Both the position numbers and the translations under genes were made by a program. Below are positions 1 to 64,000 of a DNA stretch of 64,000 bases, in pieces (the stretch's first letter is position 1; the number at the start of each line of letters is the position of its first letter). The notes below the pieces were generated by a model, which worked only from the letters and a program-made list of their open reading frames with translations, was not told where the DNA came from and ran no database searches. Source of the DNA: Roseomonas sp. (GTDB lineage: Bacteria > Pseudomonadota > Alphaproteobacteria > Acetobacterales > Acetobacteraceae); NCBI GenBank assembly GCA_020249435.1, contig JADCFQ010000023.1, forward strand, positions 109,028 through 173,027, in the 5' to 3' direction.

Positions 1-348
1 GCGGATTTCTCCGCGCACCTCGTTGGCTGGGGATCGAACCCTGATGGATCGCATCCTTTGCGCAATATCCTGGCGACGGTGACGCGTGAGAAGGGCTGGG
101 GGTCTTCCAATCGCGGGCGCTATTCCAACCCGCAGTTGGATGCGCTGCTCGATCAATCCCTGGTCGAGCTGGATGAAGCCAAGCGCGTGCAGCTGGTGAT
201 TGAAGCGCAGCGCATCGCGGCTGAGGATGTGGCGGTGATCCCGCTCCATATCCAGACCAATATCTGGGGCATGCGCCGGCATTTGGCGCATGATGCCCGC
301 AATGATGAGCTGACGCGCGCGCAGGATGTGCGCCCGGCGGCGCGCTGA
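1..348 (+). CDS. ABC transporter substrate-binding protein, peptide/dipeptide type (C-terminal fragment, 5' truncated by window)
   Basis: Open frame from base 1 (ADFSAHLVGWGSNPDGSHPLRN...YSNPQLDALLDQ), typical SBP_bac_5 C-terminus; directly upstream of DppBCDF-like genes. Confidence 0.88.
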   Translation, partial: ADFSAHLVGWGSNPDGSHPLRNILATVTREKGWGSSNRGRYSNPQLDALLDQSLVELDEAKRVQLVIEAQRIAAEDVAVIPLHIQTNIWGMRRHLAHDARNDELTRAQDVRPAAR

Positions 349-363
349 ACCGGATAGGGGCTC

Positions 364-1341
364 ATGACCGTCTACCTCGTCCGGCGCGTCTTGCAGGCAC
401 TGCTTGTTGTGCTGGCGATGTCGCTGATTGTCTTCATTGGCGTCTATGCCATTGGCGATCCGGTGGAAATCCTGATCAGCCCGGATGCGGACCAGATTGA
501 GCGTGAACGCGCCGTGCAGGCGCTCGGGCTCGATCTGCCGCTCTGGCAGCAATATGCGGTGTTTCTGACCAAGGCGCTGCAGGGCGATTTGGGAAGGTCA
601 TTTGTCTATAATGAACCGGCGCTGAAGCTGATTTTGCAGCGCATGCCGGCGACGCTGGAATTGGCGTTTGGGGCGACGATCATCGCGCTGATCATCGGCC
701 TGCCGCTTGGGCTTTATGCGGGGCTTCGTCCCGAAGGCCGCTTCAGCCGCGTGATCATGGCTGGGTCCATCCTTGGCTTTTCGCTGCCCACCTTTTGGGT
801 GGGGCTGATGCTGATCATGGTGTTTGCGGTTTACCTCGGCTGGCTACCTTCAACCGGACGAGGGGAAACCGGCAGCCTATTCGGGCTGCAATGGTCTTTC
901 CTGACCTGGGATGGCTTGCGGCATATGGCGATGCCGGCGATCAATCTTTCATTGTTCAAGATCAGCCTGGTCATTCGCCTGACGCGTGCGGGTGTGCGCG
1001 AGACCATGCTGATGGATTATGTGAAATTCGCCCGCGCCAAGGGGCTTTCGCCGGCGCGCGTGACCTTCGTGCATGTGTTCAAGAATATCCTGATCCCGGT
1101 CGTGACCGTGGTGGGGCTTGAGCTTGGCAGCACCATCGCCTTTTCGGTGGTGACGGAAAGCGTCTTTGCCTGGCCCGGCATGGGCAAGCTGATTATTGAT
1201 TCGATCAATGTGCTCGATCGGCCAGTGATTGTCGCTTATCTCATGATGATCGTGCTGATGTTCATCGCCATCAATCTGATTGTTGATCTGACCTATTCAA
1301 TGCTTGACCCGCGCGTCCGGCTGGAGAGCAAAGGCACATGA
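364..1341 (+). CDS. ABC transporter permease, DppB-like
   Basis: 325 aa, multiple TM segments, BPD_transp_1-like 'RLTRAGVRETMLMDYVKFARAKGLS' motif. Confidence 0.93.
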   Translation: MTVYLVRRVLQALLVVLAMSLIVFIGVYAIGDPVEILISPDADQIERERAVQALGLDLPLWQQYAVFLTKALQGDLGRSFVYNEPALKLILQRMPATLELAFGATIIALIIGLPLGLYAGLRPEGRFSRVIMAGSILGFSLPTFWVGLMLIMVFAVYLGWLPSTGRGETGSLFGLQWSFLTWDGLRHMAMPAINLSLFKISLVIRLTRAGVRETMLMDYVKFARAKGLSPARVTFVHVFKNILIPVVTVVGLELGSTIAFSVVTESVFAWPGMGKLIIDSINVLDRPVIVAYLMMIVLMFIAINLIVDLTYSMLDPRVRLESKGT

Positions 1342-2249
1342 GCGAGGCTGTCATTTCCGCGAAGCCGGCGGATAAGGTGGAAACACCCTTCCGGCGCTTT
1401 GTGTCCGAATTCGCCGAAAGCAAGGTCGCCCTTGGTGCGCTGGTGGTTTTCATCATCATCGCGCTGCTGGCGATTTTCGCGCCCTGGATCACGCCGCAAA
1501 ACCCCTATGACTTGGCCGAGCTTGACATCATGGATGGGCGGATGGAGCCCGGCACGGTGGGCGGTGCGGGTTTCACCTATTGGCTCGGCACGGATGATCA
1601 GGGGCGCGATATGCTCTCCGGCATCATTTATGGCTTGCGGATTTCACTGACGGTTGGTGCGGGTTCGGCGCTGATTGCCTGCCTGATTGGCGCTTCCCTT
1701 GGTTTGCTCGCGGCTTATGCCGGTGGGCGGACCGATAGCGTGATCATGCGCCTTGTGGATTTGCAATTGTCCTTCCCGACCATTCTGGCGGCGCTCATGA
1801 TTCTAGCTTTTCTCGGCAAGGGCATCATGAATGTGGTGATCGCGCTGGTGTTGGTGGAATGGGCCTATTATGCGCGCACGGTGCGCGGCACGGCGCTGGT
1901 CGAAAGACGGCGCGAATATATTGAAGCGGCGCAATGCCTGGCTTTGCCGACGCATCGCGTACTGTTCCGCCATTTGCTGCCGAATTGCCTGCCGCCCTTG
2001 ATCGTTGTCGGCACCATGCAGGTGGCGCGTGCCATTGCGCTGGAAGCCACACTTTCCTTCCTTGGGCTTGGCGTGCCGATCACGGAACCATCGCTCGGCC
2101 TGCTGATCGCCAATGGCTATGAATATATGCTGTCCGGCAAATACTGGATTTCCTTCTATCCCGGCATTGCGCTGCTGATCACGATTGTCGCCATCAATCT
2201 GGTGGGCGATCAATTGCGCGATGTGCTGAACCCGCGGCTGAAGAAATAG
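1338..2249 (+). CDS. ABC transporter permease, DppC-like
   Basis: 303 aa; 'YWLGTDDQGRDMLSGIIYG' and 'EYIEAAQCLALPTHRVLFRHLLPN' motifs; 4-nt overlap with previous gene. Confidence 0.93.
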   Translation: MSEAVISAKPADKVETPFRRFVSEFAESKVALGALVVFIIIALLAIFAPWITPQNPYDLAELDIMDGRMEPGTVGGAGFTYWLGTDDQGRDMLSGIIYGLRISLTVGAGSALIACLIGASLGLLAAYAGGRTDSVIMRLVDLQLSFPTILAALMILAFLGKGIMNVVIALVLVEWAYYARTVRGTALVERRREYIEAAQCLALPTHRVLFRHLLPNCLPPLIVVGTMQVARAIALEATLSFLGLGVPITEPSLGLLIANGYEYMLSGKYWISFYPGIALLITIVAINLVGDQLRDVLNPRLKK

Positions 2250-2253
2250 GCAG

Positions 2254-3237
2254 ATGACAGCACCTACACTCGAAGTTCGCGATTTGCAGACGCATTTCTT
2301 CACCCGCGCTGGCGTGGTGAAGGCAGTGGATGGCGTTTCCTTTTCTGTCGGCCGCGGCAAGGTGATGGGGCTGGTCGGAGAATCCGGTTCCGGCAAATCC
2401 GTCACGGGCTTTTCCATCATCGGCCTGGTTGATCCGCCGGGCAGGATTGCGGGCGGGTCCATCCTGTTTCAGGGGCGCGATCTGGCGAAGCTGTCCGAAG
2501 AAGAAATGCGCGATTTGCGGGGCAACCGCATCGCCATGATCTTCCAGGACCCGATGATGACGCTGAACCCGGTGCTGCGCATTGATACGCAGATGATCGA
2601 AACCGTGCTGGCGCATAAGAAGGTCTCGCATGAGGAAGCCCGCCAGCGCGCGCGTGACACACTTGGCATGGTCGGCATTCCATCCCCGGATGAACGGCTG
2701 AAAGCCTATCCGCACCAGTTTTCCGGCGGCATGCGCCAGCGTGTGGCGATTGCGATTGCGCTTTTGCATGAACCGCAATTGATTGTTGCCGATGAACCGA
2801 CCACGGCGCTTGATGTCACCATCCAGGGGCAGATATTGGCCGAGGTGCAGAAGCTTTGCGCCACCACCGGCACGTCCATGATCTGGATTACGCATGATCT
2901 TTCGGTGGTCGCCGGCCTCGCGGATGATATTGCGGTGATGTATGCGGGCCGCATTGTGGAGAAAGGCGCGGTGGGGGAGGTGCTGGACAAGCCCCTGCAT
3001 CCCTATACCCATGGGCTGATCGGTTCGGTGCCAAGCCGTAACAAGCGCGGTGAGGCGCTCAGGCAAATTCCCGGCATGACGCCTTCACTTCTCAACCTCC
3101 CGCCGGGCTGTGCCTTTCGTGCGCGTTGCCCGCGCGCCTCAGAAGCCTGCCTCGCAGAGCCTGTGATGGCGGAGCTTCTGCCAGGGCGCGAGGTGCGCTG
3201 CATTCACCCCCATCTCGAAGCCTCTGAGGCCGCATGA
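2254..3237 (+). CDS. Peptide ABC transporter ATP-binding protein, DppD-like
   Basis: Walker A GESGSGKS, signature FSGGMRQR, Walker [10 protein letters not shown]-terminal oligopeptide_HPY-like 'CAFRARCP'. Confidence 0.94.
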
Positions 3238-4232
3238 ACGCCGCACCCATGCTGGAACTGCGCGGCATTACGCGCCGGTTCGAAAAGAAGTTGGATTTCG
3301 CGGGCCGCATTGCGCAGCGCCTGGGCGCGCCGGTGCGGGAAGAAGTGGTGCATGCCGTGGATGGCGTGGACCTGACGGTCCGCAAGGGTGAGGTTGTCGG
3401 CCTGGTTGGTGAATCCGGCTGCGGCAAATCCACGCTGGGGCGCATGGTGGCGGGCATTTTACCGCCAACGGAGGGCACCATTCTGCGCGATGGCCGCGAC
3501 ATCAAGGCGCTGACGGGTGCTGAAGCGCGGCAGATGAAGCTCCGCACCCAGATGATTTTCCAGGACCCCTATGCCTCGCTCAATCCGCGCATGCGCGTTC
3601 TGGATATTGTGGGCGAGGCACCGCGCGTGCATGGGCTTTTGGCTGGTGCGTCCTTTGATGATTATGTGGATGAGCAAATGCGCCGCGCGGGTTTGGACCC
3701 GGGCTTCAAGCGGCGCTATCCGCATCAATTCTCAGGCGGGCAGCGGCAACGTATCGGGATTGCGCGCGCGCTTGCGGTGAAGCCGGATTTCATTGTCTGC
3801 GATGAAGCCGTGGCGGCGCTGGATGTTTCGATCCAGGCACAAATCCTTAACCTGTTCATGCGCCTCAGGAAGGAACTCGATCTGACCTATCTTTTCATCA
3901 GCCATGATCTTGGCGTGGTGGAGCATCTCTCGGATCGCGTGGTGATCATGTATCTCGGGCGCGTGGTGGAGGAAGCGGATACGGAAACCGTCTTCCGCCG
4001 GCCCAATCACCCCTATACGCGGTCCTTGCTGGATTCCGTGCCGCGGATTGAAAACCGCAAGCGCGCCTTTTCGGTCGTAAAGGGGGAAATCCCGTCACCG
4101 CTTAATCCGCCGAGTGGCTGCCATTTCCATCCGCGCTGTCCGCTCGCGATGGAACGCTGCAAGGTGGAAGTGCCGAAGCTGCGAGAGATCGCGCCCGGCC
4201 AGCGCAGCGCCTGCCATTTGAACGATCAATGA
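3234..4232 (+). CDS. Peptide ABC transporter ATP-binding protein, DppF-like
   Basis: Walker A GESGCGKS, signature FSGGQRQR, Walker [10 protein letters not shown]-terminal 'CHFHPRCP'. Confidence 0.94.
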
Positions 4233-4348
4233 GGCTGCGCTTTATCCTCGCTGCGCTTTTGCTGATTGGCCTTGCCGCTTGTGAAAGCAGCGGCACGCGC
4301 GGCGGCTATGTTGGTGGCGGGGCGGGCGGCAATCGCACCTCAAACTGA
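4229..4348 (+). CDS. Small predicted lipoprotein (39 aa), not in supplied ORF track
   Basis: ATGA overlap with upstream gene; translation [39 protein letters not shown] with signal peptide and LAAC lipobox. Confidence 0.65.
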   Translation: MRLRFILAALLLIGLAACESSGTRGGYVGGGAGGNRTSN

Positions 4349-5530
4349 ATGAGCACCGCGCGGGCGTGACGCCGCGTAGAAACTCGCCGCCGCGAAAAGC
4401 GCAATCCCCAGCAGCAACCAAGGCACCGGGCCATAGCCGCCCGCCGCATCCCACACCAAGGCCAGCGCCAAGGGGGCAGCGGTGCGCGGCAAAACCGCAA
4501 AGGCGGAAAGCGCACCGGATGTCGAGGCAAAGCCATCGCGGCCCATGATTTCGGCGACACCTGCGGCGCGCAGAATGGTCAGCAAGCCATCCGCCACCGC
4601 CCAGGCAATGATGAAGGCAATGGTCAGCGCCAGGCTATTGGGTGCGAGTGCAAATAGCGCCATGCCAATCGGCAGCAACAGTAAGGCAAAGCGCCCAACA
4701 TGGCGCATGGCGACACCTCGGCCCAGCGTGAACAATACCAGCCGCGCCGCGACTTGCCCCGGCCCATGCGCGGCGGCCAGCAGCAAGACGGTCGCTTCCG
4801 GCCAGCCGCGTTCGCGCAGCAGCAGTACCAGATGCGCGCCAAGCCCGGTGCCGATGAAGGCGTGTGCGGCGAAGCAAAAGGCCAAGCCCAGAAACACTGG
4901 ATCGCGCAAGCGACGCAGCAAGGATACTGGCGGCGGGCTTTCCGCCATGCGCTTCGGCGGCCCTGCCTTGCGCAGCATGAAGCCGGTCAGTGCCGCTGAG
5001 CCGGTTTGGATCACCGCCAGCACCAGCAGCGCATCGCGCCAGCCGAACGCCCCGATCAGTATTTCCACCAACGGAATGAAAATGGTGCCGGTAAAACCCG
5101 TGATCAGCGTAATCGCCGTAATGCTGCGCGTCACATCGCGCGCTTCCGCCACCACCACCGCCATGGCCGGCCCCCACAGGCAAGTGGCATGCGCCGCCCC
5201 CAGCAAAACCCAGATGGCGACAAAGGCGATGGGATGGGAGACAAAACTCCAACACACCAGCAAGGCCGCACCCAATAACGCGCCGCCCGTCATCATGCCG
5301 CGCGGCCCGTGGCGATCCTGCCAGCGCCCCGCCGGCACCGCGACCAGGCCAGAGATCAACAAGCCGCAAGTGAATGCGCCCGAGATCAATACGCGCGACC
5401 AGCCAAGCTCCGCTTCCATCGGCGCGACCATCAATTGGAAGGGGGTGAAAAGGCAGCCCCAGCCGACAAGCTGTGTAATCGCGGTGCCCCAGAACAATAG
5501 CCGGGGCGCAATGCGCGGCGCGTCACTCAC
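4340..5530 (-). CDS. MFS transporter
   Basis: 396 aa hydrophobic protein with about 12 TM segments, MFS-like '[11 protein letters not shown]' loop. Confidence 0.85.
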
Positions 5531-6315
5531 ACGGTGAATTGCTCGGCAATGATGCGCTCGGAAAGCCCGTGATCAGGGTCGAACATCAGCGTCAGTGAGA
5601 CATCGCGCGCTTCGCGCACCTCAACCCGCGTCACATCGCGCACTTCGGTGTAATCCGCGACGGCCGCGACGGGGCGCTTTTCCGCCTCCAGAATATCGAA
5701 CACCACGGTTGCATCTGAAGGCAGCAGCGCGCCGCGCCAGCGCCGCGGGCGAAAGGCGGAAATCGGCGTCAGCGGCAGCAGATTCGCACTTAGCGGCACA
5801 ATCGGACCATGGGCGGAAAGATTATAGGCGGTGCTGCCGGCGGGCGTGCTCACCAGGATGCCATCGCAAATCAATTCCGGTAGCCTGGCCTTGCCATCCA
5901 CCAATATGCGTATCTTGGCGGCCTGGCGGCTTTCACGCAGCAGGGAGACTTCGTTGATGGCGAGTGCTTCCACCGATGGGGCATTGTCGCGCAGCGCCAC
6001 CATGCGCAAAGGATGCACAATGGCGGTTTGCGCGGCGGCAAGCCGCGCGGGCAGATCATCTTCCCGATAATCATTCATCAAAAAGCCGACACTACCGCGA
6101 TTCATGCCATAAACCGGCAAGCCGCGACGCAGAAAGCGATGCAGTGTTTCCAGCATGAAGCCATCACCGCCGAGTGCAACCACCACTTCGGCCTCTTCTT
6201 CCGCCGCGCTGCCGTAACGCGTGACAAGCGCGGCGCGGGCCTTTTGCGCCTCAGCACTTTGCCCGGCCAGGATGGCAACGCGGCGGGGCGCGAAGGCGTT
6301 CATGGGCGCTGCCAA
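5527..6315 (-). CDS. nadK: NAD kinase
   Basis: [14 protein letters not shown] (GGDG) and [12 protein letters not shown] motifs, '[17 protein letters not shown]' motif. Confidence 0.93.
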
Positions 6316-7145
6316 CCCGCAGCAGCCGCGCGATGTTCCAACAGCGGCATATCGCGCCGCACGCGTGCGGTAAGCGCCTGGTCTATGCGAGCGGTCGCGT
6401 GGCCTTTGCCGTCGCTCGCCTTTGCCACCACATGTCCCCAGGGATCGGCGATCAGGGAATGGCCATAGACGCTGCGTTGCGCGCCGCGTTCCTCATATTG
6501 GCCGAAGGAAGCGGCGGCGATGATCCAGCATTGCGTATCAATCGCGCGCGCCCGCAGCAGCGCTTCCCAATGATCCTTGCCGGTTTGCAGCGTAAAGTTG
6601 GAGGGCACCAGAATCGCCTCGGCACCCATTTGCCTGAGCGCCAAATACAATTCCGGAAAGCGAATATCGTAGCAGATGGTGCAGGCAAAACGGATGCCGC
6701 CCGCGTCAAACAGCGCCAGATCACGCCCGCCGCCATAAAGCGCGCTTTCCCGGTAGCCGGTGCCATCGGGCGCGGTGATGTCGAACAGGTGGATCTTGCG
6801 ATAGCGCGCAATCTCAACCCCATCAGGCCCAAAAACCAGCGAGGTATTGAACAGCTTCTCACCACCATTTTCGATGATGGAACCGCCATGCACGGTCATG
6901 CCATGCCGACGCGCGAGGCCGCGCAGCAGCTCATAGGCCGGGCCGCCTTCAGCACCTGGTGTGGGTAGTACTTCGGCGGCGGCCATGCGGGCATCTCGCC
7001 CACCGCCAAGATTGGTCCAGGTCTCGGGCAGGCTGACCAGCCCGGGCCGGTCAGACGCTACCGCGGCTTCGATCAGCGCTTCGGCCTGCACGAGATTCGC
7101 GGCCTTGTTGCTGCCCTGGTTCATCTGGATCACGCTGACGCGCAT
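6300..7145 (-). CDS. Carbon-nitrogen hydrolase (nitrilase superfamily)
   Basis: [18 protein letters not shown] start; catalytic E/K/C context [28 protein letters not shown] extends to 7331 but conserved start is 7145. Confidence 0.9.
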
Positions 7146-7215
7146 CCGCCTACTCCTGCCATGTATGGCCCCCATCAAGCCGGGGAGGGGGCCGGTCCGC
7201 AAGGGGGCGCGTGGA

Positions 7216-7605
7216 TCAGCCGCGCGGCGTGCGCCAATCAAGCTTCGGTTCGGCGCGGCGTTCCCGCAAGGGTGGCGCGCTATAGGCGGGCGGCGGCGGC
7301 ACCGGCGCGCTAAGGCGCGGCCCGGCTTCAACTTCCCGCCGGGTGAAGCCTGCGGGTTCTTCCCAATCCTGCTCCACCGGGGCGCGCGGGGCGGCGGCAG
7401 GCCCGGCGCGGCGCAATTCGGCGCGGAGTTCCGCCAATTGCAGTTCCAGCGCTTCCAGCCGCGATTTCACGCCATAAACGGCGAAGGGCATGCCAAGGAA
7501 GGCCAGCACCAGAAGTCCCAATAGCAGCGCCAGGATCAAGCCCGTCCAGCCCGGAAAGCCGGGGAAGGTGAGGGCGGCGATCAGGGCTTGCAGGGCTTCA
7601 ACCAC
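7216..7605 (-). CDS. Hypothetical protein with N-terminal TM segment
   Basis: 129 aa; hydrophobic helix [25 protein letters not shown] then coiled-coil and Pro-rich tail; 8-nt overlap with moaA. Confidence 0.6.
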
Positions 7606-8620
7606 CGGTCACACTCATGTGCCGGGCGACGGCGGGGCGATTGCGCCGGCGGTCAATCACGAAATCATGGCCCTTGGGCTTGCGGGCAATGGCGTCATGG
7701 ATCGCTTGCAACAGGGTGGCGTCATCCACGCTGGGGTCTCGCAAAAGCGCGCGGAATTCCGCCGCATCATCCTGACCCAAGCACATATAGAGCGTGCCGG
7801 TGCAGGTCAGCCGCACGCGGTTGCAGCTTTCGCAGAAATTATGCGTCATCGGCGTGATGAAGCCGATCCGCTGGCCGGTTTCCGTCACGCGCATATAGCG
7901 TGCCGGGCCACCCGTTGAGTAATGGGTGTCTTCCAGCGTCCAATTCTGCTTGAGGCGAGAGCGTACCAGCGACAGCGGCAAATACTGATCCGTACGATCG
8001 CCGGTGATATCGCCCATCGGCATGGTCTCGATCAGGCAAAGATCAAAGCCGTGTTCGCCGCACCAGGCAATCATGCGGTCATATTCATGCTCATTCACGC
8101 CCTTCAGCGCGACAGCATTGATCTTGATGGCAAGCCCGGCGGCCTTGGCGGCGAAAATGCCATCCAGCGTCTGTTCAATCTTGCCCCAGCGCGTGACGGC
8201 AGCGAAGGCATCCGCATCCAACGTATCAAGCGACACATTGATGCGCCGCACGCCGGCGGCAAAAAGCTCATCCGCATAGCGCACAAGCTGCGTGCCATTG
8301 GTGGTCAGCGTGAGTTCACGCAAGCCACCCGGGCCGATGCGTTGCCCCAAGCCCCGGATCAGCGACATCACATTCTTGCGCACCAAGGGCTCGCCGCCCG
8401 TCAGCCTGATCTTGTCAACGCCGCTGGCGATGAAGGCGGCGGAGAGGCGTTCCAATTCCTCAAGCGTCAGGATTTCCGCCTTGGGCAGGAAGGTCATGTC
8501 TTCCGCCATGCAATAGACGCAGCGCAGATCGCAGCGATCCGTCACGGAAACGCGCAAATAGGACACATGGCGCCCGAAGGGGTCCATCAGGGGCGCGGCT
8601 TGCTGAGACTGGGCGTTCAT
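7598..8620 (-). CDS. moaA: GTP 3',8-cyclase MoaA
   Basis: Radical [12 protein letters not shown]-terminal [18 protein letters not shown] cluster, terminal GG; start at [17 protein letters not shown]. Confidence 0.95.
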
Positions 8621-8667
8621 GAAGGGCGATTTGGGGGCGAAGCGGGGTCCGGTGCAAGACCCCTCGT

Positions 8668-9423
8668 TCAAATGAGCAGCGCGATGGACCCAGCCCCGAT
8701 CAGCACAATCAGGGCAAAGGGCCGATACCAGCTTTGCGGCACCACATGGAAAAGCCTGGCACCAATGCGCGCGCATATCACCAGGATGGGCAGCAGCACG
8801 GCGGCGCGGACCAGGGCCGCCAGATCAAACAGCCCGAGAAATAGCGGCGGGAAGACCGAAATCAGCGAAATCACCGAAAAGAACAGGATCAGATTGGCCC
8901 GATGCGTCTTGGCCGCTTCCTTCCCCGCCAAAAGGTACAGAATAACCGGCGGCCCGGACATGCCGGTGGAGCCCTTGAGCAGGCCAGAAACCGCCCCCAC
9001 CGCCATATTCAACGGTAAGGGCCGGGACCCGTTATAGCGCCAGCCCGACATCAGCAGCCCGCCGAAGACCAGCACAAAGGCGCCAATGGCGCGGCGCAAA
9101 ACCTCTCCATCCGCCGTGATCAGGATATAGGCGCCAAGGGGCGTCATCAGCGCTGCCGTGCCGCCAATCGGCAGGATGACGCGCCGGTCTGCATCCTTGA
9201 GCGCGCTCGGCAGCAATTGGATGGAAACGATCAATTCCATCAGCAGCATCACCGGCACGCCGGCCTTTGGGCCCCAGAGCACGGAATAGATCGGCGCCAG
9301 GATCACCGCCGTGCCAAAGCCGGCATAGCCGCGCATCAGGCCGGCAATGGCGGTGGCAAGGGCGGCGGCCAGCAGGCGCCAATCGGTCAGCACCGGCAGG
9401 GCAGCATTGATCAGATCGGTCAT
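8668..9423 (-). CDS. TSUP family transporter (TauE/SafE-like)
   Basis: 251 aa multi-TM; '[19 protein letters not shown]' motif typical of TauE/SafE. Confidence 0.85.
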
Positions 9424-9602
9424 TTGGCGGGCGGGGCCTCAATAATCAGGTCAATCAGCCGGGCATTGATCAACACCTTGCCGGCATGCTCGAAATTGAC
9501 GGTGACGCGATCTCCGGCCACGGATTGGACCTGACCCAGGCCCCAATCTGCCTCGGTCGGGTGGCGCACGCGCATCCCAGGTTCTATCAAGGCCATCACC
9601 AT
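9420..9602 (-). CDS. DUF3553-like small protein
   Basis: 60 aa; GMRVRHPTEADWGLGQVQSVAGDRVTVNFEHAGKVLI. Confidence 0.7.
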   Translation of the reverse strand: MVMALIEPGMRVRHPTEADWGLGQVQSVAGDRVTVNFEHAGKVLINARLIDLIIEAPPAK

Positions 9603-9654
9603 CCGTTGACGCTGTTAATCACTCGCTAGGCATAAGAGGATACTGTCCAAGCCC

Positions 9655-10302
9655 ATGTCGCAAGTGAACCCTGAACCTGATAGCGCCGAAGGCGCTGATT
9701 TGCATCTGCGCCTGACCCGATTGATCGGGTTGAGGCTCTGCCATGATCTGGGCGGCCTTGCCGGCACGATCGGCAATGCGCTGGAGATGCTGAATGATGC
9801 CGGGGCGGAAGCGGCGGATTTGGCGGGTGAGGCGGCAGATATGCTGCGCCGGCGCCTGCTGCTGTGGCGTTCCGTGCTGGGCAGCGGGGAAGCGCGCACC
9901 TTGGGCGCTGTGCTTTCCTTGCTGAAGGGCCAGATTGCCGGCGGGCGCGCGCATCTTGAAATCGGCGATTTGCCTGAAGAAACCGCGCTGTCTGAAACCA
10001 TGGTGCCCCTTTTGTTGAGCGGGCTTTTGGTGGCGGGTGAGGCCTTGCCGCGCGGTGGCGTGGTGCGGCTTTCGGGCGATTTGCAGCGTGAGATCATGAT
10101 TCTGCCGATTGGTGCCGCTGCCGCCTGGAGCCCTGTTGTGGTGCGCCATGCGGCAGGTGCTGCGTTGCCGGCCGAGATTTCGAGTCGCGATGCGCTGGCC
10201 ATGTGGCTTTGCATCAGCGCGGGCGCCGCTGGCATCACCTTGAGCCTGGCTTTGCCGCCTGGTCAGGCCGCCGCCGCCTTGATTATGACAATGCCCGCCT
10301 GA
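9655..10302 (+). CDS. ChpT-like histidine phosphotransferase
   Basis: 215 aa; 'GLRLCHDLGGLAGTIGNALEML' resembles the ChpT phosphoacceptor helix. Confidence 0.75.
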   Translation: MSQVNPEPDSAEGADLHLRLTRLIGLRLCHDLGGLAGTIGNALEMLNDAGAEAADLAGEAADMLRRRLLLWRSVLGSGEARTLGAVLSLLKGQIAGGRAHLEIGDLPEETALSETMVPLLLSGLLVAGEALPRGGVVRLSGDLQREIMILPIGAAAAWSPVVVRHAAGAALPAEISSRDALAMWLCISAGAAGITLSLALPPGQAAAALIMTMPA

Positions 10303-10372
10303 ATCGTCCCCGGGCTTTACGCTTTATTCGCAAGCGCTGGCCCATAATCATCCCATACCACAGTCCCTGGGG

Positions 10373-12958
10373 ATGGTTATGGACGATCTTCTTGCCGATT
10401 TTCTCACTGAAACCCACGAAGGCCTGAGCGCCGTAGATGAGGCGCTGCTGCGCCTTGAACGCGCCCCGGATGATGCGCCAACCCTCGCTGAGATTTTTCG
10501 GCAGGTGCATACCATCAAGGGAACCTGCGGCTTTCTTGGCTTGTCGCGCTTGGAAAAGGTCGCGCATTCAGCGGAAACCATTCTGGGGCTTTACCGCGAT
10601 GGCAGCCTGAAGGTCACGCCGCAAGGCATTACCCTGATTTTCGCCGCGGTGGATGCCATTCGGCATATCGTGCTGGAACTGGAACAGCATGGTCAGGAAC
10701 CGGAAGGCGATGACAGTGCGGTGATTGCGGCTTTGGATGCCGCGGCGCGCGGCGAATCCGTCGTGCCGGCCCCAAGGCCGGAAGCCCCCGAAGTGAAGGC
10801 CGAAGCGCCGGTTGAAGCCACGCCCATCGCTGCCCCCGTCGCCGCCGCGGCGCCCCCTGCGCCGCGCGCCCCTGAAGCACCGGCCGAAGCGCAGCAGGCC
10901 GAATCGGCTACAGCGCAGCAGACGATTCGCGTTTCGGTCGAAGTGTTGGAAGATCTGATGACGCTCGTCAGTGAATTGGTGCTGACGCGCAATCAGCTCA
11001 TGCAATTGGCGCGGGTTTCATCCGATAGCCAGATTTCAGTGCCCTTGCAGCGGCTTTCGCATATCACCTCCGAATTGCAGGAAGGTGTCATGAAGACGCG
11101 CATGCAGCCAATCGGCAATGCCTGGGCCAAGCTGCCGCGCCTGGTGCGCGATCTGGCCAATGAATTGGGCAAGAAGATTGATCTGGAAATGCGCGGCGCG
11201 GATACCGAATTGGACCGCCAGGTGTTGGAACTGATCAAGGATCCGCTGACGCATATGGTGCGCAATAGCGGGGATCATGGCTTGGAAAAGCCCGCTGATC
11301 GTCGCGCGGCAGGCAAGCCTGAAACCGGGCGCATTCTGCTGAACGCCTATCACCAGGGCGGGCATATCATCATTGAAATCGGCGATGATGGTCGCGGCCT
11401 GCCGGTTGAGAAGATTCGCGCCAAGGTGCTGGCCCAGGGCCTCGCGACCGAAGCCGAATTGGCGCAAATGAACGAACATGATGTGCTGCGCTTCATCTTC
11501 CGCCCCGGTTTTTCAACGGCGCAGCAAATCACCTCTGTCTCCGGCCGTGGCGTTGGGATGGATGTGGTCAAGACGAATATCGAACGCATCGGCGGCACCA
11601 TCGAACTGCGCTCCAAGGAAGGGCGCGGCACGACCTTTACCATCAAGATCCCGCTGACACTCGCCATTGTCTCCGCGCTTATCGTGCAGGCAGGCGGTGA
11701 ACGCTTCGCCATTCCGCAGATTGGCGTGGTGGAGCTGGTGCGTGTGGGTGATGAACATGAAGGCAATACGCGCATTGAAATGATCAAGGATGCGCCGGTG
11801 CTCCGCCTGCGTGATCGCTTGCTGCCCTTGGTGTCATTGTCTTCACTGTTGCGGCTGCGTGAGGCGCCGGTCGGTGGCCTCAAGGGTTATGTGGTCGTGA
11901 TGCAGGTGGGCGCCAATGTCTTCGGCATTGTGGTGGACCGCGTGTTTGACACGGAAGAAATCGTGGTGAAGCCGGTAGCGCCGATCTTGCGCCACATCAC
12001 CATGTTCAGCGGCAATACCATTCTGGGCGATGGCAGCGTCATCATGATCCTGGATCCGAATGGTGTGGCGCGCGGCGCGGGCATTACCGCCGAAGGCCGT
12101 GCGGAGGATCAGCAGACCGTGACTGCAACCGGCGGCATCCGTTCGGATTCCAGCACTTCCCTGCTGTTGTTCCGCGCCGGGGATCAGACGCCGAAGGCCG
12201 TGCCGCTTGGCCTGGTCGCGCGGCTTGAGGATATTCCGGTTGAGCGTATTGAAATGTCGGGCGGTACGCCGGTGGTGCAGTATCGCGGTCAATTGATGCC
12301 GATGGTGCCAATTGCCGGACATTGGGAAGCGCCCGAATCGGGCCGTCAGGCCGTGCTGGTCTTCACCGAAGGCCAGCGCAGCATGGGGCTGATGGTGGAT
12401 GAAATCCTTGATGTGGTCGAAGAACCCTTGGTCATTCAGCCTGGGTCGGATCGGCTGGGCTATCTTGGCAGCGCGGTCATTTCCGAACGTGTTACGGATG
12501 TGATTGACACGGTCTATTGGCTTTCCCATGCCGGCGGCGATTGGTTCCGTGGTGATCGGAAATCATCTTCTTCCGCGCAAAAGCCGCGCCTGCTGCTGAT
12601 TGATGACAGCCCCTTCTTCCGCCATCTGGTGGTGCCAGCACTTTCTGCCGCCGGCTTTGATGTGACCGCGGTGGAAAGCCCCGCCGAAGCGCTGCGTCTG
12701 CGCGATGCCGGCGTGGAATTCGAAGCGCTGATTTCCGATATTGAAATGCCGGAAATGGATGGGCTGAGCTTCGCTCGCAATGTGCGTGCATCTGGCGCCT
12801 GGATGCGCTTGCCGCTGGTTGCCCTCTCATCCCGTGCGGAGCCTGACGATGTCACGCGCGGGCGGGAAGCGGGCTTTACCGATTACGTCGCGAAATATGA
12901 CCGGGATGCGCTGCTTTCTTCGCTGCGCGAATGCCTGAGCTCACCGATTGCCGCCTGA
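10373..12958 (+). CDS. cheA: Hybrid chemotaxis histidine kinase CheA (Hpt-HATPase-CheW-CheW-like-REC)
   Basis: HTIKGTCGFLGLSRLEKVAH phosphoacceptor; HATPase motifs (MVRNSGDHGLE, DDGRGLP, SGRGVGMDVV); CheW-like tandem; C-terminal REC with DD...D...K. Confidence 0.93.
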   Translation: MVMDDLLADFLTETHEGLSAVDEALLRLERAPDDAPTLAEIFRQVHTIKGTCGFLGLSRLEKVAHSAETILGLYRDGSLKVTPQGITLIFAAVDAIRHIVLELEQHGQEPEGDDSAVIAALDAAARGESVVPAPRPEAPEVKAEAPVEATPIAAPVAAAAPPAPRAPEAPAEAQQAESATAQQTIRVSVEVLEDLMTLVSELVLTRNQLMQLARVSSDSQISVPLQRLSHITSELQEGVMKTRMQPIGNAWAKLPRLVRDLANELGKKIDLEMRGADTELDRQVLELIKDPLTHMVRNSGDHGLEKPADRRAAGKPETGRILLNAYHQGGHIIIEIGDDGRGLPVEKIRAKVLAQGLATEAELAQMNEHDVLRFIFRPGFSTAQQITSVSGRGVGMDVVKTNIERIGGTIELRSKEGRGTTFTIKIPLTLAIVSALIVQAGGERFAIPQIGVVELVRVGDEHEGNTRIEMIKDAPVLRLRDRLLPLVSLSSLLRLREAPVGGLKGYVVVMQVGANVFGIVVDRVFDTEEIVVKPVAPILRHITMFSGNTILGDGSVIMILDPNGVARGAGITAEGRAEDQQTVTATGGIRSDSSTSLLLFRAGDQTPKAVPLGLVARLEDIPVERIEMSGGTPVVQYRGQLMPMVPIAGHWEAPESGRQAVLVFTEGQRSMGLMVDEILDVVEEPLVIQPGSDRLGYLGSAVISERVTDVIDTVYWLSHAGGDWFRGDRKSSSSAQKPRLLLIDDSPFFRHLVVPALSAAGFDVTAVESPAEALRLRDAGVEFEALISDIEMPEMDGLSFARNVRASGAWMRLPLVALSSRAEPDDVTRGREAGFTDYVAKYDRDALLSSLRECLSSPIAA

Positions 12959-13457
12959 GGAGGGGATAATGCAAAGCATCAGCGAAACCCAGCGTTCTGG
13001 CCCTGCCATTGCAGCACTTGCCCTGGCGGAGCGGGAAGATGAGGTCTTTCTTACCCTGACCGTCGCCGGGCAGACCTGCAGCATCCCCGTGCTGCTGGTG
13101 CGCGATGTGCTGGGGCCGCAGGCCATCACGCCCATTCCGCTGGCGCCAGCGGAAGTGGCGGGTGGGCTCAATCTGCGCGGGCGCATCGTGACCGCGATTG
13201 ATTTGCGCAAGCGCCTTGGCCTGCCGCAATCCGACAATGCCGACAAGGCCATGAGCGTAGTGGTCGAACAGGGGGGCGAATTATATAGCCTGATTGTTGA
13301 CCAAGTGGGTGAGGTTATTCCCCTGCCATCCGCTGGCGTCTGCCCCAATCCACCAACACTCGATACACTGTGGCGTGACGTTTCGCTCAGTGTCTATCGC
13401 GAAGAAGACCGGCTGATTGTCATGCTGGATGTCGAACGTCTTCTCAATATCGGATGA
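12948..13457 (+). CDS. cheW: Chemotaxis coupling protein CheW
   Basis: 169 aa CheW fold, 'LNLRGRIVTAIDLRKRLGL'; overlaps cheA by 11 nt. Confidence 0.9.
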   Translation: MPPEEGIMQSISETQRSGPAIAALALAEREDEVFLTLTVAGQTCSIPVLLVRDVLGPQAITPIPLAPAEVAGGLNLRGRIVTAIDLRKRLGLPQSDNADKAMSVVVEQGGELYSLIVDQVGEVIPLPSAGVCPNPPTLDTLWRDVSLSVYREEDRLIVMLDVERLLNIG

Positions 13458-13849
13458 TTGAAACCATGCAAAATCGCTCCTGCCTTATCGTTGATGATAG
13501 CCCGGTGGTAAGGCGCGCCGCGCGGCGCATTGTGGAAGGCTTTGGCTTCACCGTGCGTGAAGCCAAGGACGGCGCCGAGGCGCTGGTGTCCTGCCGTACT
13601 GCCATGCCGGAAGCCGTCTTGCTGGATTGGAACATGCCGGTCATGGATGGGCTGGAATTCCTCAAGCATTGTCGCGCGGAACACGGGCCTTCGCAGCCGA
13701 TTGTTGTGCTCTGCACCACGGAAGCGGGCATTGACCGCATTGTGGAAGCGCTGGCGGCCGGCGCGCAGGAATACATCATGAAGCCTTTTGATGCCGGCAT
13801 CCTGCACGATAAATTCGTCCAGGCCGGCCTGCTTTCGGATGCGGCGTGA
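13454..13849 (+). CDS. CheY-like response regulator
   Basis: 131 aa REC: LIVDDSPVVRR, LLDWNMPVMDG, LCTTE, EYIMKPF. Confidence 0.92.
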   Translation: MIETMQNRSCLIVDDSPVVRRAARRIVEGFGFTVREAKDGAEALVSCRTAMPEAVLLDWNMPVMDGLEFLKHCRAEHGPSQPIVVLCTTEAGIDRIVEALAAGAQEYIMKPFDAGILHDKFVQAGLLSDAA

Positions 13850-14955
13850 GTTTTCCGGCACCTGCCACCACGACGGAACCAGTGCGCGTGATGCTGTGCG
13901 ACGACAGCGCCGTGCAGCGCGGCATCATGGCGCGCATTCTGGAAACCGATCCCGGCATCAGGATTGTGCATCGCGCTGGTGATGGCCAGGCCGCGCTTTC
14001 AGCGCTCGCCGTGACCAAGCCGCAAGTCGTGCTGCTCGATCTGGAAATGCCGGTCATGGATGGCATGACAGCGATTCCGCTGATCCTGAAGCAGGCACCA
14101 GGCACCGCGATTATTGTCGCCAGCGCATTGACGCAGCGCGGCGCGGCAGCGGCCATGGCGGCCTTGCGTGCGGGGGCAGTGGATTATGTGCCAAAGCCGC
14201 AAGGGTCGCTGGGTGGCGCTGCAAACCCTGTCTTTCGCGATGAATTGATCGCCAAGGTGCAGGGCTGGGCGCGCATGCGCCGCACGCCGGAAAGGCGACT
14301 CCGCCCACCGCCACCCGCACCGGTGATTGCGCGACCTATTTCGCGCCCCATTGGCAAACCCATGCTGCCGCCGCGGCTGCTTGCGGTCGGCAGTTCCACG
14401 GGGGGGCCGCAAGCCTTGGCGAATTTCTTCAAGCATCTGCGCCCGCTGCCGATCCCCGTTGCGATTGTGCAGCATATGCCAGCCGGCTTCACCACCATGC
14501 TGGCCGATCATTTGGACAAGCTTGGCGTCATGCCCTGTGCCGAGGCGAAGAATGGCGAAGTGATGCAGCCCGGGCGCATTTATCTGGCGCCGGGTGATCA
14601 TCATCTGACTGTGGATGCCGGTCCTGGCGATACGCTTGTTGCGCGGCTCGATACCGGGCCGCCGGTGAATTACTGCCGGCCTGCGGTGGACCCCATGGTG
14701 CAATCCGCGTCGCGCATTTGTTCCGGGCGCGTATTGGCGGTGATCCTGACCGGCATGGGTCAGGATGGGCTGGAAGGCTGCCGCAGCCTGGTTGCCAAGG
14801 GTGGCGCGGTTTTCGCGCAGGATGAAGCAAGTTCTGTGGTCTGGGGCATGCCGGGGGCGGTTTCGCGCGCCGGTATCGCCAGCCTGCAATCACCGCCGGA
14901 AGTTCTGGCGGCACGGGTTCTCGAAATCTTCAAATTGCCGGGTGCAAAAACATGA
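13846..14955 (+). CDS. cheB: Chemotaxis-specific methylesterase CheB
   Basis: REC domain plus CheB methylesterase (AVGSSTGGPQAL, QHMPAGFTTMLADHL, ILTGMGQDG). Confidence 0.95.
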   Translation: MSFPAPATTTEPVRVMLCDDSAVQRGIMARILETDPGIRIVHRAGDGQAALSALAVTKPQVVLLDLEMPVMDGMTAIPLILKQAPGTAIIVASALTQRGAAAAMAALRAGAVDYVPKPQGSLGGAANPVFRDELIAKVQGWARMRRTPERRLRPPPPAPVIARPISRPIGKPMLPPRLLAVGSSTGGPQALANFFKHLRPLPIPVAIVQHMPAGFTTMLADHLDKLGVMPCAEAKNGEVMQPGRIYLAPGDHHLTVDAGPGDTLVARLDTGPPVNYCRPAVDPMVQSASRICSGRVLAVILTGMGQDGLEGCRSLVAKGGAVFAQDEASSVVWGMPGAVSRAGIASLQSPPEVLAARVLEIFKLPGAKT

Positions 14956-15779
14956 CCCCTGAATCCTTTCAATTCCTCACCGGTCTCGTGAAGGCGCGTT
15001 CTGGTATCGTGCTGAATACGGATAAGGCCTATATGCTGGATACGCGCCTTGCGCCGATCCTGAAGCGGGAAAGGCTGGTGTCCTTGGATGCGCTTGCCGG
15101 GCGGTTGCGCAATGCGCCGTCACTGCCGCTCGCGACCGAGGTTGTGGAAGCGCTGACCACCAATGAAAGCTCCTTCTTTCGTGATGGCCGACCCTTTGAG
15201 CATTTGCGCCTTGTATTGCCTAAGCTCGCCGCAGCGCGCCCGGCGGGGCAGGCTTTGCGCATTTGGTCGGCGGCTGCTTCCACGGGGCAGGAAGCCTATT
15301 CGGTTGCGATGATCATCAATGAATTGGGGTCAGTACTGGGGGGGCGGCGCGTGGAAATCGTGGGTACGGATTTGTCCCGCGATGTGCTGGCGCGCGCGCA
15401 GGAAGGCTTGTTTTCGCAATTCGAAGTGCAGCGCGGCTTGCCGGTGCAATTGCTCGTGAAATACTTCAAGCCGGATTCGGGGCGTTGGCGCATTTCCGAT
15501 GGGCTGCGCAGCATGGTGCGCTGGCAATGCTTCAACCTGCTGGAAAGCCCGGCCATTCTGGGCCGCTTCGACATCATCTTCTGCCGCAATGTGCTGATCT
15601 ATTTCGATTCCGCCACCAAGACTCAGGTGCTGGCCAATATTGCCAATCAATTGCAGCCGGATGGCTATGTCTATCTGGGCGGCGCGGAGACTGTGCTTGG
15701 CCTCACCACGCGGCTGGTGCCAAGCTCGGGCGAGCGCGGCGCTTATGAATTGATGCGGACGGCGGCGAAAGCGAGCTGA
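14952..15779 (+). CDS. cheR: Chemotaxis methyltransferase CheR
   Basis: IWSAAASTGQEAYSVAM, FDIIFCRNVLIYFD, YLGGAETV motifs. Confidence 0.95.
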   Translation: MTPESFQFLTGLVKARSGIVLNTDKAYMLDTRLAPILKRERLVSLDALAGRLRNAPSLPLATEVVEALTTNESSFFRDGRPFEHLRLVLPKLAAARPAGQALRIWSAAASTGQEAYSVAMIINELGSVLGGRRVEIVGTDLSRDVLARAQEGLFSQFEVQRGLPVQLLVKYFKPDSGRWRISDGLRSMVRWQCFNLLESPAILGRFDIIFCRNVLIYFDSATKTQVLANIANQLQPDGYVYLGGAETVLGLTTRLVPSSGERGAYELMRTAAKAS

Positions 15780-15788
15780 AGGCGGGAA

Positions 15789-17216
15789 TTATACGGCCGT
15801 CCCGCCCACCGTCAGCCCGGTCAATTTCAGTGTCGGTTGGCCAACGCCAACCGGCACGCCCTGGCCCTGCTTGCCGCAAGTGCCAATGCCGGGATCGAGC
15901 GCCATGTCATTGGCAACCATACTCACCTTGGTCAGCGCATCCGGGCCATTGCCGATCAATGTCGCACCCTTCACCGGCGCGCCGATCTTGCCGTTCTCGA
16001 TCAAATAGGCTTCCGAAGCGCTGAAGACGAATTTGCCGGAGGTGATATCCACCTGCCCGCCGCCGAAATTCACCGCGTAAAGCCCGCGCTTCACACTGCC
16101 CAAAACCTCTTCCGGCGTATGGGCCCCGCCCAGCATCACGGTATTGGTCATGCGCGGCATGGGGCTATGCGCATAGCTCTGGCGCCGGCCATTGCCGGTG
16201 GGCGACACACCCATCAGCCGGGCATTCTGCCGATCCTGCAGGAAGCCAACCAGGACGCCATCTTCAATCAGCGTGGTGCGCCCGCTTGGCGTGCCTTCAT
16301 CATCCACCGTCAGGCTGCCGCGCCGATCCGGCAGCGTGCCATCATCCACCACGGTGACACCTGGTGCCGCAATGCGCTGGCCAAGCAGCCCGGCAAAAGC
16401 AGAAGTCTTTTTGCGATTGTAATCGCCTTCCAGCCCATGGCCGATCGCTTCATGCAGCAAAATGCCGGGCCAGCCGGGGCCGAGCACCACTTCCATCTCT
16501 CCGGCGGGCGCGGGCACGCTGCCAAGATTGACCAGCGCCTGGCGCAAAGCCTCATCCACGCCGCGCTTCCAGGCATCGCCGCCCAGCACGCGTTCATAGG
16601 CAAAGCGCCCGCCAGTGCCGAAGCTGCCCGTCTCCCGCCGATCACCTTCCGCCACCACGACCGAGACATTGAAGCGCACCAGCGGGCGCAAATCAGCCAG
16701 CCGCTGCCCATCCGGGCGCAGGATCTGCACCGCCTGCCATTCCCCGGTGATGGAGGCCATTACCTGCACCACGCGTGGGTCTCGCGCGCGGGCATAGGCG
16801 TCTATTTCCTGCAACAGCGCGGTCTTGGCGGCGAAATCCATTTGCGTGAGCGGATTGGCATCGGTGTAAAGCCGCGCATTGGTGGCCCGCGGCGCGACAT
16901 CCAAAACCCCGCTATGACCCTGGCGCACCGCCTTTACCGCGGCAGCAGCACGCGAAAGCGCGGCATCCGACAATTCCCCCGCATGGGCAAAGCCGGCCGC
17001 TTCGCCGGCCACGGCGCGCAGGCCAAAGCCGCGCGTCGCGTCATAGCTGGCGGAACGGATGCGGCCATCATCCAGCGAAATCGCCTCACTTTCGCGGTAT
17101 TCCAGAAACAGCTCACCATCCTCACAGCCCTGCGTCGCGTCGCGCAATTGGCGTTCCGCGCCCGCGCGATCGAGCAGCGTGAAGAACAATTCATCAGTGA
17201 TGCCGAGCGCATTCAT
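15789..17216 (-). CDS. tldD: Metalloprotease TldD
   Basis: HEAIGHGLEGDYNRKKTSAFAG metal-binding motif; C-terminal GICGKQGQ-like 'GIGTCGKQGQGVPVGVGQPTLK'. Confidence 0.95.
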   Translation of the reverse strand: MNALGITDELFFTLLDRAGAERQLRDATQGCEDGELFLEYRESEAISLDDGRIRSASYDATRGFGLRAVAGEAAGFAHAGELSDAALSRAAAAVKAVRQGHSGVLDVAPRATNARLYTDANPLTQMDFAAKTALLQEIDAYARARDPRVVQVMASITGEWQAVQILRPDGQRLADLRPLVRFNVSVVVAEGDRRETGSFGTGGRFAYERVLGGDAWKRGVDEALRQALVNLGSVPAPAGEMEVVLGPGWPGILLHEAIGHGLEGDYNRKKTSAFAGLLGQRIAAPGVTVVDDGTLPDRRGSLTVDDEGTPSGRTTLIEDGVLVGFLQDRQNARLMGVSPTGNGRRQSYAHSPMPRMTNTVMLGGAHTPEEVLGSVKRGLYAVNFGGGQVDITSGKFVFSASEAYLIENGKIGAPVKGATLIGNGPDALTKVSMVANDMALDPGIGTCGKQGQGVPVGVGQPTLKLTGLTVGGTAV

Positions 17217-17234
17217 GAGCTTATACCTCGAAGG

Positions 17235-18338
17235 TCAGGCGTTCAGAGAAGCGGTTGCGCGGGGCCGGCGCAAGCCATGAATCGCGGCAAGCGCGGTCGC
17301 CAACACCAGGACCGCGATGGATTGATGCAGCGTGCCAAGCCAGACCGGCACCACGGCCAGAAGGGTCGCGATGCCAAGCGCATATTGCAGCGCGACCGAA
17401 CCGGCCAGCGCCAGCACGGCATTGCGCGCAAAGCCGGGTGCAAGGCGGCGCCAGGCCAAGGCGCCGGCGACGAAGGCCACCACCAGCACGGCACTCGCCA
17501 AAAGCCGATGATTGAACTGCACGGCGGCGATATTGGCTGTGAGGTTGTTGAGCGCGGGTGCCAAATCCCAATAGCCCTCCGGCACCAGCCGGCCATCCAT
17601 CAGCGGAAAGGTATTGTAGCTGAAGCCCGCTCGAATCCCGGCGACAAAGCCGCCCGCCAGCATCGCCAGCACCGCAAGCCCGGCGGTCGCATGCACCAAG
17701 CCACGTAAGGCCCCCGCATCCAGCGGGCCGTTCCGCACCGGGCGCAACAGGCTGAGCGCCGTCCAGAACAAAAGCCCAAACAGGACAAAAGCGAGCCCCA
17801 GATGGATCACCAGCCGATAGGGCGAAACCGCGGTCCGATCCGCCTCAAACCCTGAAGCCACCATGAACCAGCCGACCGCCCCTTGCAGCCCGCCCAAGGC
17901 CAGCAGCAGCAAGAGGCGTGGTTTGAGCGCCGCCGGCACCCGCCCGCGCAGCCAGAACCAGGCAAGCCCGGCTACATAGGCAAGGCCGATCAGCCGCCCC
18001 CAAAGCCGATGCCCCCATTCCAGCCAGAAAATCTCCTTGAAGCCTTCCAACCCAAAGCCCTGATTGACCAGCTGATATTGCGGAATGCTGCGGTAAAGAT
18101 CGTAAAGCCGCTGCCATTCGGCTTGTGACAGCGGCGGCAGCGTCCCCGCAATCGGCGCCCATTCCATGATGGACAGGCCGGAACCTGTCAGCCGCGTGGC
18201 GCCGCCAAGCCCCACCATGAACCAGACCATGCCAGCGACGCCCAGCAGCCAAAAGGCAATGGCGCGGCGTGCGCCCTGTTGCTCGGCGGCGGCGATATCG
18301 GCGGGCAGGGAGCGTGTGTCGAAAGGCATGGCGCGCAT
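17235..18338 (-). CDS. ctaA: Heme A synthase (COX15/CtaA type)
   Basis: GGATRLTGSGLSIMEW, EWGHRLWGRLIG, NHRLLAS, TLHQSIAVLVL conserved His motifs. Confidence 0.93.
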   Translation of the reverse strand: MRAMPFDTRSLPADIAAAEQQGARRAIAFWLLGVAGMVWFMVGLGGATRLTGSGLSIMEWAPIAGTLPPLSQAEWQRLYDLYRSIPQYQLVNQGFGLEGFKEIFWLEWGHRLWGRLIGLAYVAGLAWFWLRGRVPAALKPRLLLLLALGGLQGAVGWFMVASGFEADRTAVSPYRLVIHLGLAFVLFGLLFWTALSLLRPVRNGPLDAGALRGLVHATAGLAVLAMLAGGFVAGIRAGFSYNTFPLMDGRLVPEGYWDLAPALNNLTANIAAVQFNHRLLASAVLVVAFVAGALAWRRLAPGFARNAVLALAGSVALQYALGIATLLAVVPVWLGTLHQSIAVLVLATALAAIHGLRRPRATASLNA

Positions 18339-18408
18339 ATAGGGGGAATTTCCAGCCGATACACCCCTGCTTGCCGTGACTTGGCGGCCCTGCTACCGCG
18401 AAATCCTC

Positions 18409-19161
18409 ATGGTTTCCGACAATGCACTTCTCCCGGCTGCGCCCCTCATTTCCGTGGTCGTGCCGGTGCGCAATGAGGCGCCCAATATCGCCCCCCTGAT
18501 TGCCGAAATCCGCGCTGCCCTGGCCGGCGTGGTGCATGAGATTGTCTATGTGGATGATGGGTCCACCGATGCGACCCCGCAGGAATTGGCAGCGGCGCGG
18601 GCAGCGGGCGCGCCCTTGCGGGTGCTGCGCCACCGCGCTTCCTGCGGGCAATCGGCGGCTGTGATCACTGGGGTGAAGGCCGCGCGGGGCGAATGGATCG
18701 CGACCCTGGATGGCGATGGCCAAAACGACCCCGCCGATATTCCGCGCCTTTTGGCGCGTGCTCAGGCTGAGGCCGCGCATGGTGTGCCGGTGTTGATTGC
18801 CGGGCATCGCGCCAATCGCCGCGATTCAGCGATCAAGCGCTTCAGCAGCCGCTTCGCCAATCGCTTCCGCGCCTGGATGCTCCGCGATGCAACGCCCGAT
18901 ACGGGCTGCGGCCTGAAAGTGTTTTCCCGCGCTTTGTTCCTCGGCCTGCCGCATTTCGATCACATGCACCGCTTCCTGCCGGCGCTGACCTTGCGCGCGG
19001 GCGGCGTTGTCATCAGTGAACCGGTCAATCACCGCCCACGCGTGCGCGGCAAATCCAATTACGGCACGCTGGATCGGCTGGCGGTGAGTATCCTGGACCT
19101 GGTCGGCGTTGCCTGGCTGCAAAGGCGCGGCAAGCGCCCGGTGATCGAGCCCGAGGCATGA
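18409..19161 (+). CDS. Glycosyltransferase family 2 (dolichol-phosphate-mannose synthase-like)
   Basis: ISVVVPVRNEAPNIAPL, YVDDGSTDAT, TLDGDGQNDPADI; ORF extends from 18376. Confidence 0.9.
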   Translation: MVSDNALLPAAPLISVVVPVRNEAPNIAPLIAEIRAALAGVVHEIVYVDDGSTDATPQELAAARAAGAPLRVLRHRASCGQSAAVITGVKAARGEWIATLDGDGQNDPADIPRLLARAQAEAAHGVPVLIAGHRANRRDSAIKRFSSRFANRFRAWMLRDATPDTGCGLKVFSRALFLGLPHFDHMHRFLPALTLRAGGVVISEPVNHRPRVRGKSNYGTLDRLAVSILDLVGVAWLQRRGKRPVIEPEA

Positions 19162-19847
19162 CTGCCGCCACGCCTTCCGCCCGGCGGCGGGCGGCGCTGA
19201 TCCGGCTGCTGGTGCTGGCGCTTGGCCTGATGGCCGGGGGGCTGCTGCTGAGAAGCCTGGGCGCCGCACCGGGCACGGAATGGGTGGACCATTACGTATT
19301 GGGCCAGGGCCTGCTGGGCGATGCCGTTTTTGTGCTGGCCGGGGCAGCGCTGACCGCGGCGGGCGTGCCGCGCCAGGGGATCGCCTTTCTGGCCGGCTAT
19401 GCCTTTGGCGCGGTGGAAGGCACGGCGCTTGCGCTCGCGGCACAAATTCTGGGCTGCGGTGTGGCCTATGCCTGGGCGCGGGCGATTGGCCGCCCCTGGG
19501 CCGAGGCTCGGCTGGCTGGGCGTTTCGGCCATAGGCTGCGGCCCATGCGGGATGTGCTGGTGGGCAGCCCCTTTGGTGCCACGCTGGCGCTCAGGCTGCT
19601 GCCGATTGGCAATAATTTGGCGGTCAATCTGCTGGCCGGCATGGCGGCGGTGCCGCCCTTGGCCTTCCTGGCGGCCTCGGCGCTTGGCTATGTGCCGCAG
19701 ACGGTGATTTTCGCGCTGCTCGGCAAGGGTATTCGGGTGGATGGCGCCTGGCAGATGGGGCTGGCGGCGGTGCTGTTTGTGGTTTCGGTGTTGATCGGGC
19801 TTTGGTTGCTGCGCCGGCATCGGGCTGGTCGGGTTTTGGAGGATTAA
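19158..19847 (+). CDS. TVP38/TMEM64 family membrane protein
   Basis: 229 aa multi-TM; 'GIAFLAGYAFGAVEGTALALAAQILGCGVAYAWAR' and 'LRLLPIGNNLAVNLLAG'. Confidence 0.85.
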   Translation: MTAATPSARRRAALIRLLVLALGLMAGGLLLRSLGAAPGTEWVDHYVLGQGLLGDAVFVLAGAALTAAGVPRQGIAFLAGYAFGAVEGTALALAAQILGCGVAYAWARAIGRPWAEARLAGRFGHRLRPMRDVLVGSPFGATLALRLLPIGNNLAVNLLAGMAAVPPLAFLAASALGYVPQTVIFALLGKGIRVDGAWQMGLAAVLFVVSVLIGLWLLRRHRAGRVLED

Positions 19848-19918
19848 CTGCCTGACAATCTCGCCGTCACAGTCCAGACTGGGGCGTAGCAAGCGGAGGC
19901 AAGCCTTGGGCACAGTCA

Positions 19919-21634
19919 ATGTTATGCTGGTTGGCCACACTCCGGTCGATCAGAATGATTTGCCTTAAGGTGGGTCGACGTCGCTGCAACGATAACCTCC
20001 TACCCCGTAAAGCAGAATTTGTAAGTAGGTATCAAAAACATGTAAGTAGATGTCATACTGCTAGTCAGAAGGAGTTAGCAGCCCTGAAGACCGATCCTTT
20101 CCCTTCCGAGGTTCAGTTGGGTTCCCTCAAGGCAGATATTCAGCGTGGTTGTCTTATTGGGCCGGATGATCAACAAATATGGCTTCGACCGAAGACATGG
20201 AATGTGCTGCGCCACCTTATTCGGAATGTCGGCAGCCTGGTGTCGCGCGCGGATCTACTTGATACAGTCTGGCCGGAAGTCTTTGTTACGGATGGCAGCC
20301 TTACCCAATGTATAGCAGAACTTAGAAAAGCTTTAGATGATAGTCGGGGTGACTTGATTCGCACGGTACCCCGGCGTGGTTACTTGCTTGAGTTAGAGGG
20401 CATTGCAAAGTGTACCGAGCGCTCACCAAGTGACGTGCCGTCGCATTCGCTACGCCCTGTGCTTGCGGTTCTCCCTTTTTTGAATTTGTCTGGCGGGCGG
20501 CGTCTCGGGCGACTCTGCGATGGGCTGGCCGAAGACATGATTACCGATCTTGCAAGACACCCAGACCTGCGTGTTATCGCCAGGACGTCCTCTTTCGCTT
20601 GGCGCGACCGAGTAGCTGATATTCGCGAGATCGGTCGCTCACTCGGGGCCAACTATCTGCTTGAAGGAAGCGTTCAGTCCGATGGCCAACAGGTGAACGT
20701 AACAGCGCAACTGATTGAACGCGAGACTGGTGAGCATGTTTGGGCAGGCCGCTATAGTCGCGTTAAGGAAGGGGTTTTCCTTATTCAGCAGGAAGTGGTT
20801 GGCCGTGTTGCAGGTGCATTGGCTGGTTTGGGCGGTGCAATCGCCCGAGCTGAACTTGTGCGAGTGAGGCGGGTGCCGCCGGCGAATCTCCGTGCCTACG
20901 AGCTTTACCTTCTTGGGTATGAACAGGAAGCGAGACTTGATCGCGAGGGTACACTGCGTGGGATCCAGCTTCTCGAAGCCGCAGTAGCTGCTGACCCAAC
21001 CCTTTCCCGTGCTTGGACTGTGCTTGGCTTCACATACGGCAACGCTGTGGGAAATGGATGGGGAGACAATCAAGCTGCCCTACGGGCAAGACAACAAGAG
21101 GCGATTCGGCGCGCCGTAGACCTTGACCCAGGAGACCCTATTGCGCTGGAGGAGCTGGGCGCGATGCTGATTCGTCGCGGTGACCTAGTTGGTGCGCGTG
21201 ACGCATTTGAGCGAGCTGCCGAAGCCGGCTGGAACCATGCTGATACAATGGCGTTATTGGGTAAGTATATGGTTGAGGTTCTCGGACACTTCGGCGCGGC
21301 CGAACGCATGATGCATAGATCCTTCGAACTCAACCCCTTCTGTCCAAATTGGTATTACCTTGGCGCCGCGCGGATCGCCTATTTTACAGGCAACTTTGCG
21401 CGGGCGGTAGATTTTGCTCGGCTCGCTCCGCCATTAAGGCTTCCGAAGCTCATTCATTTACTTTCCTTGTCTAAATTGGATCGCAACTCCGAATTCCAAT
21501 CGGCAAAGTCCCAGTTTTTCCAAGCATTTGGATCGGATGCGGTTAAGAAAGCTATGGCGTCAATGCCACCGCTCTGTTCGGATGCGGCACAAATGCTCGA
21601 CGACGGTCTTCGCGAGGCCGATCTGGCACTTTAG
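19919..21634 (+). CDS. Winged-helix (Trans_reg_C) regulator with FlgO/TolB-like domain and TPR repeats; true start probably downstream of 19919
   Basis: wHTH motif (LRPKTWNVLRHLIRNVGSLVSRADLLDTVWPEVFVTDGSLTQCIAELRKAL...IRTVPRRGYLLE), AVLPFLNLSGG...DGLAEDMITDLAR, TPR-like C-terminus. Confidence 0.85.
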   Translation: MLCWLATLRSIRMICLKVGRRRCNDNLLPRKAEFVSRYQKHVSRCHTASQKELAALKTDPFPSEVQLGSLKADIQRGCLIGPDDQQIWLRPKTWNVLRHLIRNVGSLVSRADLLDTVWPEVFVTDGSLTQCIAELRKALDDSRGDLIRTVPRRGYLLELEGIAKCTERSPSDVPSHSLRPVLAVLPFLNLSGGRRLGRLCDGLAEDMITDLARHPDLRVIARTSSFAWRDRVADIREIGRSLGANYLLEGSVQSDGQQVNVTAQLIERETGEHVWAGRYSRVKEGVFLIQQEVVGRVAGALAGLGGAIARAELVRVRRVPPANLRAYELYLLGYEQEARLDREGTLRGIQLLEAAVAADPTLSRAWTVLGFTYGNAVGNGWGDNQAALRARQQEAIRRAVDLDPGDPIALEELGAMLIRRGDLVGARDAFERAAEAGWNHADTMALLGKYMVEVLGHFGAAERMMHRSFELNPFCPNWYYLGAARIAYFTGNFARAVDFARLAPPLRLPKLIHLLSLSKLDRNSEFQSAKSQFFQAFGSDAVKKAMASMPPLCSDAAQMLDDGLREADLAL

Positions 21635-21707
21635 CAAGCATCTGATCATTATTCGCTTGCCGGGTAGTCCTTAAGTCCTGTGAGCTCGGATAGTCCGGCA
21701 ACACAAA

Positions 21708-22277
21708 TCAGCCTGACCCCGCCATGCCAAGCGCGGCAGCGCGCAATTCATCCAAGGCGCGGCCCGGTAGCTGGCCGAGCGCCAGGCAATGCGCCGATAG
21801 CGCGGCGAAGATGCGGGTAATCACTGGCCCTGCTTCAAGCCCCAGAAGGGCGGCGCGGCTTGGTTCATCCAGGGCGCCGCTGCGCGCCACGCCCAAAGCA
21901 TCCTGCAACGCCAGGATCGCGGCATGCGGCCCGGCTTCCAGCGCGAAGGCCATCAAGGCCAGATCAAGCCCTGGCGGCAGGCGGTCCGCGCCGAGTTCAT
22001 CCCAGATCAGGCGGCGATAGATGCGGCGCGTCAGCGCCTCATCCAGGCGCATCAGACGGCCAATGCTGGCGGGCTCACCCAGAAAGGCGCTCAACATGCC
22101 AAGGCTGATGCCGTTCAGGCAGGGGCCGCGCAAAGCCGAGTCGCGATAAACCACGCCGCCATGGGCTTCCAGCAGGGCATCGGCGCAAATCTCACACCGC
22201 GCCACCGGGGGGTGGTGCATGATGCGGGATTGACCGGGGATGTAACCGTCCATGCCTGCTCCGGGCGCGAAACTCAT
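21708..22277 (-). CDS. GH108/N-acetylmuramidase-like protein, divergent and likely catalytically dead
   Basis: 'LLEAHGGVVYRDSALRGPCLNGISLGML...IYRRLIWDELGADRLPPGLDLALMAFALEAGPHAAILALQDALGV' aligns by eye with the GH108 consensus. Confidence 0.6.
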   Translation of the reverse strand: MSFAPGAGMDGYIPGQSRIMHHPPVARCEICADALLEAHGGVVYRDSALRGPCLNGISLGMLSAFLGEPASIGRLMRLDEALTRRIYRRLIWDELGADRLPPGLDLALMAFALEAGPHAAILALQDALGVARSGALDEPSRAALLGLEAGPVITRIFAALSAHCLALGQLPGRALDELRAAALGMAGSG

Positions 22278-22398
22278 GGTCCATATAGTGAGGCAAACCG
22301 ATTAACCAAAGGCTTAAATCCAGGCCGTTACGGGGCCGGTTTTTCTGTATTGCGCGCCCCCGCCCGATCTGTCATTGACCTCCCACCCCGTTGACACC

Positions 22399-22580
22399 GC
22401 GCGGGAGAGAGCAGGCCTGCCTGCCGCCGAAGGCGCAACCGGTCCCCGGAAACGCTCAGGCAAAAGGGCCGCGCGGGAAAGGGGCCTCTGGAAAGCCCGT
22501 GGCGCAAGCCATGGCACCGACGGAGTAAGGCGCGGGCAACGCCCCCGCCGAATCTCTCAGGTCATCAGACAGAGGGGGAC
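22399..22580 (+). ncRNA. Tandem glycine riboswitch
   Basis: Two aptamer-like cores: GCCGCCGAAGGCGCAA...AAACGCUCAGGCAAAAGGGC and CACCGACGGAGUAAGGC...CGAAUCUCUCAGGUCAUCAGACAGAGGGGG, immediately upstream of gcvT. Confidence 0.9.
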
Positions 22581-22624
22581 CACGTGTTGAACCCATTTCG
22601 CCGCGTGATGCGGCGGGAGGCAGC

Positions 22625-23737
22625 GTGGTCGAGTCCCCATCCGAATCCTTGGCGGAAACCCCGCTTGCCGCGCTGCACCGCGAATTGGGCGGGCGCATGG
22701 TGGGCTTCGCTGGCTATGCGCTGCCGGTGCAATACCCGGCCGGCATCATGGCAGAGCATTTGCATTGCCGGAGCGCCGCGGCGCTATTCGATGTCTCCCA
22801 TATGGGGCAAGCGGAATTGCGCGGCGAAGGCGCTGCAGCGGCGCTTGAAGCGCTGACGCCTGCCGATGTTGCGGGGCTGAAGCCAGGCCGGCAGCGCTAT
22901 GGGCTGCTGACATCGCCAAGCGGCGGCATTCTGGATGATTTCATGTTCGCCAATCTGGGCGACCGGATTTTCCTGGTGGTGAATGCCAGCCGCAAGGAAC
23001 ATGATTTCGGCCATATCGCGGCGCATTTGCCGCAGGGTGTGACGCTGCATCGGCATGAGGATCGCGCCTTGCTCGCGCTGCAAGGGCCGGGCGCGGTGCC
23101 GGCATTGGCCACCTTGGCGCCGGGCCTTGCCGCGTTTTCCTTCATGGGCATCGGCAGTTTCGATATCGGCGGCGTGCACGCCATCATCTCCCGCAGTGGT
23201 TATACCGGCGAAGATGGCGTTGAAATCTCGGTCCCTGCCGATCAGGCGGAGGCGTTTGCGCGCCGCTTGCTGGCACTGCCCGGCGTGATGCCGGCGGGGC
23301 TTGGCGCGCGGGATTCTCTCAGGCTTGAAGCAGGGCTTTGCCTTTACGGCAGCGATATTGATGAGACGACCAGCGCCGTTGAAGCCGGGCTGGTGTGGAG
23401 CATTGGCAAGCGCCGGCGCATGGAATGGAATTTCCCGGGCGCTGAGCGCGTGCGCGACGAATTGGCCAATGGGCCGAAGCGGCTGCGCGTAGGTATTCGC
23501 CCGGAAGGCCGCCAACCAGCGCGCGGCCATACGCCCATTGCCGGCGCGGATGGCGCGGTAATTGGTGAAGTGACCTCGGGCGGATTTGGTCCTTCCGTTG
23601 GCGCACCGATTGCCATGGGCTATGTCGCGCGCCCCTTTGCCGAGGATGGTACCTCGCTCGATCTCATGGTGCGCGGCAAGGCAGTGCCTGCCCGTGTCGC
23701 GCCCATGCCCTTCAACCCCCATCGTTACGCCCGCTGA
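22625..23737 (+). CDS. gcvT: Glycine cleavage system T protein (aminomethyltransferase)
   Basis: GCV_T motifs ([63 protein letters not shown]); GTG start with GGAGG Shine-Dalgarno. Confidence 0.96.
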
Positions 23738-23751
23738 AAGGCCCTGCCACC

Positions 23752-24129
23752 ATGACTGAAATGCGCTTTTCCAAAGATCATGAATGGGTCCGCACCGATG
23801 GCGATGGCGCGACCATTGGCATTACCGATCACGCGCAGAATGCGCTGGGTGATGTAGTGTTTGTGGATTTGCCGGAAGTGGGCCGCGTGGTCGCAACCGG
23901 TGAGGCTTGCGCCGTGGTCGAAAGCGTGAAGGCCGCTTCCGATGTCTATGCGCCGATTGCGGGCAAGATCATTGAAGTGAATGCGGCGCTGTCCGATGAT
24001 CCGGGCCTGGTCAATCGTGAGCCGACCGCGGGTGGCTGGTTCTTCCGCATTGAACCCGCCGATGCGGGCGAGATTGCCGCATTGTTGGATGAAGGCGCCT
24101 ATCACGCTTTTGTGGATAGCCTGGCATGA
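23752..24129 (+). CDS. gcvH: Glycine cleavage system H protein
   Basis: 125 aa; lipoyl site [17 protein letters not shown]. Confidence 0.97.
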
Positions 24130-27032
24130 GCGCCGCTGAACTGAGTGCGCTTGAAGCGCATTACGCTTTTGATCGGCGCCATATCGGCCCTTCGGAAGCG
24201 GAAATCAGCGAAATGCTGCGCGTGGTTGGCGCGAAAAGCCTCGCGGAGCTCGCCGCGCGCACTGTGCCTGCCGCCATTCTGGAAGCCGATCTTTCCGCCC
24301 TGCCGCCTGCCGTGAGCGAGGCTGAGGCGATTGGCGAATTGCGCGCCTTGGCTGAGCAGAACCGCGCCGATATCAAATCCCTGATCGGGCTTGGCTATCA
24401 TGGCACGCTGACGCCGCCGGTGATCCTGCGCAATATTTTGGAAAACCCCGGCTGGTACACGGCCTATACGCCCTATCAGGCGGAGATTGCGCAAGGCCGG
24501 CTGGAAGCGTTGGTGAATTTCCAGACCATGGTGACGGACCTCACGGGGCTGCCGGTCGCGAATGCGTCGCTATTGGATGAAGCAACCGCGGTGGCGGAAG
24601 CCATGGCGCTGGCGCATGCCGCAACGCGCGCCAAGAGCAATGCGATTGTGCTGGCGGCTGATTTGCATCCGCAAACCCGCGCCGTGGTGGAAACCCGCGC
24701 CGCGCCGCTTGGCTATCGCGTGGTGGTGGCGGAAGTGGCCGGCATTGCCGCAGCCTGTGCGGCGGAAAAACCCTTCGCGTTGGTGCTGCAATATCCGGGT
24801 ACCACAGGCGAAGTGCGTGACCTGACCGCCGAGATCGCTGCCGTGCATGCGGTGGGCGGGCTTGCCATTGTTGCCGCTGATCCGCTTTCGCTGACTTTGT
24901 TGAAGCCGCCTGGGGAAATGGGTGCGGATGTTGTGGTGGGCAGCGCGCAGCGTTTTGGCGTGCCGATGGGTTATGGCGGGCCGCATGCTGCCTTCATGGC
25001 GGTGACGGATGCGCATAAGCGCCTGATGCCGGGGCGCCTTGTGGGTGTTTCCATGGATGCCGCTGGTGCGCCCGCGATGCGCTTGGCGCTGCAAACCCGC
25101 GAACAGCATATCCGCCGCGAAAAGGCGACTTCCAATATCTGCACCGCGCAGGTGCTGCTGGCCGTGATGGCGGGCATGTATGCGGTGTGGCATGGGCCGG
25201 AAGGGCTGACGCGTATCGCGAAGCGCGTGCGGCTGCTGGCGCGCTTGGCGGGTGATGCGGCGGCGCGGCTTGGCTTTACGCTGCGCCACCAGGGTTTTTT
25301 CGATACCATCACGCTCGAAGTTGGCGCGCGTGCCGATGCGGTGATGGCCGCTGCCTTGAAGCATGGCTTCAACCTGCGGCGCGTGGATGCGGGCAGTGTT
25401 TCCATCGCGATGGATGAAACCATTTCGCGCGACGATCTGACGCGGCTGGTAGCAGCGCTGGCGGAAGCGGCGGGCAAGGCGGCGCCTTCGCTTGATGCGC
25501 TGGGGCTTGCCGGCGATTTGCCGGAAGCGCTGCGTCGTACGTCGCCTTTCCTGACAGCCTCCGTTTTCAATGGCCATCATTCCGAACACGGCATGCTGCG
25601 CTATATGAAATCGCTGGAAGACAAGGATGTCGCGCTCAATCGCAGCATGATCCCGCTTGGGTCCTGCACCATGAAGTTGAACGCAACGGCCGAGATGATT
25701 CCGGTGACCTTCCCCGGTTTCGGCAATATCCATCCCTTCGCGCCGGTGGATCAGGCGGCAGGCTACATCACCATGATCCGCAGGCTGGAAGCCTGGCTCG
25801 CGCGTATCACTGGTTTTGCCGCCGTGTCCTTACAGCCCAATGCCGGCAGCCAGGGTGAATATGCCGGCTTGCTCGCCATTCGTGCCTGGCATCTTTCTCG
25901 CGGCGATGCGGAGCGCACCATTTGCCTGATCCCATCAAGCGCGCATGGCACCAACCCTGCATCTGCCGTCATGGCGGGCATGCAGGTGGTGGTTGTCGGC
26001 TGCGACCGTGATGGCAATGTGGATATTGATGATCTGAAAGCGAAGCTCGATCAACACGGCGCGAAGCTTGCCGCGCTGATGGTGACCTATCCCAGCACAC
26101 ACGGCGTTTTTGAAGCCGAGATCAAGGAAATCTGCGCGCTGGTGCATGCCAAGGGCGGGCAGGTTTATATGGATGGCGCCAATATGAATGCGCAGGTGGG
26201 CCTTACCAGCCCCGGCACGATTGGTGCTGATGTCTGCCATTTGAACCTGCACAAGACCTTCTGCATTCCGCATGGCGGCGGCGGGCCAGGTGTGGGACCG
26301 ATTGGTGTTGCCGCGCATCTGGCCCCGCATTTGCCCAATCACCCGATGCTCTCGGAAGCCGGGCCGGCGACGGGCTTTGGCCCCGTCAGTGCGGCGCCTT
26401 TCGGTTCCGCTTCCATCCTGCCGATTTCCTACGCCTATATCCGCATGATGGGGCCTGATGCCTTGCGTCGCGCGACCGAGGTCGCAATCCTTTCCGCCAA
26501 TTATATGGCCAAGCGCTTGGATGGGCATTTCCCGGTGCTCTATAAGGGTGCGAATGGCATGGTCGCGCATGAATGCATTCTGGATTGCCGCGGCTTCCAG
26601 CAAGGCGGCGGCGTGCTGGTGGAAGATATCGCCAAGCGCTTGCAGGATTATGGTTTTCACGCGCCCACCATGTCCTGGCCGGTGGCTGGTACGCTGATGG
26701 TGGAGCCGACGGAAAGCGAACCAAAGGCCGAGCTTGATCGCTTCATTGACGCGATGATCGCGATCCGCGCCGAAATTCGCGCGGTGGAGCAAGGCCGCAT
26801 GGACAAGGCCGATAACCCGCTGAAAAACGCGCCGCATACTGCGGCCGAGGTGATGGCGGAGACTTGGTCGCATCCCTATAGCCGTGAAGACGCTGCCTTC
26901 CCGCTGCCCTTCGTGAAGGCGCGGAAATATTGGCCGCCGGTCAAGCGCGTTGATAATGTCTATGGCGACCGCAATCTGGTCTGCACCTGCGCGCCGCTGG
27001 AAAGCTACGCCCAGCAGATCGCCGCGGAATAA
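24126..27032 (+). CDS. gcvP: Glycine dehydrogenase (decarboxylating), single-chain GcvP
   Basis: 968 aa; PLP lysine motif '[19 protein letters not shown]', N-terminal '[10 protein letters not shown]'. Confidence 0.97.
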
Positions 27033-27034
27033 CC

Positions 27035-27619
27035 ATGCGCCGGCCAGGTGCCTGGCGCGTGGCCGCTTCCCGCCTGATCCATGCCGATCGCTGGATCAGG
27101 CTGCGTGCGGATCAGTGCATCACGCCGGAAGGCGCGGTGCTCGATCCCTATTACGTGCTGGAATACGCCGATTGGGTGCATGTGGTGGCGGTGACCAATG
27201 ATGATCGGCTGGTGGTGAACCACCAATATCGTCATGGTGCGGGCTGCGTGCATCTGGAATTGCCGGGCGGCGTGATGGATGCGGCGGATGCCGGGCCGAT
27301 CGAAGCGGGCTTGCGCGAATTGCGCGAGGAAACCGGTTTTGCCGCGCGCGGCTTTCGCCATATCACGAGCCTCAGTCCTAATTCCGCGACGCATACCAAC
27401 CGCATTCATATCGTGCTGGCAGAAGGCGCTTATGCTGATGGCGTGCAGAGCCTGGATGCGGGTGAGGAAATCGCGGTGGAGCTGCTGCCGCTCGCTGAAA
27501 TCCCCGCGCTGATCGCAAGCGGCGCCTTTTTGCAGGCGGCGCATGTCGCTTCCCTGATGCTGGGGCTACAGGCTTTGGGGCGCATGCGTTTTGTGCCGCA
27601 GGACCCAAGCGGCGCATGA
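27035..27619 (+). CDS. NUDIX hydrolase
   Basis: Nudix box GGVMDAADAGPIEAGLRELREETGF. Confidence 0.88.
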   Translation: MRRPGAWRVAASRLIHADRWIRLRADQCITPEGAVLDPYYVLEYADWVHVVAVTNDDRLVVNHQYRHGAGCVHLELPGGVMDAADAGPIEAGLRELREETGFAARGFRHITSLSPNSATHTNRIHIVLAEGAYADGVQSLDAGEEIAVELLPLAEIPALIASGAFLQAAHVASLMLGLQALGRMRFVPQDPSGA

Positions 27620-28929
27620 AAGATGCCGGTGATTTTGACGATGTGATCGCCTTCGCCTGGGATGGCCCTTCCGGCGCGGTGGCGCAATCCGCGCGCTTGC
27701 TGTTGTTGGATAGTCTCGGCTGCATGATTGCCGGGCTTGGCCATGCGACGCCGCGTCACTTTGCTGAGGCTTTGGCGATCACCATGCCAGGGTCAGTGCA
27801 TTTGCCCGGCTGCGCCACGGGCATTTCGGAAGCGGGTGCGGCGGCGGTGTTGGCTTCTGCCATGTGCTGGGATGAAGCGAATGAGGGGCTGGCGCGCGCC
27901 CATGGTCGGCCCGCGCTGGCAGTTGCGCCGCTGTGCATCGCGGCCTTGGCGGCGGGGCGTGTTTCGCTCCGCGCTGCGCATGACGCTTTCGCGCTCGGCT
28001 ATGAAATCGCCGCGCGGGCGGGAGAGATCTGGCGCATCCGCCCTGGCATGCATGTGGATGGGTCCTGGCATGCCATGGGCGCTGCTGCTGCTGCTGCGCG
28101 CCTGGCGGGGGGTGATGCGGCGGAAGTGGCGCGTGCGGTACGCCTCACCGCCTGCCAAATCCCCTTCGCGCTTTACGCGCCGATTGCCGCTGGCATGGAT
28201 GGGCGGAACAGCTACCCAGCCCATGCGGTGCTGCTTGGCGCCATGGCCGCGGCTGCCGCGCGCGCGGGCATGGATGCGCCGGCGGACGGTTTGGCCGAGG
28301 CGCGGCGGATTGCGCTGCTGCATGAAGCGCCAGCCTCGCGCGCACCGTCAGGCGAATGGCTGATCTCTGAAGCCTATATCAAACCCTTTGCGGGCGTGCG
28401 CCATGCGCATTACGCGGCAGCGGCGGCCTTGGCATTGCGCGCGGCGATTGCTGGCCGCTTGGGTGATGTCTCGGCGCTCCGCCTGGAGACCTATGCCGAG
28501 GCTTTGCGCTATGCCGCCAATCGCGCGCCGGTACGCGCCATTCAGGCGCAATTCAGCCTGTCCTGGGCGGTGGCAGCGGCGCTGATCCAGGGTGATCTTG
28601 GCCCGGCCGCCTATACCGATGCCGCGCTTGCCGATCCTGCGCTGCGGCACTTGGAAGCCTTGGTGGCATTCGCGGAAGATGAAGCGCTGACCAAGGCGGA
28701 ACAGCGCGGTGCGCGGCTGGTTGTGACGCTCGCCAATGGTGAAACGCATCAGGCTTCTGTTGGCGCGATTGCGGGTGATGCGGGGCTTGCACTTGATGAA
28801 GCAGCGGTCTTGGCGAAATGCCAACGCTTTGCCGCGCCGGTGATTGGTGAGGCACATATGGCGCGGCTTGCGGCGCTGATCCTGGCGGAAGATGGTGCCG
28901 CGCCACGCGCATTTTTTGGGGCCACATGA
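27616..28929 (+). CDS. MmgE/PrpD family protein
   Basis: 437 aa; 'LLLLDSLGCMIAGLGHATPRHFAEAL', 'YIKPFAGVRHAHYAAAAALALR' fit the MmgE/PrpD family. Confidence 0.8.
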   Translation: MKDAGDFDDVIAFAWDGPSGAVAQSARLLLLDSLGCMIAGLGHATPRHFAEALAITMPGSVHLPGCATGISEAGAAAVLASAMCWDEANEGLARAHGRPALAVAPLCIAALAAGRVSLRAAHDAFALGYEIAARAGEIWRIRPGMHVDGSWHAMGAAAAAARLAGGDAAEVARAVRLTACQIPFALYAPIAAGMDGRNSYPAHAVLLGAMAAAAARAGMDAPADGLAEARRIALLHEAPASRAPSGEWLISEAYIKPFAGVRHAHYAAAAALALRAAIAGRLGDVSALRLETYAEALRYAANRAPVRAIQAQFSLSWAVAAALIQGDLGPAAYTDAALADPALRHLEALVAFAEDEALTKAEQRGARLVVTLANGETHQASVGAIAGDAGLALDEAAVLAKCQRFAAPVIGEAHMARLAALILAEDGAAPRAFFGAT

Positions 28930-29792
28930 CTCACCCCGCCCAAAATAGCGCCTTGGCGGTTGGGCTTTTGCTCGCTGGTTTTTCGGTCTTCACCGGCGTG
29001 GATGCGGCTTCCAAGCTGCTGACGGAGAAATACCACACGCTTGAAGTCGCCTTTGGCCGCGCGGTGTTTCAGGTGCTGCCGCTGTTTCTGATCATCGCCT
29101 GGCGCGGCCGCGCCGTGGTGAAAACTGCCCATCCTGGGATGCAGGCGCTGCGCGGTGTCTGCATCTTTGTCTGCACGCTGCTTTTCGTGCAGGGCTTGAG
29201 CCTGCTTGATCTCGCGGATTGTATTGCGCTGACCTATATCTCGCCCTTCGTGGTGGTGCTTTTTTCTGTATGGCTGCTCAAGGAAAAAGTGGATTGGCAG
29301 CGCTGGCTTGCGGTGGTGATCGGCTTTCTGGGCATGCTGATTGTGCTGCGGCCTGGCACGGGGGTATTTGGCCCGGCAGCGCTTTGGCCGCTGTCTGAGG
29401 CCGTGCTTTGGGCCTTCGCGCTGGTGATCACGCGGATGATGCCGCGCGATGGCGCGATGACGACGCTGATCTGGACTTCCGCGATTCAGCTTTTGCTGGC
29501 AGCGCTTTTCGTGCCGCTGGTGTGGCGCATGCCGGATGCGTCGGATATCCCGATCTTTGCTGCGGCGGGGCTTTGCAATCTGCTTGGCCAGTTGTTGCTG
29601 ATTTCAGCCTTTCGCCGCGCACCGGCATCGCTTCTGGCGCCCTTCAGTACCGTGCAGATTGTTGTCGCGGCATTGGTGGGATGGATTGTGTTTCACACCT
29701 TCCCCGATTTCTGGACCTGGGTGGGAACCGGCGTGATCCTGGCCGGCGGGCTTCTGGTGTGGTGGCGAGAGCGGCAATTGCTCCGGCGATAG
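28926..29792 (+). CDS. DMT family transporter (EamA)
   Basis: 288 aa; 10 TM-like pattern with two EamA repeats. Confidence 0.87.
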   Translation: MTHPAQNSALAVGLLLAGFSVFTGVDAASKLLTEKYHTLEVAFGRAVFQVLPLFLIIAWRGRAVVKTAHPGMQALRGVCIFVCTLLFVQGLSLLDLADCIALTYISPFVVVLFSVWLLKEKVDWQRWLAVVIGFLGMLIVLRPGTGVFGPAALWPLSEAVLWAFALVITRMMPRDGAMTTLIWTSAIQLLLAALFVPLVWRMPDASDIPIFAAAGLCNLLGQLLLISAFRRAPASLLAPFSTVQIVVAALVGWIVFHTFPDFWTWVGTGVILAGGLLVWWRERQLLRR

Positions 29793-29799
29793 CGCATTT

Positions 29800-30360
29800 T
29801 TATATGCGCTTGGCCGCCGCTACCGCTGCCTTGGAACCCGCGCCCACCACCCAGGCCCAGGCGCCAATCAGCGGGCCATGGGCGCGGCCTTCGCCGGCTT
29901 CACGCGCCTCATCCCGGTGGTGGATTTCTTCTTCCTGGCAATGGCGGAGCAGCGCCTGTAGCGGCGGGAAAAGCGCCTCAGCTTCCAGCCTATCCAATTG
30001 CTGCTGGTAGTGGTGATCCACAAAGCTTTCGACAGCGTCAATCGTGGCATAGACGGCACGCGGGCCGAAAATGGCGGGGATGGCGCCCGTCAACCAGCCG
30101 GCGACACGCCAGATTGGCAAAAGCTTGCTGTGCTGGTCCTGCGGCAGTAGCGCGTTCAAGAGATCAAGGTGCCCCTGTTCCGTCGCGCCATGGCGTTCGG
30201 CGAAGTCGCGAATGGCGGGGTCGCGGCAGAAGGCAAGGATGCCGCGATAGATCATCACCGCGCCGGTCTCACCAGCATGGTCTGAGCGTAATTCACCAAT
30301 CAGCCAGGCAGGCATTTCGGTGATGGCGATATCGGGCAGGGCAGGGGCCATGGCATTCAT
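29800..30360 (-). CDS. coq7: Demethoxyubiquinone hydroxylase family protein (Coq7)
   Basis: ELRSDHAGETGAVMIYRG, EQGHLDLLN, EEEIHHRDEA di-iron motifs. Confidence 0.93.
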   Translation of the reverse strand: MNAMAPALPDIAITEMPAWLIGELRSDHAGETGAVMIYRGILAFCRDPAIRDFAERHGATEQGHLDLLNALLPQDQHSKLLPIWRVAGWLTGAIPAIFGPRAVYATIDAVESFVDHHYQQQLDRLEAEALFPPLQALLRHCQEEEIHHRDEAREAGEGRAHGPLIGAWAWVVGAGSKAAVAAAKRI

Positions 30361-30462
30361 CGCCCCTGAAATGGCGCGCGCAAGGCGCGCGACAAGGGTT
30401 TGAAAAATTGTTTGGTCGCATTTTCCGAGTCGCCAGATGAAACCACTTGGCTTGAAAATGCT

Positions 30463-31572
30463 TTACTCGGCAGCAACCATCACGCTGCCGCGCTTCTCCC
30501 GCGCATGGCGCCAAAGCGCCAAGCCGCGATACACCCCATGCACCATCTTGCTATAGGGCAATGCCACAAACAGCGCCAAAACCAGACCCAGATGCAGCGC
30601 GAGCATGACACCCATTGCCCCGGTATGGCGCACCACCAGCAGCAAAAGCCCGGTCGCACTCACCAGAAACAGCAGCGACAGCATGGCGTATTCACCGCCG
30701 ACCAGACGCCGCGCCACCGGCACCGGGTCCGTGATGATCTTCAGCCGGATCAAGCCCGCAGTCCCAAGACAGAGCAACACGCCCCCCCAAGTGCCAAGCT
30801 GCACCGGCAGGGAGAAGAAGGGATGCGGCGACCGCAGGCCGAGGAAGTGATGGTAAAACGCGCCGGATGTGGTGGCGGCGAAGCACAGCATGAAGCCATA
30901 GAAAGCCGCCTGATGCATCCAGCGTTTTTGGCTTGAAAAACTATCATCCACATCATTGCAGCCATGCCCGCCACCGCCAAGGTTGCGGAGCGTCAGGATA
31001 TCCACAGCCGTATCAACGATGGGTCCCGGTGCCGGCGCGCCGCCACCCATTTCGCGCCAATAGCGTATGCCGCCGATCAGCATGGCAAGAATGGCGTAAC
31101 CGAAAGTACCCCCCGCCAGCGTCACCATCAGCCACATGGGAATGACCCGAAAGAAGGCGCCTTCGCCGCGCTGCGCGGTATACAGGATGGAAGGATCAAC
31201 CAAAGCCATGGTCAGCAGCAGCACCAGCGTCACGCCAAGCGCTGCCGCCAAGGTCACCACCGTGCCATTGCGTTCAAACAATGTTCCCATGGCGCGCGGC
31301 CAGGCGTAATGCGCATAGGATTGGGCGCGGATTTCCGCGAAGGTCACGGGCAGGTTGATGCCGAATTCATGCGGCGGCGCATATTGGCAGGCGTGGTAGC
31401 AGCCTTTGCAGCCGTGACAGAGATTCGCCAGATGCGTCAGGTCACCCGTCGAAAACTCGCGCCGCATCGTCATGGCGGGAAATACCGCGCAATAGCTTTC
31501 GCAATAGCGGCAGGAATTGCACACCGCCATGTGGCGGCGGGCTTCGGCGGTGGTCTCGTTTTCCTGTAGCAT
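30463..31572 (-). CDS. tcuB: Tricarballylate utilization protein B (4Fe-4S / cytochrome-type)
   Basis: CRYCESYCAVFPAM and CHGCKGCYHACQYAPPHEFGINLP Fe-S motifs followed by TM helices. Confidence 0.88.
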   Translation of the reverse strand: MLQENETTAEARRHMAVCNSCRYCESYCAVFPAMTMRREFSTGDLTHLANLCHGCKGCYHACQYAPPHEFGINLPVTFAEIRAQSYAHYAWPRAMGTLFERNGTVVTLAAALGVTLVLLLTMALVDPSILYTAQRGEGAFFRVIPMWLMVTLAGGTFGYAILAMLIGGIRYWREMGGGAPAPGPIVDTAVDILTLRNLGGGGHGCNDVDDSFSSQKRWMHQAAFYGFMLCFAATTSGAFYHHFLGLRSPHPFFSLPVQLGTWGGVLLCLGTAGLIRLKIITDPVPVARRLVGGEYAMLSLLFLVSATGLLLLVVRHTGAMGVMLALHLGLVLALFVALPYSKMVHGVYRGLALWRHAREKRGSVMVAAE

Positions 31573-31590
31573 CAGCGCGCCTTGCCTTGT

Positions 31591-32988
31591 TCAATTGCGC
31601 ACATTGCGTGCTGCCTCCTCACCCGCCAGCCGGCCAAACACGGTGCCGATTGTCATGCCAAAGCCGGCCAGATAGCCCTGGCCCAGGATATTGCCGGCCA
31701 TGATCTCGCCCGAGGCGAACATATTCGCCGAAGGCTTGCCATCGGCCATCAGAACGCGCGCGCGGTCATTCACCTTCACGCCCAAAAAGGTGAAGGTGAT
31801 GCCGGGCTTCAGCGGATGGCAGTAATAGGGCGGCGTATCAATCAGCCGCGCCCAATGGCTTTTGGGCGGCGTCAGCCCTTCGGTGCGGCAATCATCGGGC
31901 TTCATCGGCTGGAAGGTGCCGGGGCGGACCGCCGCGTTGTAATCCGCCACCACTTTTTCCAATTTGCCCGCATCAATCCCGGCCATGCCCGCCAGTTCCG
32001 CGATGCTGTCAGCCTTATAGGGTGGGAAGACGCTCGGCAGGTAATTATGCAACGCCTTGCTATCCGTCACGGCGAAAGCGACCTGCCCTGGTTGCTGCGC
32101 GATCAGCCGGCCCCAAATGGCGTAGCGCTTGGGCCAGACATCCTCACCTTCGTCATAAAAGCGCTCAACATTGCGGTTCACCACCACGGAAAACGGCACG
32201 CAATCCAGGCGCATGGCAAGCCCGCCATCTTCCATCGGCGCGCGCGCATCATTCGCAACGGCGTGGAATTGCGTGGGGTCGCCCACTTCATGCACACCTT
32301 GATCGAGCAGATCGCGCAAGACCCGCCCCTGCGCATAAGGCGTGCCGCGAATCTGGAAATTATCGGCGGCATCGCCCCAATATTTGCGCAACCAATCACG
32401 GTTCGCCTGGAAGCCACCCGCAGAAGCAATCAGCGCCTTGAAGCGCACGCGTTCCGGAAAGCCGTGATGGGAGATAATGGCCTCGGTCGCGAAGCCATCC
32501 TTCACGTCAATATGCTGCACTTCGGTATCGTACAAAATGCCGATGCCAAGCTGTTCCGCGGTGCGATAAAGCGCATTGACCAGCGCCTTGCCGCCGCCCA
32601 GGAAAAATGCATTGGTGCGTGAGAGCGAAAGCGTGCCGGAAAGCGATGGCTGGAACACCACACCGCAGGATTTCAGGAAATCCGGCGCATGTTGCGATGC
32701 GCGGATGCACATGCGCGCCAGATGCTCATCCGTCTTGCCGCCGGTCACGCGCAGCAAATCGTCCCAATATTCCTCCTCCAGATAGGATTCGGTCAGCACT
32801 TCGGTTGGCGCGGGATGGAGCGCGCGCAGATTGCGCGTATGGCGGCTATTGCCGCCGCGCATTGTCCGCGGCGCGTGTTCCACCAGCAATACACTCGCCC
32901 CGGCCCGGCGCGCGGTAATGGCAGCGGAAAGCGCAGCATTGCCGCCGCCCGCGACCAGCACATCCCAAACCCGTGTCAGGTCAACCAT
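31591..32988 (-). CDS. tcuA: FAD-dependent tricarballylate dehydrogenase
   Basis: FAD motif VLVAGGGNAALSAAITARRAGASVLLVEHAP; ends with GYLAGFGMTIGTVFGRLAGEEAA; ORF extends to 33006; pairs with tcuB. Confidence 0.87.
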   Translation of the reverse strand: MVDLTRVWDVLVAGGGNAALSAAITARRAGASVLLVEHAPRTMRGGNSRHTRNLRALHPAPTEVLTESYLEEEYWDDLLRVTGGKTDEHLARMCIRASQHAPDFLKSCGVVFQPSLSGTLSLSRTNAFFLGGGKALVNALYRTAEQLGIGILYDTEVQHIDVKDGFATEAIISHHGFPERVRFKALIASAGGFQANRDWLRKYWGDAADNFQIRGTPYAQGRVLRDLLDQGVHEVGDPTQFHAVANDARAPMEDGGLAMRLDCVPFSVVVNRNVERFYDEGEDVWPKRYAIWGRLIAQQPGQVAFAVTDSKALHNYLPSVFPPYKADSIAELAGMAGIDAGKLEKVVADYNAAVRPGTFQPMKPDDCRTEGLTPPKSHWARLIDTPPYYCHPLKPGITFTFLGVKVNDRARVLMADGKPSANMFASGEIMAGNILGQGYLAGFGMTIGTVFGRLAGEEAARNVRN

Positions 32989-33059
32989 GACACTTTCAAT
33001 CCTCAACCTTTTCTGAGTGTCATGTGTAAAAGGGAAATGCGGCTTGTCCAGATGCGGGG

Positions 33060-33923
33060 TTAGGCCGGCCCCTGATCCAAGCCCGCGCGCAGCGACCCAT
33101 CCGGATCCGCAAGCAGCCCCTCACGCAGGAAAAGATCGATCAGCGTCAGGTTCACGTTGAATTTGATGTCATCCGAATCGGCGACCGCCTCCAGCAGGCG
33201 CTTGGCCGGCCAAAGCTCAAACCGCTCCACCTCATCATCATTGGGCCTTGGCGTCACATCCTCGGGCAATTCCAGATCGTAGCAATGCAGCACATCGCGC
33301 CTGAGGCCCTCATTATTCAGCAGGATATAGGAAACCCGCCCAACCGGACGCGCACGCGCCGCCAATTCGGGGGGGAGGGAGGCTTCCTCGGCCGCCTCCT
33401 TCACCAGGGTTTCAGCCGGCGTCAGCCCCGCCGGAATGCCGCCTGCGACCAGATTATCCAGCTGCCCCGGCGCCACCGCCTTGTCCCGCGCCCTGATGCC
33501 GACCCAGACATGCAGCCCATCCGCGCGGCGCACCAGGCCATTCATATGCACGCCCTGGGACATGACGCCAAAGGCCGGCAGCGCGCCGCGATCGAGCCTG
33601 GCCAGCACTGTGCCGTCACTCGTTTGTCGCACGTCAAAGGCTTCGCGCCGGATGCGGAGAAACCCGCCATCCGCCAGGCTGGGCAGCGCGGCGGCGAGTG
33701 CATCGCTCCGTGCCCCGCTGGTCTTCAAGCGGCCCGCCATGGCGACGCCATGCTGGTCAAAATGGAAATCGCGCGGGCGAAAGGTCAGCGCGCGGGCCAA
33801 TTCGGGTGTGACGAAGCCCACCTGCACGCCGGCCATGTGAAAGCCAAGAAAGCCAGCGGGGGAGGCGATGTTGTTGCAGGCGGCGATATGTCGGGTGAAG
33901 TGATCCATGGGGCCATCTAGCAC
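33060..33923 (-). CDS. DUF4743-type NUDIX protein
   Basis: Nudix box AGGIPAGLTPAETLVKEAAEEASLP with large N-terminal domain. Confidence 0.85.
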   Translation of the reverse strand: MLDGPMDHFTRHIAACNNIASPAGFLGFHMAGVQVGFVTPELARALTFRPRDFHFDQHGVAMAGRLKTSGARSDALAAALPSLADGGFLRIRREAFDVRQTSDGTVLARLDRGALPAFGVMSQGVHMNGLVRRADGLHVWVGIRARDKAVAPGQLDNLVAGGIPAGLTPAETLVKEAAEEASLPPELAARARPVGRVSYILLNNEGLRRDVLHCYDLELPEDVTPRPNDDEVERFELWPAKRLLEAVADSDDIKFNVNLTLIDLFLREGLLADPDGSLRAGLDQGPA

Positions 33924-33998
33924 CGGGCGTCACGGCTAGGCGAGGCTGCCTCTGGGGCTTGCAGGGCAGGGGCGCTATGGCCCATGACATAGGCACTC

Positions 33999-35891
33999 AT
34001 GACCCTGGCTTCTTCCCCACCCCGCCCCAGCGCTGGCATTCCCTTCTCGGCGCTTGGCCGCATCGCGCCGCATCTTTGGCCGGTTGGCGAGCCCATGCTG
34101 CGGCTGCGTGTGGTGGGCGCGCTATTGCTGCTTGCTGCCGCCAAGGCCGCGAATGTGCTGGTGCCGATTGCCTATGCGCGCGCGGTGGATGCGCTGGCGC
34201 CGCAATCCGGCGCGGGTGCGGTGATTGCCGTGCCGATTGCGCTGCTGGTGGGCTACGGCTTGCTCCGCGTCATGGCCTCGGCCCTTGGGGAATTGCGCAA
34301 TGCGGTATTTTCCAAGGTGCAGGCGCGTGCCGGGCGCCGTGTTGCCTTGGAAGTGTTCCGCCATTTGCACGCGCTTTCCATGCGCTTTCACATGGACCGC
34401 GCGACCGGCGGGCTTTCGCGCGTGATTGAAAGGGGCGTGCGCGGTATCGCCACCTCGCTCAATTTCTTGTTGTTCAACATCATCCCGACCATTGTCGAAA
34501 TTCTGTTCGTTGCTGTTATTCTCTGGTGGATGTTCGCGGCGTCCTTTGCGCTGACCATGCTCGGCACCATCATCGCCTATGTTGCCTTCACGCTGATTTT
34601 CACCAATTGGCGGCTACGCTTTCGCCGGCAGATGAACCAGACGGATGAGGAAGCGAATACCAAGGCGGTGGATAGCCTGCTGAATTATGAAACCGTCAAG
34701 TATTTCGGCAATGAAGGCCATGAAGCGCGGCGCTATGATGAAAGCCTGACGCGCTATGAAAGCGCTTATGTCCGCAGCGAAACCACGCTGAATATGCTGA
34801 ACGCCGGCCAGGCCACCATCATGGCGGTCGGGCTTACCATCACCATGCTGCTGGCAGGCCGCGGCATTGCCGATGGCAGCATGAGCATTGGCGATCTGGT
34901 GATGGTGAATACCTATCTGATCCAGCTTTATCAGCCCTTGAATATCCTCGGTTTCGCCTATCGCGAAATCAAGCAGGGGCTCACGGATATGGAGCAGATG
35001 TTCGCGCTGCTTGATGTCCCCGCCGAGGTGCGCGATGCGCCAGGCGCGGTGCCGCTCGCGCTGACACAGGGTGAAATCCGTTTTGAAGATGTGCGCTTTG
35101 GCTATCGGCCGGATCGTGAGATTCTGAAAGGCATTTCCCTCATTGTGCCACCCGGGCGCATGCTCGCCATTGTCGGGCCGACCGGGGCCGGGAAATCCAC
35201 CATCTCTCGCCTGCTGTTCCGCTTTTATGATGTGACGGGTGGGCGCGTTTTGGTGGATGGGCAGGATGTGCGCGGCATCACACAACAAACTCTGCGCGCC
35301 GCGATTGGCGTCGTGCCGCAGGATACCGTGCTGTTCAATGACACCATCCGCTACAATATCGGCTATGGCCGCCCAGGCGCCACCGATGCGGAGATTGAAA
35401 ACGCCGCCCGCCTTGCGCAGGTGCATGATTTTGTCACGCGCCTGCCGGATGGCTATGCGACGCGGGTTGGTGAACGTGGCCTCAAGCTCTCGGGCGGGGA
35501 AAAGCAGCGGGTTGCGATTGCGCGCACCATCCTGAAGGACCCCCGCCTGCTGATTTTGGATGAGGCGACCAGCGCGCTTGATACCCGCACCGAACAGGAA
35601 ATTCAGGCGGCCCTGCGCGACGTAGCGCGCAACCGCACCACGCTTGTGATCGCGCATCGGCTTTCCACCGTGGTGGAGGCGGATGAGATCATTGTGCTGC
35701 AGGAAGGTGCCATTGCCGAACGCGGCACCCATGGCGCCCTGATCGCCGCCGGCGGGCTTTATGCCGATATGTGGCGCCGCCAATCGGAAGCCATGGCGGC
35801 TGCCGAGGCCGCCGCCCGCGCCCAGGCCGAGGCTGATCTGGAAATGCCCCGCCAGCGCCCCAATGCCGCCCCCCCTTCCCCTGGCCCCTGA
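33999..35891 (+). CDS. ABC transporter, Atm1/heavy-metal exporter type (TMD-NBD fusion)
   Basis: 630 aa; Walker A GPTGAGKST, signature LSGGEKQR, Walker B LLILDEATSALD; 'NYETVKYFGNEGHEARRYDESL' typical of Atm1 family. Confidence 0.93.
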   Translation: MTLASSPPRPSAGIPFSALGRIAPHLWPVGEPMLRLRVVGALLLLAAAKAANVLVPIAYARAVDALAPQSGAGAVIAVPIALLVGYGLLRVMASALGELRNAVFSKVQARAGRRVALEVFRHLHALSMRFHMDRATGGLSRVIERGVRGIATSLNFLLFNIIPTIVEILFVAVILWWMFAASFALTMLGTIIAYVAFTLIFTNWRLRFRRQMNQTDEEANTKAVDSLLNYETVKYFGNEGHEARRYDESLTRYESAYVRSETTLNMLNAGQATIMAVGLTITMLLAGRGIADGSMSIGDLVMVNTYLIQLYQPLNILGFAYREIKQGLTDMEQMFALLDVPAEVRDAPGAVPLALTQGEIRFEDVRFGYRPDREILKGISLIVPPGRMLAIVGPTGAGKSTISRLLFRFYDVTGGRVLVDGQDVRGITQQTLRAAIGVVPQDTVLFNDTIRYNIGYGRPGATDAEIENAARLAQVHDFVTRLPDGYATRVGERGLKLSGGEKQRVAIARTILKDPRLLILDEATSALDTRTEQEIQAALRDVARNRTTLVIAHRLSTVVEADEIIVLQEGAIAERGTHGALIAAGGLYADMWRRQSEAMAAAEAAARAQAEADLEMPRQRPNAAPPSPGP

Positions 35892-35927
35892 GCCTCCCTA
35901 TCTGGCTGTTACATTCAGGAGTGACCT

Positions 35928-36170
35928 ATGCAGATGGACCCGGAAGGCATCGCGCCCGAGGATTTGAGCCATGCCGGTTCGGTCGTGGACAAGGCGATCG
36001 AATACATGATGGAGCAGCAAATCCAGCCGATTTCCATCGCATCCGCCCTGCTGGGGGGCGCGCTTGGGGTGCTGACCCGGACCCTGGATGACCGCGCCGT
36101 GGCCGGGGTGCTGCGCCAGGCGCTCGCTTCCGTGGAAAGCGGCGAATTCCGCGCCCCACCCCCTGCTTGA
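35928..36170 (+). CDS. Hypothetical protein, 80 aa
   Basis: MQMDPEGIAPEDLSHAGSVVDKAIEYMMEQQIQPISIASALLGGALGVLTRTL; plausible codon usage, sits between genes. Confidence 0.6.
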   Translation: MQMDPEGIAPEDLSHAGSVVDKAIEYMMEQQIQPISIASALLGGALGVLTRTLDDRAVAGVLRQALASVESGEFRAPPPA

Positions 36171-36222
36171 TACTTGACGGCGCGGCCGCTTCCCGCCACA
36201 AGCGCCGCTTCATGTTGAACCC

Positions 36223-36245
36223 GCGCGCAGGCTTGGCTTGCGCGC
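36223..36245 (+). promoter_or_regulatory. GC-rich hairpin in rpmB 5' leader
   Basis: GCGCGCAGGC-TTG-GCTTGCGCGC, 10-bp stem with one G-U wobble, 22 nt upstream of rpmB ATG. Confidence 0.5.
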
Positions 36246-36266
36246 CTTTATGTTTGGATTTGCGCC

Positions 36267-36560
36267 ATGTCTCGCCGCTGCGTCATTACTGGCAAGGGTG
36301 TTCTGACGGGTAACAATGTCAGCCACGCCAATAACAAGACCCGTCGCCGCTTCCTGCCCAATCTGCAGGAAAGCTCCTTCTGGTCGGAAATCCTGGCCGC
36401 GCCGGTGAAGCTGCGCCTTTCCACCAATGGCATCCGCACGGTGGAGCATAATGGCGGGCTTGATGCCTTCCTTCTCGGCACGCCGGACCGCAAGCTGACG
36501 GAAGATGCCATTGTGCTGAAGCGCCGCCTGGAACGCGCCCAGGCCGCCAAGGCCGCCTGA
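36267..36560 (+). CDS. rpmB: 50S ribosomal protein L28
   Basis: [34 protein letters not shown]. Confidence 0.97.
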
Positions 36561-36584
36561 AGCCTTTTCCTACTGGGCTATCGT

Positions 36585-36615
36585 AACCCGCGGGGGCATC
36601 TTCCGCGGGTTTTTC
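36585..36615 (+). terminator. Rho-independent terminator downstream of rpmB
   Basis: AACCCGCGG-GGGCATCTT-CCGCGGGTT followed by TTTTCTTC. Confidence 0.85.
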
Positions 36616-36620
36616 TTCGC

Positions 36621-37631
36621 CTATCTGGCGCCGCGCTGGCGTTCAATCTCGCGCCAGCGGGCGACATTGCGGTTATGCGCCTCCAGCGTTTCGGCGAATG
36701 CATGGCCGCCGGACCCATCCGCGACAAAATAAAGAAAATTACTCGTCGCCGGCTTGGTGGCGGCGCGGAGCGAATCGCGCCCCGGATTGGCAATCGGTCC
36801 CGGCGGCAGGCCGCGATTGCGATAGGTATTGAAGGGGCTGTCGCGGTCCAGATCAGCGCGCGTGATGGGCCGATCCAAGGCCGCGCCGCCCAAGGCCGCG
36901 TAAACCACTGTCGGGTCCGATTGCAGCGGCATATTGCGCCTGAGGCGATTGATGAAGACCGAGGCAACCAGCGCGCGTTCCTCCGCCTTGCCGGTTTCGC
37001 GTTCAATGATGGAAGCGAGGATCAGCGCTTCCCGCGCGCTGCGGAGTGGTAGATTGGGCGCGCGGTCGCGCCAGGCCTCAGCGAGTGCCGTATTCATCGC
37101 CGCCTGGGCGCGGCGGATCAGCCCAGCGCGGCTATCGCCATATTCAAAGGCATAGGTCTCGGGCAGGATGCTGCCCTCGGCGATGGGTTCAACCTCGCCC
37201 ATCAGACCTTCGGTCTTGTCCAGCAGGGCCTGGATTTGCAGCGCGGATAGCCCTTCAGGGATGGTGACACGTCGCTGCACAGGCCGCGCCTCGCGCAGGA
37301 TTTCCAGCACCTGCTTGAGTGACGCACCCGCAGGAAAGGCGAATTCCGCCGCACGCAACGGCCCGGCACCCTTGGTAACTTGGCTTGCAATCAGGAAATG
37401 CCGCGCATCAGCGATAATGCCGGCTTCCTTGAGCGCGCCCGCAATCGCTTCGGTCCCTCCACGAGGGATGACCAAGGCACGCTCAGCAGCCAGTGGGCCG
37501 GGGGCTTCGTAAACCTCGCGCGCCCATTTCGCCGTGGCGCCAAGGCCGATCAGTACAGTCAGGATCAGGCCAAGGAGGATAAGCGCCACCCGCCCGCGGC
37601 GTTTGCGCGGTGCGGGGGTATTATCACTCAT
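36621..37631 (-). CDS. mltG: Endolytic transglycosylase MltG
   Basis: YceG-like: ASIIERETGKAEERALVASVFINRLRRNMPLQSDPTVVYA, 'FNTYRNRGLPPGPIANPGRDSLRAA'. Confidence 0.95.
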   Translation of the reverse strand: MSDNTPAPRKRRGRVALILLGLILTVLIGLGATAKWAREVYEAPGPLAAERALVIPRGGTEAIAGALKEAGIIADARHFLIASQVTKGAGPLRAAEFAFPAGASLKQVLEILREARPVQRRVTIPEGLSALQIQALLDKTEGLMGEVEPIAEGSILPETYAFEYGDSRAGLIRRAQAAMNTALAEAWRDRAPNLPLRSAREALILASIIERETGKAEERALVASVFINRLRRNMPLQSDPTVVYAALGGAALDRPITRADLDRDSPFNTYRNRGLPPGPIANPGRDSLRAATKPATSNFLYFVADGSGGHAFAETLEAHNRNVARWREIERQRGAR

Positions 37632-37637
37632 GCTTGG

Positions 37638-38921
37638 TTATGGAGCACCACGGAAAATGATGCTGGCATTGGTGCCGCCAAAGCCGAAGGAATTGGACAG
37701 CGCGATATCAATCTTGCGCCGCTGCGGTTCCTTCGCCACGCGATCAATGGCGCTTTCGCGGGATGGCTTTTCCAGATTGAGCGTTGCGGGGGCAACCTGG
37801 TCACGAATCGCAAGGATCGAGAATATCCCCTCCACCGCGCCCGCAGCGCCAAGCAAATGCCCGACAGCCGATTTGGTGGAGGACATGGCAAGCCCGCGTG
37901 CGGCATCGCCCCAAAGCCGTTCCACCGCTTCCAATTCCAGATCATCCCCAAGCGGCGTCGAAGTGCCATGGGCATTCACATATTGGATTTGCTCAGGCGT
38001 GATGCCGGCGCTGGCAAGGGCTGCCTTCATGGCGCGGAAGGCGCCATCATGGCCCTCGGCGGGGGCGGTGATGTGATAGGCATCACCGCTCATGCCATAG
38101 CCGATCACCTCGCCGTAAATCTTGGCACCGCGCGCCTTGGCGTGTTCCAATTCTTCCAGCACCAATACGCCGGCACCTTCGCCCATCACAAAGCCATCAC
38201 GCGCTTCATCCCAGGGGCGGGATGCGGCGGTTGGATTGTCATTGAAGCTGGTGGAAAGGGCGCGCGCGGCGCAGAAGCCGGCCATGCCAAGCTCACCCAC
38301 TGCGGCTTCCGCACCACCGGCCACCATCACATCGGCATCACCAAGGGCGATCAGCCGCGCGGCGTCACCCAGCGCATGCACGCCGGTGGCGCAGGCTGTA
38401 ACCACGGAATGATTCGGACCCTTGAAGCCATAGCGGATGGACACCTGGCCGGAGGCCAGATTGATCAGCGCTGAGGGAATAAAGAAGGGCGAAATGCGCT
38501 TGATCTTGCCCTGAATGATCAGGGAAGCAGCTTCCTGAATGGTTTCGAGCCCGCCAATGCCGGACCCGATCATCACGCCCGTGCGGCAGCGCTGATCTTC
38601 ATCCTGCGGCGCCCAGCCGGAATCGACTACCGCTTCATCCGCCGCGACCATCGCGAACTGGATGAAGCGATCCATCTTCTTCTGATCCTTGACGGGGATC
38701 CATTCATTGATGTCGAGCCCGCCATCGGCCTTCACACCAGCGGGGATTTGCCCCGCAATGCGCGCCGTCAGGTTCGAAGCATCAAAGGATTGAATGGCGC
38801 CAATACCGGAATGGCCGGCGAGCATGCGCTTCCACACATGCTCCACACCAACCCCCAGCGGGCAGGCAATGCCCATGCCCGTCACGACAACGCGACGAGG
38901 CGCAAAACCCTTTTGGAACAC
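37638..38921 (-). CDS. fabF: Beta-ketoacyl-ACP synthase II
   Basis: VVTACATGVHALGDA, NAHGTSTPLGDDLE, KSAVGHLLGAAGAVEG. Confidence 0.96.
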   Translation of the reverse strand: MFQKGFAPRRVVVTGMGIACPLGVGVEHVWKRMLAGHSGIGAIQSFDASNLTARIAGQIPAGVKADGGLDINEWIPVKDQKKMDRFIQFAMVAADEAVVDSGWAPQDEDQRCRTGVMIGSGIGGLETIQEAASLIIQGKIKRISPFFIPSALINLASGQVSIRYGFKGPNHSVVTACATGVHALGDAARLIALGDADVMVAGGAEAAVGELGMAGFCAARALSTSFNDNPTAASRPWDEARDGFVMGEGAGVLVLEELEHAKARGAKIYGEVIGYGMSGDAYHITAPAEGHDGAFRAMKAALASAGITPEQIQYVNAHGTSTPLGDDLELEAVERLWGDAARGLAMSSTKSAVGHLLGAAGAVEGIFSILAIRDQVAPATLNLEKPSRESAIDRVAKEPQRRKIDIALSNSFGFGGTNASIIFRGAP

Positions 38922-38954
38922 GCGCGATTCCCCGTTGGACCAGCGAAGAGGCGC

Positions 38955-39194
38955 TCAGGCGCCCTTGTGCTTTTCGATATAGTCGATCGCGTCCTTCACG
39001 GTCGTGATCTTTTCCGCGGCATCATCCGGGATTTCCACGCCGAAGGCTTCTTCGAACGCCATCACCAGTTCAACCGTGTCAAGGCTATCCGCGCCCAGGT
39101 CATCGATGAAAGATGCCTCGGTGGTCACCTTCGCTTCTTCGACGCCAAGGTGTTCGACAACGATCTTCTTGACCTTCTCGGCGGTATCGCTCAT
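38955..39194 (-). CDS. acpP: Acyl carrier protein
   Basis: [63 protein letters not shown]. Confidence 0.97.
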
Positions 39195-39375
39195 CGCGTA
39201 ACTCTCCATTTGGCGGGGCTTGGCCCGCGCTCCCCAAAACAATGCGGCTGGCTGCCTGATGGCTTGGGACTCGCGCCCCTCCCCGCCCGGCGGCGTCGCC
39301 TTAACATAGGCGTGAAGCGGGGCCTAGGCTGGAAGCACCGACTTGGTCAAGATTCCGGCAAGAAAGCGCTGCCCC

Positions 39376-40074
39376 CTAGCTCGCGGCGTAAAGATACATC
39401 GGGAGCGGCTGGGTCTCATCCGTGACCGAGGTCACGCCAGGCACCCCCTCAGCCAGAACCCGCAGGCCCCGCTTGATCGCGTCCGAGCGGGAGAAGCCAT
39501 GGAAGGTCACCGCGCCATCCTTCACATCCACCATGATGTAATAGGTATCGGCCCAGGGTTCCTTGCGCATGGCGGCCAGAACGGCGGTGCGGATGCGCTC
39601 ATCCGGGATGCCTTCGGCTTTTTCCGGGGGCAGCAACAGGGCATGCAGCAGATCGGCCCGGCTGATCAGGCCACGCAGCCGCCCTTCGGTGACCACCAGT
39701 ACGCGGCGAATGCCATGCTGTTCCATGATTTGCGCCACATGGGCGGCGGTCGCGTCCGGTTCCACCGTGACCAGCTTTTCCGTCATGATATCGCGCGCCC
39801 TGGCGCCATGGGTGCGGGCGTAATGCTCGGCACCTCGGCCTGGGTCGCCAAACAGGCCAGTGAACCAGGAGGCGGGCTTGTCTTCCTCCCCGGCCAGGCG
39901 GCGGATCAGGTCTGCCTCTGTCACCATGCCAAGCAAGGCGCCATCAGCGGCCAGGACCGGCACGGCGGAAATGCCACGTTCGGCGAGCAACCGCGCCACG
40001 GCGATCACCGGGGTTTCGGGCGGCACGGTGACAAGTTCAGTGGTCATCAGATCACGGGCGGTGAGTGTGGACAT
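39376..40074 (-). CDS. CBS domain pair plus C-terminal BON-like domain protein
   Basis: Two CBS motifs (ARDLMTTELVTVPPETPVIAVARLLAERGISAVPVL; ARDIMTEKLVTVEPDATAAHVAQIM) then 'VKDGAVTFHGFSRSDAIKRGLRVLAEGVPGVTSV'. Confidence 0.9.
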   Translation of the reverse strand: MSTLTARDLMTTELVTVPPETPVIAVARLLAERGISAVPVLAADGALLGMVTEADLIRRLAGEEDKPASWFTGLFGDPGRGAEHYARTHGARARDIMTEKLVTVEPDATAAHVAQIMEQHGIRRVLVVTEGRLRGLISRADLLHALLLPPEKAEGIPDERIRTAVLAAMRKEPWADTYYIMVDVKDGAVTFHGFSRSDAIKRGLRVLAEGVPGVTSVTDETQPLPMYLYAAS

Positions 40075-40191
40075 GGTTTATCCCTCCTGATTGTGCGGCT
40101 TCGATAGCCGGTTTCGCCCTGGCATTTCTTGACGCAGGTCAATGGTGCAGGAGTTCTCGCAACCCAAGCGCGAATATGCGAAGCTTGCGGT

Positions 40192-40818
40192 ATGAAGGCA
40201 GCTACACTGTCATTGGCCCTGATGCTGGGCGGTTGCGGCGTGTTGGGCGGGGCGGGGCTGATCGGCAGCCCCCCGCCGGCGGGTCAAATGGTCCCGCCCG
40301 AGCAATTGGCGCCCCTGGCCGCGCCACCGCCGGGCCGCGCGCTTTGGGCGGAGCTTGGCCAGGATGCTGGGCCCGCGCGCCCAGTGCGCCAAGAAGGGCC
40401 GCGCCGCTTTTGGCGCATGGATCAAGGGTTTGTCTTTGTGACTGAGGGCGCAAGGGTGGTCGCCACCGCCGGGCTTCCGACCATGCTGCTGGCCAGCGCG
40501 CCGATTGGTGAGGACCCGCTGCGCCGCGCGGCCCCCCTTGGCCCGGCACCGATTCGCTTGGCGCATGGCTTCGATCTGTCCGGCGCCGAGGGGCGCCCGG
40601 AACAGATGCGCTTCGGCCAGGTGGTGCAATGCCGGATTGAGGCCGAGGAGCCCGCCATTGGCGGGGTGATTGAACGCGTCGAGATTTGCGAAGGCGCCGC
40701 GTTTTTCACCAACCGCTTTTGGTTCCGCGCTGCCGATCGCGTGCTGATTCGCTCGGAACAATGGATCGGGCGCGATGTGCCGCCGCTCCGCTTGGAAGTG
40801 GCGGTGGAGGGCGGTTAG
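40192..40818 (+). CDS. Predicted lipoprotein of unknown function
   Basis: MKAATLSLALMLGGCGVLGG lipobox; ORF extends from 40129. Confidence 0.68.
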   Translation: MKAATLSLALMLGGCGVLGGAGLIGSPPPAGQMVPPEQLAPLAAPPPGRALWAELGQDAGPARPVRQEGPRRFWRMDQGFVFVTEGARVVATAGLPTMLLASAPIGEDPLRRAAPLGPAPIRLAHGFDLSGAEGRPEQMRFGQVVQCRIEAEEPAIGGVIERVEICEGAAFFTNRFWFRAADRVLIRSEQWIGRDVPPLRLEVAVEGG

Positions 40819-43112
40819 CTTGCCGGTGGTGATGGCTCCGGCGCCACGCTTGCCGTTTGCGCGGGGTGCTTTTCCTCCAGCACCAGCTTCTGATGCGGGT
40901 AGGGAATTTCGATCCCAAGCTCATCAAAGCGCCGCTTGATCCGGCGATTGAGTTCACGCGCGACCGCCCAGCGCTGTGATGGTTCCGTCTTCAGCCGCAC
41001 GCGGATCACCACGCCCGAATCACCCAACCGATCCACGCCCATGACATCCAAATCATCTCGGATCACGGGGCGCCAGCGCGGATCCTGGCGCATCTCGCCG
41101 GCGATCTCCCGCAGTGTTTCCGAAACCTCGTCGGTATCCTCGCGGTAATCCACATTCACATCAATCACGGCAAAGGCGAAGTCACGTGTCTGGTTGGTGA
41201 CACTCGTCACCGCGCTAAACGGAATAATGTGCAAGCTGCCATCCACGGCGCGGAGCTTGATGGACCGGATGGAGAGATGTTCCACAACGCCACTCAAGCC
41301 ACCCAATTGCACCACATCACCCACCGCAACGGCATCCTCAAACAGCAGGAAAATCCCGGTGATGACATCCTGCACCAGGCGCTGAGAGCCAAAACCCACC
41401 GCAATGCCAACCACCCCGGCACCGGCAATCAGGGGTGCGACATTCACGCCGATTTCAGTCAGCACGGACAGAACCACAAAAATCAGGATCACCGCCAACA
41501 AGGCCGTGCGCAGCATGGGCAATAGCGTGCGCACGCGTGCACTTTGCGCGGCCTTGGCATCGCGTGAGAGTTTTTCGAGGTGCCGTTGAATGGCAGCATT
41601 GATCCCCTCCCAGATCACCAACGCAATGGTGATGGTCAACGCGATGGACACCAGGGACGACACCAGCCGGTTGCCAAGCTTGCCATGGCCGAACCAGGCA
41701 AAGGCCTCCAGCCCCCAGCTTTCCAGCAAAAACAGGAGCGCGATGCCGCCAATCGCCATGCTCGCGCTACCCTTCAAGACCGGCAGATAGCGATTGGCGC
41801 GCGCTTCCAGCCCCGGGTAGCGCGCGGATAGATCGGGCGTGATGCGAAAGGCGCGCTGGATGACGCGGCGGATGGCCATATCCGCGAATTTGGCAACCGA
41901 GAGAATGAGGATGGTGCTGAAGGAAACCCTGATCAGCCGCCAGAAGCCATGCTGGATTTCAAGCGCCCAGACCCCCCAGGCCGCAATCAGCCAGGCGATG
42001 GCCACCAAATGCCAGATATCCGCAGCGCGGTCGCGCAGCATGCGAAAGAAAATGCGCGCGCGGTCCGGTTGTTCACCCTCTGCCAGTTCCGGTGCGCGCA
42101 ATACATCCGAAACCGCCTGTCGGTTCTGCAGAATGATAATCACCAGGAACAGCGTGACCAAAAGCAGCGCAATGCGCAGAATGGAATCATAGGCCGACCA
42201 GGGCAGGCCGAATTGCAGCCCGGCTTCGGCCACCGCATAGCTTGAGATCAGGACCACCACGATGCGCCTGAGCCAAACCGTCGCATAGGCAGCGGTTTCA
42301 TCGGTGGCGGGCAGCAGGCGCAAATGCGTCGAAGCCGGGGAGAACAGCATGCGCGCCGCCGCCATGACCGCGCGGGACGCCATATAGGCATTATTCGCGG
42401 TCAACATCACAAGCTGCGTGGATGGTAGCGGGTGAACCGCCGTGATCAGACCGTAGGATACCACCGCAAAAGCGGCGATGGGCACCAGATCAAGCCCAAG
42501 CCTTGCCAATACCAATGGCACGCGCTGCAATCTTGCCCAGCCGGTGAGTTCGGCGGGGGCATGGGCATCCAGCCGATCCCGAAACCGGCCAAGAAAACGC
42601 GCTGCCGCCCATTCGGCCAGCAAGCCGAGCCCAAGGACCAGAATGACCTTCCAGGAAGCATCCAATACGCGGCTTTGCGTAATGGGATCACGCGCAAGGG
42701 AGGTGAGCCAGGCGAGCACCGCCGGCAGATCGGCAATGGTGCGCACAGTGGCCACCAACTGATCCGATGCCCCGGCCAGGCGCTGCGATGCCCCCTGCAG
42801 CAATTGCGCGCCGAGCGTATTGGGCGCGAGCAAGGCAGGTTCCGTGCTGGAAGGCGCAGCGGGGGCTGCGCCTTCCGCTTCAGGTGCGGCAGCGCGCAGC
42901 GCGCGGATCAATTCGGCGCGGCGCGTATCATCCTGCAAAATCTTAAGCAGCGCTTCCACTTCCGGCGACGGCGCGCTGCTGGCTGAAGCGGGTACGGATG
43001 GCGGCGGTTCCGCTACCGGATTGCCAGGTTCCGCCTGCGCCCATGCATGGCCGGTCAGCAGCACGAAGCCCATCAACAATATGAAACGCCGCAATGCGTG
43101 GGGGATGCTCAT
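40815..43112 (-). CDS. Mechanosensitive ion channel family protein (large MscS type)
   Basis: Signal peptide, multiple TMs, MscS core 'PLIAGAGVVGIAVGFGSQRLVQDVITGIFLLFEDAVAVGDVVQLGGLSGVVEHLSIRSIKLRAVDGSLHIIPFSAV'. Confidence 0.94.
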   Translation of the reverse strand: MSIPHALRRFILLMGFVLLTGHAWAQAEPGNPVAEPPPSVPASASSAPSPEVEALLKILQDDTRRAELIRALRAAAPEAEGAAPAAPSSTEPALLAPNTLGAQLLQGASQRLAGASDQLVATVRTIADLPAVLAWLTSLARDPITQSRVLDASWKVILVLGLGLLAEWAAARFLGRFRDRLDAHAPAELTGWARLQRVPLVLARLGLDLVPIAAFAVVSYGLITAVHPLPSTQLVMLTANNAYMASRAVMAAARMLFSPASTHLRLLPATDETAAYATVWLRRIVVVLISSYAVAEAGLQFGLPWSAYDSILRIALLLVTLFLVIIILQNRQAVSDVLRAPELAEGEQPDRARIFFRMLRDRAADIWHLVAIAWLIAAWGVWALEIQHGFWRLIRVSFSTILILSVAKFADMAIRRVIQRAFRITPDLSARYPGLEARANRYLPVLKGSASMAIGGIALLFLLESWGLEAFAWFGHGKLGNRLVSSLVSIALTITIALVIWEGINAAIQRHLEKLSRDAKAAQSARVRTLLPMLRTALLAVILIFVVLSVLTEIGVNVAPLIAGAGVVGIAVGFGSQRLVQDVITGIFLLFEDAVAVGDVVQLGGLSGVVEHLSIRSIKLRAVDGSLHIIPFSAVTSVTNQTRDFAFAVIDVNVDYREDTDEVSETLREIAGEMRQDPRWRPVIRDDLDVMGVDRLGDSGVVIRVRLKTEPSQRWAVARELNRRIKRRFDELGIEIPYPHQKLVLEEKHPAQTASVAPEPSPPAS

Positions 43113-43201
43113 GTGGCGCTTCGGAGCCCATTGCCGGGCGCGGGTCAAGTCTTTCCCGCACGCCGATTGCGGGGAAGGGGCAGCGCCGTTACACCGCGCG
43201 C

Positions 43202-44416
43202 ATGCTGGCTTCCCCTTCCGTCTGGACCGTCATGATCGCCCTATTGGGGACGCATCTGGCGGGGATGGGCGTTTTCCTGACCGTGCCGGTGCTCGCGCCG
43301 GCTATTGCGGCAGAGCTTGGCATCGCGGCATCGCTGGCGGGGGTACATACGGCACTGGTCTATTTGGGGGCCATGGTGTCGGGGCCGCTGGCGGGGGCTT
43401 TCATCCATCGCTTTGGTGGGATCCGGGTTTTGCAGGTGGGGATGCTGATTTCAGCCTTCGGCATTTCGCTTGCCATGCTTGGGCATCCGGCCGCGCTTTT
43501 TGCCTCGGCGGTGATTGCCGGGCTTGGTCATGGGCCGGTCACGCCGGCAGGCAGCCATTTGCTCGCAGCCCGCACCCCGGCGCGGCGGCGGGGCCTGATC
43601 TTCAGCCTGAAGCAATGCGGCGTGCCGGCGGGTGCCATGCTGATTGCCGCCGCGGTGCCACCGATTGCGGTGGCGGCCGGCTGGCGCCAGGGTGTGCTGG
43701 CGGTGGTAGTTTTCCTCGCAGTTTCAGCGCTTTGCCTGCAACCGCTGCGCGTCGCGCTCGACGCCGAGCGTAATCCCAAGGCCGCAATCCGGGATTTGGC
43801 CCAGATTTGGGGGGCAGCGGCTGCGAGCCTTGGCTTGCTCCGCCAATTCCCGATTTTGCGCCGCATGACCATCATGTCCGCGCTTTATGGCGTTTCCCAA
43901 TTCTGTTTTTCGAGCTTTTTCGTGGTGTTTCAGGTGGCAAGCCTGGGGGCATCGCTGACCGAGGCCGGGCTGCGCCTGGCTTTTGCCCAGGCCGCCGGGG
44001 TGGCGGGGCGGGTGCTTTGGGGCCTGGTGGCGGACCGCACCGGCGCGGCGCCGGTCTTTACCGGGCTTGGCATTGGCGCGGCGGTGGCCGGTTTGGCGTT
44101 ATTGCTGGCCGGGCCGGGTTGGCCTGGCTTTGTCATCATCCTGGCCGGCATGCTGATGGGCGCCACTGCAATCGGCTGGAATGGTGTGTTTTTGGCCGAG
44201 ATGGCGCGGCTGGCGCCGGCGGGGCAGGTGGGCGGCACCACGGCAGCGGCGGGGTTTGTCTTTGGTCTTTCCATGCTGGTCGCACCCCCCTTCTTTTCCC
44301 TGCTGGTGGACCTGACGGGCGGTTATGCGGCGGGCTTCGCGCTTTGTGTGATCACGGCGCTGATTGGCGCGGCGCTGGCGTGGTCCGTGCGGGATGGGGC
44401 TGTCTCCCGCCGCTGA
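43202..44416 (+). CDS. MFS transporter
   Basis: About 12 TM segments; start at MLASPSVWTVMIALLGTHLAGMG (ORF extends to 43094). Confidence 0.88.
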   Translation: MLASPSVWTVMIALLGTHLAGMGVFLTVPVLAPAIAAELGIAASLAGVHTALVYLGAMVSGPLAGAFIHRFGGIRVLQVGMLISAFGISLAMLGHPAALFASAVIAGLGHGPVTPAGSHLLAARTPARRRGLIFSLKQCGVPAGAMLIAAAVPPIAVAAGWRQGVLAVVVFLAVSALCLQPLRVALDAERNPKAAIRDLAQIWGAAAASLGLLRQFPILRRMTIMSALYGVSQFCFSSFFVVFQVASLGASLTEAGLRLAFAQAAGVAGRVLWGLVADRTGAAPVFTGLGIGAAVAGLALLLAGPGWPGFVIILAGMLMGATAIGWNGVFLAEMARLAPAGQVGGTTAAAGFVFGLSMLVAPPFFSLLVDLTGGYAAGFALCVITALIGAALAWSVRDGAVSRR

Positions 44417-44435
44417 AAGCGTGTAACCTGATCGC

Positions 44436-44630
44436 ATGACCACAATCCTCACCATTCTGGTTGCACTTGCCATGCTGGCCACGGTTGGCGTGCTCTTTGC
44501 CGGTATTCTCGGCATGGCGGGTGGCAAGGCCAATCCGCGCACCTCCAATTGGCTGATGCGCTGGCGCATTATCTTCCAATTCATCGCGGTCGGGCTTTTT
44601 GTCATTCTGCTTTTGCTACTGAAAGCCTGA
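44436..44630 (+). CDS. HIG1-domain twin-TM protein
   Basis: 64 aa: [64 protein letters not shown]. Confidence 0.85.
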
Positions 44631-44772
44631 AACAGAAGGGCAGACCCCGCCTTGCCGCGCCCGGCGCGGGGCTATATTACCCGAATGGCTGGGTGAGGGG
44701 GTCAGAAGAACCCTGGCACCCGGCATTCCGGCGCCAAACGGCCCCCCATTTCCTGAAGGCTATGGTTGCATC

Positions 44773-45522
44773 ATGAAGCTTCTGGTCCCCGTCAAGCGGG
44801 TGGTGGATTACAACGTGAAGGTCCGCGTGAAGGCGGATGGCTCGGGCGTTGAAACCGCCAATGTCAAAATGTCCATGAACCCCTTTGACGAAATCGCGGT
44901 GGAAGAAGCCGTGCGGTTGAAGGAAAAGGGCATCGCCACCGAAATCATCGCGGTTTCCGCCGGCCCCGCCGTGGCGCAGGAACAAATCCGCACGGCGCTC
45001 GCGATGGGTGCTGATCGCGGCATTCTGGTTGAGCATGATGGCGTGCTGGAACCGCTCGCGGTTGCCAAGATTCTGAAGGCGATCATCGCGAAGGAAGCGC
45101 CTGATCTGGTGATCCTGGGCAAGCAGGCGATTGATGACGACATGAACGCCACCGGCCAGATGCTGGCGGCGCTGATGGGCTGGCCGCAAGGCACCTTCGC
45201 GTCCAAGGTTGAAGTTGCCGATGGCACGCTGAACATCGCGCGCGAAGTGGATGGTGGCTTGGAAAAATTGGCGCTGAAGCTGCCGGCGATCATCACCACT
45301 GATCTGCGGCTGAATGAACCGCGCTATGCGTCGCTGCCGAACATCATGAAGGCGCGCAAGAAGCCGATTGAAACCGTGAAGCCCGCCGACCTTGGCGTTG
45401 ATCCGGCGCCGCGCCTGACCGTGCTGAAAGTGGAAGAACCGCCCAAGCGCCAGGCCGGCAAGAAGGTGGGTTCCGTGCAGGAACTTGTTGAAAAACTGCG
45501 CAATGAAGCGAAGGTGATTTGA
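44773..45522 (+). CDS. etfB: Electron transfer flavoprotein subunit beta
   Basis: [58 protein letters not shown]. Confidence 0.97.
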
Positions 45523-46460
45523 CCATGGCGGTGCTTGTTCTTGCCGATCATCAGGACGGCGCGCTGACCCAGCCAACCCGCAGCACGGTCGCCGCCGCTG
45601 CCAAGCTTGGCGATGTGCATGTGCTTGTCGCGGGTGGTGCCACTGGCCCCGCCGCTGCTGCCGCCGCCAAGCTGCCTTCGGTTGCCAAGGTGCTGACCGC
45701 CGAGGCCGACATCTATGCCCATGGCCTGGCTGAGCCCATGGCCGCCTTGCTGGTGGCTTTGGCGCCCGGCTATTCGCATTTGCTTGCGCCGGCTTCCGCT
45801 GGTGGCAAGAATGTCATGCCGCGCGCGGCCGCCTTGCTTGATGTGCAGATCCTGTCTGACATTTCGGATGTGGTGGATGCCGATACCTTCGTGCGCCCGA
45901 TCTATGCCGGTAACGCTTTGGCCACCGTGAAATCCGCCGATGCGAAGAAGGTGATCACGGTGCGCGCGGCGTCCTTCGACCCCGTGCCCGCCGAAGGTGG
46001 TGCGGCGCCGGTGGAAGCCGTGGCGGCTGCCGCTGATCCTGGCGTTTCGCGCTTCCTGGGCGCCGAGATTGTCAAAAGCGAACGCCCGGAACTGACGGCG
46101 GCGCGGATTGTGGTCTCGGGCGGGCGCGCCATGGGCTCGGCAGAGAATTTCGGGATTGTCGAAAAGGTCGCCGATAAGCTCGGCGCCGCCATTGGCGCTT
46201 CGCGCGCCGCGGTGGATGCGGGCTATGCGCCGAATGACCATCAGGTCGGGCAGACCGGCAAGATTGTGGCGCCGGAGCTTTATATTGCCGTTGGTATCTC
46301 TGGTGCCATCCAGCATCTGGCCGGCATGAAGGACAGCAAGGTTATCGTCGCCATCAACAAGGATGAAGAAGCGCCGATTTTCCAGGTGGCCGATTACGGG
46401 CTGGTGGCCGATCTGTTCAAGGCCATGCCGGAATTGGAAGCCGAACTCGACAAGAAGTGA
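45519..46460 (+). CDS. etfA: Electron transfer flavoprotein subunit alpha
   Basis: FAD-binding C-terminus [40 protein letters not shown]. Confidence 0.97.
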
Positions 46461-46511
46461 TTTGCCTGCTCGGGGCGTGCCCCGAGTGTTGCAGGAACAG
46501 GAGCATCCATC

Positions 46512-47390
46512 ATGGCGGCAATCAATAAACTCGGCGTGATTGGCGCGGGGCTGATGGGCAATGGCATTGCCCATGTGGCCGCGCTTTCCGGCATTCCGGT
46601 GGTGCTGATGGATGTGCAGCAGCAGGCACTCGACCGCGCGCTGGCGACCATGGCGAAGAACATGGAACGGCAGGTCAGCAAGGGCAGCATCAGCGGCGCG
46701 GATCGCGATGCGGCGCTGGCGCGCATTGTGACCGCGACCGATAACAGCGCCTTCGCCGATTGCGACCTGGTGATTGAAGCGGCAACCGAGAATGAGGAGA
46801 TCAAGAAAAAGATCTTCGCTGGCCTTTGCCCGGTGCTGAAGCCGGATGCCTTGCTCGCTTCCAATACATCATCCATTCCGATCACGCGGCTGGCGGCGGC
46901 AACGGATCGGCCCGGCCGCTTCATTGGCATGCATTTCTTCAACCCCGTGCCGATGATGAAGCTGGTTGAGATTATTCGTGGCCTGGCCACGGAAGATGCG
47001 ACCTATCAGGCGGTGGAAGCGCTGGCCAAGCGCATGGGCAAGGCGCCGGTCATGGCGCAGGATTGGCCGGGCTTTGTCGTCAACCGTATCCTCTGCCCCA
47101 TGATCAATGAGGCGATCCAGGCGCTCATGGAAGGTGTTGGCGATGTGGCGGCGATTGATGCCGGCATGAAGCTTGGCGCCAATCACCCGATGGGGCCTTT
47201 GGAGCTCGCGGATTTCGTCGGCCTCGATACGCTCTATTCGGTGATGAAAGTGCTGCATGAGGGTTTGGGCGATTCAAAATATCGGCCTTCGCCCTTGCTC
47301 GCGAAATATGTTGAAGCCGGCTGGTATGGCCGGAAATCCGGGCGCGGCTTTTACGATTACAGCACCACGCCGCCCACACCGACACGCTGA
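46512..47390 (+). CDS. 3-hydroxybutyryl-CoA dehydrogenase
   Basis: GVIGAGLMGNGIAHVAALSGIPVVLMD; NTSSIPITRLAAATDRPGRFIGMHFFNPVPMMKLVE; LGANHPMGPLELADFVGLDT. Confidence 0.95.
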   Translation: MAAINKLGVIGAGLMGNGIAHVAALSGIPVVLMDVQQQALDRALATMAKNMERQVSKGSISGADRDAALARIVTATDNSAFADCDLVIEAATENEEIKKKIFAGLCPVLKPDALLASNTSSIPITRLAAATDRPGRFIGMHFFNPVPMMKLVEIIRGLATEDATYQAVEALAKRMGKAPVMAQDWPGFVVNRILCPMINEAIQALMEGVGDVAAIDAGMKLGANHPMGPLELADFVGLDTLYSVMKVLHEGLGDSKYRPSPLLAKYVEAGWYGRKSGRGFYDYSTTPPTPTR

Positions 47391-47402
47391 CGCGCCTGCA
47401 CC

Positions 47403-48191
47403 ATGACAGGCGTGGTGCAGTTTCAGGGCTGGCGGCTCAAGCTGCGGGAACTTTACTTCGGCCGTTCCGATGCCGCGCGGCGCTTTCGCTACGGGATCAT
47501 CTTTTTCGATCTGCTGACGCTGCTTTTCGTGATCAGCACATCCTTCCTGCCGCGCGATCCCTGGATCGGCATGGTGGATGTGGCGATCGGGCTGGTGCTG
47601 GCGGCTGAATACATCGCCCATCTTGCCGCGCATCGCGCACCAGGGCGGCAGGCTTTGCGCTTTGGGAGCCTGATTGACCTGGTGGCGGTGTTGTCTTTCC
47701 TCGCACCTCTTGCCGGGGAAGGTTTCGCCTTCCTGCGCGTTCTCCGCACACTTCGGCTATTGCACGCCTATCGCACGCTGATGGAATTGCGGGAGGATAT
47801 GCCCTTCTTCCGCCGGCATGAGGAAGCGCTGATCGCTGGCGTGCATCTGGCTGTCTTTGTCTTTGTCATGACAGCGCTGGTCTATGAAACCCAGCGCAGC
47901 ATCAACCCGAAAATCGCGGATTACGCGGATGCGCTTTATTTCACCGTGACAGCGCTGACCACAACCGGGTTTGGCGACATCACGCTGGAAGGCAAATTCG
48001 GCAAGCTGCTTTCTGTTGTTATCATGATTTGCGGCGTGACGCTGTTCTTGCGCCTGGCGCAGGCAATGTTTCGCCCGCGCAAGGTGCGTTTCCCCTGCCC
48101 AGCCTGCGGGCTGCAACGCCATGATGTGGACGCTGTGCATTGCAAGGCGTGTGGTACAAGGCTTGCCATTCCTGACGAAGGTCGGGATTAA
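47403..48191 (+). CDS. Voltage-gated-type K+ channel with C-terminal zinc-ribbon-like motif
   Basis: S1-S6-like TMs, selectivity filter TALTTTGFGDITLEG, C-terminal FPCPACGLQRHDVDAVHCKACGTRL. Confidence 0.88.
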   Translation: MTGVVQFQGWRLKLRELYFGRSDAARRFRYGIIFFDLLTLLFVISTSFLPRDPWIGMVDVAIGLVLAAEYIAHLAAHRAPGRQALRFGSLIDLVAVLSFLAPLAGEGFAFLRVLRTLRLLHAYRTLMELREDMPFFRRHEEALIAGVHLAVFVFVMTALVYETQRSINPKIADYADALYFTVTALTTTGFGDITLEGKFGKLLSVVIMICGVTLFLRLAQAMFRPRKVRFPCPACGLQRHDVDAVHCKACGTRLAIPDEGRD

Positions 48192-49099
48192 ACCGGCGTG
48201 CGCCATTCCGCGTGGGCATTGGTGGTGCCGCGCACGACGCTTTCATAAGCCTCCTGCAAGCGCATGGTGATCGCGCCCGGCTTGCCATCACCAACCGAGA
48301 GCTTGTCCACACTCGTGATCGGCAGCAATTCCTGACCGGTGCCGCAGAAAAACAACTCATTGGCGATATAAAGTTCCGTGCGGTCAATTATGCCTTGCTC
48401 GACACTCAGGCCGTGTTCGGCAGCGAGGTGAATAACGGTATCGCGCGTGACACTTTCCAGAATATCGTTTTCACGCGATGGGGTAATCAGCTTGCCATCG
48501 CGCACCATGAACAGGCAGGCGCCGGTGCCTTCGCTGATCTTGCCGGCGCGGGTCATCAGCAGCGCATTGTCATAACCATCGGCCTTGGCCTGCAACATGG
48601 CGATGCGCCCCGCATGGTAATTCGCCGTTGCCTTGATGCGCGGCGGCATGGTGGTATCTGTGATGCGCGTCCAGGAAGAAACATGCACGGAAAGCCCGCT
48701 GCTGCGCTTGGCATTGCGTTCACGCGGCATGGCGCCGCAAGCCCAACCGATACTGCCCGTGGAGGCCATGGACCCCAGGCTTTCGATATGCACCTGGATA
48801 CGAATATAGGCATCATCATCCGGTTCATTGGCACGCACCGCATCCAGCACCGCCTGGCGCATTTCATCGCGCGAGGGCGGATTGTCGAAGCGCATGAATT
48901 TCATGCCCTGATCCAGCCGCACCAGATGTTCTTCCAGCCGGAACACCGCAAGCTTGCCGGTGCTGTAATTCATATAGGCGCGGATGCCTTCAAACACCGT
49001 GCCGCCATATGCATGACCGACCGAGAAGGGATGCACGCGCGCCTCGTCAAAACCGATCTTCTTGCCGTTCTGAATGATGTATTTTGCTGTCCAGGCCAT
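48188..49099 (-). CDS. ilvE: Branched-chain amino acid aminotransferase
   Basis: GTVFEGIRAYMN, KATANYHAGRIAMLQAKADGYDNALLM, PLP fold IV. Confidence 0.92.
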   Translation of the reverse strand: MAWTAKYIIQNGKKIGFDEARVHPFSVGHAYGGTVFEGIRAYMNYSTGKLAVFRLEEHLVRLDQGMKFMRFDNPPSRDEMRQAVLDAVRANEPDDDAYIRIQVHIESLGSMASTGSIGWACGAMPRERNAKRSSGLSVHVSSWTRITDTTMPPRIKATANYHAGRIAMLQAKADGYDNALLMTRAGKISEGTGACLFMVRDGKLITPSRENDILESVTRDTVIHLAAEHGLSVEQGIIDRTELYIANELFFCGTGQELLPITSVDKLSVGDGKPGAITMRLQEAYESVVRGTTNAHAEWRTPV

Positions 49100-49107
49100 T
49101 GGTTTCC

Positions 49108-49851
49108 TCATTTATCCTTGGAGTTTTTCGCGAGCACCTCATCAAAGCCGCCCTGGCCGGTCAGTGCCGCCCAGGCGCGGTAGCGGTCTGATGCCGCAAC
49201 GCGACCCTTGGCGATCAATTCCCGCCAAACGCCGCAAGCTTCGACAAAGCGTGGAATGGAACCGGGGAACATCGCAAGCGTCATGGCCTCGGCGATGTCA
49301 TCTTCCGGCACCTGATCCGCATAGGCGGCTTCGATTTGCCATTCCAACAGCCGCCAACGCGCCCGACAAACCTGCACGGCGCATTGCGCCAAATGCACCA
49401 GGCGCCGAGGTGCTGCGGGGGCAATGCGCGCTGCCGCTTCCAGATAAGCCGCGCGGGGATCAAAGGGCGCCAATTGCGCGCCCCAGCGATGGGCAGCGAA
49501 ATCAAAGGCCTCGGCGCCGATGGCCAAGGCAGCGGCGCTGAACGCCGCGCCGATCAGCGCGTCATCGCCGCCGGCGGCGCGGAATTTGGCGATGTGGTGC
49601 GTCGCCAAAGCCTCATCCGTCGCGGCCAGCACGGCAAGCCAGACGAATTCGCGGTCGTGATGCGTGAGAACGCGATCATCCAAGGCCATGGCGGAATAGG
49701 CAGCGTCATAGCCTTCCAGCAGGCGGGGGAAGGCGAGTGCCAGCAGCCCGTGATGCGGCAGCAAATAGCCGCGCTTGGCCTTGACGGCGGCGAGCCGCGC
49801 TTCCAGCGCCGCGGTAGTCTCGGCGCCGGCATTTTCTTCTTGGTCATTCAT
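49108..49851 (-). CDS. AhpD/carboxymuconolactone-decarboxylase-like protein lacking the Cys pair
   Basis: 'DREFVWLAVLAATDEALATHHIAKFRAAGGDDALIGAAFSAAALAIGAEAF' resembles the AhpD helical core but with no CxxC. Confidence 0.6.
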   Translation of the reverse strand: MNDQEENAGAETTAALEARLAAVKAKRGYLLPHHGLLALAFPRLLEGYDAAYSAMALDDRVLTHHDREFVWLAVLAATDEALATHHIAKFRAAGGDDALIGAAFSAAALAIGAEAFDFAAHRWGAQLAPFDPRAAYLEAAARIAPAAPRRLVHLAQCAVQVCRARWRLLEWQIEAAYADQVPEDDIAEAMTLAMFPGSIPRFVEACGVWRELIAKGRVAASDRYRAWAALTGQGGFDEVLAKNSKDK

Positions 49852-49917
49852 CCTGGGGTCAGGCTATACCGCTTCCAAGCCCTTGTAATCCCCCGCGTGG
49901 GGCAGGAATATTCCGCC

Positions 49918-50733
49918 ATGTCCAAGACAGACCTGCAAAACGCCCCCATCCTGCTGCGGGAAGACCGCCCCGGCGGGATTTGCGTCATCACGCTGAACCG
50001 GCCCGCCCAGCGCAATAGCCTCTCTCGCGCGCTGTTGCAGGCGCTCGAAGAAATGCTGGCCGACATCGCTGCCGATAACACCTGTCGCGTTGTGGTGCTG
50101 GCGGGGGCGGGTACGGTGTTTTGTGCCGGGCATGATTTGCGCGAAATCACCGCGCATCGCGCTGATGCGGATGGCGGGCGCGGCTTTTACGCCGATGCCA
50201 TGGCGGCCTGCGCACGGGTGATGCAGGGGATTGTGGCGCTGCCTCAGCCGGTGATTGCGGCGGTGCAAGGGGTGGCGACCGCGGCCGGCTGCCAATTGGT
50301 CGCGACCTGCGATTTGGCGGTGGCGGCGGAAGATGCGCGGTTTTGCACGCCTGGTGTGGATATCGGGCTGTTCTGCTCAACACCTGCGGTCGCGCTGGCG
50401 CGCGCCGTGCCGCGCAAGGCCGCGATGGAAATGCTGCTTTTGGGTGAGATGGTGCCGGCAGATGAGGCTCAGCGCCTTGGCCTGGTGAACCGCCTGGCAC
50501 CGCGTGAGGCTTTGATGGAAACTGCGCTGGATCTGGCCGCGCGCATTGCGGCCCATTCGGCGATTACGGTGCGCATGGGCAAGCGCGGCTTCAACAGACA
50601 AATCGAATTGCCGCTGGCGGAGGCTTATTGCGAAGCGGCTTCGGTCATGACGGAAAATCTGATGGCGCGGGATGCGGCGGAAGGCATTGGCGCCTTCCTG
50701 GAAAAGCGTCATCCGCAATGGGAAGACAGGTGA
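49918..50733 (+). CDS. Enoyl-CoA hydratase/isomerase family protein
   Basis: ICVITLNRPAQRNSLSRALLQAL, FCAGHDLREI, AAGCQLVATCDLAVAAEDARF; track ORF starts upstream at 49336 but start is ATG 49918. Confidence 0.92.
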   Translation: MSKTDLQNAPILLREDRPGGICVITLNRPAQRNSLSRALLQALEEMLADIAADNTCRVVVLAGAGTVFCAGHDLREITAHRADADGGRGFYADAMAACARVMQGIVALPQPVIAAVQGVATAAGCQLVATCDLAVAAEDARFCTPGVDIGLFCSTPAVALARAVPRKAAMEMLLLGEMVPADEAQRLGLVNRLAPREALMETALDLAARIAAHSAITVRMGKRGFNRQIELPLAEAYCEAASVMTENLMARDAAEGIGAFLEKRHPQWEDR

Positions 50734-50738
50734 GGAAG

Positions 50739-52373
50739 ATGGCCTTGAACAAGTACGAAAACGGGCTTGAGCAGAACGCGGCCAATCATCAACCGCTGAC
50801 GCCGCTGTTGTTTCTGGAACGCGCCGCGCAGGTATATCCGGAATATCCCGCCGTAGTGCATGGCGCGGTGAAGCGCGATTACGCCAGCCTGCGTAACCGT
50901 TCCGTGCAATTGGCGCATGCGCTGACCAAGCGCGGCATTGGGCGTGGCGATACCGTCGCGGCGATTTTGCCGAATATTCCGGAAATGCTGGAATGCCATT
51001 ACGGCGTGCCGATGGCGGGTGCTGTGCTGAACACCATCAATACGCGGCTCGATGCGCCAACCGTGGCCTATATCCTCGATCACGGGGAAGCCAAGGCAGT
51101 GGTGGTGGACCGCGAATTCATGCCGGTGCTGCGTGCTGCCTTGGCGGAATGCGCGGCGCAGCCGATCATCATTGAAGTGCAGGATGCGCTGGCGCCGGAA
51201 GCGGTGCATGGCGAGGGCCTGGGTGGGCAGGAATATGAAAGCTTCATCGCTGAAGGCAGCGCCGATTTCGCTTGGGTGATGCCAGGCGATGAATGGGACG
51301 CGATTACGCTGAACTACACTTCAGGCACCACGGGCAAGCCCAAGGGTGTTGTCTATCATCATCGCGGCGCCTGTCTTTTGGCGACCGGCAATGTGCTTTC
51401 CGCCGGCATGGGCAAGCATCCATCCTATTTGTGGACGCTGCCGATGTTTCATTGCAATGGCTGGTGTTTTCCCTGGACGGTGACGGCGCAGGCCGGTTTG
51501 CATGTATGCCTGCGCGCCGTGCGCGGCCCCGATATGTGGCGCCTGATGGCCGAACATGCGGTGACGCATATGTGTGGCGCGCCGATTGTGATGGCGACCT
51601 TGCTCGCGACACCAGCCGCCGAAAAACGGCCACTTACATATCAGGTACAATTCGTGGTCGCTGGTGCGCCGCCGCCGGAAGCCGTTCTCGCCGCCATGAA
51701 GGAAGCGGGTTTTGCGGTCTGCCATGTCTATGGCCTGACCGAGGTCTATGGCCCGGCGGTGGTGAATGAATGGCACAGCGAATGGGGCGCCAAGCCCGCG
51801 GCAGAACAGGCCGCGCTGATGGCGCGCCAGGGCGTGCGCTATCTGGCGCTTGAAGGGCTTGATGTGATGGACCCCGAAACCATGACGCCCGTCCCCGCCG
51901 ATGGCGCGACGATGGGCGAGGTGATGATGCGCGGCAATGTTGTCATGAAGGGCTATTTGAAGGATGCCGCCGCCACGCAATCTGCCTTTGCGGGCGGGTG
52001 GTTTCATACCGGCGACCTCGCGGTGAAATATCCGGATGGGTATATTCAGCTCAAGGATCGGTCGAAGGATATCATCATCTCGGGCGGGGAGAATATCAGC
52101 AGCATCGAAGTGGAAGATGCGCTCTATAAGCACCCATCGGTTGCCGTGGTGGCGGTTGTCGCGAAGCCTGATGAGAAATGGGGTGAAACACCCTGCGCCT
52201 TTGTGGAATTGAAGCCAGGCATGGCTGCAACGCCTGAGGATCTGATCAATTTCGCGCGCCAGCATTTGGCGGCCTTCAAGCTGCCGCGCCATATTGTCTT
52301 TGCGGAATTGCCGAAAACCTCAACGGGCAAGATCCAAAAGCATGTGCTGCGCGCTGAGGCGCGGGCGCAGTAG
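50739..52373 (+). CDS. Acyl-CoA synthetase (AMP-forming)
   Basis: YTSGTTGKPKGVVYHH, GWFHTGDLAVKYPDGYIQLKDRSKDIIISGGENISSIEVE, KTSTGKIQK. Confidence 0.95.
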   Translation: MALNKYENGLEQNAANHQPLTPLLFLERAAQVYPEYPAVVHGAVKRDYASLRNRSVQLAHALTKRGIGRGDTVAAILPNIPEMLECHYGVPMAGAVLNTINTRLDAPTVAYILDHGEAKAVVVDREFMPVLRAALAECAAQPIIIEVQDALAPEAVHGEGLGGQEYESFIAEGSADFAWVMPGDEWDAITLNYTSGTTGKPKGVVYHHRGACLLATGNVLSAGMGKHPSYLWTLPMFHCNGWCFPWTVTAQAGLHVCLRAVRGPDMWRLMAEHAVTHMCGAPIVMATLLATPAAEKRPLTYQVQFVVAGAPPPEAVLAAMKEAGFAVCHVYGLTEVYGPAVVNEWHSEWGAKPAAEQAALMARQGVRYLALEGLDVMDPETMTPVPADGATMGEVMMRGNVVMKGYLKDAAATQSAFAGGWFHTGDLAVKYPDGYIQLKDRSKDIIISGGENISSIEVEDALYKHPSVAVVAVVAKPDEKWGETPCAFVELKPGMAATPEDLINFARQHLAAFKLPRHIVFAELPKTSTGKIQKHVLRAEARAQ

Positions 52374-52386
52374 GAAATAGCCAAAC

Positions 52387-53289
52387 ATGCAGGAATTTCA
52401 TGGGGTTTTCCCCTATCTGGTCTCGCCCATGGCACCGGATGGCACGGTGCTGGAAGGTGAATTGCGCCGGCTGGTGGATCATCTGATCGCCTCTGGCGTG
52501 CATGGGCTGACACCCTTGGGCAGCACGGGTGAGTTTGCCTATCTGGATGCAGCGCAAAGGCGGCGGATTGTGGAAATTGTCGTCTCCCAAACCGCGGGCC
52601 GGGTGCCGGTGGTGGCTGGTGTGGCGGCGACCACGATTGCGGATGCGGAACGTCAGGCGCGTGATTACGCGGCGATTGGCGCAGATGGTATCCTCGCCAT
52701 TCTGGAAGCCTATTTTCCGTTGAATGATGCGGCGGTGGTGTCCTATTTCACCGCCATTGCGGATGCCACTGAATTGCCGACGGTGCTTTACACCAATCCG
52801 AATTTCCAGCGTTCCGATCTTTCCCTGCCGGCGATTGAAAAGCTTTCCCATCATCCGCGCATTTGCCTGATCAAGGATGCGTCCACCAATACCGGGCGCC
52901 TGCTGTCCATCATCAATCGCACGCAAGGGCGCATCGGGGTGTTTGCGGCATCGGCGCATATTCCAGCGGCGGTAATGCTGATTGGCGGCAAGGGTTGGAT
53001 GGCGGGGCCGGCCTGCGCCATTCCGCGCGAAAGCGTGCGGCTTTATGAGCTGTGCCGCGCCGGGCATTGGGATGCGGCCATGGCGCTGCAACGCGCACTG
53101 TGGCGGGTGAATGAACTGTTCGCCGCGCATTCGCTCGCGGCCTGCATCAAGGGCGCCCTGCAAATCCAGGGCTTTGCGGTGGGTGATCCGATCCTGCCGC
53201 AAGCGCCTTTGTCACCCGAAGGGCGCGTTGCGGTGGAAGCCGCGCTCAAGCTGGCGGCAGAGGCTTTTGCCGCCGCGCCCAAAATCTGA
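52387..53289 (+). CDS. Dihydrodipicolinate synthase family protein
   Basis: [25 protein letters not shown] Schiff-base Lys. Confidence 0.92.
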
Positions 53290-53293
53290 GGGT

Positions 53294-54466
53294 CTGAGCA
53301 TTCCGCAAAAGCGCCTGCCCTTCATCCTGGGCGCGATGGCGGCCATTGGGCCGTTTTCGATTGACATGTATCTGCCGGCGCTGCCGATGCTGGGCCAGGC
53401 GCTTGGCACCACGGCGGGGGCGGCGCAGGCAAGCCTTGCGGTGTTTTTCCTTGGCATGGCGCTGGGGCAGATTTTTTATGGGCCTATCGCGGACCGGTAT
53501 GGGCGGCGCCTGCCGCTATTTATCGGGCTTGGCGTCTACACAGCGGCATCGCTGATCTGCGCTTTGGCGCCCAATATCGAAAGCCTGATCGCAGCACGGC
53601 TGATGCAAGCACTTGGCGGTTGCGCGGGCATGGTGATTGCGCGGGCCGTGGTGCGCGATGTTGCCGATGAACGCGGCGCGATCCGCCTGATGGCGCGGCT
53701 GATGCTGGTGATGGGTGTCGCGCCGATCATTGCGCCCATCATCGGTGGTGCTTTGCTTGGGGTGATTGGCTGGCGCGGTATCTTCGTGTGTCTCGCGGCT
53801 TACGGCGCGATTCTGCTGCTGGTGATTGCGCTTTTCCTGCCGGAAACCCTGGCCCCCGAACGCCGCCGCCGCGATGGCTTGCGCCAGGTCTTTGGCGTCT
53901 GGCGTCGCTTGCTGGGCGATGGCTATTTCATGGGTCATGCGCTCGCAGGTGGCCTCGTGATCGGGGGGATGTTTGCCTATATCGCGGGATCGCCCTTTGT
54001 CTTCATGGAATTATATGGCGTGCGGGCGGAGGATTACGGGCTTTATTTCGGTGCCAATGCCATCGGCATCATGCTGGTTGGGCAAATCACGGCGCGGCTG
54101 GTGGATAGGGTGGCGCCGGCGCGCATGCTGACGATTGCGCTTTCCATCAGCGCAGTAGCGGGGCTCGCGCTGCTTGGCGTTACCAGCAGCGGCTTTGGTG
54201 GTTTTGCCGCGTTGATTGTTGCGTTGTTCGTCTACGTTTCCATGATCGGCGCTGTCATGCCGCTGACCGCCGCGCGCGCCATGGCACCGCATGGCACGAT
54301 TGCAGGCAATGCATCGGCACTGATGGGCACGCTGCAATTCGGCGCGGGTGCGCTGGCGGGTGTCGCACTCGGCGCGCTGCAAAACGGCACGGCACTACCA
54401 ATGGCGCTGGTGATCGCGCTTTGCGGTGTGGGTGGCTTTGTGGTGCGGCGCTTATTGGTGAAGTAA
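53294..54466 (+). CDS. Bcr/CflA-type MFS multidrug transporter (start uncertain: CTG 53294, ATT 53300 or ATG 53336)
   Basis: FSIDMYLPALPMLGQALG...GQIFYGPIADRYGRR; MFS drug:H+ antiporter motif. Confidence 0.88.
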   Translation: MSIPQKRLPFILGAMAAIGPFSIDMYLPALPMLGQALGTTAGAAQASLAVFFLGMALGQIFYGPIADRYGRRLPLFIGLGVYTAASLICALAPNIESLIAARLMQALGGCAGMVIARAVVRDVADERGAIRLMARLMLVMGVAPIIAPIIGGALLGVIGWRGIFVCLAAYGAILLLVIALFLPETLAPERRRRDGLRQVFGVWRRLLGDGYFMGHALAGGLVIGGMFAYIAGSPFVFMELYGVRAEDYGLYFGANAIGIMLVGQITARLVDRVAPARMLTIALSISAVAGLALLGVTSSGFGGFAALIVALFVYVSMIGAVMPLTAARAMAPHGTIAGNASALMGTLQFGAGALAGVALGALQNGTALPMALVIALCGVGGFVVRRLLVK

Positions 54467-54482
54467 GCGCTGCCCTCCCGCC

Positions 54483-55247
54483 TCACGTCATTTTCTTGCC
54501 CAGCGTCCAGCCGCCATCCACCGTCAACACCGCGCCGGTGGTGAAGGAGCTTTCCTCGCTCGCCAGGAACATCATGGCATTGGCGACTTCATGGGTCTCA
54601 CCCGACCGCCCCATGGCGTGGAGTTCCTGGATCTTCCGCGCAACATCCGCATCCTGGAAATAACGCTCCGTCATCGGTGTGCGGATCACGCCAGGGGCCA
54701 CGGCATTCACCCGAATGCCGCGCGGGGCCAATTCCATCGCCAGCGCCTTGGTCAGCCCCACCACCGCATGCTTCGATGTCACGTAAGCAACGCGTTCCGG
54801 CGTTGCGACAAGGCCGAGGGTGGAGGCAATATTCACAATCCGCCCTGTCTTGCCAAGCGCAATCAGCCGCCGCGCAAAGGCTTGTGAGGGCAGGAAGCTG
54901 CCGGTCACATTGATGCTCATGGTGCGCTGCCAATCCTCAAAGGAAAGATCGAGCAGCGGGCTGATTTCACGCACGCCGGCACAATTCGCAAGCACATCCA
55001 ACCGGCCCAGCACGGCTTCAGCGCCGGCAATGAAATCGCGCACCGCATCAGGCTTCACCACATCCAGCACAAAGGGATGCGCTTCGCCATCGCGCTTGCG
55101 GATATCTGCCGCGGTCGCTTCCACCGCTGCCTTGTCAATATCGGCAATCGCGAGCCGCGCACCTTCCTCGGCGAAGGCAATGGCCAATTGGCGGCCAATG
55201 CCGCTCGCGGCACCGGTTATCAGGACGCCTTGATCACGAAACCTCAT
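54483..55247 (-). CDS. SDR family oxidoreductase
   Basis: GVLITGAASGIGRQ, NCAGV, YVTSKHAVVGLTKA catalytic YxxxK. Confidence 0.94.
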   Translation of the reverse strand: MRFRDQGVLITGAASGIGRQLAIAFAEEGARLAIADIDKAAVEATAADIRKRDGEAHPFVLDVVKPDAVRDFIAGAEAVLGRLDVLANCAGVREISPLLDLSFEDWQRTMSINVTGSFLPSQAFARRLIALGKTGRIVNIASTLGLVATPERVAYVTSKHAVVGLTKALAMELAPRGIRVNAVAPGVIRTPMTERYFQDADVARKIQELHAMGRSGETHEVANAMMFLASEESSFTTGAVLTVDGGWTLGKKMT

Positions 55248-55265
55248 CTGCTCTCTCCCCAAATA

Positions 55266-56870
55266 TTACGCCGCGATCAGATCAGCGGCTTTCTCAGCAA
55301 TCATATTGGTGGCGGCATAGGTATTGCCGGAAACCATGGTCGGCATGCAGGAAGCATCGGCAACGCGCAGCCCCTCAAGCCCGATCACCTTCATGGTCGC
55401 AGGATCAACCACCGCCATGGGATCAATACCCATCTTGCAGGACCCGATCGGGTGATAGGTGGTGGAACCCGTCGCGCGCGCATGGGCCATCCATTGCTCA
55501 TCGGTTTGCACGGCAGGGCCAGGAAAATTCTCGGCCACCACGTAATCCGCCAAGGGGCGCGTATGCAGCAATTGCCGCATGTATTTCATCGCCGCCAGCA
55601 GCGCGTCGCGGTCCATCTGATCCTGCAAATAATTCGGCTGAATCTCTGGTTTCGCGCGCGGGTCCGCCGAAAGCGCCTTCAGCCAGCCCTTGCTTTCCGG
55701 GCGAAGCTGCGAACAGCCAAGCGTCATGCCTGGCTTGGTATCCAGATCCGTCACACCATAGCGCCCGGTCGGGTAACTCGCCGGCGCGAAGTAAAGCTGC
55801 ATATCGGGGGTGGCGAGGCCCTCACGCGTTTTGAAATAGCCGCCGGCATGGCTTGGGCTTGCCGTCAACAGCCCCTTGCGACTGAACGCATAGCGCAGCA
55901 CTTCCATCGCCAAACGCAGGCCACGCGAACGTTCATTAAGCGAGCCGGCGCCCTTCACCAAAGCCGAAACACGCACCGCGTAATGGTCGCGCAAATTCTT
56001 GCCGACCCCCGGCAGCGCATGCACAACATCAACGCCAATGCCGGCAAGCCATTCCGGATCACCAACGCCCGAGATTTGCAGAAGCTGCGGCGTATTGATC
56101 GAACCACCGGAAAGGATCACATCGCGCCGCGCACGAATGGTGATCGGCGCGCTGCCTTCCTGTGTATAGCGAATGCCGATGGCGCGCTTGCCGTCAAAGA
56201 CAATCGCTTCCGCCAGTGCGCGCTGGATCAGCTTCAGATTGGGCCGCGACAGGGCAGGGCGGAGATAGGCATCCGCCGGGCTCCAGCGCCGGCCCCCGCG
56301 CATCATTTGCTGATAAAGGAAGGTGCCTTCCTGATTGCCGGAATTGTAATCCGGCGTGCGCGGCAGGCCGAGTGCTTCATTGGCGGCGATATAGGCTTCA
56401 GACAATTCATGCGGGTCGCGCTGATCTTCGATGGAAAGCGGGCCATTATTGCCGCGCACCGAGGGATCGCCACCGCCATTGCCGCGGGTTTCCGCGCGCT
56501 TGAAATAGGGCAGCACATCATCCCAGGCCCAACCGCGGCAGCCAAGCTGCGCCCACATATCGTAATCGGCGGATTGGCCGCGTACATAAAGATGCCCGTT
56601 GATGGAACCGGATCCACCCAAAACCTTCCCGCGCGGGAAGGGGATTTTGCGATTGTCAATGTAAGGGCCGGGCGCGGTTTCATAGCCCCAATTCAGCTTC
56701 GGATTATAGACGGTCTTGTTGAAGCCGGCAGGGATTTTGATGAAGATGTTATTGTCCTTGCCGCCCGCTTCCAGAATGGCGACGCTATGCTTGCCCGAAG
56801 CCGTCAGCCGATTGGCGAGCACGCAACCAGCGGCGCCCGCGCCCACAATCACATAGTCGAATTCTTCCAT
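55266..56870 (-). CDS. GMC family oxidoreductase (choline dehydrogenase-like)
   Basis: DYVIVGAGAAGCVLANRLT, GKVLGGSGSINGHLYVRG, C-terminal GNTYAATNMIAEKAADLI. Confidence 0.95.
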   Translation of the reverse strand: MEEFDYVIVGAGAAGCVLANRLTASGKHSVAILEAGGKDNNIFIKIPAGFNKTVYNPKLNWGYETAPGPYIDNRKIPFPRGKVLGGSGSINGHLYVRGQSADYDMWAQLGCRGWAWDDVLPYFKRAETRGNGGGDPSVRGNNGPLSIEDQRDPHELSEAYIAANEALGLPRTPDYNSGNQEGTFLYQQMMRGGRRWSPADAYLRPALSRPNLKLIQRALAEAIVFDGKRAIGIRYTQEGSAPITIRARRDVILSGGSINTPQLLQISGVGDPEWLAGIGVDVVHALPGVGKNLRDHYAVRVSALVKGAGSLNERSRGLRLAMEVLRYAFSRKGLLTASPSHAGGYFKTREGLATPDMQLYFAPASYPTGRYGVTDLDTKPGMTLGCSQLRPESKGWLKALSADPRAKPEIQPNYLQDQMDRDALLAAMKYMRQLLHTRPLADYVVAENFPGPAVQTDEQWMAHARATGSTTYHPIGSCKMGIDPMAVVDPATMKVIGLEGLRVADASCMPTMVSGNTYAATNMIAEKAADLIAA

Positions 56871-56929
56871 GGCGATTTCCCCTCAACCTTTTGCAGAAGG
56901 CTAGGACGGTCAGAGCCACGCGGGAAGGG

Positions 56930-57106
56930 CTAATCCTCGGTTTCTTCGGGCGTTACGGCGGCTGGGATGGCATAGGCTTCAGTCATCCAGCGGCCCAAAT
57001 CCACCTGCCGGCAGCGATCAGAACAAAAGGGGCGCTGTTCCGGTGCGGGGGCGCGGCCACAAATCGGGCAGCGTGGGCGGCGCGGCTTTTTCTCGGTGTC
57101 AGTCAC
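56930..57106 (-). CDS. yacG: DNA gyrase inhibitor YacG, not in supplied ORF track (58 aa, GTG start)
   Basis: Reverse-strand translation (V/M)TDTEKKPRRPRCPICGRAPAPEQRPFCSDRCRQVDLGRWMTEAYAIPAAVTPEETED with CPxC...CSxRC zinc finger and DLGRW. Confidence 0.9.
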   Translation of the reverse strand: MTDTEKKPRRPRCPICGRAPAPEQRPFCSDRCRQVDLGRWMTEAYAIPAAVTPEETED

Positions 57107-58238
57107 GCGGCACCTCCCGTAGCTGCGCTGGGCCGGATGGCACGCTTTGCAATTCCAAGCTGTGTCCGGTCAGCGCCGTATATTCATCCAAGGCGCCGGG
57201 CAAATCGCGCAAGGCTGCGATTACCTCTGGCTGCGCTTGCAGCATCAGCCGTGCGGCGGGGCGCGCAGCTGCATCACGCGCGGCCTGACGCAAAGCGGCC
57301 AAGCCCTCCGCCAAGGGCGTGTGCAGCATCTCAGCCAGGGGCGGATGGATGCGATCACGCACCATTTCCACGAGGCCAAGCCCGGTCAGCCCAACCAGCC
57401 GCGTGAGCCGATCAGGCGCAAGGGCAGCACGCAGCGGTTCCAGCAGCACCTGGCGGCGTTTGGCCGAAAGCCCCGCCACATCCAGCAGAATGGCACCCGA
57501 AAGGTTGCGCAGCCTGATCTGCCGCGCAATTTCCGGCAAAGCGATTTCATTGAAGCGCGCCAAGCCATCGCCCGCGCCGCCACTATCCACATCAAGCGCC
57601 GTCAAGGCGCGCGTGGTTTGAATATGCAGCACACCGCCGCCGGGTAAGGCGACCGCGTTTTCGGCAAGTGCGGCGAATTCGCCTTCAATCGCTTCATCAA
57701 ATACCGCATCAAATACCGCGCCATGCTGCGTCTGCACGCGATCCCCGAGCACCGGGCGCAGCCGCGCCACCAGCGCCGCGCCGGAGAGGCGAATCACCGC
57801 CTGCGGATAGCGCGCTGCGAGGCGCTGAATGGCGCATGGCCCGCGCGCCACCAGGCGCGGCGCGCCGGTTGGCGCGGCAGCGATCAGCGCGGCTTCGGCA
57901 TCGCTCAGCAAAGCGGAAAGCCTCGGCCCCTTGCCCGCCTGTGCGGCGCGCGTCACGCGCAGGCCCAGAAGCTGGCCTTCCTGCACGGCTTGTTTGATCG
58001 GCTGGCGCGGTGTGCTCGCGGCGCTTTCGGGCAGGAAGCCGGTTTCATTGCCGGCCAGCGCCACGAAGGCGCCGGACATGGCTGCGGATATCGCCACGAC
58101 GCGCCCGCGATGCAGATCACCCACGCCATCAGGCCGCGCCGGGCGTTCCACCCAGGCTTCGGTCAACCGCCCAGCCAGCAATAGCGCGGTCCGCATCTCG
58201 CCCGGTGAGGCTTCCGCCAGGATCAGGGCTTCAGCCAC
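57099..58238 (-). CDS. Ribonuclease E/G family protein, short form
   Basis: AGILLD-like 'LSGAILLDVAGL', 'APDRLTRLVGLTGLGLVEMVRDRI'; GTG start at 58238 (VAEALILAEASPGEMRTALL); ORF extends to 58370. Confidence 0.82.
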   Translation of the reverse strand: MAEALILAEASPGEMRTALLLAGRLTEAWVERPARPDGVGDLHRGRVVAISAAMSGAFVALAGNETGFLPESAASTPRQPIKQAVQEGQLLGLRVTRAAQAGKGPRLSALLSDAEAALIAAAPTGAPRLVARGPCAIQRLAARYPQAVIRLSGAALVARLRPVLGDRVQTQHGAVFDAVFDEAIEGEFAALAENAVALPGGGVLHIQTTRALTALDVDSGGAGDGLARFNEIALPEIARQIRLRNLSGAILLDVAGLSAKRRQVLLEPLRAALAPDRLTRLVGLTGLGLVEMVRDRIHPPLAEMLHTPLAEGLAALRQAARDAAARPAARLMLQAQPEVIAALRDLPGALDEYTALTGHSLELQSVPSGPAQLREVPRD

Positions 58239-58810
58239 CCGATCCCTCGCAGCATTTGCGCGGCCTCGAACAGGGGCAGGCCGACCACATTGGAATGGCT
58301 GCCCGAGATGAAGCGCGTGAAAGCCTCGGCCCGGCCCTGAATGGCATAGGCGCCGGCCTTGCCCTGCCATTCGCCGGAAGCGATGTAATCTTCCACCTGC
58401 GCTTGGGTCAGGCGCTGGAAGGTGACGTTGGTTTCAACGAGCCGCTTGATCCGCCGCCCATCCGGCAAAGCCAGCACCACGCCCGTGGTCACGCAATGCC
58501 GCCGGCCAGACAGCAACGCCAGGCATTGCCGTGCATCAGCCTCCGTCTCGCCCTTGGGCAGGATGCGCCGACCGACGCCCACCACCGTATCGGCGGCCAG
58601 GATCAAGGCACCTTCGGCCAAGGGCAGAGCCGCTTCCGCCTTGGCGAGCGACAGCCGGGCGGCCAAGGCGCGCGGTTGTTCGGCCTTCAGCGGCGTTTCA
58701 TCAATATCGGTCGCGATCACGCGCGCGGGCGTAATGCCAAGCCGCGCCAGCAAATCCAGGCGGCGGGGGCTGGCGCTCGCCAATACCAGCGGCAAGCGCG
58801 CGATATCCAT
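58223..58810 (-). CDS. maf: Maf family nucleotide pyrophosphatase
   Basis: PLVLASASPRRLDLLARLGI, LAADTVVGVGRRILPKGETEADARQCL, YAIQGRAEAF. Confidence 0.94.
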   Translation of the reverse strand: MDIARLPLVLASASPRRLDLLARLGITPARVIATDIDETPLKAEQPRALAARLSLAKAEAALPLAEGALILAADTVVGVGRRILPKGETEADARQCLALLSGRRHCVTTGVVLALPDGRRIKRLVETNVTFQRLTQAQVEDYIASGEWQGKAGAYAIQGRAEAFTRFISGSHSNVVGLPLFEAAQMLRGIGWLKP

Positions 58811-58820
58811 ATGCGCTGCG

Positions 58821-59039
58821 TTACTTGAAGCGGAAGGTGATGCGGCCCTTGGTCAGATCATAGGGCGTCATTTCAACATTGACGCGATCACCGGCCAGCA
58901 CGCGAATGCGGTTCTTGCGCATCTTCCCGCTGGTATGCGCCAGGACCATATGGTCATTATCCAGTTTCACACGGAACATGGCGTTGGGCAGAAGCTCCAC
59001 CACCTCTCCGCTGAACTCCATCATATCTTCTTTGGGCAT
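58821..59039 (-). CDS. infA: Translation initiation factor IF-1
   Basis: [72 protein letters not shown]. Confidence 0.98.
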
Positions 59040-59161
59040 CGGGCCTCAATCATAGGGCGCAGGCGGCGCCGGGGTTTCAGGATTGCGGCGCAAAATGATC
59101 CCATGGCCCCGCCGGGTCAAGCGCGACCCGGGCGCGGGCAGGGGCATTGCGCGTGAAAGCC

Positions 59162-59809
59162 TTATTTGGCGAGTGCCACCGTGTAATCCGCTTCGGTCTT
59201 TTCGCGCATCTCAGCTTCGGTCACGCCGGGGGCGAGTTCCACCAGCTTCATGGCGGCCGGGCCACGCCGGGCGATTTCAAACACGCCAAGATCGGTGATT
59301 ACCATATCCACGACGCGGCTGCCCGTCAGCGGCAGGGCGCATTGCTTGAGCAGCTTGGGCTTGCCGCCGGCGGTATGTTCCATCAGCACAATCACGCGCT
59401 TGACCCCGGCAACAAGGTCCATGGCACCGCCCATGCCCTTCACCATCTTGCCCGGGATCATCCAATTGGCGAGGTCGCCATTTTCCGCCACCTGCAAGGC
59501 GCCCAGGATGGAAAGGTCAATATGACCGCCGCGGATCATGCCGAAGGATTGCGCAGAATCGAAGAAGGAACTGGTCGGCAATTGCGTGATGGTCTGCTTG
59601 CCGGCATTGATCAGATCGGCATCTTCTTCGCCCTCATAAGGGAAGGGGCCAAGGCCCAGCATGCCGTTTTCGCTTTGCAGTTGCACATTGAACCCGGCGG
59701 GGACGTGATTGGCGACCAGAGTCGGAATGCCAATGCCAAGGTTCACATAAAAGCCATCTTGCAATTCGCGCGCCGCACGGGCGGCCATTTCATCGCGGTT
59801 CCAGGCCAT
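59162..59809 (-). CDS. 3-oxoacid CoA-transferase subunit B
   Basis: [35 protein letters not shown] (catalytic SENG). Confidence 0.94.
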
Positions 59810-59820
59810 GGTTCTTCTCC

Positions 59821-60558
59821 TTACCCCTGGGACTCGGCGCCGGCCGCAGCGGCGGGCGCGTGCTTGCGGACAGTGCGCTGTTCAATGCGCTTTTCGTAGC
59901 CGGGCGGGCAGGTGATCATGCGTTTCACGAAAATGCCCGGCGTGTGGATGTGATCCGCATCAATCTCGCCAGGGCGGACCAGATGTTCCACCTGCGCGAC
60001 GGTGACGCGCGCGGCGGTTGCCATCATCGGGTTGAAGTTCCGCGCCGTCTTTCGATAGACAAGATTGCCTTCATGATCGCCCATATAGGCGTGGATGATG
60101 GCGAGGTCGGCCACGATGCCACGTTCCATGACATAGGTCTCGCCATCAAATTCCCGCGTTTCCTTGCCCTTGGCGACTTCCGTGCCAACGCCGGTTTTCG
60201 TGAAAAAGGCGGGGATGCCTGCGCCACCGGCACGAATACGCTCGGCCAAGGTGCCTTGCGGGTTGAATTCAATCTCCAGCTCACCGGCCAGATATTGCCG
60301 GGCGAATTCAGCGTTTTCGCCGACATAGCTTGAGATCATTTTGCGGATCTGGCGGGTCTTCAGCAGCAGGCCGAGGCCCGCATCATCCACCCCGGCATTA
60401 TTGGAGACGACCGTGAGGTCCTTCACGCCAGACTCGCGAATGGCTTCAATCAGCAGGGTCGGAATGCCGGAAAGCCCGAAGCCGCCGGAATGGATCACCA
60501 TGCCATCGCGCAATAGGCCGGAAAGCGCCGCCTTGGCGTCCGGGTAGATTTTCTTCAT
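59821..60558 (-). CDS. 3-oxoacid CoA-transferase subunit A
   Basis: [52 protein letters not shown]. Confidence 0.94.
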
Positions 60559-60662
60559 GGGCCTTGTCCCCAATCATTGCCGTTTCGCGGGGATCACTAG
60601 CGCCTGATCCCTGTGGCGGGAAGGGCTGGCGCGGCGAATCCTGGGGTATGCTATAAGCAATC

Positions 60663-62438
60663 ATGTCCGCCGCCCCCATCACCCCCCCGCGCCCGGCCAT
60701 TCGCCTGCTGCCAGAGACCACCGCGAACCGCATCGCGGCCGGTGAGGTGGTGGAACGCCCGGCTGCCGCGCTCAAGGAAATTGTCGAAAACGCCTTGGAT
60801 GCCGGGGCCAGGCGCATCGCCGTCACGCTGGAAGGCGGCGGGATGGACCGCATTCTGGTGGAAGATGATGGCATTGGCATGGGGCCGGATGATCTGGCGC
60901 TGGCTGTGGAACGCCACGCCACTTCCAAATTGCCGGAAGAAGCCACCTTGTTCCGCATCGCGACGCTTGGCTTCCGGGGAGAGGCCTTGCCTTCCATCGG
61001 CGCGGTGGCGCGGCTTGCCATTACGTCTTGCCCGCAGGGTGGCACCGCGCATCGGATCGTTGTGGAAGGAGGCGTGAAGGGCGATGTCGCCCCGGCCTCA
61101 GGCGCCCCCGGCACGCGGGTTGAGGTGCGGGATTTGTTTTTTGCCACCCCGGCAAGGCGGAAATTCCTACGCCATCCCCGCACGGAAGCCGAACATGCGG
61201 TGGAAGCGGTGCGCCGCCTGGCGCTGGCCTGGCCGGAAGTGGCGTTTCGCGTGCAAAGCGATGGCCGTGACGTGCTGTCCCTGCCGGCGGCTGATCAGGA
61301 AGGCCGCATCAGGCAGGTGCTGGGGCCGGATTTCGCCGCTGCGGCGGTGCCGGTGGAAGCGGTTTCCGAAACCCTTGATATCAGCGGGCTGGCGGCGTTG
61401 CCTTCCCACCACCGCCCAACCACGCTTGGCCAGCATCTGGTGGTGAACCGCCGCCCGGTGCGCGACCCTTTGCTGCGCGTGGCCTTGCGTGTGGCTTACC
61501 GCGATGTGATCCCGCAAGGCCGCCACCCGGCAGCGGCGCTTTTCCTGCAAGTGCCGCCAGAATCCGTGGATGTGAATGTGCATCCGATGAAGACCGAGCT
61601 GCGCTTCCGCGATGGCGAAGCGGTGCGCGGTGCCCTGATTTCCAGCTTGCGCAAGGCGCTGGCGATTGGGGCCGGGACGGTGGTGGCGGTGCCCTCCCTT
61701 ACCGTTGCGGCGCCCGTTGCAGGCTTCAGCGAAGGCCTGCCTGTTTTGCCCCAATCCATGCCGCGCCCGGCTGGGCTGCCGCAGCCGCGCCTGCCCTTGG
61801 GCTTTCGCCCGCCCGGCCTGCCGCCGCCGCCCTCAGCCACGCCTTTGGATGCCGCACATCCGCTGGGCCGTGCCGTGGCGCAGATACTCGACACCTACAT
61901 CATCGCCGAAGCGGCGGATGGCGCCTTGGTGCTGGTGGATCAGCACGCCGCGCATGAACGCCTGACGCATGAGGCGCTGAGTGCGCAGCTGCGTGATGGC
62001 GGCGTGCGCGCGCAGCCTTTGCTGGTGCCGGCGGTGGTGGATATGCCGCAAGCCGATGCGGCGCGCTTGTTGGGGGCGGCGGAAGCACTCGCGCGGCTGG
62101 GGCTGGAAATTGAAGGCTTTGGCGCGGGGGCGGTGCTGGTGCGGAGCCTGCCGGCCTTGCTCGGCGCTGCCGATCCCACACCGCTGCTGCGCGACATGGC
62201 GGAGGAATTGGCGGTGGATGCGGAAAGCATTGCCCTGGAACGCAAGCTGGATGCGGCGATTGCCAGGCTTGCCTGCCATGGCAGCATTCGCGCCGGGCGG
62301 CGGCTTAATGCCGCCGAGATGGACGCGCTGCTGCGCCAGATGGAAGCGACCCCGCGCGCCGCGACATGCAGCCATGGCAGGCCGACGGTGTTGAAGCTGG
62401 ATGCGGCGGGGTTGGAGCGGATGTTTGGGCGGCGGTAG
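60663..62438 (+). CDS. mutL: DNA mismatch repair protein MutL
   Basis: IAAGEVVERPAAALKEIVENALDAG, TLGFRGEALPSIGAVARL; C-terminal endonuclease-type motif DQHAAHERLTHE. Confidence 0.96.
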   Translation: MSAAPITPPRPAIRLLPETTANRIAAGEVVERPAAALKEIVENALDAGARRIAVTLEGGGMDRILVEDDGIGMGPDDLALAVERHATSKLPEEATLFRIATLGFRGEALPSIGAVARLAITSCPQGGTAHRIVVEGGVKGDVAPASGAPGTRVEVRDLFFATPARRKFLRHPRTEAEHAVEAVRRLALAWPEVAFRVQSDGRDVLSLPAADQEGRIRQVLGPDFAAAAVPVEAVSETLDISGLAALPSHHRPTTLGQHLVVNRRPVRDPLLRVALRVAYRDVIPQGRHPAAALFLQVPPESVDVNVHPMKTELRFRDGEAVRGALISSLRKALAIGAGTVVAVPSLTVAAPVAGFSEGLPVLPQSMPRPAGLPQPRLPLGFRPPGLPPPPSATPLDAAHPLGRAVAQILDTYIIAEAADGALVLVDQHAAHERLTHEALSAQLRDGGVRAQPLLVPAVVDMPQADAARLLGAAEALARLGLEIEGFGAGAVLVRSLPALLGAADPTPLLRDMAEELAVDAESIALERKLDAAIARLACHGSIRAGRRLNAAEMDALLRQMEATPRAATCSHGRPTVLKLDAAGLERMFGRR

Positions 62439-62469
62439 GTGGGGGTGATGCTGGCCTGGAGGGGCAGAG

Positions 62470-62530
62470 CACGACATCACTCACGAAGGGCTAGACGCGG
62501 CTACGGAGGCGCCGTTATCGTGATGTTGTG
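62470..62530. promoter_or_regulatory. Imperfect 11-bp inverted repeat (operator-like) upstream of accessory cassette
   Basis: CACGACATCAC (62470-62480) and GTGATGTTGTG (62520-62530), 10 of 11 Watson-Crick plus one wobble. Confidence 0.4.
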
Positions 62531-63016
62531 AGACTTCGCACCATTATCCTCTCCGAAAAAGAAAACTTGTCGCTCGGCTCATGGGCGCAGGGTAAGATGC
62601 CACGCTCTGTTTTTCCGCTGTCAAGGTCGGGGGCTAAAGCTTATCAGCTTGGTAATCGGCGTTGGCGTTTGGTTACTTTTGATGCGAACAGCAGCAGCTT
62701 TCGACTTCTCATTAACTACTCCGCGCCTCTTGGCCAATATCAGGCTATGCTTGGTATGATTGATGGCGGGGGAACGAAGGTTGTGGCGCAGCTTGAAAAG
62801 CACCCAACGCACAAGGGTTGGCATATCCACGCCGCTTGTGGTGTGTTGCACGGCGTACCTGCCGGAATTGTTCGTGGCCCTTGGCTTCGACATCTGAATC
62901 GTGCCCGGCGAGCGGATCAGGCCGACCCCGCGACCATGAATGACGAGATGGCTTTTGCGGTAGCCCAACGTTTTTTTCGCCTTGATAAGGTCCCACCTCT
63001 GGAGTTGGTGTCATGA
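62528..63016 (+). CDS. Hypothetical protein, upstream partner of DUF1828-like gene (start could be ATG 62597)
   Basis: 162 aa with HPTHKGWHIHAACG motif and GIVRGPWLR; 4-nt ATGA overlap with next gene. Confidence 0.7.
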   Translation: MRLRTIILSEKENLSLGSWAQGKMPRSVFPLSRSGAKAYQLGNRRWRLVTFDANSSSFRLLINYSAPLGQYQAMLGMIDGGGTKVVAQLEKHPTHKGWHIHAACGVLHGVPAGIVRGPWLRHLNRARRADQADPATMNDEMAFAVAQRFFRLDKVPPLELVS

Positions 63017-63795
63017 AGGACGATCTCTGCCGTGCCTTCTGTGAGAGTTTGGTGGTCGAAACTGTGCCGGCCGGGTTAGCTGTGACTACAAGCTTTAAGG
63101 GCGTCACCGGCGAGGCCCTCATGTTCTACATTGTAGGCCCGGACGCGGATAATACCTGGCGTTTGCAAGATGATGGCACGACAATACCTTATATCGAGGC
63201 TGCAGGTGCCGAGTTAGGGGGAGGCAGTCGTGCAGAGACCTTTCAGGCGCTCCTGACAGACTTTGGGGCTACGTACGACGAGCAGAGCGGCGAATTGACC
63301 ATCGGGCCGTTGGATAAATCGTCTATTGCAACGGGAGCTTTGCGCTTTATTGCGCTACTTATACGAATTCAGGAATTACTTCAAATCACTCGCGAGAAGG
63401 TCGAGGCGCTCTGGGTCGAAGAGGCCAGGGCCTCGTTGGAGCGTGCTGTCTCCGGCCGCGCCAAAATCGAGTACGATGCCACTGTTTCACCAGAGCTACA
63501 CGAGTGGCCAGCAGATGTGGTGGTTCGCGCCTCGGGACGACCTCCAGTCGCGCTATTTTTTGGGACAAGCAACAATAAGGCTTATGAGGCGTTACTTTTG
63601 AATTCGACAGCTCGCTATCAACTACGCAGACAAGTGATTGTTGTTCTCCTTTTGGAAAACGACAAAGCCTTGACCCAAAGGCTCCGTCAGCGCGCCGACA
63701 ACAGCATAGTTGTACCGCGCTTTAGGGGGGCTGAGTGGGACGCCGTCGGGAGGATTGCCGAAGAGGCGATTGGCGAGCGCCCGCAGATACATTGA
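63013..63795 (+). CDS. DUF1828-like domain protein
   Basis: 260 aa; N-terminus LCRAFCESLVVETVPAGLAVTTSFKGVTGEALMFYIVG...WRLQDDGTTIPYIEAAGAEL fits DUF1828 by eye. Confidence 0.7.
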   Translation: MKDDLCRAFCESLVVETVPAGLAVTTSFKGVTGEALMFYIVGPDADNTWRLQDDGTTIPYIEAAGAELGGGSRAETFQALLTDFGATYDEQSGELTIGPLDKSSIATGALRFIALLIRIQELLQITREKVEALWVEEARASLERAVSGRAKIEYDATVSPELHEWPADVVVRASGRPPVALFFGTSNNKAYEALLLNSTARYQLRRQVIVVLLLENDKALTQRLRQRADNSIVVPRFRGAEWDAVGRIAEEAIGERPQIH

Positions 63796-63865
63796 AGGAA
63801 ATGCATGGCAAGTAGCGAGCGTAATCTTCCTGGCACTAACGCGAGGCAGCTTTGAGTGACACTAG

Positions 63866-64000
63866 CAGGCTGCTGAAATTCGTAGCCTGATTTGCGTATT
63901 TATGATTCACTGTCGTTGCATTTGGTCGAGGTTGCGATGCGTGGCAATGACGCGGTGGCTGGTTCCCTGTTCAGCTATGTTGATCTTGAAAAGCGGGTGC
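63866..64000 (+). mobile_element. Left part of an IS5/IS1182-like insertion sequence (truncated by window)
   Basis: CAGGCTGCTGAAA-type terminal sequence near 63866 followed by transposase N-terminus; exact boundary not determinable. Confidence 0.6.
63937..64000 (+). CDS. IS5/IS1182-like transposase, N-terminal fragment
   Basis: ATG at 63937: MRGNDAVAGSLFSYVDLEKRV..., typical transposase N-terminus. Confidence 0.78.
   Translation, partial: MRGNDAVAGSLFSYVDLEKRV

Follow-up and report, generated by a model that had tools for sequence, protein, structure and literature searches.

What do two small overlapping genes, lodged between mutL and an insertion sequence (IS) in a Roseomonas sp. genome, do together, and how did they come to be there? 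We addressed this question in a 64,000-nucleotide stretch of DNA (the window), for which a preliminary description had proposed an undescribed toxin-antitoxin, defense, or other selfish module starting at position 62439. Both genes are indeed present on the plus strand, while position 62439 is only the first base past the stop codon of mutL (60663 to 62438, plus strand), the core flank whose stop codon forms the left border of the accessory DNA. ORF1 begins after a gap of 89 nt. It extends from 62528 to 63016 (162 amino acids [aa], GTG start) and is followed by ORF2 from 63013 to 63795 (260 aa, ATG start). The two genes are coupled by the expected 4-nt ATGA overlap at positions 63013 to 63016 on the plus strand, a −4 spacing that is also found in 46 of the 88 distinct pairs described below. 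As had been noticed beforehand, the GC content of ORF1 (0.542) and ORF2 (0.552) is lower than that of mutL (0.685), and the same holds for GC3 (0.53 and 0.58 versus 0.76). The left end of a multicopy IS (63862 to 64000), in which both the window and the contig terminate, lies 67 nt past the ORF2 stop codon, close to the 70 nt first estimated. An Rfam scan of positions 62300 to 64000 gave no match, and a promoter scan found no site within the 89 nt preceding ORF1; its two weak sites were both intragenic.

We looked for evidence that the pair might be a fixed core locus next to mutL. MutL was conserved in 29 of the 29 genus genomes searched and was 92 to 96% identical in the closest relatives, yet DNA similarity ended at the mutL stop codon. 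From their sequences, we take the genes found 3′ of mutL in these relatives to be an ornithine-cyclodeaminase-like gene in convergent orientation, along with an amino-acid transporter operon. The gap between mutL and the cyclodeaminase gene is only about 150 nt in two of them (L186 and L193), which corresponds to the empty site, and in others it holds 1 to 2 kb of unrelated, low-GC cargo (DUF3800, DUF4238, sucrase/ferredoxin [Suc_Fer]-like, and RTX-repeat genes). Because the site is either empty or differently filled, a core locus beside mutL could be ruled out, and this gap is instead a small cargo hotspot of the genus. In L174/L188 (G361:C2:178010-178257), we also observed a second, partial mutL 3′ end past the cargo, as if the insertion had duplicated the end of the gene.

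The IS sequence starting at about position 63862 recurs at 33 places in its own genome, many of which are contig ends. In that genome, the cyclodeaminase gene is found at the end of contig C5, and beyond it the IS end is repeated in inverted orientation as a perfect 18-nt copy, including CTAG. Since C5 carries this matching inverted end beside the cyclodeaminase gene, the order mutL, pair, IS, and cyclodeaminase gene is likely across the contig gap. CTAG flanks the multicopy IS, whose copies break many contigs of the assembly.

The pair is accessory DNA. It is also present in Roseomonas rubea (73%/78% identical), where it is located elsewhere in the genome, has a GC content below that of its host, and retains the ORF1 start codon; the gene preceding it is, judging from the sequence, presumably methylenetetrahydrofolate-reductase-like. 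Between the two versions, pN/pS values were 0.165/0.81 for ORF1 and 0.139/0.86 for ORF2, with synonymous change being saturated. Nonsynonymous change is thus far below saturated synonymous change, indicating that both proteins are under selection and that the pair did not arise by mere chance. Within the family, relatives of ORF2 were detected in 14 of 398 sampled genomes and relatives of ORF1 in 7 of 300. The other same-genus genomes listed harbored no relatives of ORF1 or ORF2, and plasmid searches with both proteins gave no match.

The N terminus of ORF2 had been described as DUF1828-like, and the Pfam DUF1828 model indeed matched residues 26 to 119 (E = 6.5e-8; 33.2 bits for a cutoff of 22), while no match to Pfam DUF1829 was found. 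ORF2 further matched PADLOC PDC-M24B (E = 7.3e-11), though over residues 22 to 143 only, and PHROG 5059, a family without annotated function, over residues 2 to 221 (E = 4.1e-23). The C-terminal segment previously pointed out, ADVVVRASGRPPVALFFGTSNNK, is present as stated. We then predicted the structure of ORF2 (pLDDT, 94.5; pTM, 0.70). The top Foldseek matches of the C-terminal domain were mostly proteins of the PD-(D/E)XK fold, including NucS/EndoMS and BstEII, with probabilities of 0.92 to 1.0 and weak E values (best, 0.0057). Among 56 members of the ORF2 family, a loose pattern recovered (D/E/Q)xK in 8, the window protein having no such motif; D168 was retained in 48. The one fully invariant residue of ORF2 is D53, in LxDDG. 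As modeled, the C-terminal domain, the equivalent of DUF1829 in this protein, is a PD-(D/E)XK-like fold without the catalytic motif. In the PDB, the ORF2 profile also hit designed armadillo repeats, which we judged to be spurious.

Direct searches with ORF1 in Pfam, NCBIfam, PADLOC, PHROGs, and the PDB gave no match, the PDC-M24A/DUF6978 models gave none at E ≤ 1, and Foldseek returned nothing significant for the ORF1 model against the PDB and viral models. The model itself (pLDDT, 86; pTM, 0.84) comprises two helices and seven main strands. In 13 aligned members of the ORF1 subfamily, residues K11, W19, W46, H92, G97, H99, and H101 are invariant, and E90 is kept in at least 90%. The His-rich motif reported earlier, HPTHKGWHIHAACG, was found as stated at residues 92 to 105 (62801 to 62842, plus strand), and with its conserved histidines it represents a candidate catalytic or metal-binding site. 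When profiles were compared, the ORF1 subfamily scored 29.4 in its alignment with DUF6978, which spanned 82 to 89 columns and took in the HxH site; the controls reached at most 15.1 in 100 column shuffles and 20.3 with the reversed profile. This signal dropped to near control level once DUF6978 was divided into two groups, and we thus consider the relation of window-type ORF1 to DUF6978, which is supported by a common operon position, size, and partner, as likely rather than proven. Similarity to Ntox24 was seen for two members (best E = 0.038) and was too weak to be used.

To see whether homologues of ORF1 and DUF1828 co-occur, as a neighborhood survey had been suggested to reveal, relatives were gathered from phages, viral contigs, and genomes. 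This gave 88 distinct pairs, or 85 after removal of wrongly assigned partners. The first protein is typically 140 to 185 aa long and is encoded directly upstream of the ORF2 relative, mostly with an ATGA overlap; 64 of the 85 partners clustered as DUF6978 type and 21 as window type. Conversely, a scan of viral contigs starting from ORF1 yielded 34 loci; each had ORF2 directly downstream, in intact form at 32 of them. The two genes thus do co-occur, almost obligately.

The DUF6978-type partners of ORF2 relatives match PADLOC PDC-M24A, and hence PADLOC already lists the DUF6978 and DUF1828/DUF1829 pair as a phage defense candidate. PDC-M24 (A, DUF6978; B, DUF1828/DUF1829) and the window pair have in common two genes in A-B order, an ATGA-type overlap, and a DUF1828 protein in second position. 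They differ in that ORF1 has no match to the M24A/DUF6978 models and ORF2 matches M24B only in part. Because ORF1 is related to DUF6978 only indirectly, by profile-profile comparison, we treat the window pair as a divergent variant of PDC-M24 rather than a member. The pair can therefore be called undescribed only in part: its type is catalogued, and recent work links DUF1829 to defense in a HipA system (PMC13092281, PMC12548924), whereas the window-type ORF1 subfamily is new, as are the roles proposed here for both proteins. In the literature searched, we found no paper naming PDC-M24 and neither toxicity nor defense data for any DUF6978-DUF1828 pair.

We next considered where phages carry the pair. 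Of 66 phage or viral loci, 47 have a repressor-like gene on the same strand, no more than 1.6 kb upstream of the pair. Annotated phages of Rhizobium, Pseudomonas, Staphylococcus, Lactobacillus, and Streptococcus carry the pair downstream of a CI/S24-type repressor and in many cases ahead of the integrase; several loci have it between the two, and a satellite phage carries it as well. Genes that a prophage expresses from next to its repressor in a lysogen often confer protection from other phages. Tha of S. aureus is an example of such a prophage-encoded guard (PMC11087260). The lysogeny-region location and the near-obligate co-occurrence fit the initial suggestion of a toxin-antitoxin, defense, or selfish module. 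The constant position near a repressor, and in part an integrase, would also suit genes that control lysis-lysogeny or integration, have no role in defense, and were stranded beside mutL by mobile DNA. We consider this improbable, since the pair also stands outside recognizable prophages (in the window, L004, and L005) under purifying selection and since the phages, satellites, and archaeal virus that carry it are varied and differ in their regulation. The archaeal virus is the haloarchaeal Humcor1 (L038:2983-4181), in which a DUF6978-like and DUF1828 pair follows an orc1 gene rather than a repressor; the module thus crosses domains.

In the loci surveyed, the two genes are not lost equally often. 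An intact ORF2 was accompanied by a broken or absent ORF1 at about nine loci: two Staphylococcus-type loci with in-frame stops in ORF1 (L040 and L155), two with internal deletions (L067 and L159), one with a 5′ truncation (L140), and four lacking ORF1 (L070, L076, L083, and L086). The reverse, an intact ORF1 with an interrupted ORF2, was seen at two loci (L237; L129/L239). Loss of ORF1 beside an intact ORF2 suggests that ORF1 is the partner that carries a cost, but the asymmetry is biased, because ORF2 was the starting point of most scans and ORF1 loss occurs in other groups than the one covered by the ORF1 scan. These losses bear on the possibility that the roles are reversed, with ORF2 acting as a toxic nuclease or other toxic enzyme and ORF1 as its antitoxin. 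Such a reversal could draw on the nuclease-like fold of ORF2, its widely retained D168, and its invariant D53, but most ORF2 members have no (D/E)xK motif, the cluster of invariant polar residues sits in ORF1, and an intact ORF2 has survived ORF1 loss in several lineages, which makes it quite improbable.

One natural single ORF (L063:1171-2298, minus strand) was found to be a fusion of DUF6978, DUF1828, and DUF1829 with an altered HxH, suggesting that ORF1-type and ORF2-type proteins may touch each other. The gene directly upstream presumably encodes a PIN-like protein, as read from its sequence. L047, also considered as a fusion, was ruled out, as its ORF1 is in a different frame and has its own stop codon.

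As to the possible activity of ORF1, a close parallel comes from TumE-TumA (PF20126, formerly DUF6516). TumE is toxic in E. coli and blocks translation, is neutralized by its partner, and consists of a seven-stranded antiparallel sheet and two helices with no PDB match (PMC10584680). The predicted secondary structure of ORF1 agrees with this published description of TumE. ORF1 had no sequence profile match to PF20126, and since the window-type ORF1 profile gave no direct signal with TumE either, the link runs via DUF6978. Indeed, profile comparison showed that DUF6978 and TumE have an RYDN...HxH motif and a C-terminal helix in common, with a score of 28.0 versus at most 19.5 in 40 shuffles and 13.4 on reversal, and one DUF6978 member matched TumE with an E value of 0.003. 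Unlike TumE, which is usually encoded downstream of its antitoxin, ORF1 is longer and comes first in the operon, and ORF2 is not TumA-like.

For ORF2, a parallel is provided by HipAD/PDC-M66, in which removing the DUF3037 gene causes toxicity and defense is lost when HipA is deleted (PMC12548924). The related DS-6B combines DUF3037 with DUF1829, and contacts with both HipA and DNA are predicted for it (PMC13092281). A DUF3037-DUF1829 protein acts as the neutralizing partner of HipA, with which it forms an anti-phage defense pair (PMC12548924, PMC13092281). As proposed here for ORF2, the DUF1829-bearing protein of HipAD/DS-6/PDC-M66 thus serves as the antitoxin in a two-gene anti-phage system. 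The window pair differs in its toxin candidate, for which HipAD/DS-6/PDC-M66 has a HipA kinase, and in the N-terminal domain of the second protein, for which it has DUF3037.

Taken together, we favor with moderate confidence the reading that the pair is a mobile, phage-derived defense module of toxin-antitoxin (abortive infection) type and a divergent relative of PDC-M24. By its resemblance to TumE, ORF1 is probably a translation-blocking toxin, and ORF2 is a likely antitoxin or sensor, roles that we propose because of the analogy with HipAD/PDC-M66. With a probable toxin and a probable antitoxin, the pair would in turn probably protect its host against other phages. In this proposal, the effector would be ORF1, a seven-stranded alpha+beta protein that resembles TumE and carries an ExH...HxH site. 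Once unbound, it would block translation, probably through RNA cutting. Translation of ORF2 from the overlapping start would allow both proteins to be made together, and ORF2 would bind and silence ORF1. Binding of DNA or a phage product by the degenerate PD-(D/E)XK-like domain of ORF2 would then release ORF1 during infection.

Alternatively, the pair could provide defense or superinfection exclusion without being a toxin-antitoxin system: the nuclease-like domain of ORF2 would sense or bind phage nucleic acid, and ORF2 would recruit ORF1 as a nuclease to attack it, neither protein being toxic alone. The lysogeny-region location, the PD-(D/E)XK-like domain, the PADLOC listing, and the near-obligate co-occurrence are all consistent with this, but the persistence of ORF2 without ORF1 at about nine loci is unexpected for a joint complex, and one protein with a DUF1829 domain is already known to act as an antitoxin (PMC12548924); we regard this alternative as rather unlikely.

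Extending the toxin-antitoxin reading, we tentatively hypothesize that DUF6978 and window-type ORF1 are unrecognized branches of the TumE toxin superfamily, that their antitoxin is of a new kind, with DUF1828 joined to a catalytically dead PD-(D/E)XK domain, and that these anti-phage modules may have been spread by temperate phages in Proteobacteria and Firmicutes and by a haloarchaeal virus. DUF6978, DUF1828, and DUF1829-like, three domains without known function, would thereby gain a testable role, the PADLOC candidate PDC-M24 would be tied to a proven toxin superfamily, TumE, and the survey reveals a wide phage-borne slot carrying the pair. Counting against the toxin-antitoxin reading, NRINIF replaces HxH in the Streptococcus phage partners L037 and L042, which are possibly inactive or differently acting versions. 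Should the inactive nuclease domain serve the antitoxin as its phage sensor, the pair would illustrate a way in which antitoxins of this type can be tripped.
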